IMG/VR virus record: IMGVR_UViG_3300034062_002410
Location: 21,293 to 85,292 of that record
DNA: 64,000 nucleotides
Direction: 5' to 3' (one strand)
Source of the DNA: a virus
Shown here one piece after another: positions 1-64,000 of the stretch; the stretch's first letter is position 1; each line of letters opens with the position of its first letter. The notes beneath the pieces are model-generated. The model had not been told where the DNA came from. It saw only the letters and a program-made list of their open reading frames with translations, and made no database searches. The position numbers were made by a program, and so were the translations under genes.

Positions 1-3000
1 GGCTAAAAAAAGAAGCTGCTAAAGAAGGTGTTAAACCTCTTGACATTCAAGAACGATTAGCTGAATATAAAGAAACAAAAGAAGCAGATAGATATGATTA
101 TTTAATAGAACAAATAAATGAAGTTTATGCAGTTGAAACTGAAAACTTTAACAATTCTACACAAGAAGCTATTGATTATGAACAAGGACAACTTGATATA
201 GCTAATAAAAGATTATCTACATTAGAAAGTCAACCTACAGAAGTAAAACCTGATATAATTTTATCAGGACTTGCTGGAGGATTTAAAGGAGTTTCTAAAA
301 ATTCTTTTGATGTAAGAAATTCAACGGAAGTAATGAATAATGTAAACTCTGGTAAATCATTTTCTGAAATAGTAGAGTATAAAGGTAAAAAATATGTTGT
401 TGTTGGACTTAGGTTAGATACTGCAAGATTTTCTACAACAGTTGGAAGAGATAACTATTCTTTTGCTGTTGCTGAGCTTAATGAGAATACACCAAATAAT
501 ATTGTAGAAATACTTGAAACAAGTGCAAAAGAAAATTTTAAAAATATATATTCTGATTTTAATAACAATGATGTTATTAGACCTATTACAGAACAAAACA
601 AAGAATTATCTGCTTTAAAAAGTAAACCTACAGTAGAACAAAAACAAACTAAAGCTGTCAAGCCCTTAAACTTTGTCATATCAGGGATAGGTGGAATAGG
701 TAGAGGAGGGTTTAGAGTTTGGAAATCTCAAAACTATAATGTTGAGGCAGGTGGCAATGAGGCTCAAGATAATAGGAGTAAACAAGAAGTAAGCGAGCTT
801 ACTAATCCAACTGATAAGACAAGACTAATAGGTAGGTTCTACTCAGTTGACCAAGGTGATAAAGTAACTTATTATGCAAACACTAACGAAGTTGCTTTTG
901 ATAATGAGTTTAAAAGATTGACAGATGCTGTTAATAGAGGCGCAAGTGTCCAAGTAAGTGTTACTGTAAATAAGTCAGACAATGTCAATGAGGCAGACAT
1001 ACAGAAGGCACTACTAGAAAAGCTAACTCAAGTTGTTGAGGTATCTGTAGATAAGAATACTTTCAAAGCTAATCCTCAAGCTGACTTCTCAGGAATAAGT
1101 TTAAATGAGATTAATCCCACTAAACAACAAGAACAAGTTACTTTATCTCAAAAAGAACAAGAAATATTAAACTCATTTAAAGATAATAAAGCATCTAAAC
1201 CTTTACTTAATAGAAAGTTTGCAGCTAATAAATCTGAAATAGAAAGTTTATTAGCTAAAGGTATAATCAAAGAAGATGGTAATAACTATGTAATTGCAGG
1301 CAGAGAAGCTCAAGAAGTAACTCTTACAGTACAAAAAACTAAAGCAGAACAAGTTGCTGATAATTTATTAGCAAAACAATTTACTCGTAATGCTGAAGGA
1401 ACTTATAACTTACAGATAAATTTAAAAGCATTATCTCCTGAAGAAAAAGCAGACATTGAAGATGCTGTTAAAGTTATTAAAGAAAGAATTAAAAATAATC
1501 AACTTGATGGTTGGGAAATAAATAAAGTTAGTAATCCATTATTTGAAGTAGTTACAATAACTAAACCTAATCTTACTTCTAATCAACCAATGGAAGAAGG
1601 TGATGTATCTTATCAACCTGATGAAATACCAACACTAACTAAGGAGCAAGAAGAGAAGATTAAAGACCTTATAGAGAGTTATGTTAATACAATGGAAATT
1701 GACAATAATAAATTTCCAACATTTGAAGAACTTGTAAAAAGTTATATTAGAACAGTAGGTAAAGAAAAAGCAGAAAAACATTTAAAATTATTAGGTACAG
1801 GTTGGGAACTAAATGGTTATGGTACTATTAGTGATTACAATGCTATACTTAGAAAGCTATTTGGAAAAAGGGAAGACATAGCTTTAGGTATATCAGCAAT
1901 GAGTGAAGAGTTATCTCAAAGTGTAGCTGCTCCTGAAGAAGTAGAAGTAAAACAAGATGAGTTAATTAAGAAAGAAGAAATCAAAGATAGTGCAGAACCA
2001 ATAGATGTAACTCCTGATAAACAAGTTGTATACTCTACTGAAACTGATATTGTAAGTGATACAAGTCCTAAGTTAGGTTATTCAGTATTTGATTTTTCAA
2101 TCTCTCAAAAAGTAAGAGGTAAAGATGGTAAAATAATAGTAACTACTGATACTATAAATGAAGGATTGAAAAAGAAACAAGATGGTCTTGTAAAAGCTAT
2201 TAAGACAGCAAACTTTGAAAATGTTAAAGTTGGTGCTAAATTAACTGTATCAGTTAATCCTTTAAATGAACTTAATAGAGTAAAGTCATGGGTTATACCA
2301 GCAAGAGTAGAGGATAAAAACAGTCCATTATATGGTACTGATGTATTAGAAAATGGGAAAGTTAAAACTATAAAGTTTGGTGAATGGTTAGACCAAAAAG
2401 TAAAAGAGTCAGGATTACCTGTAGAAGAATTTATGGAAACTCAAGAATTTTGGGATAGAGTTCCTATTCTTGTTTCTGATGAACAAGGAGATTTCATTGC
2501 ACAAGTACATGACATAGGATGGTATACTCCTGCAAAATTTAATGGTGACATTAAAGAAGCAAAAAGAAATGTCAATGAAATTAGAAAGTTAATAAAGGAA
2601 GCTTTTAAAAGAGGTGAGAATTCAGTATTTGAAATTACTAATATTACTGGTGGTAAAACTGATGGATTAAAACTTACTGAACTTGTACCATTAAAAAAAG
2701 CTAATCCTCAAGCAATGATGGGATTAATTGTTAAGGATAAAGATGGTAACTTTCAAACATTTATTTATGAAAATGGAAAAAGAAAAGAAGTAAAAGTTGA
2801 AAATCTTAGTGTTATCACAGGAGCAGAACAAAATAAAACTAAGTCTATGATGAAAGTAGACATTAGAAGATGGGGAACTGATGCTGATGGTAAACCTACT
2901 TATAAAGCATTTTACTCTACTAGTCCTAAGTTATCTGCAAGTCAAGTTAATACTGTTAAGAATATTATATACTCTAAACTTATTGTTGCTAATAATAATT

Positions 3001-6000
3001 TATCAACTTCACAAAATAATAAGTTTGGTAAATTACTAAATGCAATTAATTCTACAATAGGTTCTGATATAACTAACAATGAATCATTTACAGATTTATT
3101 AAAAAGATTTGTTTTTATTTCTCCAGTTAAAAATGTAAGTCAGGAATATAGACAAGGTCTTATCAATAAAGTAAATGAAGGAAATATATCTGAAGTTGAA
3201 AATACATTAGCAACTTCATACTTTAAAAATATTAATAAATTAGAACCTGGGCAAACAACTATATTATCTTTAGCTCCTGATATTTTAGTTGTTGCTAAGA
3301 ATGGCAGTAATGGAATAGAAGTAAAAATTATCAATAAGAATACTATTCCTGTAGAGAATAATGAAATTGTAAATAATCAAGAGTTCTTACAAAGAGATGC
3401 ACTACTACAAGAAGCATTGCAAAACTCATTATTAAATGGTTATGCTCAAGTTGGTAATTATAAACAACCAGTAATACAAGTAAATAATGATTTTACTTTA
3501 ACTACTGTTGCAAATAATTATCCAGAGTTTGTACAGAATAATGTACTAACTAATCTAATGTCTGTAAATGTAGGCACTAATGATAAACCTGTATATGCTA
3601 CAAGACTACAATCTAATATTTATTACAAACCTGTAGGAACAGCACCTGGTAAAAGTGTAAGTAGAAAAGAAGGACAGACTATGGTTAGTGATAGCAAAGT
3701 AACTGAAAAAGATAAACAAGCTATAACTAATGTAGTAGAGTCAACTTCTGATGAAGCATTTGAAGAAGCAGTAGAAGGGGTAGAACAAGATGGCTTTGAA
3801 TTATTTGGAGATACAGTAGAAGAGAAAGCTGAAGACTTAAAAGAAGTAGTTAAACAAATGAGTAATGAATCTAAAGAGATTGTAGAAAATCATTTAGAAG
3901 CAGGACCTAACTTAGATAATATAAGTGAATACAATGAGTTTTTAAACCAAGCAAGTAATAAAGTAAAATGGGTTAATGAATATTTCAATGAGGATAATAC
4001 TGAATCAGCAGAGTCTTTAGAATCTAATCAACCTAGAGAAATAGGTGAAGAAGATGTTGAAGATATGGCTATTAATTTATTGAGAATTAATGGTGTCAGT
4101 AGTAGACATCAATCTCAATTGGCTAACTATGCTTCTGTTAAACTTGGTGATATACTTTCTACTAAAGAAATAAATCAACAAGAGGTTAGAGATAAAGTAG
4201 TAGAGGATATTACTAACACATTGAATGCTAACAAAGAATCATTACAAGAAACTCTTGCTCAATTAAAAAGCATACCTCAGTATCAGGATAGACCAAAGGT
4301 AATGGAGCTTGTTGTTAAATATGAAACTGCACTTAATAAAATAAACCTTGTATTAGATAATATAGATGTTATTTATAAACAAAGTGTAGCTATAGCTTTA
4401 AAAGATTTAAATGGTAAAGTCATTGAAAATGATGAAATAGAAGTTGGTGATGACCCTAATGACAATGACCTTGATAACCAAGAGAATGAAGAAGATGTAG
4501 ATGATGAATTGAGTGAAGAAGAAGATAGACATTTAGGAACTGAAAACTATTCTAAGACTTCATTAGAGGTAAATCCTAAAGCAAGTATTACTTCTACTCT
4601 TAGAAGATTTATGAGAGGTATTCCTGATATTAGTCCCACTACTGGATTACCCAAATCAGGTGCAATGGGTGTAACTACTTATGTAGACTTTGATACTGTA
4701 TATGATGTAGTTCAATCTTTGTTAGCTGATGCTCCTGTTGATTTCAACATGATGATGGATATACTTGAAGTCAATAAAAATAAACAACCTTGGCTTCCTA
4801 TACTTATTAATAAATTAAAAGAATCAAGTTCTGAAGTTAAAAATCAGTTTACTACTACAATGGGTAAACATGCTTTAACTATGGAGTTCTTAATGTATTC
4901 TTTTGACAAAGAAGGTAATGCAACTTTTAAAATTGTCAATACTAACTTATCAAGTATTAATCGTAAAATAAAAGATGAGTGGTCAAATAATCTTACTTCA
5001 TCTAATGTTCTTATAGATGAATATGGTAATGTAAGTAGAGATACTGTTGATGAGTTACTTAATGAATATAACTCATGGATGAAAACTCCAAGTGTTTTAA
5101 GTTCTGTACATCAAAGATTTATCAAAGAAAGATTAAAACTAGGTGAAACATCTTTTAATGCTGATGAAAATAATAAAACTTTAAATATAAGTGTTGAATT
5201 AGCACAACAAAAAACTAATTCTAAAATTACAAATATTGATGGTAAAGAATATTTAGTTTCAATAGGTAGTGATGATGTTGTTTATGTAACTCCCTATGAA
5301 AGAAATATAGTTTCTAAAGCATTGGTTGATTATGCTAGTCTTACTCCTGCTGAATCCAAAGAAGCTATTGAAAAGATTAAAGATTGGTTTGATGCCTTTG
5401 GTATTGAATTAACTGATAATGCTATTGATGGATTATTTAAAAATCCAAAAGTATCAGCATCTCAATTTTTTGAGCAAAGTAATAACTTTGCAGTAGGTAG
5501 TCTTGTAAAATGGTTAGATACTACTAGAAAAGCTTTTTCACAAGATAAAGAAGTAACAATTACAGAAGGTAGTAAAAATAATCCATTAGATAATTCTGCT
5601 GTTAGTGACCTTGCATACCATCAATCTAAATACTCATCAGGTATTGTAACTTCTTCATTTAGAGATGGTAAAAAATCTATTTATGGATTTACTGCATTTA
5701 AATTTATTACTGATAGAGCTAATGAGATTAAAAATAAACCTGAGTTTAGAGATAACCTTAGAAAATTATCTTTTTCTAAAAATTCATTTTGGTTACAATT
5801 ATTTGAAGATGGTATTGATTTACCAGTATATAACTTTAAAGAAAGATTTAATGTTACTCACTTAGGTTTAACTGCACTAAAAGAATTTGCTAAGAAGTTA
5901 TACAGAGATAATGGTATTACTTCACTTGGTGATGTTGACCATGAATTAGTTAAAGTAGGTATGCATCAAGCTGACCAAGGTGCATTATCAAAGCCATTTA

Positions 6001-9000
6001 CTGTATTTGGACAACAGATAAGTTTAAGAAATATAACTGCTTTGTTTCCAACAATGTCAGATAAATCTACAATGACATTAGTTAAAACATTAGGATTAAA
6101 TCTTACTGATAAAAAATACTTTGATAAAACTGAAAATGGTAAACTTGTACCTAATAAAAGCATAGCTGAATTTATTTTTGAACAAACTGTATTACCTGAA
6201 ATAGAAAGAGTTATAAACTTTAATGCAAAGAATCCTAATGGTACTGACATTAAGAATTATGACAAGGGTGCTAAGATGCTTTTGTTAATGCCACATCTTA
6301 ATGATTTAGTTATCTTTGAAAAAGATGGTAAGAAGATTACTTTGAATGAAGCAATAAATACTAAGAATGCAAAATTACAAAAAGTCTTAAGTAAGAAAGA
6401 TGTTATCCTTGCTGAAGTACAAAATTATGTTTCTGCATTAGTAGAGGAGAAAATGAAAGTATGGGCAGCTAATGGATATTATACAGTAGAAGAAAAAGAT
6501 GGAAAAACTAAAGTAACCAATAACTTACTTGATAAAAAATACATGGAGGGAGTTGTAGCTGATAGTCAATTAGAAAAAATTGAACTAGCTGCAATGGATT
6601 TTGAAATCAATCAAATGTTATCTAATGCTAATGCATTTATGACAATGATTGGTGACCCTGCTATTTATTATAAAGCTGATTCTTCTAAATCTTTTATTCA
6701 GCAAAGTAAAGAAACCTTTACTAATGTTGGTAAGAGATTAGCTTTAATGATTGCTCCTGGTTCTAAGTTAGCTGATTCTGAAACTGAACAATACACTCAG
6801 GTAATGCTAGAAGACAGAGTTGCTATGTCTGAAAACATTAGTTTTTTAACTGAAGTATTAGATAATAAAAAGTTTGATTGGAAAGAATACAATAGAATAA
6901 AAAGTCTTAATACTAAATCTGATGACCCAGTAAAAGCTAAAGAACTTAAAGATGAGCAGAAAAAACAATTTGAAGAGTTTTATGATAAGTATCCTAACTC
7001 AAATGGTTACTTTAATATAGAAGGAACTGATGCTCAGGAATATACTACATGGCAAGAACATCTACATATCTTAGAAAAGTTAGGTAGATTAAATGATGCT
7101 ACTGTGAGTATTACTCCTGAAGAGATAAGAGAAGCAAAAGAAATGTTTGCTAATAATACTCCTTATTCTCAAATGTCAGATAAACAAAAAGGTATTCTGA
7201 AGAAAGTTCTTCAACCTATTAAACCAGTTTATACAGGTCAAATATTTGATGAAGCACAAGATGTAATGAGGACTGTATATATTAAGTCATCTTCATTCCC
7301 ATTAATTCCTCAAGTAACTGAAGGTACTGAACTTAATAAACTAAAAGAAGCATTAGAGGCTTTACAGAAAGAAGGAGCAGGTCCTAACCCATCACCATAT
7401 AAATATGTAAGAGCTTCTTACCAATCTGCTAATAAAGTAGGTGCTAAAGCTAAAGCATTAAATATGTATGAAGATGATGGTTCTATTAAAGACCTTAAAG
7501 TAGAAGACTTAAAAGCTTCATCACTTACTCTTAATAGAAAAGACTTTAAGATTCAGTTAGATGTACCTTATAAGTCATTTAAGAAAAAAGAAGATACAGT
7601 TAGTTTAGGTACTCAGCTTACTAAGATATTATTTGGTAATGGTGTCATGGATGCTACTGGATTTATGTATAATGGTAAACCTATAGATGGAGTAGAACTT
7701 GAAAAAGAATACACTAAAGCATTTATAGAGTTAGTTAATTATAAAACTCAACAGCTTTATGATGAATTAGGTATAGATATTAAAACTAACAAGCCTATTG
7801 ATGTTAGAGCAACTGCTGCTAAACTTCAAAACATTTTAAAGACTGAAGCTATAAATAGAGGTTACTCTAAACAAGATGTTGAAGCTCTTGAAGTTATCAT
7901 TAAAGAAGTAAATGGAGAAGAAGATTTAACTTTTAAATTACCATTGTGGTTAGCAGCTAATGCTAATAGATTTGAATCTCTTTTAAATGCTGTTGTAAAC
8001 AATAGAATAGTTAAACTTAAGTTTCCTGGTAGTTCATTTGTAGCAGGTTCTGAAGAAGGATTTAAAATTCAAAAAGATTTTAAAGGTGTAGATAAGAACA
8101 AAATAGTATGGACTAAAAACTGGAATGGAAAAGAATTACAAGCAGCTAAATATGATGCTGATGGTAACTTACAATATGCTCAAGTAATTGCTCCATCTAA
8201 ATTTAGAAAGAAAGATGGTACTCTTATTGATTTGTTAGAAAGAAAAAATAATAAATATGTCTATGTAACTGAAACCAAACAAGGTTTTAAACTTAAAGAA
8301 GACATGATTGACCCTGAGTTGAGAAACATTACTGCATTCAGGATTCCAACTTCAGGTCACATGTCAGCAGCTCAAGTAGAGATAGTTGGTTTCTTACCTA
8401 ATGAGCAAGGGGATTTAATGATTGTACCAAAAAACCTCACTAAACAAAAAGGTCTTGACTTTGACGTAGATAAAGAAAACACTTATAGTCTATGGCATGA
8501 AACTGATGAGAATGGTAAGATTACTGTATTGAAAGAAGGTGATAAAGAAAAGCTATTACAAAATGAAATTATTAAAATTCATACTGCAGTATTAAGTAAT
8601 CCAGATAAAGAAGTACAGAAGAAAATTAATAATATTCTATCTATTGACTATGCTAAAGAACAAGCAGAGAATATAGATAGTATGATTTCTTCTTCTAAAG
8701 ATGAAACTTACTTTACTCCATTAGGTTCTGAGTATCAGAAAAATAAAATGTTCTTAGGAGCAAGTGGTAAAATAGGTATTGGTGCTTACTCTTTAGATGT
8801 AACCACACATTCATTATTTGAACAAGCTAAAGCTAAAGGAAACCAAGTATCATTAAACTATACTGATATTGATGAAAAAGGTAAAACTATTGCCAATCCT
8901 TTTAATATGTCTTTTGAAGGAGAAGGAAGAACTGATGGAACTTTAGGTAATCAACAAACAATAGATGGTCAAAGAACTATTGCACAAGTATTATCTGAAT

Positions 9001-12000
9001 TACAAAACATTGCTACAGATAATGAGAAAGAGCAAGTAATGGGTAGAGTAAATCTAAACTCTTATACTCTTGATGTATCTAAGATATTAGCAATGTTAGG
9101 ATTTGACAAAGCTAAAAATGGTAACTCAATTCAGTTTACATTCTTATCTCAACCTATTATTAGAGAGTATGTAAAAGAAATGGATAATGTCAATTCTAAT
9201 GTTGCAAAGTTTAATCCTAATAAAGAATCTGCAGTAATTAATAAGCTATTAGAAAAGTATGGTAATAAGAATTATGAGTTAGGATATGATGTTGATGTTC
9301 AGAATACTAAGAACTTCACTATGGATAAGATGGAGAATCAGTTAAGAGGTGAAGTAGATAATGATTTTCAATTAGCTGTTTTAAATAGATTCTTAGAATT
9401 AAAGAAACTTGGACTTGCTGTAAGAACATTACAAGGTGCAATTAATACAGATTCAAAAGGATTAGGTAAATCTATATTAGATAATTCTCAAAAGATTGAG
9501 AGTATAAATAACCTATTGAGTAATCCAGTAATAACTAATGCAGGTGAGTTGTTAGGTAACTTTATTCCAATAGTAAAATATGAAAAAGGTAAGAGAATTA
9601 AAGCATTAAGTGATGCAGAATATCAATCTTATATAAATGATGGTTATGTAAAATTTGGTGATAACTTATTCTTACCTACTACTGTTAGTGGTGTATTTAC
9701 TGCTAGAGCATTAGTAACTGCTACTTCATTATGGGATAGGCATTTTCCATATAACTCTAAGTTATTCAATTCTATTTTTGAAAATCTAATGCCTTTGATA
9801 TCTAAAAGTGAAGCAAGTGATGCTAAGAAAGTAGAAAAGAAATCAATGGTTATTAAAGAAATCAAAAGATTCTTAAACTCTTATTCTGCTTCTAATACAT
9901 TATTTGATAATATAAATGCACAAGCAGAAAGAGAAAGATTATTCTTTGATAGACCAAGTACTGGTAAAGTATCTTTAGCAACTTACATTAAAGAACTTAA
10001 GAAAGCTAATAGTTCATTAGCATCTAATAAGTTAATAGAAAGACTTGAGTTAGTAGCAAATACTCAAGGTGAACCATCATTGATAAAATTCAATAATACA
10101 TCAGCAGGATTCTATGATGAGAATGGATTAAATAATGCACTACTTGAACTAATGGAGTTAAATCTTAACTTACCATCATTTAATAATGAACCATATACAA
10201 GTAGAAAATTAGCACAAGATTTAATTACCTATTCTTATCTTGAAGGAGGAGTACAAGAAGCAACTCAATTTGTTAAATTTATTCCATTGTCTTATCTTAA
10301 TAAGATGGGATTCACTTTTGGGTTATCAAATATTGATTTTGATTCAATGGGTGCATACTCAATATTTGATATTAATCCTGATTTACTAAATACTAACTCA
10401 AAATTCATAACTCAGTTTGTTCAACATAATCCTGGTATCTTACCTAAGTTAGATAACTACATTCCTAAAATTGGAGATATCAAAAACATAAGTGAGGTAA
10501 CTGAGTTTAACATTGAAAAAATGTTAAATGCTATTGAGTATCAAGGAATGACTGCAGCAGAGTTTTATGACTATTATAAAATGGATGCAAAACAAATTGA
10601 AGAATTTAAAATTGCACTTGCTAATAAAGTCAGTAATTTTTCAATGCCTGAGTTTGTAGCATTAAGAAAAGATGGTGAATACTTATTATGGAAAAGTGCA
10701 GGTAATGGAAATTATGTACAAGTTCCTGTAGTTCAATCAGGTATATCAGAATATGATAGTAATGTACAACAAATTACTCCATTATCATCTGAAATAGTTA
10801 CTCCTCAAAATCCTGTTAAAGAGCAACCATTAAGTCCTTCATCAGATGAATCTAAAGTAACTAATGAAACAAGATTTGGATTAGGTACTGATGCTTCATT
10901 AACTGATATAGTTACTAACTTAGCAAACTCTACAAGTATAGATGAATACTTAATAACTTTAGCTAAACAATTATTACCTGCCATTAACCCAACTACTAGT
11001 ATTACAGTAGATAATATTAAAACAAGAGGTAAATATAAAAGAGCTGAAAATGCTATAACTATTAGTGCTAGTCAAGCTAAAAATGCTACTGATACTGAAT
11101 TAGCAAGAACTATTCTTAAAGAGTTAATGCATTCTATTACTGATAATGAACTTGGTAAACATGTATATAGAAGCTCAGGAGATAATAAATACTATTTAAA
11201 ATCAAGTGATGCACCTAAGCATATTTCAGTACTCATTAATTTATTCAACCAAGTATCTAAAATACCTGAGTTTGAAAATGCAATAGAGTCTATTAAAAAG
11301 AAATTAGCAATAGAGGGGCAAGAGCAAGCACTTACACCAGAAGAAAATAGAATTTATTATGGTGCCTATGATGTATATGAGTTTGTTGAAATGATGATGA
11401 CTCAACCTGAGTTTCAACAAGAGATGGCTAAGATTAAAACTGGTAATGGTAAATCAGTATTAGACTTATTTAAAAACTTCTTAAATACTTTATTTAAAAA
11501 TTTAGGAATACAATTTGAAACAGGTACTGTTGCTTCAGAAGCTATTGAAAATATATTAATCCTTGTTGATGAAAAAGGTAGACTTAAACAACAACCTACT
11601 CAAACTCAACTTATTGCAAGTACTCAAACTGAATCTAATTTATTTTCAAAAGATGAAATAGATGCTATAAAAGGAAATTATTTAAATGCTGATGATTTAA
11701 GTATTGAGCAATTAAAAACTGTAGGTTCACCTTTAAGTTTAAAATTAGCAAAATTAAAAGAAGATATAAAATCTGCTTCACCATTTAATAAAGCAGATAT
11801 GAAATTAAAAGCAATGGATTTTTTAATTAATAATGAAGAAAAATTAATTAAAGAATTACAAATCTTTATACAACAAACTCCTGAAGTTAAACCTACTACA
11901 ACATCTAGTTTACCTGGACCAGAAACTAAAATTAATATTTATGCAGGTACAAGAGAAAATGCTGAGTTAAGTAATTTTGCTATTAGACCTTTTACTATAG

Positions 12001-15000
12001 ATTATGCAAGAATAGGAGAATATGGCTTAGGTAAAATAAAATTTCAATCGGTAGAACAAGCTTTTCAATATATTAAATTTGAAGATTTACCTTATACTGA
12101 AGAAAATGTAAAAACTGCTAATGAAATTCTTAAAACTGTTGATGGAGCAAAATTAAGACAACTAGGTAAACAGTTTAAAGGATTAAATAAAAGTTCTTGG
12201 GACAATATTTCATCTCCTATGATGAAACAATTAATTCAAAGGTCTTTTGAACAAAATCCTGATGCTCTTCAAAAACTTCTTGCTACAGGTAATGCTACTC
12301 TTACTCATAAAAGTCCTTATAAAGATGACAAATGGACTACAGAGTTTCCTAAACTACTTATGGAAGTAAGAGAAGAACTTAAAGGTCAACAACCTACTAC
12401 AACTACTCAACCTAGTACTCAAGAAATACAGATGCCTAAACCTACAGGTGTTTTTACAGAAAGATTAAATGAAATTAGAAAAATATATAGCGGTAATAAA
12501 TCTTATATAAACACTAATGTTAGTGGTGCAGAAGCTTGGGAACAAATAAATGCACAGCAAGGAAATGTTAAACCAGAAGATATTTATAATATTAAAGATG
12601 AAATAGGAGGTAATTTGTTTGAATATTTTAATAGAGCATATCAATATATAACAGGAAATAAATTAGTACAAGATAAAAATTTTGTAATACCAATAAATCA
12701 ATCTTCTAAATCTACTACAACTACTCAACCTATTGTTACTCAAGAAGTTAGTAAATCTGATTTAGAAAAATTAAAACAAACTCCTGAAGGTAAAAAAATA
12801 GAAAAAGAAAGACAAGAAGAATTAAAACCTTATTTAGTAACATCTATTGATGATAAGATTAATATTATAAATGAAAATCTTGGAAAAATGGGATTTGCAG
12901 GCTTAGCTAATTCGCCATCCATTATTTTTACATTTAATGAAAGAGAACCTTCTACAAGTTTTTTACAAAAACCTATAACAAAAGAAGGAAGTAATTATCG
13001 AATAATTACAAGTAGATATAATGTACTTGTAGATAAAGATTTTAATATTATTAGTACAACAAATGTTGATACAGGAAAAACTTATAAATATAAAGAATCT
13101 GAAATAGGAAATTCAATAGTTGAAATAGGAAGAGTTCCTGATAATTTTAAAGTATCTCAATTAATAGAGCAACTATTTAATGAGAATACTGCTTATAAAC
13201 AAAACAAACAAGAAGAAATTAATAAAAAATATGATGAAGAATTAATTGCTGAATATAGAAAACAAGAAGTCAAACCTACACCTACTGTATCTAATTCTAT
13301 TAAGAATGATTTGTTGAATATCCTTGAAGATATAAAAAGAGAAACTGATGATGAAAGTTTAAATGATAACTTAGAGTTTCCTGTTGTAAATGCAAGTGAG
13401 TTTTCAGGTTACCCTAATATTCAAAAATATCTTAATACTGAATATGGTATAGAACAAAGAGAATATGAATTTTTTAAGTTACATAAAGATGTAGTAGAAG
13501 ATTTGTTATCAAGTATGAAAGAAGTTAATCCTACTAACTTACTTGAAAAACTTAAATCTGTAACTGATACTAATGATACAGGAGTTGACTCTAATATTAA
13601 ACCTATTATTACTTCTGATACTAAAAAGGACCAAGAATTAATTAAAAAAGCTAATGAACAAATAAAGAATACTAAGTATGAATTATTTCCTGGTGTAGGT
13701 GCTAATGTAAAACAAACAGAAGCATTAGATAAATTAACAGATTTCTTAAAAGCACCAATAGATAAATCAGAAAAAACTCAATCTACTTTTGTATTAGTAG
13801 GTAGAGGTGGTACTGGTAAAACTACTATTGTTAAAAAGATTGTAGATGAATTTCCTGGTAGTAAAGTAGTAGGTGGTGCTATATCTCATACTGCTAAAAA
13901 TAATTTGCAAAAATCATTAAGAGGTAAAACAGTAAGGACTATTGCTTCATTGACAGGCATAGGAGTATTTGATGATTTAAATGATTTTAAAGATACAACA
14001 TTGTCAAGAGCTGATATTATCATTATAGATGAATGTTCTATGATTGATACAGCTACTATGAATAGAATTTATCAATTAGCTAATCCTAATGCTAAAATTA
14101 TATTCATGGGTGATAATGTACAGTTACCACCTATTGAAAAAAATACTAAAGAATCTCCTACTTTTAATGCAGCTACTAAACCAGAAAATAATGCTAAGTT
14201 AACTAAAAGAATGCGTCAAGGTGAAGATTCTCCTATTGTACCTTTATCTGATATTGTAGCAGAAAATATTGAAAGGTCTGAAAAAGAAATAGAAAGAAAA
14301 GTTATTAAAAGAAGAGATAGTAACTTTAATCCTGTAACTAATAAAGGTGTAATCTTTACAGATAACAATGCTGAACTAATGAGTAATCTTGAAAGAGATT
14401 TTAAAGCTGATGTTCAAAACACTAAGATTATAACTTACACTAATGATGAAGGTAAAACTGGTAATCCTGGTAATAAAAAAGAAATGAATGGAGTAGTAAG
14501 AAAAATACTATGGGGTGCAGATGCTAAAAATGAATACAATGTAGGAGAAATATTAGTAGCTGATAATATTATTTATGATGCAAATATTCTTAATGGTGAA
14601 TATTATGAAGTTCAAGGGATTAAACCAATAAATGATGCAGTTAGTATTACTGCTGTTGAATTAATTCCAGGAAAAGGTATAGTTACTAATCAAAAAAAGT
14701 TTCCTGGTTATTCTTTAAAAGTAAAAGTAATTTCTGAAACTGATAACTTTAATAAAATAATAACTTTAAATTTGCCTTCTGCTGATTCAAAACAAAAAAT
14801 AGATGAAATTCAAGAAGGTTTAAAAACAGCTAATAAATCATTATTTTATCAAAATAAAAAAATAATACCTGATGTTAATTATGGTTATGCTATAACTTCT
14901 CATAAAGCTCAAGGTTCTACTTTTAACAATACTTATGTAATGGAGGATAATATTATTAACTCAGGGATGAGTAATAAAGAAGCTAATCAAGCATTATATG

Positions 15001-15722
15001 TAGCAATGACAAGACCAAGAAATAAATTGGTAATGTTCTCTGAATTAAAAGAAGGTGAGTTTTTAACTGAGAAGCAAAAGGAAAATATGGTTCCTACTGG
15101 TGAATCATTACAACCTGAAGAAATAAAATTAGGAGTAGAAGAACTATTTAATTCTAATTCTGAATTATCTTCTATTGGAACTCCTCAACAATACTCTCAA
15201 TACTTAAATACTATATTTCCTGATAGTCAAGTAAAAGATATTGTTTATCATGGCACATTAAATAAGTTTGAATTTTTTGATAAGTCAAATCTTGGAATAA
15301 ACACTTTTAAAGATAGACCTAAAGGATTTTATTTTACTAGAAAGAATGTAGCTGAATATCTTTATGGTACTTTTAAGCAGATATCGCAAGAAACAGGAAA
15401 AGAAGAATTTGTAAAAGGTAATTTAATTAGTGCAGTTATTAATACTAAAGAACAATATCAATTAGTCCAAGAAAAAGATGATATTAGCGGTTATGGAGAT
15501 TTTGTTGAATATGAATCTCATGTAGTATTTGAACCAGAACAAATACATATATTAGGAAGTAAAGATGATATAAAAGGATTTAAAGAGTTTGTAGAAAAGC
15601 AATCTACTCAAGAAGTAAAAGAAAAAGTTCAAGAAACTAAAAAAAATACAGTATCTTCAGCAATTGAAAATCAAATTGAAGAACTTATCAAAAAAGGTAT
15701 TATTAAATCTAAATGTGATTAA
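1..15722 (+). CDS. Giant virion RNA polymerase polyprotein (5' partial)
   Basis: The reading frame is already open at base 3, so the gene starts outside the window; the ATG at 333 is only the first Met inside it. At least 5239 residues are visible. The motif DFDVD (8457-8471) is the metal-binding signature of crAss-like single-chain RNA polymerases related to phi14:2 gp66, which are carried in the virion and injected. Downstream modules are separated by Thr/Pro/Gln-rich linkers near 12,390 and 12,710. They are a zincin-like segment with KELMH (11,118-11,132), a NADAR domain (about 11,930-12,390), a complete SF1 helicase (Walker A GRGGTGKTT at 13,800, IIIDEC near 14,020, ALYVAMTRPR near 15,000) and a C-terminal ADP-ribosyltransferase-like domain (about 15,210-15,600; H at 15,249, Y at 15,330, E at 15,513). 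This is a polyvalent injected protein. The polymerase call is firm; the enzymatic activity of the accessory domains is inferred. Confidence 0.9.
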   Translation, partial: LKKEAAKEGVKPLDIQERLAEYKETKEADRYDYLIEQINEVYAVETENFNNSTQEAIDYEQGQLDIANKRLSTLESQPTEVKPDIILSGLAGGFKGVSKNSFDVRNSTEVMNNVNSGKSFSEIVEYKGKKYVVVGLRLDTARFSTTVGRDNYSFAVAELNENTPNNIVEILETSAKENFKNIYSDFNNNDVIRPITEQNKELSALKSKPTVEQKQTKAVKPLNFVISGIGGIGRGGFRVWKSQNYNVEAGGNEAQDNRSKQEVSELTNPTDKTRLIGRFYSVDQGDKVTYYANTNEVAFDNEFKRLTDAVNRGASVQVSVTVNKSDNVNEADIQKALLEKLTQVVEVSVDKNTFKANPQADFSGISLNEINPTKQQEQVTLSQKEQEILNSFKDNKASKPLLNRKFAANKSEIESLLAKGIIKEDGNNYVIAGREAQEVTLTVQKTKAEQVADNLLAKQFTRNAEGTYNLQINLKALSPEEKADIEDAVKVIKERIKNNQLDGWEINKVSNPLFEVVTITKPNLTSNQPMEEGDVSYQPDEIPTLTKEQEEKIKDLIESYVNTMEIDNNKFPTFEELVKSYIRTVGKEKAEKHLKLLGTGWELNGYGTISDYNAILRKLFGKREDIALGISAMSEELSQSVAAPEEVEVKQDELIKKEEIKDSAEPIDVTPDKQVVYSTETDIVSDTSPKLGYSVFDFSISQKVRGKDGKIIVTTDTINEGLKKKQDGLVKAIKTANFENVKVGAKLTVSVNPLNELNRVKSWVIPARVEDKNSPLYGTDVLENGKVKTIKFGEWLDQKVKESGLPVEEFMETQEFWDRVPILVSDEQGDFIAQVHDIGWYTPAKFNGDIKEAKRNVNEIRKLIKEAFKRGENSVFEITNITGGKTDGLKLTELVPLKKANPQAMMGLIVKDKDGNFQTFIYENGKRKEVKVENLSVITGAEQNKTKSMMKVDIRRWGTDADGKPTYKAFYSTSPKLSASQVNTVKNIIYSKLIVANNNLSTSQNNKFGKLLNAINSTIGSDITNNESFTDLLKRFVFISPVKNVSQEYRQGLINKVNEGNISEVENTLATSYFKNINKLEPGQTTILSLAPDILVVAKNGSNGIEVKIINKNTIPVENNEIVNNQEFLQRDALLQEALQNSLLNGYAQVGNYKQPVIQVNNDFTLTTVANNYPEFVQNNVLTNLMSVNVGTNDKPVYATRLQSNIYYKPVGTAPGKSVSRKEGQTMVSDSKVTEKDKQAITNVVESTSDEAFEEAVEGVEQDGFELFGDTVEEKAEDLKEVVKQMSNESKEIVENHLEAGPNLDNISEYNEFLNQASNKVKWVNEYFNEDNTESAESLESNQPREIGEEDVEDMAINLLRINGVSSRHQSQLANYASVKLGDILSTKEINQQEVRDKVVEDITNTLNANKESLQETLAQLKSIPQYQDRPKVMELVVKYETALNKINLVLDNIDVIYKQSVAIALKDLNGKVIENDEIEVGDDPNDNDLDNQENEEDVDDELSEEEDRHLGTENYSKTSLEVNPKASITSTLRRFMRGIPDISPTTGLPKSGAMGVTTYVDFDTVYDVVQSLLADAPVDFNMMMDILEVNKNKQPWLPILINKLKESSSEVKNQFTTTMGKHALTMEFLMYSFDKEGNATFKIVNTNLSSINRKIKDEWSNNLTSSNVLIDEYGNVSRDTVDELLNEYNSWMKTPSVLSSVHQRFIKERLKLGETSFNADENNKTLNISVELAQQKTNSKITNIDGKEYLVSIGSDDVVYVTPYERNIVSKALVDYASLTPAESKEAIEKIKDWFDAFGIELTDNAIDGLFKNPKVSASQFFEQSNNFAVGSLVKWLDTTRKAFSQDKEVTITEGSKNNPLDNSAVSDLAYHQSKYSSGIVTSSFRDGKKSIYGFTAFKFITDRANEIKNKPEFRDNLRKLSFSKNSFWLQLFEDGIDLPVYNFKERFNVTHLGLTALKEFAKKLYRDNGITSLGDVDHELVKVGMHQADQGALSKPFTVFGQQISLRNITALFPTMSDKSTMTLVKTLGLNLTDKKYFDKTENGKLVPNKSIAEFIFEQTVLPEIERVINFNAKNPNGTDIKNYDKGAKMLLLMPHLNDLVIFEKDGKKITLNEAINTKNAKLQKVLSKKDVILAEVQNYVSALVEEKMKVWAANGYYTVEEKDGKTKVTNNLLDKKYMEGVVADSQLEKIELAAMDFEINQMLSNANAFMTMIGDPAIYYKADSSKSFIQQSKETFTNVGKRLALMIAPGSKLADSETEQYTQVMLEDRVAMSENISFLTEVLDNKKFDWKEYNRIKSLNTKSDDPVKAKELKDEQKKQFEEFYDKYPNSNGYFNIEGTDAQEYTTWQEHLHILEKLGRLNDATVSITPEEIREAKEMFANNTPYSQMSDKQKGILKKVLQPIKPVYTGQIFDEAQDVMRTVYIKSSSFPLIPQVTEGTELNKLKEALEALQKEGAGPNPSPYKYVRASYQSANKVGAKAKALNMYEDDGSIKDLKVEDLKASSLTLNRKDFKIQLDVPYKSFKKKEDTVSLGTQLTKILFGNGVMDATGFMYNGKPIDGVELEKEYTKAFIELVNYKTQQLYDELGIDIKTNKPIDVRATAAKLQNILKTEAINRGYSKQDVEALEVIIKEVNGEEDLTFKLPLWLAANANRFESLLNAVVNNRIVKLKFPGSSFVAGSEEGFKIQKDFKGVDKNKIVWTKNWNGKELQAAKYDADGNLQYAQVIAPSKFRKKDGTLIDLLERKNNKYVYVTETKQGFKLKEDMIDPELRNITAFRIPTSGHMSAAQVEIVGFLPNEQGDLMIVPKNLTKQKGLDFDVDKENTYSLWHETDENGKITVLKEGDKEKLLQNEIIKIHTAVLSNPDKEVQKKINNILSIDYAKEQAENIDSMISSSKDETYFTPLGSEYQKNKMFLGASGKIGIGAYSLDVTTHSLFEQAKAKGNQVSLNYTDIDEKGKTIANPFNMSFEGEGRTDGTLGNQQTIDGQRTIAQVLSELQNIATDNEKEQVMGRVNLNSYTLDVSKILAMLGFDKAKNGNSIQFTFLSQPIIREYVKEMDNVNSNVAKFNPNKESAVINKLLEKYGNKNYELGYDVDVQNTKNFTMDKMENQLRGEVDNDFQLAVLNRFLELKKLGLAVRTLQGAINTDSKGLGKSILDNSQKIESINNLLSNPVITNAGELLGNFIPIVKYEKGKRIKALSDAEYQSYINDGYVKFGDNLFLPTTVSGVFTARALVTATSLWDRHFPYNSKLFNSIFENLMPLISKSEASDAKKVEKKSMVIKEIKRFLNSYSASNTLFDNINAQAERERLFFDRPSTGKVSLATYIKELKKANSSLASNKLIERLELVANTQGEPSLIKFNNTSAGFYDENGLNNALLELMELNLNLPSFNNEPYTSRKLAQDLITYSYLEGGVQEATQFVKFIPLSYLNKMGFTFGLSNIDFDSMGAYSIFDINPDLLNTNSKFITQFVQHNPGILPKLDNYIPKIGDIKNISEVTEFNIEKMLNAIEYQGMTAAEFYDYYKMDAKQIEEFKIALANKVSNFSMPEFVALRKDGEYLLWKSAGNGNYVQVPVVQSGISEYDSNVQQITPLSSEIVTPQNPVKEQPLSPSSDESKVTNETRFGLGTDASLTDIVTNLANSTSIDEYLITLAKQLLPAINPTTSITVDNIKTRGKYKRAENAITISASQAKNATDTELARTILKELMHSITDNELGKHVYRSSGDNKYYLKSSDAPKHISVLINLFNQVSKIPEFENAIESIKKKLAIEGQEQALTPEENRIYYGAYDVYEFVEMMMTQPEFQQEMAKIKTGNGKSVLDLFKNFLNTLFKNLGIQFETGTVASEAIENILILVDEKGRLKQQPTQTQLIASTQTESNLFSKDEIDAIKGNYLNADDLSIEQLKTVGSPLSLKLAKLKEDIKSASPFNKADMKLKAMDFLINNEEKLIKELQIFIQQTPEVKPTTTSSLPGPETKINIYAGTRENAELSNFAIRPFTIDYARIGEYGLGKIKFQSVEQAFQYIKFEDLPYTEENVKTANEILKTVDGAKLRQLGKQFKGLNKSSWDNISSPMMKQLIQRSFEQNPDALQKLLATGNATLTHKSPYKDDKWTTEFPKLLMEVREELKGQQPTTTTQPSTQEIQMPKPTGVFTERLNEIRKIYSGNKSYINTNVSGAEAWEQINAQQGNVKPEDIYNIKDEIGGNLFEYFNRAYQYITGNKLVQDKNFVIPINQSSKSTTTTQPIVTQEVSKSDLEKLKQTPEGKKIEKERQEELKPYLVTSIDDKINIINENLGKMGFAGLANSPSIIFTFNEREPSTSFLQKPITKEGSNYRIITSRYNVLVDKDFNIISTTNVDTGKTYKYKESEIGNSIVEIGRVPDNFKVSQLIEQLFNENTAYKQNKQEEINKKYDEELIAEYRKQEVKPTPTVSNSIKNDLLNILEDIKRETDDESLNDNLEFPVVNASEFSGYPNIQKYLNTEYGIEQREYEFFKLHKDVVEDLLSSMKEVNPTNLLEKLKSVTDTNDTGVDSNIKPIITSDTKKDQELIKKANEQIKNTKYELFPGVGANVKQTEALDKLTDFLKAPIDKSEKTQSTFVLVGRGGTGKTTIVKKIVDEFPGSKVVGGAISHTAKNNLQKSLRGKTVRTIASLTGIGVFDDLNDFKDTTLSRADIIIIDECSMIDTATMNRIYQLANPNAKIIFMGDNVQLPPIEKNTKESPTFNAATKPENNAKLTKRMRQGEDSPIVPLSDIVAENIERSEKEIERKVIKRRDSNFNPVTNKGVIFTDNNAELMSNLERDFKADVQNTKIITYTNDEGKTGNPGNKKEMNGVVRKILWGADAKNEYNVGEILVADNIIYDANILNGEYYEVQGIKPINDAVSITAVELIPGKGIVTNQKKFPGYSLKVKVISETDNFNKIITLNLPSADSKQKIDEIQEGLKTANKSLFYQNKKIIPDVNYGYAITSHKAQGSTFNNTYVMEDNIINSGMSNKEANQALYVAMTRPRNKLVMFSELKEGEFLTEKQKENMVPTGESLQPEEIKLGVEELFNSNSELSSIGTPQQYSQYLNTIFPDSQVKDIVYHGTLNKFEFFDKSNLGINTFKDRPKGFYFTRKNVAEYLYGTFKQISQETGKEEFVKGNLISAVINTKEQYQLVQEKDDISGYGDFVEYESHVVFEPEQIHILGSKDDIKGFKEFVEKQSTQEVKEKVQETKKNTVSSAIENQIEELIKKGIIKSKCD

Positions 15723-15733
15723 ATTTATATAAC

Positions 15734-18700
15734 ATGGGATGTACTTATGAATTTATGGGTAAACTTTATACTAAGGAGCAACTAACTCAGTTGCTCCAAG
15801 ATAAAGGCATTCAGAATAAAATAAAAGTATTAGAAAGTAATATTAAACAAGATTATGGAGTATCTAATTCTCCTGAAGAAATATCTTATGAGTTTTCAGA
15901 AGATGATTTTGTAGCTTTTGATGATACTATAGCTACTAATGATGATAACATAAACTTTGATGCTGCTCAAGAAACTGATGCAGATATGGTATTAGATTAT
16001 GATAAACTTGTAAAGTTTAAAAAGAATCTACTTAATACACTTAACAATAGAATTGCTAATCTTAAAAGTTTTATAAATACATTAACTGATAAAAATAAAG
16101 TAAAAGAGAACACTAAGTTATTAGAAGAGTTACAAGAAAGAGCTAATGTATTAGACCAGGAAATATATAATGAAAAAAATGCAGGTGAAACATCTTTGCA
16201 GAAATTAAAGTTTCAAGCTGAAAGAGATTTACAAAGACTTGAAAAACTATTAAGTCCTAATGAAGGATTAACAGATGATTATGAAAACTTACAAGAAGCT
16301 AGAAAAATACTTAACTTTTATAAAGCATTAGAATTAGTTAGGAATAAAGTTGATGTAGATAATAATGCATTTAGTGTTCATCCATTTTTTAATATTGAAG
16401 AAATATTAGGACCTGATGGTAATCCTATTCTATCTGATGAAGTAGCTGCTGTATTTAATAATATAGCAGCAGAATTTAAGAAAAGAGAGAAGCCATATAA
16501 TGATAGACAAAAAGTATTATTAGAGAGAATAATTAATTCTAATCCTAAAGTAAGAGAAATAATAGGAGAAAAAACCTATGATGAATTAATGGAAAATCTT
16601 GATGATGCTCATTATGTTGATATGTGGATGATGGAAGCTAATAGAGGTATATTTTCTAAAAATGGTTTAATACCACAAGTAGCATTAGAAATAATACAAG
16701 ATAATGATACTGAAGCTTTAAGTAAACATAAAACATTTGAAGAAAAACATAATGAACTTTTACCTAAAGTAAGAGCAGCATTGAAAAGATTAAACACAGG
16801 ATTACTTTCAGGACTTAAAGGAGTATCATATAAAATATTTTTTCAACAACTATTGCCTGGAAAAACAGGAAATAAAATAGTAAATAGATTTTCACAAGAT
16901 TACTTTGATAAACTTAGTGATGTACTATTTAGATTTAAAGAATCATTGTTAAAAGCTCAAGCATTATCTCCAACAGAATTAAATGAAGAAGGAGATGAAG
17001 TAAGAAAGAAAGCTATAAATAGTGCTTATGAAGCTAAACAAAAATGGTTTAGAGAAAATACAATGATGCTTGATGTTAGGAAATTACCTGAAATTGCAGC
17101 TATATTTCCTGAATTTGAATTACAATATCAAGATGATGGAGGTAAACATAAAAAAGAGTTAATAGCACAATTAGGTCAAATAGGATATAAAGAGCAATTA
17201 AATAAACAGGTTAATGAAATTAAAAAATATATAGCCTGGAGAGATTCAATTCAAGAAATGTTTCTTGAACAAAAAAATGCAGAAAGTATAGGTGACCTAA
17301 CTAAAGAAGAGTTAAATGAACTTAAGCTTACATTAGGAACTCATAATCCATTTAATGCAGCTGCTTATTTTTATGATAATGAAAAACTTAAAATAGGAGG
17401 TAAGTTTGAAAATAGTTCAATGAACTACAACATAACTGTTCCAAGAAAATATACTGTTGAAGCATTAATAAATGCAAATGGTAAACTTACTATTAGTCCA
17501 ACTCAAAATGAAACAGGATTTTATGATAAAAATTATGAAACTATAGAATCTGATAAAGATTTAAAAGCTTACTATGATTTGATTAGTGAAAGAATGGAAC
17601 AAGTAAGTGAAATATTTCCTGAAGAAATTAGAAAGAATTTATTTTCAGGTTCTTTGTCTATGATTAGAAAAACAGTAGCTGAAATATTAACTGACCCTAA
17701 TATTCCAATTCTTAAAAGAATATCTAAAGCACTTAATCAAATATATGAAAATATTAAATTAGGATTTGGAGTAAATCCTAATGAGAGTATTCATCAAGAT
17801 ACCTTAGATGTTATTACTAATAGGGCAGAACCTAAAGTAAATTCATCATTTTTAAATAATAATAAAGAAGCTATATCAGAAAGATTTGATATTGTAAGAA
17901 GAAAATTAAATAATGAATTAAGAAAAGCAGGATTACCTTTAAGAGTAAATAAATATACTGAGATATTAACTGATGCCTTACCTTATCCTGTAGTAAAGTT
18001 ATTAGCTGAAAAATTAGGAATACCTGCAACTACTAATGCATTAAAAGCAAAGTTTGGTGAAAAGATAAAAGTAGGTGATGTATTATATAAACTAACCATA
18101 TCAGATATAGTTGAGGAAAACTCATTAGACTTACCTAAGATTGTAAAATATTATTCAATGATGGGTGCTGAATATGAAGCAAGACAAAAATCATTACCAT
18201 TAATATCAATACTTAAACAACACTATAATCAAATTAAAACTTCATTAAAAGCAGGGCAAACTTTAAGAACAAGAGCTAATACTCAATTTGAGTCTTGGTT
18301 TAATAGAGTAGTTTTAGGTAATCAATTTGAAGAAAAATATGGAGTTGAAAGTCAAAGTACACTTGAAGAAAAGAAAACTGTTAAAGATAAAGTAAATGCA
18401 TTTTTTAAAGGTAGACTTCTTTCAGGTCAAGAAGAAACTATGAGAAGAGATATTAACTCTTTAATTAATGATATAGATAAACAAATTGTTGAGTTATTAC
18501 AAGAAGGCACATTAGAATCTCAAGTAAAAATTAATAAATTACAAGATGAAAAAGCAGAATTAATTACTAAAAGAGAAGGATTAGGAAAAAGAAGAGCATT
18601 GTCAAAAGGTATTGATTCATTATTAGGTCATGTTAGATTTTTAGGATTAGGTTATAAACTTAGTTCTATGGTAACTAACTTTTTAGAAGGTCAAATAGCT

Positions 18701-20371
18701 AATATGACGATTGCTGCAACAGGAGATTATTTTGAACCTAAACATTATTATAGAGCATTGCATATTGTTAAAGGTAGTATATTTAAAAATGCTACTCTTG
18801 GTGGATATGCAACTAAAGGTGCAAAGAAAACAAGAATATTTGCTGATAGATTTGATATACTTCAAGATTCAACTAATGAATTACAAAAAGCATCTCAAAA
18901 AACTGCATTAAGTTATGTAGATTATGTAACTCCATATACAGGTAACAAAAGAGTAGAGTATTTAAACCAAACTCCACTTATGGATGCAATAATGTTGAAT
19001 ACTGAAATTACAGGATTAAATGGTGAGAAAAGTAGTTTATGGGATGCATTAGATGAAAATTGTAAATTACTACCTAAATTTAGAACTAAAGAAAATATTG
19101 AAGCATGGGAACAAGGAAAAGGAGAAAAAGCTCAAGAATTTAAAAAGAATGTTAGTAATGCTATTACAACTGCTCATGGTAACTATGATAAGTTAAGAGG
19201 TATTATGGCTAAAGAATCAGTAGCAGGAAAAGTAATATTAATGTTTAAAACCTGGATGGGTTCTCAATTATACCAAAGACTTGCTATTGAACAAGATGAT
19301 TTATCAGCAAATGCTAAAGGATATAAAGGTAGATATAGGTCACATACTAAAGCATCAGCATTTTTACATGGAGCAATGATAGGTGGAGTTTTTGCAGGAT
19401 TACCAGGTGCAGCTATTGCTGGTGGATTTGGTCTTGTACTTGCTTCATATAAAGGTAAAGCTATCAGTAAAACAGAAATGCAAGAAGGTGTAATAGGTGG
19501 ATTAAAAGAAACAGCATTTTTACTTAAATCGTTAGTTAGAAAAACAATAGGTACACCTATTAACCTTTTAGCAGGTAGAGAACTTATAAAAGAATATGGT
19601 AATTATGATAAGTTAGTAGGTGAAAATTTTACAGAAAGAGATAAGAAAAACATGAGAGCATTAATTGCTGAAATGTCAATTCAATTATCATTACTTGGAC
19701 TTGGATTATTAGTAAAACAATTATATTGGGATGATGATGACGATGAAGAAGACCCTAAAAGAATACAACATAATATCTTAATGAACTATGTAAATCAATT
19801 ACAAGAATCAGCAGCAGGGTATATTATATTACCTAATAGTTATGAAACATTATTTGGTAGAGTAGGTTTATTTGACTTTGCTAATAATGTTGGTAAAGTA
19901 GTAGTTGAATTAGAAGGATTACAAAGTGACAATGATATAGCAACTACTGGTTCTAATAAAGGAGAATCTAAATTATTAAAAGCACTTAAAAAAGTTACAT
20001 TACCTGCTATTTTAACTCAAGATGCATTTGGATTTGAAACTCTTGGCTCAAGACAATTTTCTCCTACATTTTATGATGATTGGTTTTGGGATGATGAAAA
20101 GAAAGCTAAAAAAATAATAGAACAAAAAAGAGCAGTAGTAAGAACTGAATTAGAAAAAGAAGGAATACCTGAAAAAGAAATACAAAAGTTATTAGATAAA
20201 AGTTTAAAACTACCTAAGGACATTAAAGACCCTAACAGTAGAACTGCTACTGAAAGCATTAAAGAAAAGAAACAAAAACTAACTCCTGAACAAAAGAAAA
20301 GATTAAAAGAGTTAGGAAAAGAATTAGAAGAAGAAGAAAAATCTAAAGAAGAAGATGAAGAGGAAAATTAA
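15734..20371 (+). CDS. Large virion/ejection protein, 1545 aa
   Basis: This gene starts 11 bases after the polymerase polyprotein and is presumably in the same transcript. It is rich in predicted alpha helix and charged coiled-coil-like segments. A glycine- and alanine-rich hydrophobic stretch at about residues 1211-1245 (nt 19,365-19,470) contains GAMIGGVFAGLPGAAIAGG, which suits membrane insertion. The C-terminus is a Lys/Glu-rich tail. In crAss-like phages the very large proteins next to the RNA polymerase are virion cargo delivered with the DNA, and position and size support that here. I recognise no catalytic motif. An ejection or membrane-channel role is inference. Confidence 0.65.
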   Translation: MGCTYEFMGKLYTKEQLTQLLQDKGIQNKIKVLESNIKQDYGVSNSPEEISYEFSEDDFVAFDDTIATNDDNINFDAAQETDADMVLDYDKLVKFKKNLLNTLNNRIANLKSFINTLTDKNKVKENTKLLEELQERANVLDQEIYNEKNAGETSLQKLKFQAERDLQRLEKLLSPNEGLTDDYENLQEARKILNFYKALELVRNKVDVDNNAFSVHPFFNIEEILGPDGNPILSDEVAAVFNNIAAEFKKREKPYNDRQKVLLERIINSNPKVREIIGEKTYDELMENLDDAHYVDMWMMEANRGIFSKNGLIPQVALEIIQDNDTEALSKHKTFEEKHNELLPKVRAALKRLNTGLLSGLKGVSYKIFFQQLLPGKTGNKIVNRFSQDYFDKLSDVLFRFKESLLKAQALSPTELNEEGDEVRKKAINSAYEAKQKWFRENTMMLDVRKLPEIAAIFPEFELQYQDDGGKHKKELIAQLGQIGYKEQLNKQVNEIKKYIAWRDSIQEMFLEQKNAESIGDLTKEELNELKLTLGTHNPFNAAAYFYDNEKLKIGGKFENSSMNYNITVPRKYTVEALINANGKLTISPTQNETGFYDKNYETIESDKDLKAYYDLISERMEQVSEIFPEEIRKNLFSGSLSMIRKTVAEILTDPNIPILKRISKALNQIYENIKLGFGVNPNESIHQDTLDVITNRAEPKVNSSFLNNNKEAISERFDIVRRKLNNELRKAGLPLRVNKYTEILTDALPYPVVKLLAEKLGIPATTNALKAKFGEKIKVGDVLYKLTISDIVEENSLDLPKIVKYYSMMGAEYEARQKSLPLISILKQHYNQIKTSLKAGQTLRTRANTQFESWFNRVVLGNQFEEKYGVESQSTLEEKKTVKDKVNAFFKGRLLSGQEETMRRDINSLINDIDKQIVELLQEGTLESQVKINKLQDEKAELITKREGLGKRRALSKGIDSLLGHVRFLGLGYKLSSMVTNFLEGQIANMTIAATGDYFEPKHYYRALHIVKGSIFKNATLGGYATKGAKKTRIFADRFDILQDSTNELQKASQKTALSYVDYVTPYTGNKRVEYLNQTPLMDAIMLNTEITGLNGEKSSLWDALDENCKLLPKFRTKENIEAWEQGKGEKAQEFKKNVSNAITTAHGNYDKLRGIMAKESVAGKVILMFKTWMGSQLYQRLAIEQDDLSANAKGYKGRYRSHTKASAFLHGAMIGGVFAGLPGAAIAGGFGLVLASYKGKAISKTEMQEGVIGGLKETAFLLKSLVRKTIGTPINLLAGRELIKEYGNYDKLVGENFTERDKKNMRALIAEMSIQLSLLGLGLLVKQLYWDDDDDEEDPKRIQHNILMNYVNQLQESAAGYIILPNSYETLFGRVGLFDFANNVGKVVVELEGLQSDNDIATTGSNKGESKLLKALKKVTLPAILTQDAFGFETLGSRQFSPTFYDDWFWDDEKKAKKIIEQKRAVVRTELEKEGIPEKEIQKLLDKSLKLPKDIKDPNSRTATESIKEKKQKLTPEQKKRLKELGKELEEEEKSKEEDEEEN

Positions 20372-20396
20372 GACATTAATAGTTGGCTATAGAAAT

Positions 20397-20427
20397 AAAA
20401 AAGCAACCCATTACAGGTTGCTTTTTT
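20397..20427. terminator. Bidirectional intrinsic terminator
   Basis: A perfect 12-bp inverted repeat (arms 20397-20408 and 20416-20427, core GCAACC/GGTTGC) has an A-run on one side and a T-run on the other. It therefore works as a Rho-independent terminator in both directions. It sits exactly where the rightward virion genes meet the leftward lysis genes. Confidence 0.9.
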
Positions 20428-20474
20428 CATGGAAACACACAAATTAATAACACACAAGGAACACAAAAACTTTA

Positions 20475-21185
20475 TTAAAACTTAAATAAGTTATAAGAAA
20501 TTCCTACACCAATATATGGTACAGGTCTAAAATTTATAAGGTCTAACCCATATCCTCCTGTTATTCCAACTCCAAAATGTTTAGGTTTAGGTTGGGTTAC
20601 TTTATAAGCCATAATTTCTGAAACTTTAGAATATGGATTTTCATTAGTGACTAAAACTTCCATTTTCTTAGTCTTCTTGTTTCTAATAAAAGCTACTGAG
20701 TATTTGTTATTAAATTCTATTGAAATGTCAGAGCTTTGAAAATTGACTTTTCCTTTTAAATTTACCCAATCATTATTAAATTTTACAAGAAACTCTTCTC
20801 TTTCTTTTCCTGTACTATCAATATAAATTATAGTACTATCAGTTTCAAAAATAGTATCAAATTTTATTTTTTCCTGGAATACTGTTATTACTTCAGGTTT
20901 TTTGTTTTTGTATTTTTGAATTTCTGTTTGTAATGCTTTTACAATTTCTCTATCAGATTTAATTTCTAATACTTGTTTTGCATTTTCAACTTCCAATACT
21001 CCTATTTTAGATACTGCTCTACCATATTTATCTTTATAATGAATAACAGTATCTAAAACTAAAAGTTGAGATTGATATTTAGCTTTGTATTTAGTAACTA
21101 ATACTTTGTTACCACAATTACTGATTAACAATATAATAATTATAGTGATAAGAGTAATTATCAATGTTGTGTTGATGTTTTTCAT
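20475..21185 (-). CDS. Spanin-like envelope protein, 236 aa
   Basis: The N-terminus is a strong hydrophobic helix (residues 6-24, TTLIITLITIIIILLISNC) ending in Cys, which could be a membrane anchor or lipobox. A long charged periplasmic region with coiled-coil character follows (about 60-110). The last 30 residues (FGVGITGGYGLDL, then PYIGVGISYNLFKF) look like amphipathic beta strands ending in aromatic Phe, the pattern of outer-membrane-inserted C-termini. An inner anchor plus an outer-membrane-like tail fits a one-piece spanin that fuses the two membranes at lysis. Its neighbours are dUTPase and a lysin. Spanin function is inferred from topology; a simple structural membrane protein is possible. 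Confidence 0.5.
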   Translation of the reverse strand: MKNINTTLIITLITIIIILLISNCGNKVLVTKYKAKYQSQLLVLDTVIHYKDKYGRAVSKIGVLEVENAKQVLEIKSDREIVKALQTEIQKYKNKKPEVITVFQEKIKFDTIFETDSTIIYIDSTGKEREEFLVKFNNDWVNLKGKVNFQSSDISIEFNNKYSVAFIRNKKTKKMEVLVTNENPYSKVSEIMAYKVTQPKPKHFGVGITGGYGLDLINFRPVPYIGVGISYNLFKF

Positions 21186-21202
21186 AATAATAAATTTTAA
21201 TA

Positions 21203-21232
21203 AAAAAGTGAGATATTCCTACCTCACTTTTT
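21203..21232 (-). terminator. Terminator after dUTPase
   Basis: The inverted repeat AAAAAGTGAG / CTCACTTTTT is followed by a T-run on the minus strand. It lies between the dUTPase stop and the spanin-like gene, so the two may be only partly co-transcribed. Confidence 0.75.
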
Positions 21233-21260
21233 TCCCTAAAAAACCAAAACTATATAAAAA

Positions 21261-21764
21261 CTATAAAAGACCTGTGCTGCCAAAACCATCCATGTTTCTA
21301 TTTGTATTGCCAAGTTCATCAACTATTAAAAAAGAAACTACCTCATATTGAGTTAATACACCTTGTGCAATTCTTTCACCTATTGATACTTTAGATAAAG
21401 ATTGAGTCATATTACAAAGTATAATTCCAATTTCTCCTCTATAATCTGAGTCTATAGTTCCAGGAGAATTAAATACTTTAAGTCCTTTCTTTAAAGATAC
21501 TCCACTTCTATCTCTTATTTCTAATTGATAACCTTCAGGTATATCCATAAATAATCCTGTACCTATTAATACTCTTTCAAAAGGTCTTAATACTATATAA
21601 CCTTTTTGAATACTATGTTGTAAATTATCATCTAAAGATATTTCTTGAAGTCCTTTATATAGTTTTAAAAATGAATCTGCATATAAGTCAAATCCTGCTG
21701 CTACTTTAGTTGCATAAAATGGTAATTCAACTCCATCATTCTTTCTTTTTACTTTTACTATCAT
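21261..21764 (-). CDS. dut: dUTP diphosphatase
   Basis: This is a trimeric dUTPase that hydrolyses dUTP to dUMP and PPi, keeping uracil out of phage DNA and supplying dUMP. The five family motifs are visible in order: AGFDLYA near residue 28, RDRSGVSLKKGL near 86, the substrate-binding NSPGTIDSDYRGEIG near 102-116, GERIAQ near 131, and a C-terminal lid RNMDGFGSTG near 155-164. Length (167 aa) is normal for the family. It sits with the lysis genes rather than beside the polymerase, which is common in crAss-like maps. Confidence 0.95.
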   Translation of the reverse strand: MIVKVKRKNDGVELPFYATKVAAGFDLYADSFLKLYKGLQEISLDDNLQHSIQKGYIVLRPFERVLIGTGLFMDIPEGYQLEIRDRSGVSLKKGLKVFNSPGTIDSDYRGEIGIILCNMTQSLSKVSIGERIAQGVLTQYEVVSFLIVDELGNTNRNMDGFGSTGLL

Positions 21765-21802
21765 TGTATATATTAAATTTTATACAAAAATAAAACTTAT
21801 TT

Positions 21803-22270
21803 TTAAATATCAAATTTATAAAGTTTATAAATTTGAATAATTTTTCCTATATGTTGCCAATAATAAGGTGATTCACCATATCCTTTACAATTTTCAATCC
21901 AATATTTCCAATCTTTACCTACTGCATTACTATAATGATAAGCTAAAAATTCAGCATGGTCTATGTATCCTTCTTCTAATGTATCATATTTTCTAAATGC
22001 TAGGTACTTATTTGCTCTATAAACATCTCCTTTCCAATTTGAAAATGCTACAATACCAAAATGATTATTAGATTGTTTAGCAACATTAGATATACCACCT
22101 CCAGATTCTGCAATTGCTTGAGCTAACTGAATACTTGTAGGAACTCCACATTTATATTGTAAATTCATACATATTACAGGAGCAATAGTAGTATAAAGAT
22201 ATTTTTCATGAACATTTAATTCATTGTAATGCCCTATTGATGTAAACATCATAAATAAAAAGTAAAACAT
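21803..22270 (-). CDS. Glucosaminidase-family endolysin, 155 aa
   Basis: The motif IQLAQAIAESGGGIS with the downstream NHFGIVAF segment marks the catalytic core of the FlgJ/glucosaminidase lysozyme-like family (PF01832), with the Glu in AIAESG as expected catalytic acid. The protein would cut peptidoglycan glycan strands. The N-terminus (MFYFLFMMFTSIGHY) is hydrophobic and may act as a short signal-anchor. The C-terminus IGKIIQIYKLYKFDI closely resembles that of the second lysin at 25,269-25,847, so the two are paralogues. Together with the spanin-like gene it forms a lysis group. Confidence 0.85.
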   Translation of the reverse strand: MFYFLFMMFTSIGHYNELNVHEKYLYTTIAPVICMNLQYKCGVPTSIQLAQAIAESGGGISNVAKQSNNHFGIVAFSNWKGDVYRANKYLAFRKYDTLEEGYIDHAEFLAYHYSNAVGKDWKYWIENCKGYGESPYYWQHIGKIIQIYKLYKFDI

Positions 22271-22294
22271 AATTTATAATTTAATGTGAAAAAA

Positions 22295-22322
22295 AATGTG
22301 AGTCAATTACTTAACCCACATT
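22295..22322 (-). terminator. Terminator after the HExxH gene
   Basis: On the minus strand a 9-bp stem (one G-T pair), AATGTGGGT / ACTCACATT, is followed by eight T residues. It lies in the gap between the HExxH gene and the downstream lysin. Confidence 0.7.
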
Positions 22323-22354
22323 ATTAACTTACTTAAAACTAAAAAAACCAAAAC

Positions 22355-22774
22355 TTACAAATTATCAAACCAAGATTCATTTTTAATAGTCATAATAAAC
22401 TTTATTATGTCATTAGCATAAATCTCAGCATTACTAACTATTTCTTCTTCTTTGTTATTTATATCCCAATCATTATTAAGTAATGATATATGAATAGTTT
22501 CATGCATAATGCCTGTATAGTCTTTATATGTACCATCTAATCTTGTAGAATTGATAAATACAAATCCTGGGTCACCAAATTTATATTCTCCTGATTTTTT
22601 AGGAATATAATTAGCCATACCATAAATGTATGCTTGTTGACTATTTTCTTTATGTTTTAAAGCATCCTTTTTAGTTAAACCATGTAACTCATCTACTTTA
22701 AAATAGTTAAATAAATCAACAGATTTTTCACCTAAAATAAATAAAAAATCTTTAAACTGTTTTGTGTAAATCAT
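22355..22774 (-). CDS. Small HExxH putative metallopeptidase, 139 aa
   Basis: The start is placed at the ATG at 22,774 because an upstream in-frame Met would translate straight through the tRNA-like element. The motif HETIH (residues 91-95) preceded by YTGIM is a zinc-binding HExxH site. Glu residues at about 109-111 and 117 could supply a third ligand, as in gluzincins. I do not recognise the exact family. It lies between a lysin and a tRNA-like element, so a role in lysis, in virion or wall processing, or in host takeover is open. Peptidase activity is inferred from the motif alone. Confidence 0.6.
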   Translation of the reverse strand: MIYTKQFKDFLFILGEKSVDLFNYFKVDELHGLTKKDALKHKENSQQAYIYGMANYIPKKSGEYKFGDPGFVFINSTRLDGTYKDYTGIMHETIHISLLNNDWDINNKEEEIVSNAEIYANDIIKFIMTIKNESWFDNL

Positions 22775-22798
22775 ATTAGTTTGTTTTAAGTTAAAAAA

Positions 22799-22877
22799 TA
22801 GTCCTGACAGGATTCGAACCTGTAACTTGTTCTTTCGGTTTATCCTTTCACACACGTTACTATTACGCCACAGGACT
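22799..22877 (-). tRNA. tRNA-like element without a canonical anticodon arm
   Basis: On the minus strand a perfect 7-bp acceptor (AGTCCTG / CAGGACT) with discriminator A, a 4-bp D stem (GCGT / ACGT) and a perfect 5-bp T arm with loop TTCGAAT are visible. The T arm and acceptor are textbook. The 30 bases between the D and T arms contain no 5-bp stem with a 7-base loop, so I cannot assign an anticodon. No 3' CCA is encoded. It may be a degenerate tRNA, a tRNA mimic, or a tRNA with an insertion. Confidence 0.6.
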
Positions 22878-22879
22878 AT

Positions 22880-22972
22880 AAAATAAAACATCTTGTTCAG
22901 GGTAGGTAGGAGCCCGTTACCTTTATCTGAACCCTTTTGCCATCATTTTCTTTACAGGTGATGTTTTATTTT
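22880..22972 (-). ncRNA. Nested inverted-repeat element next to the tRNA-like gene
   Basis: A perfect 13-bp outer inverted repeat (AAAATAAAACATC 22880-22892 and its complement 22960-22972) encloses an inner stem GTTCAG / CTGAAC (22895-22900, 22927-22932). That inner stem holds a further GGTA/TACC pairing. The loop region (GGAGCCCG) is GC-rich for this genome. It overlaps the last bases of the gene upstream and ends directly before the tRNA-like element. It could be a structured terminator, a processing signal or a small RNA; I do not recognise a known family. Confidence 0.45.
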
Positions 22973-23217
22973 TTATAGGTTTCATTGTAGTATTGTTCGG
23001 GTTCATTCTCCACATAAGGATGAAAAAACTTATACTGAAATGCATCCATTATCTGCTGCTTTTCCATTTCAAGGGCTTTGTTGAAAAGTTTATTAACATC
23101 TTCTAATGCAACATTATAACCTTCTTGCCATTCAGATATTGTATCGTTTAAGTGAGTTTTATGAATTGTCATATCACTTGTTTTTTCCTTTAACCATTCT
23201 ACTGCTGTCTGTTTCAT
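22966..23217 (-). CDS. Hypothetical protein, 83 aa
   Basis: No domain is recognised. The protein is charged and helical, with KQTAVEWLKEKTSD at the N-terminus and a Tyr/Pro/Glu-rich tail. Its start overlaps the stop of the gene before it by four bases (ATGA arrangement), so the two are translationally coupled. Its 3' end runs into a strong inverted repeat. Confidence 0.65.
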   Translation of the reverse strand: MKQTAVEWLKEKTSDMTIHKTHLNDTISEWQEGYNVALEDVNKLFNKALEMEKQQIMDAFQYKFFHPYVENEPEQYYNETYKK

Positions 23218-23510
23218 AAATTATCTTTTTTAAATTGTTCATACAATTCTTGTGTGGTGTAATATTCCATATTTAAACCAATCCATTTATTTCCTGTTGC
23301 TGTTTGAAAATCTTTAATCCTAATCCATTCAGCAAACTCAATAGCATCACTATACATTCTTAGAATGTATAATGCACTATACATTCTTTCAGATTGCCAT
23401 TTAGCACCTTCAATAAATCCTAATTGATAAAATTCTGATTGTTGTCCAAAAGCGTAGTGATGTTTTTCCGATAATCTTTCAGCAGCTTCTTCAAGTGTTT
23501 CTTGTTTCAT
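23214..23510 (-). CDS. Hypothetical protein, 98 aa
   Basis: The segment FYQLGFIEGAKWQSERMY resembles short unassigned proteins common in Bacteroidota phages. No catalytic motif is visible. It overlaps the next gene by four bases and follows the radical SAM gene by 10 bases, so it belongs to that operon. Confidence 0.65.
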   Translation of the reverse strand: MKQETLEEAAERLSEKHHYAFGQQSEFYQLGFIEGAKWQSERMYSALYILRMYSDAIEFAEWIRIKDFQTATGNKWIGLNMEYYTTQELYEQFKKDNL

Positions 23511-23520
23511 ATTATTTTAT

Positions 23521-24384
23521 TTAAAAAATGTAACGAATTTTATTCCAAGGTATTATCTCATCATGTAGTTTTACAAAATCAGATATGTATCTATTCTTTA
23601 ACTGCCATTTATATCTAATGTTTTTAGAACCATAAGATGATACTTTATCTTCTTGTACTTCAGGATTCCATAACAATTCTTCTACTTTAGGATTATGTTC
23701 TAAATTATATTCATGCATACTTTTATTATGAGTTAGCATAATACATTCTGCAAGTATATCATTTTTAATTTTATCATCCACATAGTAATCAATCTTTTTA
23801 AACAAATCTTCATATAAAAATTTAGCTCCAGGAATAATTATAATAGGACTAAAATTAATATGAACATCATAACCTGCATAGTAGAAATCATTTATAGCTT
23901 CAATTCTTTCTGAAATTAATGAAGTGTTTGGTTCTAATATATCTGAAAGTTTTTGTGGCATTAGTGAAAATCTAATCCTAATCTTTTTATCAGGATTGTA
24001 ATCTAACAACTTATCATTTACATATTTAGTTGCAAATGTACCCATTATAGGTAAATCAGATTGAGTAAAGAAATCAAATATCTTTTCCCAATCGTGGTAC
24101 TTAGCATGTAGTGCAAAATCTTCATTACAAGAAATATCATAAGTCCATAAATCTTCATGTGTTTGATTAGGTATTTTAACACCTAATCTTTGAGCATGAT
24201 TATATACAGTCTGTAATATTTCATCAGTATTTGTAGCTATTGATATACCTTCAGGCTTATTTCTTCTCATATAACAATAACCACATTTAAATAAACAACC
24301 ATGAATAAAAGAAGGAGTAATGTAATCACTACTCCTTCCTGATGGTTTTATATCTAATGCTTTTCTAACTGTTTGAGTTATCAT
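23521..24384 (-). CDS. Radical SAM protein, spore photoproduct lyase-like
   Basis: The N-terminal HGCLFKCGYCYM holds C30, C34 and C37, the CxxxCxxC site for the 4Fe-4S cluster that cleaves S-adenosylmethionine. The surrounding pattern and the length (287 aa) resemble the spore photoproduct lyase branch, including a RIRFSLMP strand after the cluster. SPL enzymes repair thymine-thymine photoproducts in DNA, so a phage DNA-repair role is plausible. The catalytic Cys/Tyr pair of true SPL cannot be assigned by eye, so a different radical SAM reaction is possible. It is the first gene of a run of small unknowns. Confidence 0.75.
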   Translation of the reverse strand: MITQTVRKALDIKPSGRSSDYITPSFIHGCLFKCGYCYMRRNKPEGISIATNTDEILQTVYNHAQRLGVKIPNQTHEDLWTYDISCNEDFALHAKYHDWEKIFDFFTQSDLPIMGTFATKYVNDKLLDYNPDKKIRIRFSLMPQKLSDILEPNTSLISERIEAINDFYYAGYDVHINFSPIIIIPGAKFLYEDLFKKIDYYVDDKIKNDILAECIMLTHNKSMHEYNLEHNPKVEELLWNPEVQEDKVSSYGSKNIRYKWQLKNRYISDFVKLHDEIIPWNKIRYIF

Positions 24385-24398
24385 ATTAGTTTTTAAAA

Positions 24399-24872
24399 TT
24401 AGTAAATATACTCACCTACCCATTGAGATTTAACTAAAACTCCATTTTGAATATGTGTATCTTTAGCTTCAAGACTAAATCCAATAGGCATTTTTGGTTG
24501 TTGGAGGGATTGTATGATATGGTCTTGTGTGTATCTAAATTCATCATACCCATCCTCTTCTATCAATTTATTAAATTCTCTTGCCATTTTAATAGCCTTC
24601 ATAATATCCTCCTCTGTGTATTGAAATTCATCAAAACCTATTGGTTCAAGTGGTGGTAGCAAATCAACACCTTCAAGTGTAGGTGCATTATTGAGTGGTA
24701 AATGTGCAACTATATTTTTACAACCTTTACAAATATCATACTTAGTAGATTCATCTGTAAATCTTGCTTCTAATGGATATTCAGGATAAGTACAAGTGTG
24801 CCAGCTTCCTAACTCAATTTTTGAATCATCTACAATTAGTAAATAATTGGGTGTTTTAATTATATTATGCAT
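24399..24872 (-). CDS. Hypothetical protein with internal repeat and CxxC, 157 aa
   Basis: The motif YDICKGCKNIVAHL (about residues 45-58) with an earlier HTCTYPEYP could form a small zinc site. The C-terminal half holds an internal duplication, FDEFQYTEEDIMKAI followed by YDEFRYTQDHIIQSL. It overlaps the upstream gene by 13 bases. Function unknown. Confidence 0.65.
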   Translation of the reverse strand: MHNIIKTPNYLLIVDDSKIELGSWHTCTYPEYPLEARFTDESTKYDICKGCKNIVAHLPLNNAPTLEGVDLLPPLEPIGFDEFQYTEEDIMKAIKMAREFNKLIEEDGYDEFRYTQDHIIQSLQQPKMPIGFSLEAKDTHIQNGVLVKSQWVGEYIY

Positions 24873-25060
24873 ACTCTATTAAATGAAATGTTATTTAATA
24901 CTTTTACATCTTTGTTTTGCCATTCCCATATTTCACCAGTATCTTGTATAACAGTAAAGAGTTTAGATGTTTCAGTACCATATTCTGTTACTAACCATAT
25001 AAACCCTTTACCTTCAGGTGTAAGCACCTCTATTCTGTTTTGTGGTTCAAATATTGTCAT
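24860..25060 (-). CDS. Hypothetical protein, 66 aa
   Basis: This is a small, mostly beta-strand-like protein (FEPQNRIEVLTPEGKGFIWLV, then VIQDTGEIWEWQNKDVKVL). It looks like a compact barrel or SH3-type fold, but no family is recognised. It overlaps both neighbours slightly, a compact operon arrangement. Confidence 0.6.
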   Translation of the reverse strand: MTIFEPQNRIEVLTPEGKGFIWLVTEYGTETSKLFTVIQDTGEIWEWQNKDVKVLNNISFNRVCII

Positions 25061-25257
25061 TAGTCTTCTTCGTGTTCTTCTATCTTATTTAAACAATATT
25101 CTTTTGTAGCAAGATATCCTTCTCTTTTTTGCTTAAGATATTGGATAGTTTCAAATGACATATTTAGTTCTGTTTTTAACAATGTAAAATCAATAAACTC
25201 AATAAGTCCTTTTGCTCTTTCAAGTTGTCTATAATAATGCTCTCTCATTGCTTTCAT
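25060..25257 (-). CDS. Hypothetical protein, 65 aa
   Basis: This is a helical, charged small protein (ERAKGLIEFIDFTLLKTELN) with a basic N-terminus. Its stop shares a base with the start of the next gene. No function is suggested by the sequence. Confidence 0.6.
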   Translation of the reverse strand: MKAMREHYYRQLERAKGLIEFIDFTLLKTELNMSFETIQYLKQKREGYLATKEYCLNKIEEHEED

Positions 25258-25268
25258 TTTTATTAGGT

Positions 25269-25847
25269 TTAAACATCATATTTATATAATTTATACTGCT
25301 TGATTATACTAATTAAGCATTTAGCATAATGTGGAGCAGTAGCATATCCACATTTTTTAAGTTGTCTTGCCCAACACTCATAATCTCTGTTACATTTTCT
25401 ACAAGGTTTATATCTTTGTAACATTAACAATTTAGAATGGTCACGATAACTCCACCAAGCAGATTTATATACTACAAACTTATCTGTGGGAGAATCATCA
25501 GCATATATTGCATACTTTTCTTTTCTACCTTTAATCCATTTCATTCCAAAATGATTATTGCATTTTGCTGATAAGCTACTTTGACCTGCATTAGATTCTA
25601 AAATACCTTGAGCTAAAGTAATAGATGCAGGAATACCATATAATTTTTGTTCTTTAATAGCAACTCTTTTATATTTTTCAATATATTGATTTACTAATTC
25701 TACTTTGGTAATTTTACTTTTCTTAGCTAACTCTTGTTTCTCTTTCTTAGTGAAACCATTACCTGTTGCTGTTGCAGGATTTGCAGCTCTTTTAAAGCTA
25801 AATGAAATAAATCCTACTATAAGGATTAAAATTAATACTTTTTTCAT
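25269..25847 (-). CDS. Second glucosaminidase-family lysin, 192 aa, exported
   Basis: A clear signal peptide or anchor (residues 1-20, MKKVLILILIVGFISFSFKR) precedes a linker and a glucosaminidase domain with ITLAQGILESNAGQSS and NNHFGMKWIKG; the Glu in ILESNA is the expected catalytic residue. A C-terminal Cys pair (CRKCNRDYECW) may form a disulphide. It ends in IIKQYKLYKYDV, matching the lysin at 21,803-22,270. This copy has the better export signal, so the two may act at different times or places. Confidence 0.85.
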   Translation of the reverse strand: MKKVLILILIVGFISFSFKRAANPATATGNGFTKKEKQELAKKSKITKVELVNQYIEKYKRVAIKEQKLYGIPASITLAQGILESNAGQSSLSAKCNNHFGMKWIKGRKEKYAIYADDSPTDKFVVYKSAWWSYRDHSKLLMLQRYKPCRKCNRDYECWARQLKKCGYATAPHYAKCLISIIKQYKLYKYDV

Positions 25848-25867
25848 ACTTTCTAATTTTTTAGTTT

Positions 25868-26125
25868 TTAAATTAATTGACTTTTAAGGTAAATATTAAA
25901 TTGCATATCTACCTCTACTTCCCATTCACTATTGTCATTATCTTCTAAAATATGTAAATCTATATTGTTAATTTCTAATAACTTAAGATTTTCAGCCTCT
26001 TCTAATTTCTTAGTTGCTGCTAATATTGACATAGTGTAAGTGACAGACTTTTCATCTTCTGTTACTATTTTTGATGCACCATCAGTTAAAACGTAAAAAT
26101 CACTAATCTTTAATAATTTGAACAT
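25868..26125 (-). CDS. Hypothetical protein, 85 aa
   Basis: This is a small acidic protein of alternating short strands and helices (VLTDGASKIVTEDEKSVTYTM). No motif is recognised. A strong terminator lies just upstream, so this gene and the lysin below it probably need readthrough or an unseen promoter. Confidence 0.6.
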   Translation of the reverse strand: MFKLLKISDFYVLTDGASKIVTEDEKSVTYTMSILAATKKLEEAENLKLLEINNIDLHILEDNDNSEWEVEVDMQFNIYLKSQLI

Positions 26126-26141
26126 AGTTTTAGATTTTAAA

Positions 26142-26167
26142 ACAAAAGGGTATTTCTACCCTTTTGT
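26142..26167 (-). terminator. Terminator between 26179 and 25868 genes
   Basis: A perfect 11-bp stem ACAAAAGGGTA / TACCCTTTTGT with a 4-base loop is followed by T-rich DNA on the minus strand. It ends the replication/nuclease operon that runs leftward from about 31.6 kb. Confidence 0.85.
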
Positions 26168-26178
26168 GTGTTACAAAA

Positions 26179-26745
26179 TTATAAATCAATAAAAAATTCT
26201 TTTTCATCAATATTGGGTGGTAATTCTAATTCAGCTTCTTCTTTTAATTCTTCAACTTTTAAGTCAGATTTAAAATATTCATTTATTTTTTTAACAAACT
26301 TTATCTTATAGTTATTATCTTTTACTATTATTGCCTTATCATCATCTGTTAGAGAATCAAGAATTTCTTCATCATTATACATTTTACTATACTTACCTGA
26401 TAAAAACATATTAAGGTCTATAATATTAGGTAATCTGATTACAATCATGTGTAGTCTACCATTTAGTAAATTATCTACTGCATAATCATTTTCATAGTAT
26501 TCTTGTTCTCTTACCCATTCAATAACTTCTATAAATTTATTAGTGCATTTCTTAGTATCTATAAGTATGAATATATGTTTTTTATATTCTTCATTAATAT
26601 AATTGTCACTTATACCATAGGCTAATTTAAATACACTACTTAATTTTTTAACACATTCCTCACCATAATATCTTAAACAAGGTTTTACAAATCTTGCTGT
26701 TTTATTTATAGTGATTTTGCCAAGCTGAATTTTTATCCCTTCCAT
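26179..26745 (-). CDS. Hypothetical protein, 188 aa
   Basis: No recognised domain. It has mixed alpha/beta sequence and an acidic C-terminal tail (KVEELKEEAELELPPNIDEKE). It lies directly after the PD-(D/E)XK nuclease with a 5-base gap and is the last gene before a terminator, so it probably shares the nuclease's job in DNA metabolism; that is inference only. Confidence 0.6.
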   Translation of the reverse strand: MEGIKIQLGKITINKTARFVKPCLRYYGEECVKKLSSVFKLAYGISDNYINEEYKKHIFILIDTKKCTNKFIEVIEWVREQEYYENDYAVDNLLNGRLHMIVIRLPNIIDLNMFLSGKYSKMYNDEEILDSLTDDDKAIIVKDNNYKIKFVKKINEYFKSDLKVEELKEEAELELPPNIDEKEFFIDL

Positions 26746-26750
26746 GTAGT

Positions 26751-27809
26751 TTAACTTCTTTGGTAATCTGAATCAATAGTAAATATACCATTGTGAATTT
26801 CTATTTCATAATCTTTATCCCAGCCATTTTCTTCTTGCCATTTATAGATTTGTAATAGATTTTTCCAACCATACATTTTTATTACTGATTCTTGTGTCCC
26901 ACTAGCATCATTAACATAGTATTGCCTTATTTTAGATGAGCCATATTTACCTGCATTTATAAACTCATTAGTAGTGTTAAATACAATTGGGTCACATTGT
27001 TTAGTAGTAGAAGCAACAATAAATTTAAAATTATCAACTTGATAATCTTTAAGGTTATCATCTCTCCATTTTTCTAAACCTTGTAAGTACCAAGATGCTT
27101 GTATATCATATCTTCTTCTAAGGCATTGATAATCAAAGAATTTAGTATAATCTCCAATAGTTTTAATATCTATTGGTGTTATAGTTTTAGTTTGAAAATC
27201 AACAATTACCATATCTAATAATGCTTTACATTCTACATTATTTTCTGTAAAATAAATAGGTAACTGATAGTAAATATTTATATGCTCCTTTGCTATAAAG
27301 TAGTCTTTAGTAAATCTGTGTTCTAATAATTGACTTACAATACTATCTATCTTAAGTATTTGTTCTTTATCTAACACAATTTTACCTTCACTCTGTAATA
27401 GTTCATTCCAATAACTTTCACCTTCTACTGAAACTTTAGTAATCTTAGTGTCAGGTTTCCAATTTGGTTGATAGTTATGTGCTTCAATTGCAGCTAATAG
27501 ATTATTATCAAAGAAATTATCTGATTCTCTGGATTGAAATACCTGTTGTACTATTGACATAATAGTATCACTTGGTTTTACAATGTCAGAAACATAATAA
27601 TTCTCATCAAAATAATCTTCTCCCATAGTAATAAAATCATCTACTGCTTTACCAATCAAGAAATGTTCTTTTTCTTCAAAGAATAAATCAGGTTCCTTAA
27701 CTTCTTGAAATGCTTGTGCACTTATACTTAGAAGTTTTAACTTACTCTGATTCATTGCAGGTGAATTTATATACTCCTGTATTTGTTCTTTACTACTTCT
27801 TATTATCAT
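26751..27809 (-). CDS. PD-(D/E)XK nuclease (RecE/Cas4-like exonuclease type), 352 aa
   Basis: The catalytic strand pair is visible: KALLDMVIVDF with D199 and ITPIDIKTIG with D214 and K216, the D...DxK form of the PD-(D/E)XK fold. GKAVDDFI near residue 53 matches the N-terminal helix of this group. Related phage proteins are 5'-3' exonucleases in recombination. It overlaps the smaller nuclease gene by 17 bases, and together with the RecA-like ATPase at 34.6 kb it suggests a phage recombination pathway. Confidence 0.8.
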   Translation of the reverse strand: MIIRSSKEQIQEYINSPAMNQSKLKLLSISAQAFQEVKEPDLFFEEKEHFLIGKAVDDFITMGEDYFDENYYVSDIVKPSDTIMSIVQQVFQSRESDNFFDNNLLAAIEAHNYQPNWKPDTKITKVSVEGESYWNELLQSEGKIVLDKEQILKIDSIVSQLLEHRFTKDYFIAKEHINIYYQLPIYFTENNVECKALLDMVIVDFQTKTITPIDIKTIGDYTKFFDYQCLRRRYDIQASWYLQGLEKWRDDNLKDYQVDNFKFIVASTTKQCDPIVFNTTNEFINAGKYGSSKIRQYYVNDASGTQESVIKMYGWKNLLQIYKWQEENGWDKDYEIEIHNGIFTIDSDYQRS

Positions 27810-28161
27810 AAACTAATTTTAATAATGTGAAAAAATCCTCAAAAGTCATAGTTACCAATGAACTATAATCATCCCTTTTCTTTCCTGGTTTACCTTGCTT
27901 ATGATGTATAAGCACTTTAGGAAATTGTTCTGAAAGTTTAGGAAGCTTAGTATCAATGTTCTTTAAGACCTCTTCAGGTTTCATTCCTTTATGTACTCCT
28001 GCTTTAATTTGTACAAGTAAAGGAATATTTGCTAAATCTACTCCACCATCATCTAACATTCTTGATGCATATCTGCTTGTTTGACAATCAGGGAATAATT
28101 CCTTAAACTTTTGGGCATAAAACCTTTCAGCGTTATGCCCTTTGTTTCTATTTTGATTCAT
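27793..28161 (-). CDS. Small PD-(D/E)XK endonuclease-like protein, 122 aa
   Basis: The sequence NKGHNAERFYAQKF (E12), DDGGVDLAN (D42) and LLVQIKAG (Q51, K53) is the E...D...QxK layout of Holliday-junction-resolvase-like PD-(D/E)XK proteins. Its size (122 aa) fits a resolvase. It may resolve branched phage DNA before packaging. Its 5' end overlaps the gene before it by 14 bases and its 3' end overlaps the larger nuclease. Confidence 0.7.
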   Translation of the reverse strand: MNQNRNKGHNAERFYAQKFKELFPDCQTSRYASRMLDDGGVDLANIPLLVQIKAGVHKGMKPEEVLKNIDTKLPKLSEQFPKVLIHHKQGKPGKKRDDYSSLVTMTFEDFFTLLKLVYDNKK

Positions 28162-28636
28162 TAATAACTAGTTGTAATTTATCCTGTGATACAATGTAGG
28201 TGTCAACATACTTACTCAAAGATAAGAGATAATTCATAATTTTAGAATACTTTTTATCAGCTACATATTTCTTATCAATATATAATGCTAAACAAGAATT
28301 TCTATAATACTGATACTCTCTTAACTTGATAAAATATTGCTTCTTGTGTTTATTAACTACTTGAGCTACTATATTTAATGTTAAAGAATCAACTATAATG
28401 CCTTTAGTAATAAACAAATCTTCTTTTGGTAAATAAGCTACTTTAGGAGTAGTTGTAAAAAATGCTGTTAATACTTTATCAGTAGATGTTTTATTAGCTT
28501 TTACTAAATAAATAGTTGTGCCATTATTTCCATTAATGTTATTTGCACTACTAAAAAACTTATCTATATAAATTGTACTACCACTTACATAAGTATCATA
28601 TCTTGGAAATATAACATTGAAATCATCGTGCTTCAT
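28148..28636 (-). CDS. Hypothetical protein adjoining the Ub-like cluster, 162 aa
   Basis: No family is recognised. It is rich in Tyr, Lys and beta strands (RYDTYVSGSTIYIDKFF, then YFIKLREYQYYRNSCLALY). It overlaps the E1-like gene by 14 bases, so it is translated from the same message as the ubiquitin-like cluster. It could be a target, adaptor or simply a neighbour. Confidence 0.6.
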   Translation of the reverse strand: MKHDDFNVIFPRYDTYVSGSTIYIDKFFSSANNINGNNGTTIYLVKANKTSTDKVLTAFFTTTPKVAYLPKEDLFITKGIIVDSLTLNIVAQVVNKHKKQYFIKLREYQYYRNSCLALYIDKKYVADKKYSKIMNYLLSLSKYVDTYIVSQDKLQLVINESK

Positions 28637-29381
28637 AATTTTCAGTTAGTTTATTGAATGGTATAATGTAATCCCACATATAAGGAATCTTGAATACATT
28701 ATCATCCCACTCTGTAACATTAGAAATAATGTTTGTGACAAAACCTGTAATATGAGTAGCAATCATAGCTGCACCATGAGATACTTGTTTCATTGTACAC
28801 ATTAAATCTTCAACATCTGAATCTGCAAATAAATGATTATCAATATAATCCATATGAAACTGTTGATTATCACCAGGAATACAATAAATTCTCATTTGTT
28901 CCATCAATAATCTACCATCTACAAACCAAATTTTATCTGGAGTTACAGAAGAATATTCATTGTTACAAACAGCAAGAAACTTTTCAAATAATAATTTTCT
29001 AGCTTCCATATTGTCAAATGCAGAAATAATTATGATTGGAGATTCTCTACTTGCATAACCTCCTCTGGTATTAATCAAATTATATAGATTAGTTTCTTGA
29101 ACAAGTTTCTCATTTCTATATGTAAATGAATAATCATTATCGTTAAATAAAGCAATAGTATTATGCAAAGCAATAACTTTAGATTCACCTATATCCTGAT
29201 GTAAAAACATTTGTCCACCAAGATTATGTTCTTCTACTAAGTCATAATCTACACTTAATACATTAAAACCTGCTCTTGTTAAAAAGAAACTTGTCCAAGA
29301 ACCTATACCACCTGCACCAAATACTAATATTCTTGCTGGCTTGTTATACCACAATGCATCTTTGAACCTATCTTTACTCAT
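28623..29381 (-). CDS. E1/ThiF-like adenylating enzyme, 252 aa
   Basis: This is a Rossmann-fold adenylation domain of the ThiF/MoeB/E1 superfamily, which activates the C-terminus of ubiquitin-like proteins with ATP. The glycine loop FGAGGIGS (21-28), the acidic end of strand 2 (VDYD, 44-47), QDIGESK ending in K68, and DNMEAR (123-128) are all present, and C195 in DLMCTMKQ sits where PRTRC-type ThiF proteins carry a conserved Cys. The usual N-x-x-R-Q ATP-contact element reads HNLGGQ, so its Arg is missing. It starts one base from the JAMM gene stop. Members of this family occur in bacterial ubiquitin-like operons; activity here is inferred. Confidence 0.85.
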   Translation of the reverse strand: MSKDRFKDALWYNKPARILVFGAGGIGSWTSFFLTRAGFNVLSVDYDLVEEHNLGGQMFLHQDIGESKVIALHNTIALFNDNDYSFTYRNEKLVQETNLYNLINTRGGYASRESPIIIISAFDNMEARKLLFEKFLAVCNNEYSSVTPDKIWFVDGRLLMEQMRIYCIPGDNQQFHMDYIDNHLFADSDVEDLMCTMKQVSHGAAMIATHITGFVTNIISNVTEWDDNVFKIPYMWDYIIPFNKLTENYEAR

Positions 29382-29382
29382 A

Positions 29383-30447
29383 TTACAATGTGTTTTCTTC
29401 TGTTAACAATTCTATCAATTCACTCAACACAACAAATTCATCAGCACTAAATATTAACTCCTCAATAAACTCTTCCCAAGTATCATCTAATTCAGATTTA
29501 AGAATAAATGGTTTTCCATAATACTCACCCATCCATTTCTTAAAATTAGATTTTATAGAAGCAGCATAATCATGTAGATTAAAATCTTGAAATTGAGTTA
29601 CTGAATTTTCTAAATCTTCTAATGCTTGTTCTAAATTATCATTTGGAACATCCATACCTAATCTTAGAATTTTACAAAACAATGGTTCTGATGCATTAAA
29701 CAAACTAACTCCTTCAGAAGGCATTGCACTTGTATCTTGCCACCAAGTAGCTTCATCAAATAACTCTGTCTGAGTATATTTAGAATTAGATTTAGGTTTA
29801 TAAAATTCAATCTTTGGAACAGGTTTAGGCTTGTTAATAGCTGTAAACTGATTTAAGAATGTTTCATCTACATTCCAAGTAGTTTCAGGTAGAACTATTT
29901 TACAATTATAATTACCTACATATTCATCTTCTTCTGTTGATGATAATGTAGTTATAGAATTATCAATATTTTGAAACTCAAATGTTGTAGGTGTAACTGT
30001 TTTAATTCTAAATGCAATCTTTGCAGAAAACTCATGTCTATTATTTACAATAATACTTAGATAAGGCTTAATGTGTTCAGAGTTTTCTACAACTTCATCT
30101 GTATCTGTACCTGAAAAGAATGTTTTCATGTTGTGATGTGAATGAAGATGTCCTATCTTTAAATGAAAATAATCTTTTTCCATCATATAAGATAATACTC
30201 TTTGGTCAAAAGAATACTCAGTAAATCCTGCACTACCTTTATCTAATGGAATCATATCCTCCACTTTAATATAGACAGTTTCAGGTTTTGCAAGGTCACC
30301 TTCAATTGAATAAAATGTACAACCACTCCATTCTACTTCATTGATGTAAGAACATAAGTATTGTATCTTTTCCCAAACTAAATGGGATAATTTTACAGGA
30401 ATTATGTACTCAAAATCATACAGTTTCAACTTTTTTATATTTTTCAT
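29383..30447 (-). CDS. JAMM/MPN (JAB) metallopeptidase, 354 aa
   Basis: The full JAMM zinc site is visible: E39 in NEVEWSG, then H102-S-H104 with seven residues to S112 and D115 (FSGTD). This is the HxHx7Sx2D signature of deubiquitinase-like isopeptidases. A C-terminal acidic extension of about 200 residues has no recognised domain. It overlaps the E2-like gene by 32 bases and is followed directly by the E1-like gene. It would be expected to trim or remove the ubiquitin-like protein encoded at 31,698-32,345. Confidence 0.88.
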   Translation of the reverse strand: MKNIKKLKLYDFEYIIPVKLSHLVWEKIQYLCSYINEVEWSGCTFYSIEGDLAKPETVYIKVEDMIPLDKGSAGFTEYSFDQRVLSYMMEKDYFHLKIGHLHSHHNMKTFFSGTDTDEVVENSEHIKPYLSIIVNNRHEFSAKIAFRIKTVTPTTFEFQNIDNSITTLSSTEEDEYVGNYNCKIVLPETTWNVDETFLNQFTAINKPKPVPKIEFYKPKSNSKYTQTELFDEATWWQDTSAMPSEGVSLFNASEPLFCKILRLGMDVPNDNLEQALEDLENSVTQFQDFNLHDYAASIKSNFKKWMGEYYGKPFILKSELDDTWEEFIEELIFSADEFVVLSELIELLTEENTL

Positions 30448-31639
30448 TTGCTAAATAATTTAGAATTTTATTATAATAATGATTTTCATTCAACTTGTTA
30501 TAAATATAACAAAGTGCTGGTTTAGTAATTTTAACTTCAAAGTTATCAGTTAATGATGCATTAGTTAATATTACAGGTCTTCTAGTTTTTTTAAATAAAA
30601 CATACTTACCTTCAATTTTATATTTCAAATCTACTGAACCAAGTTTGTTTACTACTTCTCCATTAGAATAGATAATAAAACTAAATGGATAACTTGAAAA
30701 AGAAAAACCAGCTGAAATAAGTAACCCAACTAAAATCTTTTCAAAATAATCATCTTTAAATACTAATTCATTATTAATTAAGAAAATAGCATTCTCTTTA
30801 ACTAGTCCATCTATTAATAAATAAAGATACTTATTGTCAAAACTCCTAGTAATGTACTTAGTCAAATTAAACAATTCAATTACTGATGATTTAACTACTG
30901 TATTATCTGTAAGATATGACATTTTGATATATGGACCACCCTCTAATGACTCATACTGCAAATATGCTTTAAGATTGAGAAGAAATAAGTTAAATACATT
31001 TGGTATTTCTTCTTTATTCTTATTCAATATTTGTTCATATAACATCATCATTGACATAGTAATATCAGTACCTGAACCTAAACAAAAATTAGTAAAACCA
31101 ACTGTAGCAGAAGAAGGTAAATGAGAATGACTATAATTCTTTTCAAGTTGTAATTCTGTAAAACTACCTCTCCTACCTAATAATCCTTTGTTATGTATAT
31201 CACCTTGTTGAGTAATATGAAATTGTACATACATATCTGTTATGTGAATAGACCTATTAAGTTTATTAGTAACTTTTAATTCAGGATAATGTATTACAAC
31301 AGTTAATCTAGGATAATAATGCATTATTTCAAAGTATAAATCACCATTATATGTAGTATTTATATATTCAAAATAGTTAAATGGAATTTTAGCATTAGTT
31401 TGATGATTTAAAATTCCAAAAGTATCAGATAATGCATGTACATTACAATCATAAGATAAATATATATCATAATCATATCCTTGTTTGTCTAACTCAGTTT
31501 TAATGATATTGTAAAACCAAAATATGCTTGATAAATTTTTATTTAATGTTTTGTAATACAGCAAGTTATTGATTCTGTTTAAATCTACATTACGTTTTTG
31601 ATTATTTTGATTATAAAACAATGATGCTATTCCTAACAT
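30416..31639 (-). CDS. Candidate E2-like protein of the Ub-like cluster, 407 aa
   Basis: No catalytic family is certain. The segment YSHSHLPSS (H171, H173) followed by NFCLGSGTD (C186) resembles the HxH-then-Cys-Leu-Gly arrangement of prokaryotic E2-fold proteins found with E1 and JAB genes. The location, between the ubiquitin-like protein and the JAMM/E1 pair, is what such an E2 would show. The flanks are beta-rich and hydrophobic. It could instead be an unrelated phage protein; the E2 call rests on motif and context. Confidence 0.5.
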   Translation of the reverse strand: MLGIASLFYNQNNQKRNVDLNRINNLLYYKTLNKNLSSIFWFYNIIKTELDKQGYDYDIYLSYDCNVHALSDTFGILNHQTNAKIPFNYFEYINTTYNGDLYFEIMHYYPRLTVVIHYPELKVTNKLNRSIHITDMYVQFHITQQGDIHNKGLLGRRGSFTELQLEKNYSHSHLPSSATVGFTNFCLGSGTDITMSMMMLYEQILNKNKEEIPNVFNLFLLNLKAYLQYESLEGGPYIKMSYLTDNTVVKSSVIELFNLTKYITRSFDNKYLYLLIDGLVKENAIFLINNELVFKDDYFEKILVGLLISAGFSFSSYPFSFIIYSNGEVVNKLGSVDLKYKIEGKYVLFKKTRRPVILTNASLTDNFEVKITKPALCYIYNKLNENHYYNKILNYLANEKYKKVETV

Positions 31640-31654
31640 ATAGATATAAATTAA

Positions 31655-31683
31655 AAAGAGCCTGATTGTTAGTCAGGCTCTTT
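31655..31683 (-). terminator. Terminator after the ubiquitin-like gene
   Basis: A perfect 11-bp stem AAAGAGCCTGA / TCAGGCTCTTT is followed by T residues on the minus strand. It sits between the ubiquitin-like gene and the E2-like gene, so the modifier should be made in excess over its enzymes. Confidence 0.88.
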
Positions 31684-31697
31684 AGTTAGAAAATAAT

Positions 31698-32345
31698 TTA
31701 AATCTTTCCTTTCATCTTACTAATCCACTCATTTTCTGCATCTGTAAGTAAATCTGACTTTGTATTCATAGACTCACAAATAGTAGCAGCAGATACATGA
31801 CCATTAATAAGGTCAAATGCAAGTTCAAAATCATCTTTTCTTGCTTTATACTCATTACTAAAACGTAATGTATTTATAGCAGATTCTAAAAGGTGAGATT
31901 CATCTTCTTCATCCTCATTGTCATAATTATCTTCAACATACTCTTCTTCATAATCATCATCTTCACTTTCATTTTTCCAAGATAACAAAAGAGCTTCTAA
32001 CTCATCTTTAGATTTGTTAGTGTAGTTTTTGTTACCTGCATTAAAATGCTCGTGTGCAGCTTTTTTGTCATCTTCAAATGCTTGTTTGATTTGTAGTCTT
32101 ATCTCACTATAAGATAATCCACCACTCTTAGTTTTCTTAGGAGCTAGCATTAGTACAAATTCGCCATCAGGAAGAACAGCTTCATCTAACTCTAAGTTAG
32201 AATTGTTTTTGTTCTCTACTGCTGTCATATCAGATACTGAATAACCTTTATTAGTCAATTCATTTTTAAGTTGACCCCAGTTAGTTGCATTAGAGTCTAC
32301 TACTGCGATACCTGTTGCAGTAGAATAAATTTTAATTTTTCTCAT
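31698..32345 (-). CDS. Ubiquitin-like protein with internal Gly-Gly and acidic tail, 215 aa
   Basis: Residues 1-76 fit the prokaryotic ubiquitin-like family seen in PRTRC-type systems: a first beta hairpin (RKIKIYSTATGIAVV), a helix (NWGQLKNELTNKG), then AVLPDGEFVLMLAPKKTKSG. Gly75-Gly76 fall exactly where mature ubiquitin ends. A 139-residue tail follows, with a strongly acidic patch (DDDYEEEYVEDNYDNEDEED). The JAMM peptidase encoded nearby could cut after Gly76 to expose a conjugatable end, or the protein may act uncut. The fold assignment is by pattern; processing is inference. Confidence 0.75.
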   Translation of the reverse strand: MRKIKIYSTATGIAVVDSNATNWGQLKNELTNKGYSVSDMTAVENKNNSNLELDEAVLPDGEFVLMLAPKKTKSGGLSYSEIRLQIKQAFEDDKKAAHEHFNAGNKNYTNKSKDELEALLLSWKNESEDDDYEEEYVEDNYDNEDEEDESHLLESAINTLRFSNEYKARKDDFELAFDLINGHVSAATICESMNTKSDLLTDAENEWISKMKGKI

Positions 32346-32357
32346 TGTCTTAATAGT

Positions 32358-33332
32358 TTAAAATAAAAAATTGATTAATTCTTGTTTTTTTCCTGCTTTA
32401 ATAATGTCTGCAGGATCTTTTTCATCAAATGGTAATACTACACTTATAGCTTTAGAACTATAATGATTGTTAATATATTTTACTACTTTGTTAGATGCAG
32501 GTATACCAGCTTTATCATTGTCAAATAATACTATTACTTGATTAAATACTGAAATATACATTGATAATATTGATATATCAGGTAACATACCTTCATTTTG
32601 AAAATATATAGCATCTTTACCAAGATTAGTTAACACTCTCCAATCTTTATAACTCTTAGTTATATATAATGTATCACCTACAAATGGAAGATTCTTTGTA
32701 CCACCAATAGTATTTTTAGTAGTATTAGTTATCCATTTATATTCTTTAGATTTTGGCTTACATATTTTAATACCTTCACTTTTATATGAAATAGTGTAGG
32801 TAGTTTCTTGTGGAAAAGGTGTAAATATGTTTCCATTAACTTTAAACCATTTGGTAGCAAATATATTATCTGCTATAAGTTGGGAACTTGTTATCTCATA
32901 TTGTGACCAATATGTTTTATGATAATCATCAAATGGCTTAGGACAAAACTCTAACAATTTAGATGAAGATGTGGTAGATACAATGGATTGTGATTGTGAT
33001 TTATAATCTACATATTCTGATTTACCTTTAAATGAATTGTTATCCATTATATAAGTTATAGCATCTTTTAATGATAAGTTATAATACTCTTGTATTATAC
33101 CAATAGCATCTAAATTTACTACACCATAAGTACTTGCAAAATCAGTAAAATATAATTTACCATTTCTCCATTGTATCCAACATCCAGGGCTATCATCAAT
33201 TCTAAAAGGACTTTTTATATATACATTAGTTTCAAATTGACCAAAAACATGATTAAATATTTGTTCTTGGTTAATGTATTTAAATACATCTTCTATTGAT
33301 GAAAATGTAAAATCATCTTGATAGCCATACAT
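32358..33332 (-). CDS. DnaG-like primase, 324 aa
   Basis: The N-terminal IKSPFRIDDSPGCWIQW with GKLYFTDF copies the DnaG zinc-domain pattern but lacks the zinc ligands apart from one Cys. A Toprim domain follows, with NQVIVLFDNDKAG (the DxD of catalysis) and the later KDPADIIKAG. It would make RNA primers for the family B polymerase. The loss of the zinc ribbon is seen in other phage primases. It starts just downstream of the putative ssDNA-binding gene. Confidence 0.85.
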   Translation of the reverse strand: MYGYQDDFTFSSIEDVFKYINQEQIFNHVFGQFETNVYIKSPFRIDDSPGCWIQWRNGKLYFTDFASTYGVVNLDAIGIIQEYYNLSLKDAITYIMDNNSFKGKSEYVDYKSQSQSIVSTTSSSKLLEFCPKPFDDYHKTYWSQYEITSSQLIADNIFATKWFKVNGNIFTPFPQETTYTISYKSEGIKICKPKSKEYKWITNTTKNTIGGTKNLPFVGDTLYITKSYKDWRVLTNLGKDAIYFQNEGMLPDISILSMYISVFNQVIVLFDNDKAGIPASNKVVKYINNHYSSKAISVVLPFDEKDPADIIKAGKKQELINFLF

Positions 33333-33359
33333 GGGTTAATGTTTATTGGTTAAATAAAA

Positions 33360-34145
33360 CTAGTCCCAAGAACTTTGAATTGGTTCTGTTCCATCAGTAG
33401 CTTTAGCAAAATTAGAAGTCATAAACCAATCAGTTCTTGTTACTGGGTGAAGTACAAAGTTACCATTATCTTCTTTTACATAAATCAAACCTTTATTAGA
33501 ATCTACTGTTATAGTAGCATCTCCAATACTAAGATTAAATTTCTTAGCTCCACCATTAGTTACAGGATAATCTGTACCTCTAAATGTAAAAGTCATAGCT
33601 TTACCATCAATAGTGATAGGCTCATAGTTACCTTCTTCAGCAAATACAAATACTTTACCTTGTTTTACATTAGATGGGATTTCTACATACTTAGTACCAT
33701 TGTCATTCTTAGAAGTCCATTGATATTGACAAAATACATCTAAGTTAATAGAACTAAAATCAGTAGGTAATAACTTAGCAAGAGCATTACAGTAAGATTT
33801 AAAGTTAGATACTCCCAATAATCCTTGTTTTAAATCTTCTTCAGTTATAAAACATTTCATTAATTGAGAAATCTTAGCATTAAATTCATTAAATGCAGCT
33901 CTCATTTCATTACTGCGAGGGTCAGTAATTTTGTTGCCATTTTTATCAATAGCTTGAGTTACAGGAAATTGACGCCAGTTTTTAACTGCTCCTCCTGAAA
34001 ATTCAAATGCAATATCAATACATTCCTGAGCAGCACCATCTTTGCCACCATTAGGATTAAACTCAAACTTCGTCATCTTAACTCCTTGGTTAAGACCAAA
34101 ATTCATTGAACTTGATGATTTCTCATCATTTGCATATCCATACAT
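33360..34145 (-). CDS. Conserved replication-block protein, possible ssDNA-binding protein
   Basis: This protein of 261 aa has beta-rich segments in the C-terminal half (VFVFAEEGNYEPITID, AMTFTFRGTDYPV) and ends in an acidic, aromatic tail (PIQSSWD). A beta-barrel body with an acidic tip, placed next to primase, is what an SSB would look like. It starts with MYGYANDE, like the primase MYGYQDD. No OB-fold motif can be proved by eye. Confidence 0.5.
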   Translation of the reverse strand: MYGYANDEKSSSSMNFGLNQGVKMTKFEFNPNGGKDGAAQECIDIAFEFSGGAVKNWRQFPVTQAIDKNGNKITDPRSNEMRAAFNEFNAKISQLMKCFITEEDLKQGLLGVSNFKSYCNALAKLLPTDFSSINLDVFCQYQWTSKNDNGTKYVEIPSNVKQGKVFVFAEEGNYEPITIDGKAMTFTFRGTDYPVTNGGAKKFNLSIGDATITVDSNKGLIYVKEDNGNFVLHPVTRTDWFMTSNFAKATDGTEPIQSSWD

Positions 34146-34206
34146 AATTATAAGATTTACTTATTATAAAGGGTTATAAAATTACAAATTAATATTTAAA
34201 AGAAAA

Positions 34207-34229
34207 AGGGAAAAGGGTTACTTTTCCCT
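34207..34229 (-). terminator. Terminator after the HTH gene
   Basis: A perfect 9-bp stem AGGGAAAAG / CTTTTCCCT is followed by a T-run (TTTTTC) on the minus strand. Confidence 0.85.
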
Positions 34230-34237
34230 ATTATTCT

Positions 34238-34522
34238 TTATTCGAATACAGCTAATGTAGAATCTATTACTGGTGTTTCTTCTACATTTTCTACAGGATT
34301 AGTGATTTCACTAATTACCTTTTGAGTTACAATTACTTCTTGAGTAACATCATCCAACAAATCAATAGGTTGTTCTACTTTTTTAGTCTTTCTACCTTTA
34401 AGAAGTGGGTGATTAAATACAGATTTAAGTTGAGCAGTACTAAGGTTGTACTTTTCCTTAATCTGTTGTCTTGTTTGACCATTAGTTAGGTCATTGAGGA
34501 TTTCTGAAATTTTGATTTGCAT
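34238..34522 (-). CDS. Small helix-turn-helix protein, 94 aa
   Basis: Residues 5-40 (EILNDLTNGQTRQQIKEKYN, then LSTAQLKSVFNHP) match a helix-turn-helix of the sigma-region-4 or recombinase type, followed by basic GRKTKKV. The C-terminal half is acidic and unstructured. It may be a transcription regulator inside the replication block. A terminator follows it, so it can be expressed separately. Confidence 0.6.
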   Translation of the reverse strand: MQIKISEILNDLTNGQTRQQIKEKYNLSTAQLKSVFNHPLLKGRKTKKVEQPIDLLDDVTQEVIVTQKVISEITNPVENVEETPVIDSTLAVFE

Positions 34523-34550
34523 TGTTTAAAAAATTAAAATAGTTAAAAAA

Positions 34551-34637
34551 TTATTGTTTAGTTGGTTGTACACTATATACTAGTGTATATTGTTTCTTTT
34601 CAATTTTGACTCTTGGTCTTTTCTTATTCTCCTTCAT
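34551..34637 (-). CDS. Possible 28-aa basic peptide
   Basis: A short frame starts with ATG inside the end of the RecA-like ATPase gene and runs to TAA, giving a very basic peptide (MKENKKRPRVKIEKKQYTLV). It spans a 7-bp inverted repeat TACACTA / TAGTGTA at 34,569-34,587. It may be a real micro-gene or chance. Confidence 0.3.
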   Translation of the reverse strand: MKENKKRPRVKIEKKQYTLVYSVQPTKQ

Positions 34638-35328
34638 AATATTTGTTTACTTGTTTAATTACATAACCTAAGTCATTTGGAATATAGAGTGAAAACATAC
34701 CTGCTGCAGATTTAGCAGGATATCTACCATCAAAGTTTGTGACAAATTGCTTAATAGCTTTTTTATTCTTTGAATCAAAATCTTGAGTGCCATAAAGGAC
34801 AATGTCAAACTTACCCTCTAATGAAATATATTGGTCAATCATTTTGCCAACAGTTTTGGCTTTATATGAAGTACCAAAAGTATTTTGAATTTCCTCAGGA
34901 TGAGTAAGCACTATTACATTGCCTTTAAACTTCTGTATTGCTTTAAAGATTTGACCAATGAAATAGCCAATGTCAGAAAATTTATCAAAGCCACTAGTCT
35001 TGGCTTTATCCATATAATAATCTGCCATTAGATATTGAAAATCATCAATTACTAAGTTCTTAATCTCAGGTTTTTTATCATTAAGAATACCAATAAGACC
35101 TGCTATTGCCATACCATCATTAGTATCTACATAATTACCAGTAGATAAATCTTTACCTTCTATTGCTTTATAAAGTTTCTTCCAACCTCTTGATGGAAAA
35201 TCTTTACCACTTACATTTACAATAAAAGTTTCTTTAGGGTCTAAACCCTTAATTCCAAGTTCCTCACTTGGGCAGATAGCAGTACTTTTGCCGAAACCTG
35301 ATTCAGCAATTACCATAATTTTTGCCAT
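34624..35328 (-). CDS. RecA-like P-loop ATPase (AAA_24 type), 234 aa
   Basis: The Walker A AESGFGKST is at residues 8-16 and the Walker B is LVIDDFQYLM near 96. A sensor-type VIVLTHPEE near 138 completes a single RecA-like domain. Phage proteins of this type (AAA_24) act in recombination or replication. It lies between the HTH gene and the helicase genes. A role pairing with the exonuclease at 26,751 is an inference. Confidence 0.8.
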   Translation of the reverse strand: MAKIMVIAESGFGKSTAICPSEELGIKGLDPKETFIVNVSGKDFPSRGWKKLYKAIEGKDLSTGNYVDTNDGMAIAGLIGILNDKKPEIKNLVIDDFQYLMADYYMDKAKTSGFDKFSDIGYFIGQIFKAIQKFKGNVIVLTHPEEIQNTFGTSYKAKTVGKMIDQYISLEGKFDIVLYGTQDFDSKNKKAIKQFVTNFDGRYPAKSAAGMFSLYIPNDLGYVIKQVNKYYEGE

Positions 35329-35344
35329 TGTTTTGTTTTTAAAA

Positions 35345-35596
35345 TTAAGATTTGAAATAGAGTTCTCCTGGTCTTAAATAACCATTTGAGTTTTGATTTT
35401 CTACAATAGTAATCATCAGACCTCTTTTTAATCCATCAAGATAATATGGTGCATACTCATCTTGAGATTTTTCAAGTTCATTCATTACTTTAGAAGAATC
35501 TACTACTGTACATCCATAAATAGGTGTATGAGTAAATGCTATTCTGATATTAGAATCAGAAATTAAATTGCGATAATAACCTTTTGGTGCTGTCAT
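35345..35596 (-). CDS. Hypothetical protein, 83 aa
   Basis: This is a small protein with no recognised domain (NLISDSNIRIAFTHTPIYGC near the N-terminus). It is tightly packed between the helicase and the RecA-like ATPase, with two bases separating it from the helicase stop. It may be an accessory factor to one of them. Confidence 0.6.
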   Translation of the reverse strand: MTAPKGYYRNLISDSNIRIAFTHTPIYGCTVVDSSKVMNELEKSQDEYAPYYLDGLKRGLMITIVENQNSNGYLRPGELYFKS

Positions 35597-35598
35597 AA

Positions 35599-36693
35599 TT
35601 AAATTGATTTAAAATGTTTAATATTACCATACATTTGTACTCCCAAATGCATTGGACACTCAGTATCACGAGATTCTACTAAGTGTATTGACCTATAATT
35701 TGGATATTCATGTAATGGATAACCAAAATGAACTGATAATCCATATTTCTCATCAGTAGGATTAAAAAGAGTTAGTAGGTAATCACATTCTTCTGATAAA
35801 TTACCTGAATCTTTTACATCCTCACCTGTAGGATATATGTACTCACCATTGAATTTTAATCTTTCTATATTAGATATAGACCTGTTTAGATGCACAATAT
35901 GTACAAATGTAAAATGACAGAAGTTTCTGAGTTCTACTGTGTATTCTATCCATTTGTCCATATTCTCTTTCATACTGTAACCTCTTTCTCTCTTGAGTTT
36001 ACGAATGTGGTCAGTAATGATAATAGTTCTCTTTTGCTTATTAGCAATGTTGTAACCTATCAATCTTTTCTTAGTAACTTTCTTACCTTCTTCTGTAGTT
36101 TCATAATCTTGATATACAAACTCACCATTCTTTTTAGCATAAGCAAGAATAGTATTTCTCATACCAGTAGGATTATCTCTGTCTTCTAAGAATTGTATTA
36201 TGCCTTCTTTTATCTGATGACCTCTATAGTCATATTCACCAAAGAATGGAATTATCCTATTGGTGTATATATCTTGGAGGATAGTTTTATGTTCATCAGA
36301 TAATGGAATGATATTACCTTCTCTGTCTTGTAATTTACCTAACAGATATCTACTTGACAAAGGATACTCTTCATCATTATGATAAATAGATTTTATACCA
36401 TAGTCATGATAAAAGAAGAATGATGCAAAGTCAAATTCTTTTTTGACTCTATCAATCTCATAAGAAAAATAGATTACAGTAATAGGAATGTTTTCTTTAA
36501 TACAATGTAATATAGGATGAATAACAAAACCAAAGTCTACTAATGTAGATTTACCAACTTTTGGACCAGCAGCTACACCATAAATAGCTTTCTTTTGAAC
36601 ACCATCTATTGCTCTATCCAATGGTGGTAAACCTGTTGGTAATCCTTTATTTTCTCCTTCCTGACCCTGCTTTAATGCCTCAAGGAAATTCAT
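35599..36693 (-). CDS. DnaB-like replicative helicase, 364 aa
   Basis: GLPPLDRAIDGVQKKAIYGV leads into Walker A GPKVGKST (43-50). A later TIIITDHIRKLKRERG and VHIVHLNRSI correspond to Walker B and the sensor His motif of DnaB/Gp4-type RecA folds. There is no N-terminal DnaB domain, so this is the minimal crAss form. It would unwind the phage fork with the DnaG-like primase. It begins where the next gene upstream stops (one shared base). Confidence 0.82.
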   Translation of the reverse strand: MNFLEALKQGQEGENKGLPTGLPPLDRAIDGVQKKAIYGVAAGPKVGKSTLVDFGFVIHPILHCIKENIPITVIYFSYEIDRVKKEFDFASFFFYHDYGIKSIYHNDEEYPLSSRYLLGKLQDREGNIIPLSDEHKTILQDIYTNRIIPFFGEYDYRGHQIKEGIIQFLEDRDNPTGMRNTILAYAKKNGEFVYQDYETTEEGKKVTKKRLIGYNIANKQKRTIIITDHIRKLKRERGYSMKENMDKWIEYTVELRNFCHFTFVHIVHLNRSISNIERLKFNGEYIYPTGEDVKDSGNLSEECDYLLTLFNPTDEKYGLSVHFGYPLHEYPNYRSIHLVESRDTECPMHLGVQMYGNIKHFKSI

Positions 36694-37226
36694 TATTTCA
36701 TGAGTTTATTATTGGGGTCAATCTTGTTTTTAGATTTAGCTTCTAAAACTCTATCTACCCATTGTGAAAGCATAGACATTTTATAATTACCTTGCCCATC
36801 ATAAATGAATCTCTCAGCAGTTTTAACATACTGTGATTCTACATTTCTAAGATAAAGTGTAGTAGCTTCTAATACATCTTCTTTTCTAACATGAGGATTT
36901 TCAGAAAAGAATAATTTCATTCTCATTACACATGTTTTTTTAGAACCAGACCTTTCTTTGTTTTTAGATGCAAATAATTCTCTATACTGATTAACCCATT
37001 CCCATACTGAATCTACATTTTGACCATCATAGAGAGGTAAATGCCATTCTATAGTATTTGTTTTGTAATCTCTTTCAACTATTCCAAGATTATTTACAGT
37101 TCTTATAGTTTTTTCAGATATACAAGTAGATTCAATATTGTGAAATATAGATAAAAGATAAAGTACACCTTCACTTTCTACATCATGCTCTTCAAGTAGT
37201 TTAAATATTTCTTGATTAATTTTCAT
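36693..37226 (-). CDS. Hypothetical protein coupled to helicase, 177 aa
   Basis: This is a helical, moderately charged protein (EHDVESEGVLYLLSIFHNIE at the N-terminus, ERFIYDGQGNYKMSMLSQWV later). It is one base out from the helicase start. Location suggests a helicase loader or partner, but no loader motif (for example a P-loop) is visible. Confidence 0.55.
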   Translation of the reverse strand: MKINQEIFKLLEEHDVESEGVLYLLSIFHNIESTCISEKTIRTVNNLGIVERDYKTNTIEWHLPLYDGQNVDSVWEWVNQYRELFASKNKERSGSKKTCVMRMKLFFSENPHVRKEDVLEATTLYLRNVESQYVKTAERFIYDGQGNYKMSMLSQWVDRVLEAKSKNKIDPNNKLMK

Positions 37227-37572
37227 GCTCTAAGTTTTTAAAAGATTGTATAACTAATTTATTTATTTCTTGTGACATCCAATCTATTTGATTTTCAGGA
37301 ACATAGGACAATAAAGCAAATACTTCAGCCATTAATCCTATACTATCAAATGTATAAGAATGTAATAATTCTTTATCTGCTGCAGTTGCTGAATTAGAAA
37401 TTGTATACATAAAATTTCTAATATTACTCCTAATATTTAAAAATCTTACTTTGTTTTGTCCCTTCATTTTATCAGGTTCTAATTCAGCAATAGCATATAA
37501 AGTACCATTTAACATAGTTAAAAGTAAATAAATCTTACTTGCTGTGACTGTATCTAAATTCTCAATTCGCAT
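37216..37572 (-). CDS. Hypothetical helical protein, 118 aa
   Basis: An all-helical profile (VTASKIYLLLTMLNGTLYAI, then ADKELLHSYTFDSIGLMAEV) without known motifs. It overlaps both neighbours by 11 bases, so it is translationally coupled within the helicase operon. Confidence 0.6.
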   Translation of the reverse strand: MRIENLDTVTASKIYLLLTMLNGTLYAIAELEPDKMKGQNKVRFLNIRSNIRNFMYTISNSATAADKELLHSYTFDSIGLMAEVFALLSYVPENQIDWMSQEINKLVIQSFKNLEHEN

Positions 37573-37876
37573 ACTCTTGTTTTTTAATTAAAATGTCATA
37601 ATCTAATTGGAATTCTTTAGTTTCATTTTTACTTTTTACCATTTCTATAAGCTTCTTATAGTTTTCTTCAGTAAAAGCAAATCTTTTAGCTAAAAAGAAC
37701 TTATAAGGATAACATGTTGCATCTAAAGTTATTTCAGCTAATGTTACCCCTAACTCATTTTGTGGCAATACAGTAACAACATCAATAATATGATATTCTT
37801 GCTCTTCCTTAATCCATTTACTTAAAGGAAAATCTGAAGGTTTTCCTTTATCATCAATACAAATACATAGTATCAT
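37562..37876 (-). CDS. Hypothetical protein, 104 aa
   Basis: This is a small alpha/beta protein (MILCICIDDKGKPSDFPLSK, then AEITLDATCYPYKFFLAKRF). Similar short proteins often adjoin phage helicases, but I do not recognise the family. It overlaps the SF2 helicase gene by four bases. Confidence 0.6.
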   Translation of the reverse strand: MILCICIDDKGKPSDFPLSKWIKEEQEYHIIDVVTVLPQNELGVTLAEITLDATCYPYKFFLAKRFAFTEENYKKLIEMVKSKNETKEFQLDYDILIKKQEYAN

Positions 37877-38964
37877 AATGATAAGATTTTAATTTTATCA
37901 GGGTCTAATCCTTCTAATGCTTTTTTAATCCACTCTTCATCAACAGTATTTGCATAATAGGTAATGAATATTTGAGCAATAGCATCATCTTCCATATTAC
38001 ACATTCTCATAACTTTTTGGATAGCAGATTCTTCAGAACTTTTCATCTGATGAAATATGCCAACTTTAAGATTAGGGAATGTGATGCCCATATTAGTCAT
38101 CTCACATACTGCAAGCTTATTTATTGTACCTGACATAAAAGATTCTAATACTTCAGGAGTAGATTTAGAATGGTAACCTGAACCTAATTGGTCAGCAATT
38201 TCTGTTCTTGCAGTAAATATTAAGCATCTGTCAAATTTAGCAATAATTTTTGATACTGCTTCTAATTTTGTTTTAGAATTATAAATTAAATTAGCTCTTT
38301 TAGAAGCATATTGCATTTTAACTGCATTCATTTTAGGATTATTCCATGCTGCTCTTTTAAATTTAGTAAATTGTTCTGTAAGATATTGATAATTAAGATA
38401 TTCTGTAGTTTTAAATGTAGTAGTTTTATTACCTGCATCTATATATTTATCTTTATTGTCAAGAGTTACAGGAACTAAATTAATTTCATAGTTAGCAACA
38501 ATACCATCTTTAACAGCTTCTTCTAAAGTATATTTAAAGATAGTTTTTAATCCTAATTCTTGTCGCAATTGTTTTTCAGTTTCTTTAGAAATAGAACCTG
38601 ATACACCTAATATAGGACCATCAAAATTTTGTAATACTTGTATTTGAGCATTAGATAATGTATGTATCTCATCACAAATAATAATGTCATACATATTTAA
38701 ATCACTTTCTTTAGCTAAACTTCTTTGATTTATGATAGCTATTGGAATATTTACACCCCATTTGTTTAATTCTGTTGTCCAGGATTCTTGAATAGAATTA
38801 TATGGTACAGTAATAAGTATTGTCTGAGGAACTTTAAATATTTTAATAGCATCACATACAATTTTAGATTTACCAACTCTTGGTGCAACATTAATAATAC
38901 CTCTAAAATTATGAAGGTGTATCTTCTGTGTTGCTTGCTGCTGTATTTGATTTCTCAACTCCAT
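37873..38964 (-). CDS. Superfamily 2 helicase, 363 aa
   Basis: Motif I APRVGKSK (27-34), motif Ia ILITVPYN, motif II CDEIH (97-101), motif III GVSGSIS near 119-125, then CLIFTAR and a motif VI-like QKVMRM near the C-terminus. This is the UvsW/SNF2-like branch typical of crAss replication modules. It overlaps the 3' end of the polymerase gene by 56 bases, which suggests coupled translation. Confidence 0.82.
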   Translation of the reverse strand: MELRNQIQQQATQKIHLHNFRGIINVAPRVGKSKIVCDAIKIFKVPQTILITVPYNSIQESWTTELNKWGVNIPIAIINQRSLAKESDLNMYDIIICDEIHTLSNAQIQVLQNFDGPILGVSGSISKETEKQLRQELGLKTIFKYTLEEAVKDGIVANYEINLVPVTLDNKDKYIDAGNKTTTFKTTEYLNYQYLTEQFTKFKRAAWNNPKMNAVKMQYASKRANLIYNSKTKLEAVSKIIAKFDRCLIFTARTEIADQLGSGYHSKSTPEVLESFMSGTINKLAVCEMTNMGITFPNLKVGIFHQMKSSEESAIQKVMRMCNMEDDAIAQIFITYYANTVDEEWIKKALEGLDPDKIKILSL

Positions 38965-40855
38965 TGATTATTTTTTTAATTTGAATTAAGTAATATTCTA
39001 AATTTAAATTTTCTATGATTTCTGTAGTGTTTATTTGAGATAAATTATTACATACTGTACATTTCCATCCTGATTCAATTTCAGTTTCTCTCCATTTTTC
39101 AGGATTCTTAGGAAGTGGTGGCATTATTTTAATAAGAGATACACCAGTATTAGTAACTACATATCTTACAAGTTTTTGTAATGTAGTATCTTCTATATCT
39201 CTTGCTACAAGTCTATGACCTTTTTGTACTTTAGCTCTCATAAAGAAATTTTGTAATCCATTCTGTTCTAAATCCTGCATCATAAATTGAACTGGGTCTG
39301 TATTGTGTATAAAATATGCAGATATAGCTTCATTAACAATTAAAGCTGAATGATTCTCATGTAGTTCTAATTCTTTGTAAGTTTTAAATGCTGCACCTTT
39401 TCTTTTAACTTTATTATCAGTAGATATAGCCATATAATTAGATACATCTTTGATAATCATTTTAGAATAAAATACATATTCTAATTTGAGTTTAGTTAAT
39501 TCTTCCCACCAATCTATAATAGCAAATATTTTAGGTAAATCTCCTCTTAATAATTTTACAGTTACACCATCAGTATTAGCTTGTAAAAGAGTAGAAGTAT
39601 TCATAAGAGCTTCAGCTAACATACAAATTAGAAGTTGACCATTAACAGTAATAGCCATAGTATATTTAGGGTCATAGAATGCAGAATGTTCTGAATTAGA
39701 TTTACCATATACACCATTCAATTCAAGTTTTATAGAACCATTCCATACACTACCTTTAGGATATTGACCTCTTTCATTATATCTATATTCATATACATCA
39801 CAAAATTCTTCACCTAAATGCTCAGGATATAATCTATTTTTTATTGCTAAATTAGGATAATATGAAGATACATCAATATCTATAATGATATAGTCTTCAT
39901 CAGATTCATAAATACCAGGTTCAGTACATGCATGAAGTCCACCAGTACCAAATACAAATTCTATATCTTTATAGAGTATATTCAGATTCTTTTGAACTCC
40001 TTTAGTTTTATGAAGATTATAATGATTTTCAATTACAGAGAGTTCTTCAAATGGTATTTCTGAGAATACTTTATAAGTTCCTTTAATGATTTTGGATTTA
40101 AAATATGTAAGGAGTTTTTGAAATCCTTCAGTTTCAAATTGTACATAAGGAAATATAATTTCAGATAGGTTAATAGTATCTCTGTAAGTTTTTTGAGTAA
40201 GTTTATGAGAACCTATTTCTTTAGCTAATTTAAATGCAAAACTCTTCTCACCAATTTTAGGAGAGTTCCAAGACATCATATCTATATTATATTCATTAGA
40301 AAGAGATTCACGAAGTTGTATAGCTTCTTTAGAGTAGTTATATAGTCTAAAAGTTGCTTCAATATCATTCCAACAATATTCTGATACTAATTGCATTTGA
40401 GATTCTGTAAGAATGGTAGTATGTTCAAATGGTAACTCTTGTATGTTAGTCATTTGAAATGCAAATTCTAATTGTTTTAATGATGCTCTTCTTGCATCAT
40501 TATCAAAATGATGCATTAGCATTAAATCTACATTAGGACATAATGTAAATCTTTTTTGAAACATATTGTATCTTTCATCTGTAATGAGTTTATCAGAGTG
40601 TTGTTTTAATGTAGGAATTAAAACTTTACCTTTTAGATGAGTTAGGTTTAGTAATTTTTGTAGTACTTTACCATCATAGTTAATACAATTAAATCCAAAT
40701 AATCTTATATCAGATTTTAGAAATTCTATCAATTGTATTCTTTCATCTTTTCTTGGAGATATTTCAAATGATACTTTTTCATTAGTATGTACATTTAGTG
40801 CACATAATAGAAAAAAGTTAGGAAATATCTCAATGTCATACACAAAGTCTGTCAT
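38909..40855 (-). CDS. Family B DNA polymerase with 3'-5' exonuclease, 648 aa
   Basis: An N-terminal exonuclease site (VYDIEIF, D7/E9; FNCINYD near 60; a later EYCWNDIEAT with D164) precedes the polymerase palm. Motif A is IIDIDVSSYYPNLAI (D328), motif B KLELNGVYGKSN (376-387), and motif C QANTDGVTV (D429). The stretch between motifs A and B is short (about 40 residues), so the fingers are reduced compared with cellular family B enzymes. It is the replicase; crAss phages carry either family A or B here. Confidence 0.93.
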   Translation of the reverse strand: MTDFVYDIEIFPNFFLLCALNVHTNEKVSFEISPRKDERIQLIEFLKSDIRLFGFNCINYDGKVLQKLLNLTHLKGKVLIPTLKQHSDKLITDERYNMFQKRFTLCPNVDLMLMHHFDNDARRASLKQLEFAFQMTNIQELPFEHTTILTESQMQLVSEYCWNDIEATFRLYNYSKEAIQLRESLSNEYNIDMMSWNSPKIGEKSFAFKLAKEIGSHKLTQKTYRDTINLSEIIFPYVQFETEGFQKLLTYFKSKIIKGTYKVFSEIPFEELSVIENHYNLHKTKGVQKNLNILYKDIEFVFGTGGLHACTEPGIYESDEDYIIIDIDVSSYYPNLAIKNRLYPEHLGEEFCDVYEYRYNERGQYPKGSVWNGSIKLELNGVYGKSNSEHSAFYDPKYTMAITVNGQLLICMLAEALMNTSTLLQANTDGVTVKLLRGDLPKIFAIIDWWEELTKLKLEYVFYSKMIIKDVSNYMAISTDNKVKRKGAAFKTYKELELHENHSALIVNEAISAYFIHNTDPVQFMMQDLEQNGLQNFFMRAKVQKGHRLVARDIEDTTLQKLVRYVVTNTGVSLIKIMPPLPKNPEKWRETEIESGWKCTVCNNLSQINTTEIIENLNLEYYLIQIKKIINGVEKSNTAASNTEDTPS

Positions 40856-40980
40856 AAGATTATTTATAAGGTTATCTAAAAAAGCAATAATAAAGAAATG
40901 GCTATAGAAAAAAAAGAGAAAACCCTAAAATATTATTCCATAGGAATTTTATTCTAAGATTTTCTCAATTTATTCACTTT

Positions 40981-41586
40981 TTACATCCCTTGGTCAAAGA
41001 ACACACTTGCTCCTTGAACTTCCATTTCAATTTCTCTGCTCATGTAAACATTTCCATTGCCTCTATAATCCTCATCTGCTTTTACTTCCTTAGAGAAGAA
41101 AGTTCTACGATATTGGACATTGTCATCAGCATCAAGAATTAGTTGACCTGCATTTTCATGAGAGTCACCATATCTCACTACTTGGCTATTAGCAAAATCA
41201 GCTTTAGTCTTTAGACCTGAAGATATACTCTGCTTTTGATTTTCATCAAGTATTGGCTCATTAGACAATACTTTGTAAATACAAGCATTAGGTAAATTGT
41301 TAAGCATTAGCTTAATTTCAGTTTCTGTTTTGTTTTCCGGTACAAGAATCCAAGCCACTCTTGTTTCTTCTTGAGTGTATTCATTGGTTTCTGCACCGAA
41401 ATCAGATTCTGTAAATAATCCATCTTGAAGAGATGAATTATATTTTTTAGAAGCATAGTAAGAAGTAGTAGTAATAAGTTGTTTTACTTCTAATGTCTTA
41501 CTTCCTGCTTTTTGATAAGAAGCCTTATAAAGTCTTGAGAAAGAAATTTTGCTTCTTTTTACTGTTACATTTTGTGCGTTGCTCAT
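40981..41586 (-). CDS. Conserved hypothetical protein before the polymerase, 201 aa
   Basis: This is a mixed beta-rich protein (KRSKISFSRLYKASYQKAGS, then VAWILVPENKTETEIKLML) with an acidic middle and a C-terminus VQGASVFFDQGM. It precedes the polymerase by 125 bases that hold no gene. Position and composition recall phage single-strand-binding or recombination accessory proteins, but this is not demonstrated. Confidence 0.55.
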   Translation of the reverse strand: MSNAQNVTVKRSKISFSRLYKASYQKAGSKTLEVKQLITTTSYYASKKYNSSLQDGLFTESDFGAETNEYTQEETRVAWILVPENKTETEIKLMLNNLPNACIYKVLSNEPILDENQKQSISSGLKTKADFANSQVVRYGDSHENAGQLILDADDNVQYRRTFFSKEVKADEDYRGNGNVYMSREIEMEVQGASVFFDQGM

Positions 41587-41678
41587 AATAAATAATGTTT
41601 TAAAAAATTGATAAAATAGTTAATAAATAAAATAATTGATAATCAGTAAATATATAGAGTTGATTGTTTGAATGAAAA

Positions 41679-41702
41679 AGGTTGAGTATTTCTACTCAAC
41701 CT
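41679..41702 (-). terminator. Terminator between the small-gene array and the replication block
   Basis: A perfect 10-bp stem AGGTTGAGTA / TACTCAACCT with loop TTTC is followed by a T-run on the minus strand. It separates the 44-aa membrane gene from the replication operon. Confidence 0.85.
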
Positions 41703-41733
41703 AACTGACATTATTAACAAAACATACAAACTA

Positions 41734-41868
41734 TTATTTTGTGTCTTCATGGTAATCATTATCTTTTTTATAAATTGAATCATAAATCATCACGTAAAGT
41801 GAACCTGCTATTATGAATAATAATATAAAAATAAGTAATGATAATGGAAGGATTAGTTCTAAATTCAT
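41734..41868 (-). CDS. Single-pass membrane micro-protein, 44 aa
   Basis: ATG at 41,868 and TAA at 41,734-41,736 give a peptide whose first 30 residues are almost wholly hydrophobic (LELILPLSLLIFILLFIIAG), followed by a short charged tail (SIYKKDNDYHEDTK). This is a classic one-helix membrane peptide directly before a terminator, so it is probably real. It could be a holin-like, inhibitory or host-modifying peptide. Confidence 0.6.
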   Translation of the reverse strand: MNLELILPLSLLIFILLFIIAGSLYVMIYDSIYKKDNDYHEDTK

Positions 41869-41952
41869 GGTGAAAAGTTGTAAAGTGAAATAAAACGTAA
41901 TACTATATTTATAATGTAATATAATTTATTTAATAAAGAAAATATAAAAGTA

Positions 41953-41993
41953 TTTTTCTTTTCTTTTTTGTCGAACTTTTTTCTTTTCTTTTT
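41953..41993. repeat. Duplicated polypyrimidine tract
   Basis: Two almost identical C/T tracts, 41953-41969 and 41977-41993, each of the form T5-6 C T4 C T5-6, flank the heptamer GTCGAAC. No gene covers this stretch. Confidence 0.7.
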
Positions 41994-41999
41994 AAAGGT

Positions 42000-42087
42000 A
42001 TTTTGCAAGAGTTGCAATGATATATAGAAGCCGAGTTTTTACACAACAGATTTTCTACGTGTTCGTCATTACAACTCAATGCAAAAT
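42000..42087. repeat. Long imperfect inverted repeat
   Basis: Arm 42000-42020 (ATTTTGCAAGAGTTGCAAT plus GA) pairs with arm 42066-42087 with about three mismatches or gaps, around a 45-base spacer containing GC-rich GAAGCCGAG. It lies immediately beside the duplicated polypyrimidine tract and ends just before the stop of the 97-aa gene. Confidence 0.6.
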
Positions 42088-42094
42088 GTATAAT

Positions 42095-42388
42095 TTAAAA
42101 ATTGTATCTATAATCATCATAATATCCATTATGGGCATCATGTTGATGATTATTAAATTCTTCTGCCATATCTCCATTGAGAGATATATTACTTCGTTTT
42201 TTAGTGAATTTGTCTAAAGCTATATATAGATAGCCAATACAAGATGATTTATCTTGTAAATTTACTTCCATACCTAAATTAGACATTTGTTCACTCAGCC
42301 ATGTGTTTTCTCTCCAAAGCATTTTGATAATGTTTTGGAGATGTGAGTGGTCTAAGGTGTTGATTGGTTTATAATTCCAAGTTTTCAT
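42095..42388 (-). CDS. Hypothetical protein of the small-gene array, 97 aa
   Basis: The N-terminus (NTLDHSHLQNIIKMLWREN, shifted start after MKTWNYKPI) is helical; the C-terminus is rich in Asn, His and Tyr. No family is recognised. A 43-bp promoter repeat lies 24 bases upstream. The opposite-strand frame at 42,017-42,217 is its shadow. Confidence 0.6.
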   Translation of the reverse strand: MKTWNYKPINTLDHSHLQNIIKMLWRENTWLSEQMSNLGMEVNLQDKSSCIGYLYIALDKFTKKRSNISLNGDMAEEFNNHQHDAHNGYYDDYRYNF

Positions 42389-42411
42389 GTTGTTATGTTG
42401 TTAAAATGAAA

Positions 42412-42454
42412 AATAATGTCAAAAATGAGAAAGAGTTAAAAAAGAAGAACAAAA
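42412..42454 (-). promoter_or_regulatory. Promoter-like repeat, copy 1
   Basis: On the minus strand: TTTTGTTCTTC, then TTTAACT, then a -7-like CATTTTTG with 22 bases between TTTTG and it, then ACATTATT. The layout resembles the Bacteroidota TTTG / TAnnTTTG promoter. It serves the 97-aa gene. Confidence 0.7.
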
Positions 42455-42460
42455 AAAATA

Positions 42461-42482
42461 AAAAAGAGATTTCTCTCTTTTT
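42461..42482 (-). terminator. Terminator after the 62-aa gene
   Basis: A 9-bp stem AAAAAGAGA / TCTCTTTTT, overlapping the stop codon of the gene before it and followed by T-rich DNA on the minus strand. Confidence 0.75.
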
Positions 42483-42670
42483 TATTTGAATATGACAAAA
42501 TATTCTTGAATTCCTAAGTTATTGTAATAACCTTGTAATTCTTTTTTATCTTCTGTCCATTCTGTAATTTGGAGTTTTTTTTCTCCAAATGTAATAGCAT
42601 CAGCTAATGTAGCAAACTTATAATTTGCTGCTACAATACCATCCATGTTATAACTCTGTGCTTTAATCAT
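42482..42670 (-). CDS. Hypothetical protein, 62 aa
   Basis: This is a small alpha/beta protein (MDGIVAANYKFATLADAITF, then LQGYYNNLGIQEYFVIFK) with no recognised family. It follows the lipoprotein gene by 20 bases and ends inside a terminator, so the two form an operon. Confidence 0.6.
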   Translation of the reverse strand: MIKAQSYNMDGIVAANYKFATLADAITFGEKKLQITEWTEDKKELQGYYNNLGIQEYFVIFK

Positions 42671-42690
42671 AGTTTTTGTTTGTTTAGTTA

Positions 42691-43071
42691 TTAATCCTTT
42701 ATCTCATAGTGAAATAAAGTTTTCTCTTTTGTATTATTATCAATACTGTGTAATCTTTTAAAAATTTCCCAACTTACAATATAACCATCTTTATCAAATG
42801 GTACTCTAAAGTTGATTAAATCAAAAGGAGATTGTGGATTCCATCCTTTATCCCTCAGCTCAGATGCATATACTACTCTATATGCATTGAGATTTTCTCT
42901 TATAATTTCAGGTTTAATATCGAAATAATAAGAGAAGCATTCTATCTCATCATTAGATGAGCATAGTTCAGCTAAGCAAGATTTTGAAATAAGTAAGTCT
43001 GTGTTTACATCTTGAGATTTACAAGATGTAAAAATAATGATTGACATAAATGCTAAAATAAGATTTTTCAT
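42691..43071 (-). CDS. Predicted lipoprotein, 126 aa
   Basis: The N-terminus MKNLILAFMSIIIFTSCKS is a lipoprotein signal with lipobox FTSC, so Cys17 would be lipidated. The rest is soluble with a pair of Cys (SCLAELCSSNDEIEC). Phage lipoproteins of this size can exclude superinfecting phages or modify the envelope; neither is shown. Confidence 0.72.
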   Translation of the reverse strand: MKNLILAFMSIIIFTSCKSQDVNTDLLISKSCLAELCSSNDEIECFSYYFDIKPEIIRENLNAYRVVYASELRDKGWNPQSPFDLINFRVPFDKDGYIVSWEIFKRLHSIDNNTKEKTLFHYEIKD

Positions 43072-43099
43072 AGTTATCTTGATTTAAATGTTAAAAAAT

Positions 43100-43124
43100 A
43101 AGGAGATGTATTACACATCTCCTT
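43100..43124 (-). terminator. Terminator after the 117-aa gene
   Basis: A perfect 10-bp stem AAGGAGATGT / ACATCTCCTT is followed by ATTTTTT on the minus strand. Confidence 0.85.
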
Positions 43125-43477
43125 TAAATAAACTTATTTAAAGTAAAGTCCCAAATGAAAGCTTCATCTGTAGCTATTACTTCGCCTTCAATAGTAGTGT
43201 AATATACACTACCATTGATAAATTTTTCTCTACCAATCAAATCAATCCCATGCACATAAATGCACATAGAATTTGTATCAATAAATTTAGCCTTAACAAA
43301 GTAAGGCTGTTCATTAAACCAATCACATACTTCTTGCCATTTAGCAAAGTATGGACTTTGAACAGGATGCATAGTAGAATAAACTCTACTATGATTGTTG
43401 TTTTCTGCAGTAAGAGTTTCTTTTAATTCTTTGGGTATTACTGCTCTACCCATGATTGTTATTTCTGTGTTGTTCAT
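43124..43477 (-). CDS. Hypothetical protein, 117 aa
   Basis: No recognised family. It starts NNTEITIMGRAVIPKEL and contains a Trp/Phe-rich middle (FAKWQEVCDWFNEQPYFVKA). The stop overlaps the first base of its terminator hairpin. It is part of the small accessory array. Confidence 0.6.
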   Translation of the reverse strand: MNNTEITIMGRAVIPKELKETLTAENNNHSRVYSTMHPVQSPYFAKWQEVCDWFNEQPYFVKAKFIDTNSMCIYVHGIDLIGREKFINGSVYYTTIEGEVIATDEAFIWDFTLNKFI

Positions 43478-43493
43478 GTTTTAAATTTAAAAG

Positions 43494-43634
43494 TTAAAAA
43501 TAATTCATTTCATCTTCAATATCTTGAATCATATTCTCCATAAAACGTGATTCAATATTTCCTAAACTTGTTTGTTTAGGAACAGGTTTATGTATTTCTG
43601 TTAATAAGAAATATGAGTTACCTAAAATGGTAAC
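43494..43634 (-). pseudogene. Start-less frame continuing the 45-aa gene after a shift
   Basis: After the stop of the 45-aa gene the -1 frame is open and protein-like: LGNSYFLLTEIHKPVPKQ, then ENMIQDIEDEMNYF, ending in TAA at 43,494-43,496. It has no usable early start codon. One added T in the TTTT run at 43,624-43,627 would join it to the upstream frame. It is either a frameshifted gene, a sequencing error, or a -1 recoding product. Confidence 0.45.
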
Positions 43635-43759
43635 TCATAATCATCGTCATTTATGTAATTATGTTCGTATTCATCATCTTCAGGAAGATAGTCTTCTGGT
43701 AGGTAATATTGTTCCATTAAGTCAAAATAATCAAGTCCTAATTCTAATGGTGTGTACAT
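43622..43759 (-). CDS. Acidic micro-protein, 45 aa
   Basis: ATG at 43,759 opens a peptide rich in Asp, Glu and Tyr (LPEDYLPEDDEYEHNYINDD) with a hydrophobic start. Phage-encoded acidic DNA-mimic peptides look like this. Its frame ends at TAG, directly where the neighbouring frame continues in protein-like sequence, so the intact gene may be about 89 residues. Confidence 0.5.
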   Translation of the reverse strand: MYTPLELGLDYFDLMEQYYLPEDYLPEDDEYEHNYINDDDYELPF

Positions 43760-43768
43760 ATTTGGAAA

Positions 43769-43852
43769 TTATTTTTGTGTTGGAAATAAGTTTATATTAG
43801 TTAAGAGGTAAATCATAACTATAAATGTTGTAATAATGAGTAGAGTTTCCAT
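43769..43852 (-). CDS. Single-pass membrane micro-protein, 27 aa
   Basis: ATG at 43,852 to TAA at 43,769-43,771 encodes METLLIITTFIVMIYLLTNI and a short polar end. The whole peptide is one membrane helix. It lies between a terminator and the acidic micro-protein and is too short for most gene finders. Confidence 0.45.
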   Translation of the reverse strand: METLLIITTFIVMIYLLTNINLFPTQK

Positions 43853-43875
43853 GTTTTGTGTGTTTATTTAAAAAA

Positions 43876-43912
43876 TAGTATTACCCTTTATGTTGTATAA
43901 AAGGTAATACTA
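43876..43912 (-). terminator. Terminator after the 90-aa gene
   Basis: A perfect 10-bp stem TAGTATTACC / GGTAATACTA with an internal pairing loop is followed by ATTTTTTAAA on the minus strand. Confidence 0.85.
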
Positions 43913-43918
43913 TAAGAT

Positions 43919-44191
43919 TTAGATAGAAGCAAAGGTTTGCTTTTTTGACTTGCTGTCATCGATGTTGCATAATGTTGCACTTAACCAATTAGTTACACCA
44001 TCTGCATCTACTTCTGCAATAAATGCCATTGGCTTTGTAACATCAAGAGTTTTCTGTACTTTAAACCATGCACCCTGATGGGTAAATGATTTATTTCCAG
44101 ACTCTTTGTCTTCCAGGATTTCAATAGATGTAGCGTTAATTAATGTTTTGAAATTGGCTACTGTCATAAATTGAACATTTTTCTTTTCCAT
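43919..44191 (-). CDS. Small paralogue A of a duplicated family, 90 aa
   Basis: Similar along its length to the 93-aa gene at 45,446: VANFKTLINATSIEIL against VADFKAFIGVSKLDIY, GAWFKVQK against GSVWINIQK, and NWLSATLCN against NWLKARLIN. The fold looks beta-rich and small. Copy 2 of the promoter repeat lies 27 bases upstream. Function unknown; a possible host-takeover or inhibitor protein. Confidence 0.7.
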   Translation of the reverse strand: MEKKNVQFMTVANFKTLINATSIEILEDKESGNKSFTHQGAWFKVQKTLDVTKPMAFIAEVDADGVTNWLSATLCNIDDSKSKKQTFASI

Positions 44192-44218
44192 GATGTGTGT
44201 GATTTGTAAATAATTAAA

Positions 44219-44261
44219 AATAATGTCAAAACTAAGAGAAAGTTAAAAAAGAAGAACAAAA
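44219..44261 (-). promoter_or_regulatory. Promoter-like repeat, copy 2
   Basis: Minus strand: TTTTGTTCTTC, TTTAACT, the -7 match TAGTTTTG (TAnnTTTG), then ACATTATT. It serves paralogue A and directly follows the terminator of the folded RNA. Confidence 0.75.
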
Positions 44262-44273
44262 TAAAAAATAAAA

Positions 44274-44303
44274 AGAGAATAGAGGTTTTATCCTCTATTC
44301 TCT
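44274..44303 (-). terminator. Terminator of the folded RNA
   Basis: A perfect 12-bp stem AGAGAATAGAGG / CCTCTATTCTCT is followed by T-rich DNA (TTTTTATTTTTT) on the minus strand. It ends the gene-free transcribed region. Confidence 0.88.
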
Positions 44304-44484
44304 AAAAGTTAATAACAGAGCATACATTGTTTCACTAAGATAGAAATAGAGAATATAGTCTTCCAACTGACATCACTCACAGTAGCAATTTTCTTCTAAA
44401 CAATTGTGCACCATTGTTTAGTTACTTCTTGTTGTACTGCATCAGCTTTCACAAGCTGATTATATCTTAATTAGTATGTTGTTA

Positions 44485-44628
44485 CTAACTACTGAAATGA
44501 GGGGTCCAGGGCCGATTAAGGATTAGGACCCCTCTAAAAAATAACAGTATAGCAATCCCAAACCTTTTATTTGCTTTTCTAAGATTATCAGAAATAAGTC
44601 TACTCATAGTGGCCCCATATAGGAACAT
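44485..44628 (-). CDS. Doubtful 47-aa frame inside the folded RNA
   Basis: ATG at 44,628 to TAG at 44,485 encodes a peptide with a hydrophobic middle (FGIAILLFFRGVLIL) and a Pro/Trp-rich end. It runs through the strongest hairpin of the folded RNA. It is either a membrane micro-protein that makes the RNA a messenger, or chance. Confidence 0.25.
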   Translation of the reverse strand: MFLYGATMSRLISDNLRKANKRFGIAILLFFRGVLILNRPWTPHFSS

Positions 44629-44697
44629 ACTTTCAAACCTTAAGTCTTTACTCTAAAGGTATTTATACTATTGTTTGCAACCAATAAGTATAAATAA

Positions 44698-44740
44698 AAT
44701 ACTGTCAAAACTAAGCAAGAGTTAAAAATGAAGAACAAAA
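44698..44740 (-). promoter_or_regulatory. Promoter-like repeat, copy 3
   Basis: Minus strand: TTTTGTTCTTC, TTTAACT, TAGTTTTG (44,706-44,713), then ACAGTATT. The expected start near 44,700 falls at the first hairpin of the folded RNA, with no gene after it. Confidence 0.75.
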
Positions 44741-44751
44741 TAAAAGATAAA

Positions 44752-44779
44752 AAAGTGAAGGGATTTCTCCCTTCACTTT
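44752..44779 (-). terminator. Terminator after the 89-aa gene
   Basis: A perfect 12-bp stem AAAGTGAAGGGA / TCCCTTCACTTT that includes the stop codon region and is followed by T-rich DNA on the minus strand. Confidence 0.85.
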
Positions 44780-45047
44780 AGAACTTACTAGTAATTGCTG
44801 CTACTTTCATAGCAATGATTTCTTGCTTTATAAACTCAACAGCTCCTGTATTTTGTGCTGCTGGGTTTTCTGAAAACTCTTTCCACTTGTAGTTGTCAAA
44901 TACTATTGTTTTATTGACAATTTCATCAATAAAGTATTTGAACAGATATGCTGCCCTGTGGGCATTAAATCTACTATCTTCTGATGTGCTATAGTTGACA
45001 CTTCTGTCAACTAATGATGCTAAAATGTGATAAGCTTTACCGTACAT
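44778..45047 (-). CDS. Hypothetical protein of the small-gene array, 89 aa
   Basis: A helical protein (KAYHILASLVDRSVNYSTSE, then HRAAYLFKYFIDEIVNKTIV) with no recognised family. It has its own promoter repeat (copy 4) 24 bases upstream and its own terminator, a self-contained cassette. Confidence 0.65.
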   Translation of the reverse strand: MYGKAYHILASLVDRSVNYSTSEDSRFNAHRAAYLFKYFIDEIVNKTIVFDNYKWKEFSENPAAQNTGAVEFIKQEIIAMKVAAITSKF

Positions 45048-45071
45048 AGTTATATGTATTTAAGTGTTAGT

Positions 45072-45114
45072 AATAATGTCAAGAATAAGTTAAAGTTAAA
45101 AATGAAGAACAAAA
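45072..45114 (-). promoter_or_regulatory. Promoter-like repeat, copy 4
   Basis: Minus strand: TTTTGTTCTTC, TTTAACT, TATTCTTG in the -7 position, then ACATTATT. It precedes the 89-aa gene. Confidence 0.7.
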
Positions 45115-45122
45115 AATAAAAA

Positions 45123-45155
45123 GATAGATACAGAGATTAATTCTCTGTATCTATC
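45123..45155 (-). terminator. Terminator overlapping the 64-aa gene
   Basis: A perfect 14-bp stem GATAGATACAGAGA / TCTCTGTATCTATC, whose upstream arm lies inside the last codons of the gene, is followed by T-rich DNA on the minus strand. Confidence 0.85.
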
Positions 45156-45331
45156 ATAGATATACTAACAGTTGCTGCAATGCAGCCAACTATTGACAAT
45201 GTACTAATGAAACCCAATGCTATTAGGTCATAAAAACCTAATATGTTAGCTATTTCCATATAGCAAATGCATAAAATTACTGTTAGCATTATGAGTAATG
45301 CTATTACTAAAGCTTTTGTTAAAGAATTCAT
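45137..45331 (-). CDS. Two-helix membrane protein, 64 aa
   Basis: Two hydrophobic segments (ALVIALLIMLTVILCICYME and LIALGFISTLSIVGCIAATV) joined by a short loop make a small integral membrane hairpin, like class II holins or host-membrane modifiers. It has its own promoter repeat (copy 5) and terminator. Being far from the lysis genes, a holin role is not favoured. Confidence 0.65.
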   Translation of the reverse strand: MNSLTKALVIALLIMLTVILCICYMEIANILGFYDLIALGFISTLSIVGCIAATVSISMIDTEN

Positions 45332-45355
45332 AATGTTATTTATTATATTGTTTAA

Positions 45356-45398
45356 AATAATGTCAAAACTAAGATGTAGTTAAGACAGAAGAACAAAA
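45356..45398 (-). promoter_or_regulatory. Promoter-like repeat, copy 5
   Basis: Minus strand: TTTTGTTCTTC, TTAACT, TAGTTTTG, then ACATTATT, with the same 22-base spacing. It precedes the 64-aa membrane gene. Confidence 0.75.
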
Positions 45399-45410
45399 AA
45401 CAAAATAAAA

Positions 45411-45438
45411 AAACACAAGGGATTTCTCCCTTGTGTTT
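45411..45438 (-). terminator. Terminator after the 93-aa gene
   Basis: A perfect 12-bp stem AAACACAAGGGA / TCCCTTGTGTTT with loop TTTC is followed by T-rich DNA on the minus strand. Confidence 0.87.
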
Positions 45439-45445
45439 ATACCTA

Positions 45446-45727
45446 TTAGAAGCTTTCAGTAAACTCCATCTTGCGTGTGCCTTCAGCACAATTAATCAGC
45501 CTAGCTTTAAGCCAGTTTGGTTTACCATCTGGGAGTAAATCATCGGTAATAAATACCAATCTACCCTTCATATCAATGTCTTTTTGGATGTTAATCCAAA
45601 CACTGCCAGCTTTAATGGATTTTTTGCTGGGGTCTTCTTTATCGGTATAAATGTCAAGTTTAGATACACCGATAAAAGCTTTGAAATCTGCTACTTCCAT
45701 GAAGTAGGCTTTAGTCTTGTTGCTCAT
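45446..45727 (-). CDS. Small paralogue B of a duplicated family, 93 aa
   Basis: Aligned without large gaps to the 90-aa gene at 43,919 (VADFKAFIGVSKLDIY, VWINIQKDIDMKGRLVFITD, NWLKARLIN). It is the outermost gene of the leftward transcripts, next to the divergent region, so it is probably among the first expressed. It has promoter copy 6 and its own terminator. Function unknown. Confidence 0.7.
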   Translation of the reverse strand: MSNKTKAYFMEVADFKAFIGVSKLDIYTDKEDPSKKSIKAGSVWINIQKDIDMKGRLVFITDDLLPDGKPNWLKARLINCAEGTRKMEFTESF

Positions 45728-45754
45728 GATTTGTATGTTTTAAAGAGCTTAAAA

Positions 45755-45797
45755 AATAATGTCAAGGATGAGATGAAGTTAAAGAGGAAGAACAAAA
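45755..45797 (-). promoter_or_regulatory. Promoter-like repeat, copy 6
   Basis: Minus strand: TTTTGTTCTTC, TTTAACT, CATCCTTG in the -7 position, then ACATTATT. It precedes paralogue B and faces the rightward module. Confidence 0.7.
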
Positions 45798-45999
45798 AAT
45801 ACAGCTAAAGATAGTTAGAGCCAAGTTTTTAAAGCTTAAGATTTGTAGGGGGGATACTGTTTAGACATTAGTTTGGGGGTGGCTAGTTTCTAATAGGACT
45901 CACACATTCACTTTTTATCAATATTATTTTTTTAAAAAATTTAATTTTAATCTTAAATAATTTTTCTTACTTTTGTTTATAATTTAAAAAGATAGAAAG
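45798..45999. other. Divergent intergenic region with G-runs and an A/T tract
   Basis: No gene. On the plus strand GGGGGG (45,848-45,853) and GGGGGTGG (45,875-45,882) are the only long G-runs I see in the window. They are followed by a very A/T-rich tract (45,918-45,965) with TTTTTTTAAAAAATTT. All genes to the left run leftward and all to the right run rightward. It fits a regulatory hub or a replication-origin candidate. Confidence 0.4.
45968..45975 (+). promoter_or_regulatory. Possible -7 element for the rightward module
   Basis: TACTTTTG matches TAnnTTTG and lies 25 bases before the ATG at 46,000. A convincing -33 TTTG is not visible, so this is a weak call. Confidence 0.4.
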
Positions 46000-46362
46000 A
46001 TGAAAGCATTAAGTAAAAGGTTAGTATTAGATAGTAAGAGGTTTTATAATATTCATTTGTCAATTGTTAATGCTATTATACCCACTAAGCTTACCCCAAA
46101 AGAAATAGAGATACTTGCTTTGTTTATGTCCTTGAAAGGAGATATAGCTAAAGATAGATTTGGTACTACTGCTAGGAAGTTAGTAATGAAGGAATTGAAT
46201 TTATCTGATGGTGGACTAGGTAATTACCTCAAGTCTTTGAAAGAGAAAGGATTTATTTCTCCTACTAATGAAATATTACCTTTTCTTATTCCTAATGATG
46301 ATAAGCAAGAATACTTTTTTCAACTTATAAATGAGGAACATGTCAAGGAATCCATTGATTAA
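46000..46362 (+). CDS. Winged-helix-like DNA-binding protein, 120 aa
   Basis: LTPKEIEILALFMSLKGD, then TARKLVMKELNLSDGGLGNY and LKSLKEKGFI make a winged-helix or MarR-like fold. It is the first gene of the rightward structural module and conserved in position in crAss-like phages. A late regulator or packaging factor is plausible. Confidence 0.65.
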   Translation: MKALSKRLVLDSKRFYNIHLSIVNAIIPTKLTPKEIEILALFMSLKGDIAKDRFGTTARKLVMKELNLSDGGLGNYLKSLKEKGFISPTNEILPFLIPNDDKQEYFFQLINEEHVKESID

Positions 46363-46678
46363 GAGGTACTATGATAAAGTTAAACATCAGTATGATATTA
46401 CTGAAGACCAGTTTTTTGATATAATATTTACAGCATTTAAGTATTTTAGGAGTAGAATGAATAGTGAGGAAATACCTGACATTAGGATAAAAGGATTTGG
46501 AAGTTTTCAGGTATTTTCTACTCCTGTTAAATATGAGTTGAAGAAATTAGCTAAGATAGTTGAGCAGAATAAAGCAAATGAGTTTCACTTTAATAGAATT
46601 AAAATTTTAAATGAGTATGTTGAAAAGAATAAGGTATTATTTAAAGAAAATACTGAAAAGGGAAATACCCCTAAGTGA
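46331..46678 (+). CDS. HU/IHF-like DNA-bending protein, 115 aa
   Basis: The segment TEDQFFDIIFTAFKYFRS followed by IRIKGFGSFQVFSTP corresponds to the dimer helices and GFGSF strand of HU/IHF. crAss-like phages carry IHF-related genes just before the terminase. It overlaps the previous gene by 32 bases; a start at 46,340 would reduce this. It may organise DNA for packaging. Confidence 0.72.
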   Translation: MRNMSRNPLIKRYYDKVKHQYDITEDQFFDIIFTAFKYFRSRMNSEEIPDIRIKGFGSFQVFSTPVKYELKKLAKIVEQNKANEFHFNRIKILNEYVEKNKVLFKENTEKGNTPK

Positions 46679-46955
46679 TGTATGGTATTATGTACAAGGA
46701 CATACAAGAGAAAAGATATACTATTCTAAGTATAAGTGGGTAAAGCTCCTAATGAGAAAACATATTAAAGAACAGTTTGAATGGAGGTTAACACAAATGG
46801 ATAAAGAGTGTTACAATAGTGGGCAATGTAAGATATGTGGTTGTGATATTCCTGCACTTACTTTTGCAAATAAGTCTTGTCACAAACCATGTTATCCTAA
46901 AATGAAAAGTAGATTTGATTGGGAATGGTTTAAATTTTATAATGAACTAAAATAA
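46611..46955 (+). CDS. Cys-rich zinc-binding hypothetical protein, 114 aa
   Basis: The C-terminal part has CYNSGQCKICGCDIPAL and then SCHKPCYPKM, a set of Cys/His residues suited to one or two zinc ions. The N-terminus is basic. The start is uncertain because the first 20 codons overlap the previous gene. No family is named. Confidence 0.6.
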   Translation: MSMLKRIRYYLKKILKREIPLSDVWYYVQGHTREKIYYSKYKWVKLLMRKHIKEQFEWRLTQMDKECYNSGQCKICGCDIPALTFANKSCHKPCYPKMKSRFDWEWFKFYNELK

Positions 46956-46965
46956 AGTAACAATT

Positions 46966-47265
46966 ATGTGGGATAAAAAAGTTTATGATTTTGGTAATAT
47001 CAAACCTAAGTCTGTTGTTAAAGTAGATTTTAATTATTTAGGTGATATAGAGATTATTGAAATTAAAGCAGCCTGTGGTTGTACTCTGATAGATTATAAG
47101 AAAGGTAGTAATAAGGTTACACTTGAATATACTGCTGGTGACTTTCCTAATCATCTTAAGAATACTGAAACTAAAAAAGTAGAAGTTAGTAAAACTGCTA
47201 CTGTTAAGTATAAGGATAATTCTGAAGATATTCTTATGCTAAGAGGATTTATTTTAGAAAGGTAA
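46966..47265 (+). CDS. DUF1573-like protein, 99 aa
   Basis: KVYDFGNIKPKSVVKVDF, then AACGCTLIDYKKGS and KVTLEYTAGDFP match the beta-sandwich DUF1573 pattern with its CGCT element, found in many Bacteroidota extracellular proteins. A virion decoration or assembly part is suggested by its position before the capsid genes. Confidence 0.65.
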   Translation: MWDKKVYDFGNIKPKSVVKVDFNYLGDIEIIEIKAACGCTLIDYKKGSNKVTLEYTAGDFPNHLKNTETKKVEVSKTATVKYKDNSEDILMLRGFILER

Positions 47266-47318
47266 TTAGTAAGAAAGTATATATAAAGAAAAAGGATTAA
47301 AAAAGAATATGTAGTTTT

Positions 47319-47882
47319 ATGTCGGTAGAAATATTTGAAATCAATGGTTCAGTAGTTAGACCAGTAAAGGATATACTTCTCATATTTCCATTTAATGAAA
47401 TATGGGATAGAGATACAACTAAACATAAGTCAAGAGCTATTAATGAATTAGCTTATATTTATTATATTGTATCCCCAAAGAAATCTAATCCATATTCAGG
47501 TTATTCTAATGAACTTAGAGGTAAGAAAATTATTGAAGGTTTATGGAAAGAGAACATAGAAGAGTGGAAACCTGATGAGTTAGTAAAGGAAGGAGTTAGT
47601 ACTTATTCCAAATGGTTAGAAGAAGCTTCACCATCTATGAGATATTTTAATGCAGTTAAAAGTGGTGTAGAACAAACTATTAACTTTTTTCAAAATATAG
47701 ATTTTAATGAAAGAACAGATAAAGGTTTACCTGTATATAAAATTAGTGAAGTTATCCCTGCACTTAAGTCAGCTAATGAAGTTCTTAAGTCCATGAGTGA
47801 TTTACAGGAAAGAGTGGAACAAGAAGTTTATGAAAGTTCTAAAACAAAGGCAGGTAAAGAAATTAACCCATTTGAAAGATAA
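47319..47882 (+). CDS. Conserved pre-terminase protein, 187 aa
   Basis: A helical protein with no recognised domain (RAINELAYIYYIVSPKKSNP, then EVIPALKSANEVLKSMSDLQ). It ends in AGKEINPFER. It lies two genes before TerL, so it could be a small-terminase or packaging partner; that is inference from location. Confidence 0.6.
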   Translation: MSVEIFEINGSVVRPVKDILLIFPFNEIWDRDTTKHKSRAINELAYIYYIVSPKKSNPYSGYSNELRGKKIIEGLWKENIEEWKPDELVKEGVSTYSKWLEEASPSMRYFNAVKSGVEQTINFFQNIDFNERTDKGLPVYKISEVIPALKSANEVLKSMSDLQERVEQEVYESSKTKAGKEINPFER

Positions 47883-47908
47883 TTATTAAAATTTATAAAT
47901 ATAACATT

Positions 47909-48379
47909 ATGAAAAACAGATTGATAGAAGCATTTGATAGTGATGATATGAAATCTATGAGAGCTATGAAATCTAAACCTATGGGTATGGATATGGGTAT
48001 GACTATGTCTAAAGATTGTAGTGGATTTATTTCTATGTTGTTTAAAGCTAAAGAAGATGCTCATATTACTCATATTGAACAAAGAAGTAGAGCATTAGCT
48101 CCTCATGAAGCTTTATCTATTTTTTATACTGGATTAGATGAAAGATTAGATACTTTTGCTGAAACAGTAATGGGGATACATGGTCAACTTACACTTTCTT
48201 TTTCTGCTAGTGCTATATCTAATCCTTTGTCTTATATGGAGAATCTTTATACACAAGTTACTAAAGAAAGAAATATGTATGAAGAAGGATGGATTCAAAA
48301 TCAATTAGATGAAATTCTTCAACTTATAGCACATACTATTTATAGGTTAAAATATGTAACTACTGCTCCTGGACAATAA
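47909..48379 (+). CDS. Conserved pre-terminase protein, 156 aa
   Basis: An N-terminal Met-rich stretch (KSKPMGMDMGMTMSKDCSG) is unusual; the rest is helical (HEALSIFYTGLDERLDTFAE). The stop shares its last base with the TerL start. A small terminase role is possible but not shown. Confidence 0.6.
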   Translation: MKNRLIEAFDSDDMKSMRAMKSKPMGMDMGMTMSKDCSGFISMLFKAKEDAHITHIEQRSRALAPHEALSIFYTGLDERLDTFAETVMGIHGQLTLSFSASAISNPLSYMENLYTQVTKERNMYEEGWIQNQLDEILQLIAHTIYRLKYVTTAPGQ

Positions 48380-50451
48380 TGAGTAAACTCCAGTCTATAA
48401 GAAACAAAGATGGTATTTGGGTTAATACAGAAGTGTTTAGAGAAGAAGCTAGACACTTTGAAAAGTATGGATATTATTGTCCTGACCCTTGGGGTTCTCC
48501 TTCTTGGCAAGGATATTGGGAAGAGCAGTTTAAAAGAACAGTTGAAGGATATGAAGTAGGAGGAGTTAAGATAACAGGTGACCATTACTTTTATATGAAC
48601 TTCTGTCCTATCATGAGGGTAGAGAAAGGAGCATCAGGTAGAAAGGCAAAGAAGTTAGCAGGATTTCCTGACTTTTGGGATGGTGATTATAATTACTATT
48701 GGGCAACTGAAATAGCTTATAATGGATTAACTAGAGAAACACTTAATAGTCTTCAATTAGAAGTAAAAGTAGAAGATGAGTTCTTAGATGGTGGTAGACA
48801 TATTATAGTAGGTAAATCAAGACGTAAAGGTTACTCATTTAAGAATGCTGCTAAAGTAGCTAATATATATAATAGTGTTAGAAACTCTCTTTCTATTATT
48901 GGTGCTTTTGAAAAGAAGTACTTATACCCTGAAGGAACTATGGGTATGGTTACAGACTATCTTAACTTTTTGAATGAGCATACTGGGTGGAGAAAGAATA
49001 GAGATTATATTGATAAACAAGAACATAGAAAGGCATCATATAAAGAAGTGTTAAATGGTGTAGCTATTGAGAAAGGTTATCAGTCACAAGTTATAGCAGT
49101 AACTTTTAAAGATAATCCAGATGCTGCTAGGGGTAAAGATGCTAAGTATGTACTGTTAGAAGAAGCAGGTAAGTTTCCTAACCTCAAGGATTCATATATG
49201 GCTACTGAACCTACATTGAAAGCAGGTAAGTTTATAACAGGACAGATACTTATATTTGGTACAGGTGGTGATATGGAAGGTGGTACAGTAGATTTTGCTG
49301 ATATGTTTTATGACCCAGCAACTTATAACTTAATGCCATTTATTAATGTATGGGATGATAATGCAGAGAATACAAAGTGTGGATTTTTCCATCCTGTATT
49401 TTGGAACATGGATGGTTTTTATGATAAACAAGGTAATTCATTAAGGCAAGAAGCTATAAATTATGAAATAGAAGAAAGAGAAAAGATATTAAAGAACTCA
49501 TCTAATGGTACAGGAGTTATTCAAAAAAGAGTACAAGAATATCCTTTAAAACCTAGTGAAGCTTTTCTTACTGTATCTACTAATGACTTCCCAATTACTG
49601 AACTTAGAAATAGATTAAATATTATAGAAAGAGAAAAGGTGTATGATAAGAAAGGTCAACCTGTATATTTGAGTAAAGAAGAAGGTAAGGTTAAAGCTAC
49701 ACCTGATTTAAGAAATGAATTAGAACCAGTATGGCATTATAAACCTAAGACATTAAGTTTAAGTGGTTGTCCTGTAATATATGAATATCCTGTATCTAAT
49801 GCACCTAAAGGATTATATAAGATAGGATATGACCCTTATCAACAAGACCAAAGTGCAGGTGCATCATTAGGTGCTGTATATGTTTATAAAGGTGTTACTA
49901 CTTTTTCTTATAGTAGAGATATGATAGTAGCTTCTTATGTAGGTAGAATGAAAACTGCTGATGATACTCATAGGATAGTAGAGTTGTTAGCAGAACTTTA
50001 TAATGCAGAAATAATGCATGAGAATATGATTAGAGATGTTAAGTCATATTTTGAAAAGAATAGAAAGTTACATCTATTAGCTGCACAACCTGATGCTGTT
50101 ATATCTAAGACTATTAAAAATTCTAAAGTAGCAAGGATATATGGTATTCACATGAATAGTGAGTTAAAGGATGCAGGTTCTAAATATATAAAGCAATGGT
50201 TATTAAAAGAAAGAGATGTAGATGAATTTGGAAATAAAGTATTAAATTTGGACTTGATATCAGACCCAGGATTGTTAGAAGAATTGATATTATTTAATAA
50301 GAAAGGAAACTTTGACCGAGTAATGGCATTTATGATGATTATGTTTCAGTTAGAGGAAGAAGGTGAAAAAGTATTTACTGAAAACTCTAATAAGAATAAA
50401 TCTGCTATTGCATTATTAGAATCTTATAAAAATTGGTTTAAAAAAGATTAA
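48379..50451 (+). CDS. terL: Terminase large subunit
   Basis: The ATPase domain has the Walker A-like VGKSRRKGYSFKN (144-156) and Walker B VLLEEAG (near 254-260). The C-terminal RNase H-like nuclease has KIGYDPYQQDQ (near 477-487) with further acidic residues. The 690-aa length fits crAss TerL. It pumps DNA into the prohead through the portal encoded next and cuts the concatemer. Confidence 0.93.
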   Translation: MSKLQSIRNKDGIWVNTEVFREEARHFEKYGYYCPDPWGSPSWQGYWEEQFKRTVEGYEVGGVKITGDHYFYMNFCPIMRVEKGASGRKAKKLAGFPDFWDGDYNYYWATEIAYNGLTRETLNSLQLEVKVEDEFLDGGRHIIVGKSRRKGYSFKNAAKVANIYNSVRNSLSIIGAFEKKYLYPEGTMGMVTDYLNFLNEHTGWRKNRDYIDKQEHRKASYKEVLNGVAIEKGYQSQVIAVTFKDNPDAARGKDAKYVLLEEAGKFPNLKDSYMATEPTLKAGKFITGQILIFGTGGDMEGGTVDFADMFYDPATYNLMPFINVWDDNAENTKCGFFHPVFWNMDGFYDKQGNSLRQEAINYEIEEREKILKNSSNGTGVIQKRVQEYPLKPSEAFLTVSTNDFPITELRNRLNIIEREKVYDKKGQPVYLSKEEGKVKATPDLRNELEPVWHYKPKTLSLSGCPVIYEYPVSNAPKGLYKIGYDPYQQDQSAGASLGAVYVYKGVTTFSYSRDMIVASYVGRMKTADDTHRIVELLAELYNAEIMHENMIRDVKSYFEKNRKLHLLAAQPDAVISKTIKNSKVARIYGIHMNSELKDAGSKYIKQWLLKERDVDEFGNKVLNLDLISDPGLLEELILFNKKGNFDRVMAFMMIMFQLEEEGEKVFTENSNKNKSAIALLESYKNWFKKD

Positions 50452-50462
50452 CTATATTAACT

Positions 50463-52901
50463 ATGATAACTAATTCTGATGGTAATTTTAGTGTTGCAAT
50501 GCCTAAACATAGGGTAACAAGAGCACAAAAAAATGCTGACAATAAACATTGGTATAAAAATAACTTAGACTTTTTAGATAAAAGGTCATTTTCACAAGTA
50601 GGTTTTAATGGATATGGATTAGATACTTTTGATACTAATGGTGTATCAGAGTATAAAAGGATGAAAGTAAATTATGACTTGTTTAATAATATTATTAACA
50701 TTCGTGATTTTGAATATGTAACTAAACCATTTGGGGCACAAGCAGGAGAACTACCTGCTAACTTTGTTAATAGAGATATTATATCTCCTAAAATAAAGAT
50801 GCTTTTAGGTATGGAAATGAAAAGACCTTTTTCTTGGAAAGTATTTGCTGTTAATGAAGAAGCAACTACAAGAAGAGAACAAGAAGAGTTTAGTAGAATG
50901 AAAGATTTTGTGGTTTCAGAAATAATGAAACCTATAAGAATGGATATTGAAAAGAGGGCAATGGAAGAAGCTCAAGGTCAAGAACTCACTCCTGAACAAC
51001 AGCAACAAATACAACAAAAAATAGAAGAAGAGTTAAAAGCACAAACTCCTGAAGAAGTAAAGAAATATATGTTAAGGGATCACCAAGACCCAGCAGAAGC
51101 TTTAGCACATCAGCTATTAGAATATTTGATAAATAAAGAAGATATACCTACTAAGTTTAATCAAGGATTTAAACACTTGTGCATTAGTGCTAAAGAAGCA
51201 TATTGGGTAGGAGTATTAAATAATGAACCTGCAATGTCAGTTATTAATCCTCTTTACTTTGATTATGATAAGTCACCTGATTTAGAATTTATTGAAGAAG
51301 GAGAATGGGCAGTATGTGTATATAGGATGTCACCATCAAGAGTAGTACAATATTTTGGTGATGAGTTATCTACTGCTGAGATAGATAAGATTTATTCTTA
51401 CTATACTCAGAATATGAATCATGTTGTAGATGCTAACTTTACTTTTAATGTAAATAAAGAAGATGAAGGATGGACTGTAAGGGTAGTACATGCTACTTGG
51501 AAAGCATTAAGAAAGATTGGGTTTTTATCTTATATGGATGCTAATGGTGAAATACAAGAAACATTAGTAGATGAAGGTTATACACTTAATAAAGAACAAG
51601 GAGATATATCTTGTAAGTGGGAATGGATACCTGAAGTATATGAAGGATACAAGATAGGTGTAGATATTTATGTTTATTTAAGACCTGTACCTGGACAGTT
51701 TAAAGACATTAATAATCTTTATAATTGTAAACTTCCTTATATTGGTGCAGTAATGGATACTACTAACTCTTTACCTACATCATTTGTAGATAGAGTAAAA
51801 GCATATCAATATTATTATGACATTATAATGTATAGGATAGAATTACTAATGGCATCAGATAAAGGTAAAATACTTATGATGAACATTGGAATGATACCTG
51901 AGAGTGCAGGTATAGATGTAGAGAAATGGTTATACTTTGCTGAGTCTTCTAAGATAGGATTTTTAAATCCTAATGAAGAAGGTAATAAAGGTGATTATTC
52001 TATACCTAATGCTGTTAAAGAAATAGATATGTCATTAGCTTCTGATATTCAGAAGTATATTAACTTAGCTGAATATATTGAAAGAAGAGCAGGTATATCT
52101 ATTGGTATTCCACCTGAAGCTGAAGGTCAAATTGGACCTAATGCTGCTGTTACTAATACTAAACAAACTATGGTTCAAAGTTCTCATATATTAGAACCTG
52201 TATTTGAATTACATAATCATGTTAAAAGAGCAGTATTAGAAAGGTTATTAGATACAGCTAAAGTATGTTATACAGAGAATCCTAACTTAAAGTTGAATTA
52301 TATATTAGATGACTTTTCTCGTAAAATGCTTACAGTAGATGCTGACTTATTAGATAATTCTTCTTATGGTATATTTGTTTCTAACTCATCTAAAGCACAT
52401 GAAGTTAAAGAGCTTATATCTCAATTAGCTCATGCTGCAATGCAAACTCAAAAGATTGATTTATCTGATGTTATTAAAGTTATAAGAGCAGAAGGAGTTC
52501 AAGAAGCTGAAGAAATGTTAATGGCATCTGAACAAAGAAAGAGAGAAGAAATGCAACAACAGCAAATGCAGCAGTTAGAAAAACAACAAGAAATACAACA
52601 ACAAGCACTTACTCATGAAAAAGAAATGAAGATGTTTGATAGAGAAACAGAGATGATGAAAGAAAAAATGAAGACTGATAGAGAAATACAAAGTCAAACT
52701 ATTATGTCTTTAGGTTTTAATGAAGATAAGGATGTAGATAAAGATGGCAAGTTAGATATATTAGAAGTTGCTAAGCAAGGAGTAGATGTAGATGTAAAAC
52801 AAAGAAAGCAACAATTAGATGAAGAAAAGTTTAGACATCAAAAAGAGATGGATAAAAAGAATGCTGAGTTAGAAACTAAAAAGCTAAATAATAAAAAGTA
52901 A
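50463..52901 (+). CDS. Portal protein, 812 aa
   Basis: It follows TerL by 11 bases, as expected for the portal. The body is mixed alpha/beta (VNRDIISPKIKMLLGMEMKR, AYQYYYDIIMYRIELLMASD). The C-terminal third is a long Gln/Glu/Met-rich coiled coil (EEMQQQQMQQLEKQQEIQQQ) that forms the barrel and lid in portals. It builds the dodecameric DNA gate. Confidence 0.85.
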   Translation: MITNSDGNFSVAMPKHRVTRAQKNADNKHWYKNNLDFLDKRSFSQVGFNGYGLDTFDTNGVSEYKRMKVNYDLFNNIINIRDFEYVTKPFGAQAGELPANFVNRDIISPKIKMLLGMEMKRPFSWKVFAVNEEATTRREQEEFSRMKDFVVSEIMKPIRMDIEKRAMEEAQGQELTPEQQQQIQQKIEEELKAQTPEEVKKYMLRDHQDPAEALAHQLLEYLINKEDIPTKFNQGFKHLCISAKEAYWVGVLNNEPAMSVINPLYFDYDKSPDLEFIEEGEWAVCVYRMSPSRVVQYFGDELSTAEIDKIYSYYTQNMNHVVDANFTFNVNKEDEGWTVRVVHATWKALRKIGFLSYMDANGEIQETLVDEGYTLNKEQGDISCKWEWIPEVYEGYKIGVDIYVYLRPVPGQFKDINNLYNCKLPYIGAVMDTTNSLPTSFVDRVKAYQYYYDIIMYRIELLMASDKGKILMMNIGMIPESAGIDVEKWLYFAESSKIGFLNPNEEGNKGDYSIPNAVKEIDMSLASDIQKYINLAEYIERRAGISIGIPPEAEGQIGPNAAVTNTKQTMVQSSHILEPVFELHNHVKRAVLERLLDTAKVCYTENPNLKLNYILDDFSRKMLTVDADLLDNSSYGIFVSNSSKAHEVKELISQLAHAAMQTQKIDLSDVIKVIRAEGVQEAEEMLMASEQRKREEMQQQQMQQLEKQQEIQQQALTHEKEMKMFDRETEMMKEKMKTDREIQSQTIMSLGFNEDKDVDKDGKLDILEVAKQGVDVDVKQRKQQLDEEKFRHQKEMDKKNAELETKKLNNKK

Positions 52902-52987
52902 TTTAAAAACATTAATCAAATCCACTATATTTTTAAGATTAAAACTTAAAGATATTTAATTTTCAAACTTAAATTTGTGTTATTATT

Positions 52988-54076
52988 ATGAGTACAGAAA
53001 AAGAAATAAGTTTAGCAGATTTTAATTGGGATAATGGTGATGAGTTTTTTAGTGTACCTTCTAATGAAGGTACTCAACAAACTGAAACATCAACAAAACC
53101 AAATAAGTTAAATGAAGTAACAGAAGAAGATGAACCATCTAAATTAGCTAAAGATAAAGATGATGCTGAAGAAGTAGATGAGTTTTTTGATGAAGATGAA
53201 GATAATAGTTTTAAACCTATTTCTTCTGAATGGTCAAGTATTTATAAAGAACTTAAGACAAGAGGAATTATAAATATTGATGTTGAAGATGAATCTCAGA
53301 TTGATGCTGATAGGTTTATTGAATTACAGGAAGAAGAAATAGAAGCTAGATTAGATGAAACTATTCAAGCTTTTATGGATGAATTAGATGAAGATGGTAA
53401 AGCATTCTTAAAGTTTAAAAAAGAAGGTGGTAATACTAAAGATTTCTTTAAGATATATTCTGAAATAAGTGAAGTACCTACTCCTAATTACAATGATGAA
53501 AAATCACAAGAGAAGTTTTTAAGATACTATTATAGTAATTATGAAGACTTAGATGATGACGATGTTGATGATAAAATTGATTGGTTAAAGGAATCAGGTA
53601 AGCTTTCTAAATATGCTCAAAAGTTTCATGAGCAAATAGAAGAAGATAATGAAAAAACAAAAATAGAAACTATTGAAAAACAAAAAAGATTTGCTTTTCA
53701 ACAAGAGGAACAGAAGAAACAATTAGTAAAAGATTTAAAACAAACTATTGATTCTTCTAATGAAATAAAGAATTGGACTTTAACACAAAGAGATAAGAAG
53801 GAATTACATGGGTATATGACTAAACCTGCAGTTAAGATAGGTAATAATCAGTTCCTTACACAATTCCAAAATGATTTACAAAATGCATTTAAGGATAAGA
53901 GTAAAATGATTTTGTTGGCTAAAATATTATCTTCTGATTTTGATGTAACAGACATTAAAGAGAAAGCAAAAACAGAAGTAATTAAAGAAACAAGACAAAA
54001 AATCAGTAATCAAAAACTCAATCCATCAACAAGCACAAAAGGTTCTCGCAATAAAGGGTTAGCAGATTTCTTTTAG
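52988..54076 (+). CDS. Candidate scaffolding protein, 362 aa
   Basis: Strongly acidic, coiled-coil-rich sequence (DDAEEVDEFFDEDEDNSFKP, then EEIEARLDETIQAFMDELDE) with a basic Ser/Thr-rich C-terminus (STSTKGSRNKGLADFF). Lying between portal and major capsid protein, it has the position and character of a capsid assembly scaffold. No protease motif is visible. Confidence 0.6.
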   Translation: MSTEKEISLADFNWDNGDEFFSVPSNEGTQQTETSTKPNKLNEVTEEDEPSKLAKDKDDAEEVDEFFDEDEDNSFKPISSEWSSIYKELKTRGIINIDVEDESQIDADRFIELQEEEIEARLDETIQAFMDELDEDGKAFLKFKKEGGNTKDFFKIYSEISEVPTPNYNDEKSQEKFLRYYYSNYEDLDDDDVDDKIDWLKESGKLSKYAQKFHEQIEEDNEKTKIETIEKQKRFAFQQEEQKKQLVKDLKQTIDSSNEIKNWTLTQRDKKELHGYMTKPAVKIGNNQFLTQFQNDLQNAFKDKSKMILLAKILSSDFDVTDIKEKAKTEVIKETRQKISNQKLNPSTSTKGSRNKGLADFF

Positions 54077-54096
54077 TTTAACAAAAAATTTTTAAA

Positions 54097-55551
54097 ATGG
54101 CACAATTAAATAATAAGTTAATAACCAAGCAAATGCCTTGGCATGCTAACATGACAGACCTCAATCACTTGGGTGCTGCTCTCATTGCTAAGCCACATGT
54201 ATTTGAATCAGTAATGACTAAGCTGTTTACAGCTACACGTTATTCTGATAATCCAATGACTTACATTCTATCTTCTACTGCAAAAGAAGAAGAGATTACT
54301 TCTAATGAATGGGAATGGGGTCTAAGAACAGGTTCAACAAGACCACTTGTTGTAATTGAGAATGTAGAACTTGCAGCTAATACCACTCCTGGTAAGTTGA
54401 AGCAAACATTTAAAATTAAACTTGATGAAAATTGGTTTGTACCAGGTGATATTATTCATCCAGGTACTACTAATAAAAAGTATCAAGTGCGTATTCAGGA
54501 AGAACCTTACAGACATGGTAAAGGTTGGGTTTACACAGTAAGATTGATGTCAGACAATGGTGCTGATTTCCTTCCTGTTTCTTACCTATCTCCTGGTACT
54601 CAATGGGCAAAACTATTTTCTCAATATGAGGAAGCAGGTGAACAGAGTGGTTCAACTCAGTATTCACTTCCTATTACATTGAGAAATAGACTTTCTCGTT
54701 TTAGAAAGAAATACCAAATTACAGGTGATGCACATAATCAAGTACTTGCTGTTAAGGTTCCAGACCCTAATGGTAAAATGCATGACACTTGGATTAAATA
54801 TGCTGAAGTTGAATATTGGATGCAATGGTACAAAGAACTAGAGAGAGGTTATTGGTATTCTCGTAGTACAGATTCTGTACTTGGTGCTAATGGTAGACCA
54901 ATCTATTCAGGTCCTGGTATTCAAGAGCAACTTGAAGATTCTCACATTCATCGTTATACTCACCTTACTGCTACTCTAATTGAAGAGTACTTGATGGACA
55001 TTTTCTACTCTCGTGTTAAACCTGGTGGACAACGTAAAATCAAAGCATTTACAGGTGAATATGGTATGATTATTTTCCATCGTGCAATCCAAGATTGGAT
55101 GGAGAAAAAAGGTTTCATTCAAGTTGTAGACCAATTGTTTATTGACAAAACTACATCTCCTTACAATGACCAAGCTCTTGCAGCAGGTTATCAGTTTGTG
55201 AAATATAGAATGGCAAATGGTGCTGAGCTTGAACTAATCCATAATCCATTGTATGATGATAGAGAGATTAACTTTGAGATTGACCCAGTTACAGGTTATC
55301 CTACTGAATCAATGAGATTTACTTTCCTTGATTTCTCAGGAGAAAAAGGAGAATCTAATGTCAAGCGTATTAAGAAAAAAGGTGGTATGTCATTGATTTA
55401 TACTGCTGGTCTTGTTACACCTTATGGTCCTGTAAACAATAAACTTGCTTCTCACTCTGGTGACTACTATGAAATGCATGTTAAAGACCAATGTGGTATT
55501 CACATGGAAGATGTATCTCGTTGTGGTGAACTTATCCTTGCTCGTAATTAG
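54097..55551 (+). CDS. Major capsid protein (crAss HK97-fold)
   Basis: The sequence QMPWHANMTDLNHLGAAL, then LSSTAKEEEITSNEWEWGL and the later YSLPITLRNRLSRFRKKYQI are typical of crAss major capsid proteins. Length is 484 aa. Codon use is a little richer in C and G than neighbours, as for a highly expressed gene, and a strong terminator follows. It forms the icosahedral shell. Confidence 0.92.
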   Translation: MAQLNNKLITKQMPWHANMTDLNHLGAALIAKPHVFESVMTKLFTATRYSDNPMTYILSSTAKEEEITSNEWEWGLRTGSTRPLVVIENVELAANTTPGKLKQTFKIKLDENWFVPGDIIHPGTTNKKYQVRIQEEPYRHGKGWVYTVRLMSDNGADFLPVSYLSPGTQWAKLFSQYEEAGEQSGSTQYSLPITLRNRLSRFRKKYQITGDAHNQVLAVKVPDPNGKMHDTWIKYAEVEYWMQWYKELERGYWYSRSTDSVLGANGRPIYSGPGIQEQLEDSHIHRYTHLTATLIEEYLMDIFYSRVKPGGQRKIKAFTGEYGMIIFHRAIQDWMEKKGFIQVVDQLFIDKTTSPYNDQALAAGYQFVKYRMANGAELELIHNPLYDDREINFEIDPVTGYPTESMRFTFLDFSGEKGESNVKRIKKKGGMSLIYTAGLVTPYGPVNNKLASHSGDYYEMHVKDQCGIHMEDVSRCGELILARN

Positions 55552-55566
55552 TACTTTGTTTTCATT

Positions 55567-55588
55567 GGAGAGAGAGAAATCTCTCTCC
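55567..55588 (+). terminator. Terminator after major capsid protein
   Basis: A perfect 8-bp stem GGAGAGAG / CTCTCTCC with a 6-base loop is followed by T-rich ATATTTTATATT. Confidence 0.78.
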
Positions 55589-55625
55589 ATATTTTATATT
55601 CACTTTAAAGAAAAAGAAAGAAATT

Positions 55626-56435
55626 ATGTCAGAAAGAAATCCAAATTTTGTAGAATTAAGACCAATAGAAATATCTAAATGGCATGGTAAAACTGGTAAA
55701 GATGATTTTAGTCAAGACCAATCTTCACAGATACTTTATGATGCACAAACAGGTAAATATGCTACTGGTTTAACAACAGAAGAAGCACAAAAGTATGGTA
55801 GTTTAATGGGATTAGATTTAAGTGATACTTTTAATCCAAATAAACCACATGAGTTTTGGGCAACTAAAGTAGCACAGTTAAAGTTTCCTAATAGAACTTT
55901 AGTATTAGATATTTCTAAACCATTGGAATTTATTAAAGTTAAAAACTATAAAGCTTCACCTTATGTAGCTAATTCAGAAAAAGAATATCAGGAAGGTAGA
56001 TGGCCTTTAGCAACACATATTCTTTATGATGAAGGAGAACACATTGAGATTGAAGCTCACAGATTGAATAAAAAGAAAGATGCTTATAAGATATTAGATA
56101 AACTTACTAAAGAGCAAAAAGTATCATTAGTACAAATCATTCTTGATATTTCAGTAAGAAAACAATCTAATGAATTTATTGAAGTTAAGATTGCTGAGAT
56201 TATTGAAGGAGAATATATAAATGAGTTTTTAAAATATTCTAAAATGGATAAAAACCAATTATATATTAAAGGTATGGTTACTGAAGCTTTATATAAAAAT
56301 GTTCTTACTAAAGAAGGTGCAGGTATTTATTACATGGGTGATATACTTGGACACAGTATTGAAGATGTTACAGATTACTTTGTTAATCCACAGAATCAAG
56401 AAATTAAAGCAAGAATTCTTGAGAAATTAAATTAA
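55626..56435 (+). CDS. Conserved virion protein, 269 aa
   Basis: No catalytic motif. KPHEFWATKVAQLKFPNRTL and EYQEGRWPLATHILYDEGEH lie in the middle and the C-terminus is helical. Position after the major capsid protein suggests a capsid or neck component. Confidence 0.65.
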   Translation: MSERNPNFVELRPIEISKWHGKTGKDDFSQDQSSQILYDAQTGKYATGLTTEEAQKYGSLMGLDLSDTFNPNKPHEFWATKVAQLKFPNRTLVLDISKPLEFIKVKNYKASPYVANSEKEYQEGRWPLATHILYDEGEHIEIEAHRLNKKKDAYKILDKLTKEQKVSLVQIILDISVRKQSNEFIEVKIAEIIEGEYINEFLKYSKMDKNQLYIKGMVTEALYKNVLTKEGAGIYYMGDILGHSIEDVTDYFVNPQNQEIKARILEKLN

Positions 56436-56458
56436 AATTCTAACTTGCTATATACAAC

Positions 56459-57178
56459 ATGGACATTAGAGCAATGCATTATGATTTAAAAGTCAAGCTT
56501 AATAAAGTAGACTCACAGCAATTTAGGAACTTAAAGGTTCCTGAAATTGACTGGCTACTTAATGAAGCTCAAGAAGTTTTTATCAAAAACATTGCTGAGC
56601 CAAGACAAAGAAATGGATTTGGTTTTGAAGTGAATCAGAGGAGTATAGATGACATTAGAACTATTGTTGTAAATAATCTAACTCCTCTTCCTGTTGTAGT
56701 TTTTGATAATATATCTTATAGGGTAACATTACCTACAAATTATTTATTCTTTGTATCAGGATATGCTTGTATATCCAAAGGAGTGTGTACAAATGTGAGA
56801 GCAAGGCTCTATTTAAAACAACATGATGACCTCCATGAAGAAAGTCCTTTTGATAAAAGTTCCTTTGAGTGGCAAGAAGTAAATTTCAGATTTTTTGAAA
56901 ATGGACTTAGGGTCTTTACAGATGCAACCTTTATTGTTAGTTCGATATGTGAATTTAATTACATTAAGAAACCTGCATATATGCAAAATGCTCAAGACTA
57001 TGTTGGGGGCACTTACAATTTACCTAATGGAACTGTTCTAACAGGTTTTACAAATTGTGAGTTATCAGAACATACTCATAGAGAAATTGTAGACTTAGCT
57101 GTTCTTATAGCTACTGGTCAAATGCAGATTCCTGACTATGAAATTAAACAAGCAAAAATTAGTCTTTTAAACAATTAA
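56459..57178 (+). CDS. Head-tail connector-like protein, 239 aa
   Basis: The N-terminus (MHYDLKVKLNKVDSQQFRNL, then VPEIDWLLNEAQEVFIKNI) resembles the adaptor proteins that plug below portals, with an N-terminal helical bundle and a beta-rich body. It would be a ring in the neck. Confidence 0.62.
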   Translation: MDIRAMHYDLKVKLNKVDSQQFRNLKVPEIDWLLNEAQEVFIKNIAEPRQRNGFGFEVNQRSIDDIRTIVVNNLTPLPVVVFDNISYRVTLPTNYLFFVSGYACISKGVCTNVRARLYLKQHDDLHEESPFDKSSFEWQEVNFRFFENGLRVFTDATFIVSSICEFNYIKKPAYMQNAQDYVGGTYNLPNGTVLTGFTNCELSEHTHREIVDLAVLIATGQMQIPDYEIKQAKISLLNN

Positions 57179-57189
57179 ATTAATTTAAA

Positions 57190-58416
57190 ATGAGTGCAAA
57201 TAATCCAGTTTTTCAAGTACTTGTACCTACTGGTGACCAAGTTGTTTTACCTGCTGGTTCTCCTGTAACCTCTCTAGCAGTTGGTCAAATTGGTGTATTC
57301 TCTGCTACTACAAATCTATCTCAAGATGCTACTACTATTGTAAATGAAAGAGCAATATTTTTAGCAGTAGGTGTAGATACAGCAGGTGGTTCTACATTAG
57401 ATGATGTAGCTACATCAGCAGGTCAAAACATTCCAAGAAATGATGTTGATGCTTATAGCTTTAGATGCTATAATCCTGAAAGACCTAACATTATTGATAT
57501 TACAAATTTTACTAACATTGCATGTGAAACCACATATTCATTTAAGGTAGAATTTAGAGGTAACTCTCAAGCATATCAAATGTATGGTTTCAATCAGTTT
57601 TCTAAGATTTTCTCTGTAACAACTCCTTGTTGTGGTCCTGGTTGTGATTGCCCAAGTGGTGATTGCAATAATCTTGCTTTACTTCTTTTCAATGCAGTAA
57701 ATGCTGATACAGATGAAATTATTAAAGCATCAATTATTGATTACACTACTACTCCAGGTACTCCAATTGTAGTTGCTACTATTGCTGATTACATTAATGG
57801 TACTGCTGCTGCAGATGTAGCTGCTTGGGTTGCAACTCCTGCTAATGCTGGTCTATGTCTTGGTATTCGTATTACAGATATTCCTTCTAAGGTTTATGCT
57901 TATTGTAATATTCCTTTGAGATATTACAAGAATGTAGAATTCCTTATGATTGTATCTTTAATTGACAACCTTAGCTGTGAAGCTAAATCTACTATCTTCC
58001 AAATTCCTTCATTTGGTGAAGGTCAAGGTAAAGACATTGGATGGTTGGAATATGAAGCAGGTGGTTACAATGGTAAACCTGGTCCTTACAGAGTAGGTGA
58101 AATGGCAGGTACTGCTATTGGTAACTTCCAAAGATTCTCTACTAATGCAGGTAAGTATAATCAGTTGAACTTGCACTATTCTCCTCAGATTGTAGGTGGA
58201 TGGGATGAGTACAAAAACAAGATGAATACTATTGTAGTTGCTGAATGTACTACAGGTGCTTCTGCTAATAATACATTTGCTACATTGCTTCCTGTACTTG
58301 ATGCTTTCTTTGAAACACAAGGATTTAAACCATTAGAAGATGCTCTTGATAATTGTGATTGTTCTACAGTTCAATTCACAAGTGCTTTCCCTGCTGATGA
58401 AAATGGTCTTGGTTAA
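57190..58416 (+). CDS. Structural protein, possibly capsid auxiliary or head fibre, 408 aa
   Basis: A beta-rich, Ala/Thr/Gly-rich protein with a Cys cluster (CCGPGCDCPSGDC, near 145-160) and a later CDCSTVQF. Such Cys groups could form disulphides outside the shell. A strong terminator follows, so it is probably made in large amounts like the capsid protein. No enzyme motif. Confidence 0.62.
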   Translation: MSANNPVFQVLVPTGDQVVLPAGSPVTSLAVGQIGVFSATTNLSQDATTIVNERAIFLAVGVDTAGGSTLDDVATSAGQNIPRNDVDAYSFRCYNPERPNIIDITNFTNIACETTYSFKVEFRGNSQAYQMYGFNQFSKIFSVTTPCCGPGCDCPSGDCNNLALLLFNAVNADTDEIIKASIIDYTTTPGTPIVVATIADYINGTAAADVAAWVATPANAGLCLGIRITDIPSKVYAYCNIPLRYYKNVEFLMIVSLIDNLSCEAKSTIFQIPSFGEGQGKDIGWLEYEAGGYNGKPGPYRVGEMAGTAIGNFQRFSTNAGKYNQLNLHYSPQIVGGWDEYKNKMNTIVVAECTTGASANNTFATLLPVLDAFFETQGFKPLEDALDNCDCSTVQFTSAFPADENGLG

Positions 58417-58422
58417 TATAAG

Positions 58423-58440
58423 GGGAAGGTTTTCCTTCCC
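58423..58440 (+). terminator. Terminator after the 408-aa structural gene
   Basis: A 7-bp stem GGGAAGG / CCTTCCC with a TTTT loop is followed by TTTTATTTTTT. Confidence 0.88.
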
Positions 58441-58473
58441 TTTTATTTTTTAATTCTTTAAAAATTAAATAAA

Positions 58474-58920
58474 ATGGGAATTCCTAGATATTTAGAAAGT
58501 ACAATTAAATCATTAATTAAATGTTGTACTGAAGCACTTCAAACAGAAGTTGATGGACTTAGAACTGATGTTGGTACTTATAAAGAATATGTAGCTACTG
58601 TTACTCAAACAACTACTGGGGCACCAAATCCAACTGTACTTCATAATACTTTAGGTGGTACATTAGTTTGGACAAGAAGTGGAGTAGGTACTTATTTAGC
58701 TACACTTACAGGTGCATTTCCAACTGCATCTAAAGTAGTTATTTTAACATCATTTACAAGTTCAGATTTAGCTCCAGCAGGTAGTATAGCATTAACATCT
58801 GCTGTTAGAGATACTGCAAATAGACTTAAATTTATTACTGCTACAATGGATAATGCAGGAGCAAGAACAGTAGCAGATAGTGCATTAAATATTAGTTTAA
58901 TCGTAAGAGTTTATCCATAA
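58474..58920 (+). CDS. Fibre-like virion protein, 148 aa
   Basis: A short N-terminal helix with two Cys precedes an all-beta domain (YVATVTQTTTGAPNPTVLHN, then GVGTYLATLTGAFPTASKVV). This resembles small fibre tip domains. The last base overlaps the next gene start. Confidence 0.6.
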   Translation: MGIPRYLESTIKSLIKCCTEALQTEVDGLRTDVGTYKEYVATVTQTTTGAPNPTVLHNTLGGTLVWTRSGVGTYLATLTGAFPTASKVVILTSFTSSDLAPAGSIALTSAVRDTANRLKFITATMDNAGARTVADSALNISLIVRVYP

Positions 58921-59774
58921 TGATGTACTTATCTAAAACTGAAGATTGTCAATTTATAGAAATAAAGTCAGATAATATATCTGACTTTATTTTAAATCCT
59001 GGTAACTATACATCATTCACAATTACAGCTAAAATAAATTGTTGTAATGATGGAGAGATAACTCATACTTTAGGAGAAGATGAAATTGGCAACAATGTTT
59101 TTACTTTACAATTTCCAACTAATGGTGCTGTATTTTTAGATGAACTTGTATTTGAAAACATTTTTACTCACCAACAATTTTATCTACCAATTGGAAGTGA
59201 TGCTATTAACTACATGTGTAGTACAGGAGATATAACTAATTTGTTTACAATAGTAAATGCTTGGTTTACTACTAACTTTGCTACAACAGTAACTCAGAAC
59301 TATGTTTATGACTCTGTAACAAATACTTGTCAATACACTATTACAGATTTACCTGTAAACATAACTCCTATTAAGTTAGTAACAGATGTTGGGGATACTT
59401 ACTTTGGTTATTTTCCAATTGAAGGAATGTTCTTTAATTCTAACATGATGTACATAGCTCCATCATTTTTTAACATGATGAATTTTACTGATGGTGTTTA
59501 TTCATTTACACTTACTTTTAATAATGGAGGTCAAGTAATTACAACAGAATCTAATTGTTTCTTTTTAGATTGTAAAACAGGTTGTGAGGTATCAACAAAA
59601 ATAAAAGAATTAGAAGAAGCATCTAATCCTAAAAATGCTACTAATATCTTTTTATTGCATTATACCCTAACTGAAGGTTCTAATTGTGGGTGTAATTGTG
59701 ATGAACTTTGTGAAATATTTCGGAAATTGTGCAATAATTTAAATTCAACTTCTTGCCTCTGTGGTTGTGTATGA
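58920..59774 (+). CDS. Virion protein with Cys-rich C-terminus, 284 aa
   Basis: A beta-rich body (LNPGNYTSFTITAKINCCND, then FVNGVYSF-like strands) is followed by a Cys-dense tail (CGCNCDELCEIF, SCLCGCV). Reading overlaps the next gene as ATGA. Probably an exposed fibre or adhesin subunit, stabilised by disulphides. Confidence 0.6.
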   Translation: MMYLSKTEDCQFIEIKSDNISDFILNPGNYTSFTITAKINCCNDGEITHTLGEDEIGNNVFTLQFPTNGAVFLDELVFENIFTHQQFYLPIGSDAINYMCSTGDITNLFTIVNAWFTTNFATTVTQNYVYDSVTNTCQYTITDLPVNITPIKLVTDVGDTYFGYFPIEGMFFNSNMMYIAPSFFNMMNFTDGVYSFTLTFNNGGQVITTESNCFFLDCKTGCEVSTKIKELEEASNPKNATNIFLLHYTLTEGSNCGCNCDELCEIFRKLCNNLNSTSCLCGCV

Positions 59775-61402
59775 AAAAATGGAACTGTAATATAGTTAAG
59801 GAAATGTATGATAGAGTAATCCATAGAAAATATGGATTACTTTGTTCTGATGATACATCTAATGAATCTTTTCTGGAATCTTATAGAAACAGATTAGACT
59901 GTGAAAATGTAGACTTACATTGTTATGGTAATAATGAACCATGTACAGGTGATTCAGCAACAAATATAATTGTATGTAATACATCTGTTATTATTAATGT
60001 AACTACAAAATTAGTAGGTGAAGAAACACATTATACATTTACAGCTGTTACTACAGGAGCTACTGCACCCATTAGTTATTCTTGGAATTGGAATAATACT
60101 TTAGTTTGGAATTATGTAAGTGGTCCATTACTTCCAAATACATATTACTTAAATGGAAATGTACTTGTTCTTAAACCAAAGCAATTAACAGGAACTGTTA
60201 GTTCAATTGTATCTGTAACTATTAAAGATGCTAATGGTTGTGAAAGTAATATAGGAATTGATGTAATATATAAAGGTGGTTGTACAGACCCTGAAGCAGT
60301 TAACTATGACCCTACTGCTACATTTAACAATGGTAGTTGTTATTATGAACCATTAACTTTAGTTACAGGATATACTTGTAATGAATTTAACTCTGGTGAT
60401 TTTTGTGCTACTATTAGTGGAGGTGTTCCACCTTATTCATTAATAGGTTCACCAAGTGATACTATACTTGTTGATGGTGGGTCATATTGTGAAAGTATAT
60501 TAAATGGTAACTCATGGTCTTGTTATGCATTAGATTCTGTAGGTAATGTTACTCCACTTCAATCAGGTACTATATCTTGTCCATTTAATTGTATAACAGT
60601 AAAAATTGAACCTAATGTAATTATAGATTGCTTAGTAGATGGATTAGGTAATGCTACTGGTCAAGCTTCAATTACTGCTAGTCCTTATGGTGGTACTGCA
60701 CCTTATACTATTACAATATCAGTTAATAGTGCTCCTGCTGTTCCTTTTGTAAATGGGTCTATATATAATAATGGTGACAATATTAAAATAACTGTAACTG
60801 ATGCTAATGGATGTGTAGGAAATTATGAACAAAAAATACCTTGTCCTCCAACTATTCCTGGAGGGTCATTTGATAATTGTGAAGAATTAATTTCTTATAT
60901 GAATACTAATGGTTCAGTTTCAATTCAAGTTACAATCTTAGATTCTGGACTTAATTTTGGAGGAGGTTATTATGTAGATTATCAAGTTAAATGGATTACT
61001 ATTATTCCTTCTCCATTAACTTCTGCTAATTTTCCTACAGTAGCAGCTACAATTTTTAATAATACAACTACTAATTTATCTCTTCAAACTGGAATATCTC
61101 CTTTCTCAGGAAGTGGTAATCCATTTCCATATATTGGAAATGTAGTTGTAAATAATGAAGTAAATATAAAAGCTGAATATAGTACTGCAATAATTTGTAG
61201 TGGATTACTTAGAGAATTAGTTCCACCTTCAAGTCCTAATTTAAACTTAACAGTTGATTTAGATTTTACAGTAGTATTACCTAATAGATTAATATGTCAT
61301 TTGTGTGGCACAGGATTATTTAGTTTAGATTATGACCCTTGTGATGACCCATTTACTCCTTCAGACCAAACTGTACTTATAACATTAACTCAATGCCCAT
61401 AA
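59771..61402 (+). CDS. Extracellular adhesin-like virion protein, 543 aa
   Basis: The start at 59,771 gives an ATGA overlap with the gene before; the Met at 59,753 would lie inside that gene. It carries PKD/SprB-like beta repeats (VTIKDANGCESNIG, then VTDANGCVGNYEQKI) and GGCTDPEAVNYDPTATFNNG ending in SCYY, a motif frequent in secreted Bacteroidota proteins. It may bind host glycans. Confidence 0.65.
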   Translation: MKKWNCNIVKEMYDRVIHRKYGLLCSDDTSNESFLESYRNRLDCENVDLHCYGNNEPCTGDSATNIIVCNTSVIINVTTKLVGEETHYTFTAVTTGATAPISYSWNWNNTLVWNYVSGPLLPNTYYLNGNVLVLKPKQLTGTVSSIVSVTIKDANGCESNIGIDVIYKGGCTDPEAVNYDPTATFNNGSCYYEPLTLVTGYTCNEFNSGDFCATISGGVPPYSLIGSPSDTILVDGGSYCESILNGNSWSCYALDSVGNVTPLQSGTISCPFNCITVKIEPNVIIDCLVDGLGNATGQASITASPYGGTAPYTITISVNSAPAVPFVNGSIYNNGDNIKITVTDANGCVGNYEQKIPCPPTIPGGSFDNCEELISYMNTNGSVSIQVTILDSGLNFGGGYYVDYQVKWITIIPSPLTSANFPTVAATIFNNTTTNLSLQTGISPFSGSGNPFPYIGNVVVNNEVNIKAEYSTAIICSGLLRELVPPSSPNLNLTVDLDFTVVLPNRLICHLCGTGLFSLDYDPCDDPFTPSDQTVLITLTQCP

Positions 61403-61412
61403 TTTAATTAAC

Positions 61413-61637
61413 ATGGAAAAAGTATTAGAACTAATAAAGAAATATCAAAGACCTGTAAGAACTGTTCTGTGGTCTGTATTGATAGTTATAGCATTTGTAA
61501 CTTGTTTATATAGCAGTAAGCCTTGTAATGAAGGATTTATAACTGAAGCTATATTACTTGCAATGTTTGCTGATATGGGAGTATATACTATTTCAAGAAC
61601 TATTGAAAAACTTAAATCTAAAGACAATGACAACTAG
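61413..61637 (+). CDS. Small membrane protein, 74 aa
   Basis: Two hydrophobic stretches (VLWSVLIVIAFVTCLY and ITEAILLAMFADMGVYTI) with a charged tail. It could be a holin, though it lies in the fibre region and not with the lysins. Confidence 0.6.
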   Translation: MEKVLELIKKYQRPVRTVLWSVLIVIAFVTCLYSSKPCNEGFITEAILLAMFADMGVYTISRTIEKLKSKDNDN

Positions 61638-61896
61638 AGATGATATTCATAAAATTAGACAAGCATTACAATGTGCTTGTGAAAGTAATGCACTTAATCT
61701 TACAGAATTACAAATTATTAGTAAAACAATAGTTAGAGCTAATTGGAGTACTGTTGTTGGTAATTCAATTGATTATACTTATGATGTTAATAATAATGTA
61801 ACTCTTGCTGAATACTATGAAGGTGCTACTTTAATATTTACTCAAGCATTTACTTATGATGCAAATAATAATTGTACAAATATAACTACTACTTAA
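61627..61896 (+). CDS. Small fibre-associated protein, 89 aa
   Basis: The ATG at 61,627 is preferred; an upstream in-frame Met lies within the previous gene. A helical N-terminus (DDIHKIRQALQCACESNALN) is followed by a beta YD-type repeat (YTYDVNNNVTLAEYY, then FTYDANNNC). This looks like a short coupling or tip protein. Confidence 0.6.
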   Translation: MTTRDDIHKIRQALQCACESNALNLTELQIISKTIVRANWSTVVGNSIDYTYDVNNNVTLAEYYEGATLIFTQAFTYDANNNCTNITTT

Positions 61897-61897
61897 T

Positions 61898-62941
61898 ATG
61901 TCATATAAATTAAATCCTATTACAGGTAAACTTGATTATTACGAAGCAGCATCTTCAGGTGGTGGTATAACTCATGCTACTGCAGTTGGTACTGATACTT
62001 ATACTGCTACAATTACAGGAGTAACAGCTTATGCTGATGCAGATGCTTATCTGATTAGATTTACTAATGGTAATACAGGAACATCTACTTTAAATATAAA
62101 TGGTCTTGGTGCTAAAACATTATATAGAAATAATGATGGTGTACTATTAGGTGGAGATGTTTGGAGTGGAGCAGAAATGCTTTGTGTGTTTAATACTACT
62201 ACTGATGGATTTCAATGTATAGGTACAACATCAAATGCTTTATTTTCTTATGTGACTAATGCAGATAGTGTAACTTTAACTAAAGGAATGCCTGTATATG
62301 CTTTTGGTGGTACAGGAGATAGAATGACAGTTAAAAGAGCTAACAATACAGCAGATGCAACTTCAGCTCAAACAGTTGGTATAGTATTATCTACTTCAAT
62401 AGGTGTAAATCAAAAAGGTATTATAATGATGCAAGGTTTGTTGGATGGATTGAATATTCTTCCAACATCAACCTGGTCTGATGGTGACCCTGTATATTTA
62501 GGTGCAACTGATGGAAGTATTACTAAGGTAAAACCATCTGCTCCAAATCATCTTGTTTATCTTGGTGTAGTTACAACTGCAAGTAATGGTAGTTCAGGAA
62601 GAATGTATGTAAGAGTTCAGAATGGTTATGAGATTGATGAACTTCATGATGTTGCAATAACAAACTTACAAAAAGGAGATAGTTTAGAATATAATGGTAG
62701 CCTTTGGGTTAATAGTGGCATAGTTTATACTGTAGAACTTATAAATGCACTTACTGTTGATTTTTATGCTCCTTATGCTTTAAAAATTAACACAATAAGC
62801 AATGTATTAAATAGTCCTACTACTACAATACTTGATGATGGAATAGCTTATGCGCTTACAAATACTATTGCAATAGGTAGTAAAATAACAGTTACAGTAA
62901 ATACAGCAGCAGTTATTAACTTAAACATTACTAAAGCATAA
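61898..62941 (+). CDS. Tail-fibre/receptor-binding-like protein, 347 aa
   Basis: MSYKLNPITGKLDYYEA is a common fibre N-terminus. TSTLNINGLGAKTLYRNNDG and LGVVTTASNGSSGRMYVRVQ are repeats of phage fibre and needle shafts. It starts one base after the previous stop and probably assembles as a trimer. Confidence 0.68.
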   Translation: MSYKLNPITGKLDYYEAASSGGGITHATAVGTDTYTATITGVTAYADADAYLIRFTNGNTGTSTLNINGLGAKTLYRNNDGVLLGGDVWSGAEMLCVFNTTTDGFQCIGTTSNALFSYVTNADSVTLTKGMPVYAFGGTGDRMTVKRANNTADATSAQTVGIVLSTSIGVNQKGIIMMQGLLDGLNILPTSTWSDGDPVYLGATDGSITKVKPSAPNHLVYLGVVTTASNGSSGRMYVRVQNGYEIDELHDVAITNLQKGDSLEYNGSLWVNSGIVYTVELINALTVDFYAPYALKINTISNVLNSPTTTILDDGIAYALTNTIAIGSKITVTVNTAAVINLNITKA

Positions 62942-62943
62942 TT

Positions 62944-63528
62944 ATGAACACGTATATAAAAGCAGTTTCTCCAAATAGAAGCACGGCACAGCTAATGAAA
63001 ACAGGGCAAACAACAAGTTACGCAACTGGGGATGATGGTGACTTGGAAAGAGGTAGAGGTGTAAGTTTTACGATACTTGCTGAAAATAATGTTTTTGGGA
63101 ATACTAACAGATTTACTGATGAATTAGGCACACAAACATACACAAAAAATATTGTTATTGATTGGTCAACGTATAATGGAAGCACAGTTTTAGGATGGCG
63201 TAGAACATCATCTACAGCCCCTTGGGCGAGTGCAGTTAGCGCAGCTTTATTAGTAAGCATTGCACCTTTTACAACTGGGTGGAGGCTTCCAAATGTTATG
63301 GAATATTTATCTATTTTTAATTGGCAATTAACAGCAAGGTTAAATTATTCGCCTTTTAATTTAGCATCTAATCAATATCATACATCTAATACTGATATGA
63401 CAACTACAACAAATAATATTTATGTATGGACAGGTAGTAGTGCTCCTGTGAATAGCGCATCAAAATCAACAAATAATGCTTATTTAGTTTGTCGCACTTT
63501 CACCGTAACTGGAACAACATTATCCTAA
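62944..63528 (+). CDS. DUF1566 (C-type-lectin-like) adhesin, 194 aa
   Basis: The C-terminal half has TTGWRLPNVMEYLSIFNW and NIYVWTGSSAP and ends NAYLVCRTFTV, the DUF1566 signature, a C-type-lectin-like fold used in phage tip adhesins. CpG-containing codons appear here although they are rare before, marking a foreign cassette. Confidence 0.7.
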   Translation: MNTYIKAVSPNRSTAQLMKTGQTTSYATGDDGDLERGRGVSFTILAENNVFGNTNRFTDELGTQTYTKNIVIDWSTYNGSTVLGWRRTSSTAPWASAVSAALLVSIAPFTTGWRLPNVMEYLSIFNWQLTARLNYSPFNLASNQYHTSNTDMTTTTNNIYVWTGSSAPVNSASKSTNNAYLVCRTFTVTGTTLS

Positions 63529-63544
63529 TTAAAAAAATAATACA

Positions 63545-63778
63545 ATGACATACAAGTTTCCACAATTTCAAGTTGAAATTACAGACCCTACAGTAAGCAT
63601 AAACCTTAACACTATTTCAGATAAGGCACTTGATAAGCTTTTAGGCGTTGATATACTGCTTACAACTGCATCCGCTCAGTTCGGTGTCCGTGCTGAAAAT
63701 ATGCCTTATACCGATACTTGGGAAGATAGCGATATTCCAGATATGGTAAATATTTGGTTAGCTCAATTTGCTGTTTAA
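63545..63778 (+). CDS. Hypothetical protein, 77 aa
   Basis: A short soluble protein (FQVEITDPTVSINLNTISDK) with no recognised domain. It belongs with the CpG-rich cassette and its stop shares a base with the next start (TAATG). Confidence 0.6.
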   Translation: MTYKFPQFQVEITDPTVSINLNTISDKALDKLLGVDILLTTASAQFGVRAENMPYTDTWEDSDIPDMVNIWLAQFAV

Positions 63779-64000
63779 TGCTATCACTTATAACACTTTC
63801 AATTTTTGCAGCCTTTGCAATTAAGTTTTTGCATTATTGCATCGGATCACCTGTGCAAGGCGAATTTTATACAGGGCGTATATTTTCCGCTTACGGCAAG
63901 TTTATTTCTAAATTATATTTAGACTTCGAAGCCAAAGAAAAAAACCGCGTATGGGCAAAATATAACGCGTGGAAGCAAAAACGCGATAAGGAACTAAACG
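63778..64000 (+). CDS. Membrane-anchored protein, 3' truncated by window
   Basis: An N-terminal hydrophobic helix (LSLITLSIFAAFAIKFLHYC) is followed by a basic, soluble stretch (KEKNRVWAKYNAWKQKRDKE) that runs off the right edge. Only 74 residues are visible. No family can be named. Confidence 0.55.
   Translation, partial: MLSLITLSIFAAFAIKFLHYCIGSPVQGEFYTGRIFSAYGKFISKLYLDFEAKEKNRVWAKYNAWKQKRDKELN

Follow-up and report, generated by a model that had tools for sequence, protein, structure and literature searches.

Phage structured RNAs of unknown function are a known kind of element, represented by GOLLD, ROOL and the RAGATH motifs, and the RNA described here belongs to that kind. GOLLD combines a conserved 3' part with a variable 5' part, palindromic loops and proximity to tRNA genes, features that recur in the present RNA. 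However, many of its members exceed 800 nt, compared with 423 nt for the unit studied here, and the fold differs (PMC12286853). ROOL, another ornate RNA borne by phages, can multimerise by kissing loops (PMC12286853), but its solved example has 659 nt and a different fold. Neither was matched with Rfam, at gathering score or at E<=10. RAGATH and hatchet RNAs (Rfam RF03145, RF02686, RF03159 and RF02678) are likewise structured RNAs of crAss-like phages, lying in arrays within unannotated gaps. The conserved core of our RNA matches none of them, its unit has its own promoter and terminator, and any self-cleavage would be an inference; the only RAGATH match at E<=10 was a chance-level one to RAGATH-8 (10 bits), on the terminator hairpin. 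Phage tmRNA is represented in the cultured relative FpV4 (L243, NC_041872.1), where an RNA gene of this type (11948-12362, minus strand, Rfam 58 bits) lies in a 2.3-kb unannotated gap in the corresponding noncoding region; our core has neither a tRNA-like domain nor a tag frame. The pRNA of phage phi29, also small, forms multimers through loop-loop contacts; no match to it was found.

Few known viruses are as abundant as the crAss-like phages. As far as sequence comparison can tell, the stretch analysed here (the window, 64 kb out of an 85-kb virus record) comes from a freshwater relative of these phages. The 690-aa terminase of the window shares 51% identity with those of the Flavobacterium phages FpV4 and Fpv3 and also matched crAss-like phages; Fpv3 has been counted among the crAss-like relatives in a review (PMC10136315). 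The close relatives in IMG/VR are a set of fragments; in most of them the terminase is 57-100% identical. Pfam searches with ten proteins neighbouring the RNA gave no clue except a weak winged-helix match in the gene at 46000. Two small cassette proteins (43919-44191 and 45446-45727, minus strand) look like paralogues (36%, L031 comparison) and belong to no Pfam family. A tRNA at 22799-22877 (minus strand) was detected by Rfam (48 bits), while ARAGORN made no call with default settings.

Between 42.4 and 45.8 kb, short cassettes follow one another on the minus strand, each consisting of a promoter box, a gene and a terminator (Table 1). One unit of this series, 423 nt between a box and a 12-bp terminator, contains no credible gene. 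The first-pass annotation had proposed that this gap holds a structured RNA with its own promoter and terminator; the analysis agrees and adds the strand, minus, which had been missing. The box, claimed as a copy of the small-gene promoter, does match that of the neighbouring cassettes (consensus TTGTTCTTC..TTAACT..TTGACA-TATTT). Scans allowing up to three mismatches retrieved four matches against none expected by chance, and a looser scan of the minus strand found six copies, at 42411, 44218, 44697, 45071, 45355 and 45754. In five of the six the cassette holds a protein gene, as had been stated, with 23-27 nt between the box and the start codon. The unit at 44697 is the outlier in start spacing: its only ORF of at least 30 codons begins 69 nt past the box. 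The claimed terminator was found together with its T-run, in a region with 12 terminator-like sites compared with 1.1 in shuffled sequences. Since the next gene has its own promoter, the RNA unit is not a leader of that gene. Directly after the closing stem P1 there is a U-run of 4 nt in the window (44304-44307) and of 6-7 nt in the relatives L025, L019 and L017, so in these relatives the core itself could end transcription.

Table 1. Features of the RNA unit, its surroundings and the modules of a near relative. Positions are those of the window unless a relative is named.
Feature	Position	Strand	Basis or further occurrence
Intrinsic terminator of the RNA unit, 12 bp and T-run	44274..44303	-	terminator scan
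Conserved 3' RNA domain (core): P1a, P1b, P2, P3, P4, P4b, P5, P6	44308..44490	-	CM matches (window, L025, L019), covariation
3' side of core base, GAAACAAUGUAUGCUCU (joining strand, P1b 3' strand, CUC bulge, P1a start), conserved	44317..44333	-	alignment
P6 hairpin, GGAA loop; replaced in L019	44349..44378	-	CM alignment
P4/P4b arm, encloses P5	44379..44440	-	CM alignment
P5 hairpin, loop GGUGCACA kept	44396..44421	-	5/9 pairs changed on both sides
Self-complementary loop GUGCAC, candidate kissing-loop dimer contact	44406..44411	-	invariant in three lineages
P3 hairpin, GNRA loop (window GUGA, L019 GUAA)	44441..44460	-	6/8 pairs changed on both sides
P2 5' strand, partner 44334-44342	44463..44471	-	4/9 pairs changed on both sides
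P1b 5' strand CAUAC, partner 44321-44325, invariant	44474..44478	-	alignment
P1a 5' strand, partner 44308-44317	44480..44489	-	4/10 pairs changed on both sides
47-aa ORF, unconserved outside species group	44485..44628	-	blast, shuffled-peptide tests
5' domain of the RNA, specific to species group	44491..44695	-	L031 99.5% identity; not in L025/L019; folding z -1.2
9-bp G+C-rich hairpin, GAGGGGTCC/GGACCCCTC	44499..44534	-	unique in 64 kb; not kept in L025 or L019
Promoter-like box common to small-gene cassettes	44696..44741	-	motif scans, start-codon spacing
Intrinsic terminator of the preceding cassette (gene 44778-45047)	44752..44779	-	12-bp stem and T-run
Module A, UAAUGCACCA..CUCACUUCCCAAGGGUGAGCAGUUGUAAUA, insert of 37-176 nt, ..ACAACUGAGUGC	L031:969-1683	-	also L030, L051, L065, L066, L165-L236
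Module B, GUUGAGGRCACCAGUUUCUU..AAGUUUUAGGUGUAAAA	L031:969-1683	-	also L017, L030, L066; NC_055897, NC_055898, NC_055889, MT774382

The 467-nt stretch folds with a z of -5.5, to which its parts correspond unevenly (-4.4 for the 183-nt core and -1.2 for the 5' 200 nt). Since two neighbouring protein genes reach -2.4 and -3.3, little can be concluded from folding energy alone. At least six stems had been predicted, and they are present, including the GUGA hairpin AUCAGCUU-GUGA-AAGCUGAU.

Homologues are more informative about which part of the RNA is maintained. In the near relative L031 the whole RNA is 99.5% identical, compared with 79-95% for the neighbouring genes. In L025 and L050 only the 3' 183 nt are kept, in a syntenic ORF-free gap and at 93% identity, whereas protein genes of the window and L025 share 65-81% at the DNA level. 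A diverged core, 58% identical and only weakly detected by nhmmer (E 0.001), occurs in L019, L061 and L108. A covariance model (CM R1) built from the window, L025 and L031, with L019 left out, recovered the L019 core at full length (72 bits, E 3e-17). When the three lineages were aligned with the CM, 97.7% of cells were paired and 21 pairs differed on both sides, compared with 7.1 +- 2.1 for shuffled data; when the partner was slid by 1-3 columns, doubly changed pairs fell to 1-3. Such an alignment leans towards its own structure, being fitted to it. Separate MFE folds of the window, L025 and L019 gave the same topology except for P6, which is absent in L019; the common order is P1a, a single-A bulge, P1b, P2, P3 (GNRA), P4/P4b and P5 (GUGCACA loop). 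RNAalifold, run on the columns of the CM alignment, retained 50 pairs, among them 21 doubly changed. About 12 G-U cells in the pair table count as pairs only when the minus strand is read as the RNA and become A-C mismatches on the plus strand, which fixes the strand. For the full core only three independent lineages are available, and the window and L025 are close within it.

The first-pass annotation had named covariance among homologues as one check on an RNA, and conservation of a 47-aa frame instead of stems as one possible refutation. The stems covary across the three lineages, and the frame has no blast homologue outside the species group, being absent from L025 and L019. Judged by this covariation, the 3' 183-nt part is a real RNA domain whose fold, rather than sequence, is kept in related phages. 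The claim of a structured RNA is supported, with the refinement that this domain alone is conserved as structure and the 5' 200 nt are not. The G+C-rich stem was likewise found as described, the only perfect 9-bp stem of such GC content in the 64 kb and without a counterpart in 20 shuffles, but relatives outside the species group do not keep it. Pattern searches for this stem returned mainly unrelated contigs.

Within the core, conservation is concentrated in the base and in two loops. The base is invariant, with CAUACUA on one side and a AAUAAUGUAUGCUCUG-type sequence on the other, while the stems have been rewritten; the domain also has the conserved internal loop AACAUACUA / GAAAYAAUGUAUGCUCUG. 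The GNRA and GUGCAC loops were kept while their own stems changed. GUGCAC occurs only once in the RNA, so any pairing would be with another copy, and the 6-bp duplex is predicted at -10.7 kcal/mol. In L017 the core base has only a small hairpin for a top; with 20 bits (E 2.7e-4 within its own record, about 0.01 in 444 kb), this is probably, but only probably, a minimal form of the core. Models R1 and R2 gave no convincing match in FpV4, crAss001, phi14:2 or four gut phages. No neighbour genes are shared around the RNA, which thus behaves as a cassette. Directly after the core homologue of L019 lies a tRNA gene (4660-4900, minus strand) with a 128-nt insert at the anticodon loop, called by ARAGORN as tRNA-Tyr(ata) with an intron.

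The RNA itself is new within the reach of these searches, being absent from Rfam 15 and, by blast, from phage records. The Rfam search that had been suggested (release 15) yielded no match at gathering score, and those at E<=10 were at chance level. When the window, the freshwater relatives and the L019 unit were scanned with Rfam, only tRNAs were returned, apart from a weak DUF805b match in L176, so the RNA falls in no known family. No match was obtained with blastn against 50,697 phage records, and structured noncoding RNAs are not discussed in the crAss genome papers searched. Several candidate resemblances and hits were set aside: a scan of GTDB genomes with the core pattern gave a single match, in Galliscardovia, not scored by the covariance model; the contigs retrieved by two viral scans for the 3' sequence AATGTATGCTCTG were mostly unrelated; and resemblances to group I introns, the hammerhead core and twister-sister, judged by eye, were dropped.

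The unit had also been presented as a lone exception among protein cassettes. It is an RNA cassette, but not a lone one: crAss-like phages swap many structured RNAs in this region, and this is one of them. At the corresponding place other relatives have different stretches, structured and free of ORFs, which are built of modules common to several phages. L031 has an extra structured stretch of 715 nt (88% identity over 448 nt to L030 and L141), in which modules A and B were recognised. A 30-nt piece of module A is exact in 75 viral contig stretches, and in nearly all of them the 3' partner strand, which was outside the query, follows. Among its 60 distinct copies there are 55 inserts, 37-176 nt long, that are unrelated to one another. 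The carriers are mostly crAss-like, and 27 of the 31 longer contigs encode a relative of the window terminase. Module B is common to freshwater and human-gut Crassvirales, the gut copies lying in unannotated gaps of 1.2-2.2 kb. In cr114_1, cr115_1 and cr53_1 these gaps also contain hatchet ribozymes and RAGATH RNAs (RAGATH-7 and -14; RAGATH-6 and hammerhead matches were below gathering score), with a tRNA-Leu near in two. No ribozyme match was found in the window or in the freshwater relatives scanned, in contrast to this setting. The RNA is part of a larger pool of phage RNAs, exchangeable and so far undescribed, that reaches human-gut Crassvirales. In two distant relatives, ORF-poor minus-strand stretches adjoin a winged-helix gene (L150:6538-10000, 3.5 kb; L146:1-779, 0.8 kb, low folding energy).

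In the reading that we favour, transcription would start at the small-gene promoter and end at the terminator, the transcript itself being inferred. It would comprise a species-specific 5' leader and then the conserved 183-nt multi-helix domain, predicted to fold compactly with its GNRA loop and conserved internal loop, and the GUGCAC loop of one copy may pair with that of a second. The RNA would be one of a set of accessory RNA cassettes exchanged among crAss-like phages, most likely with a trans-acting role during infection, in which it would bind some factor of the host or the phage and might, for instance, serve counter-defence or takeover. A trans-acting accessory RNA is favoured because the unit is a transcription unit of its own, does not serve the next gene as a leader and moves as a cassette. 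In the absence of transcript data, we consider it very probable that the unit is an RNA gene acting as RNA. Dimerisation is inferred from a single conserved palindromic loop and is possible, no more than that. A role in counter-defence is doubtful, being inferred from the variable accessory setting with no partner or defence system tied to the RNA; trans action and target are inferences too. Taken as a whole (independent RNA gene, folded 3' domain, trans-acting accessory cassette), the account has slightly better than an even chance of being correct.

Self-cleavage is the main rival, since ribozymes accompany a sister module. The core would then be a ribozyme or RAGATH-type motif processing its own transcript, with the invariant internal loops of P1 as active site. 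The loops at the core base are indeed invariant and asymmetric, the base survives under the truncated top of L017, and the other RNA module of L031 shares gut Crassvirales gaps with hatchet, RAGATH and sub-threshold hammerhead matches. Nevertheless, no Rfam ribozyme model (hatchet, twister, hammerhead or pistol) matched the core at E<=10, the core was not found in the ribozyme-bearing gut phages, and the unit already has its own terminator; we regard self-cleavage as improbable. Alternatively, the transcript might be the mRNA of a small (27-47 aa) hydrophobic peptide, with the structured part as its 3' regulatory region, an arrangement found in some type I toxin transcripts. A short ORF does lie upstream of the core in the window, L025 and L019, and of the three pairs in shuffled-peptide tests, two gave p = 0.02 and 0.04. 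The third pair gave p = 0.78, however, blast detected no homology, the start lies farther from the box than in protein cassettes (69 nt vs 23-27) and a hydrophobic look is common in AT-rich frames, so that a peptide mRNA seems rather improbable.

The palindromic loop bears on two further readings. A packaging RNA like phi29 pRNA could use it for kissing, and the terminase gene is only 3.6 kb away, but no pRNA match was obtained in Rfam at E<=10. Moreover, the other searched relatives that share the packaging gene lack a CM match (most records, many of them fragments), so the RNA is probably not needed for packaging, and we give this reading almost no credence. A small functional relative of GOLLD and ROOL, caged or oligomeric, would have a structural role as a homo-oligomer; the conserved 3' and variable 5' parts, the symmetric loop and the tRNA in L019 resemble GOLLD (PMC12286853). 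Its clearly smaller size and the lack of an Rfam match make this very unlikely. Finally, a replication or recombination site with inverted repeats in DNA, not an RNA gene, would covary too, and for the L019 core the antisense strand folds no worse than the sense. G-U pairs and GNRA loops on one strand, with promoter and terminator in register, leave a DNA element hardly credible.

For the favoured trans-acting accessory RNA, the exchangeable modules suggest a more general idea. CrAss-like phages may carry combinatorial RNA modules with a near-invariant base and exchangeable tops, shuffled like protein domains, the tops binding targets under diversifying selection as in counter-defence; in this full form the idea is speculative and rather unlikely. 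There is weak evidence that the window core is one such module, with a full top in three lineages and a truncated one in L017. The swappable-top arrangement could be new, but module A is its one strong example, and for the core the evidence is weak. An RNA gene supported by covariation, along with exchangeable modules, would make part of the unannotated DNA of crAss-like phages interpretable, and it supplies concrete RNAs for tests of cleavage, oligomerisation and host defence.
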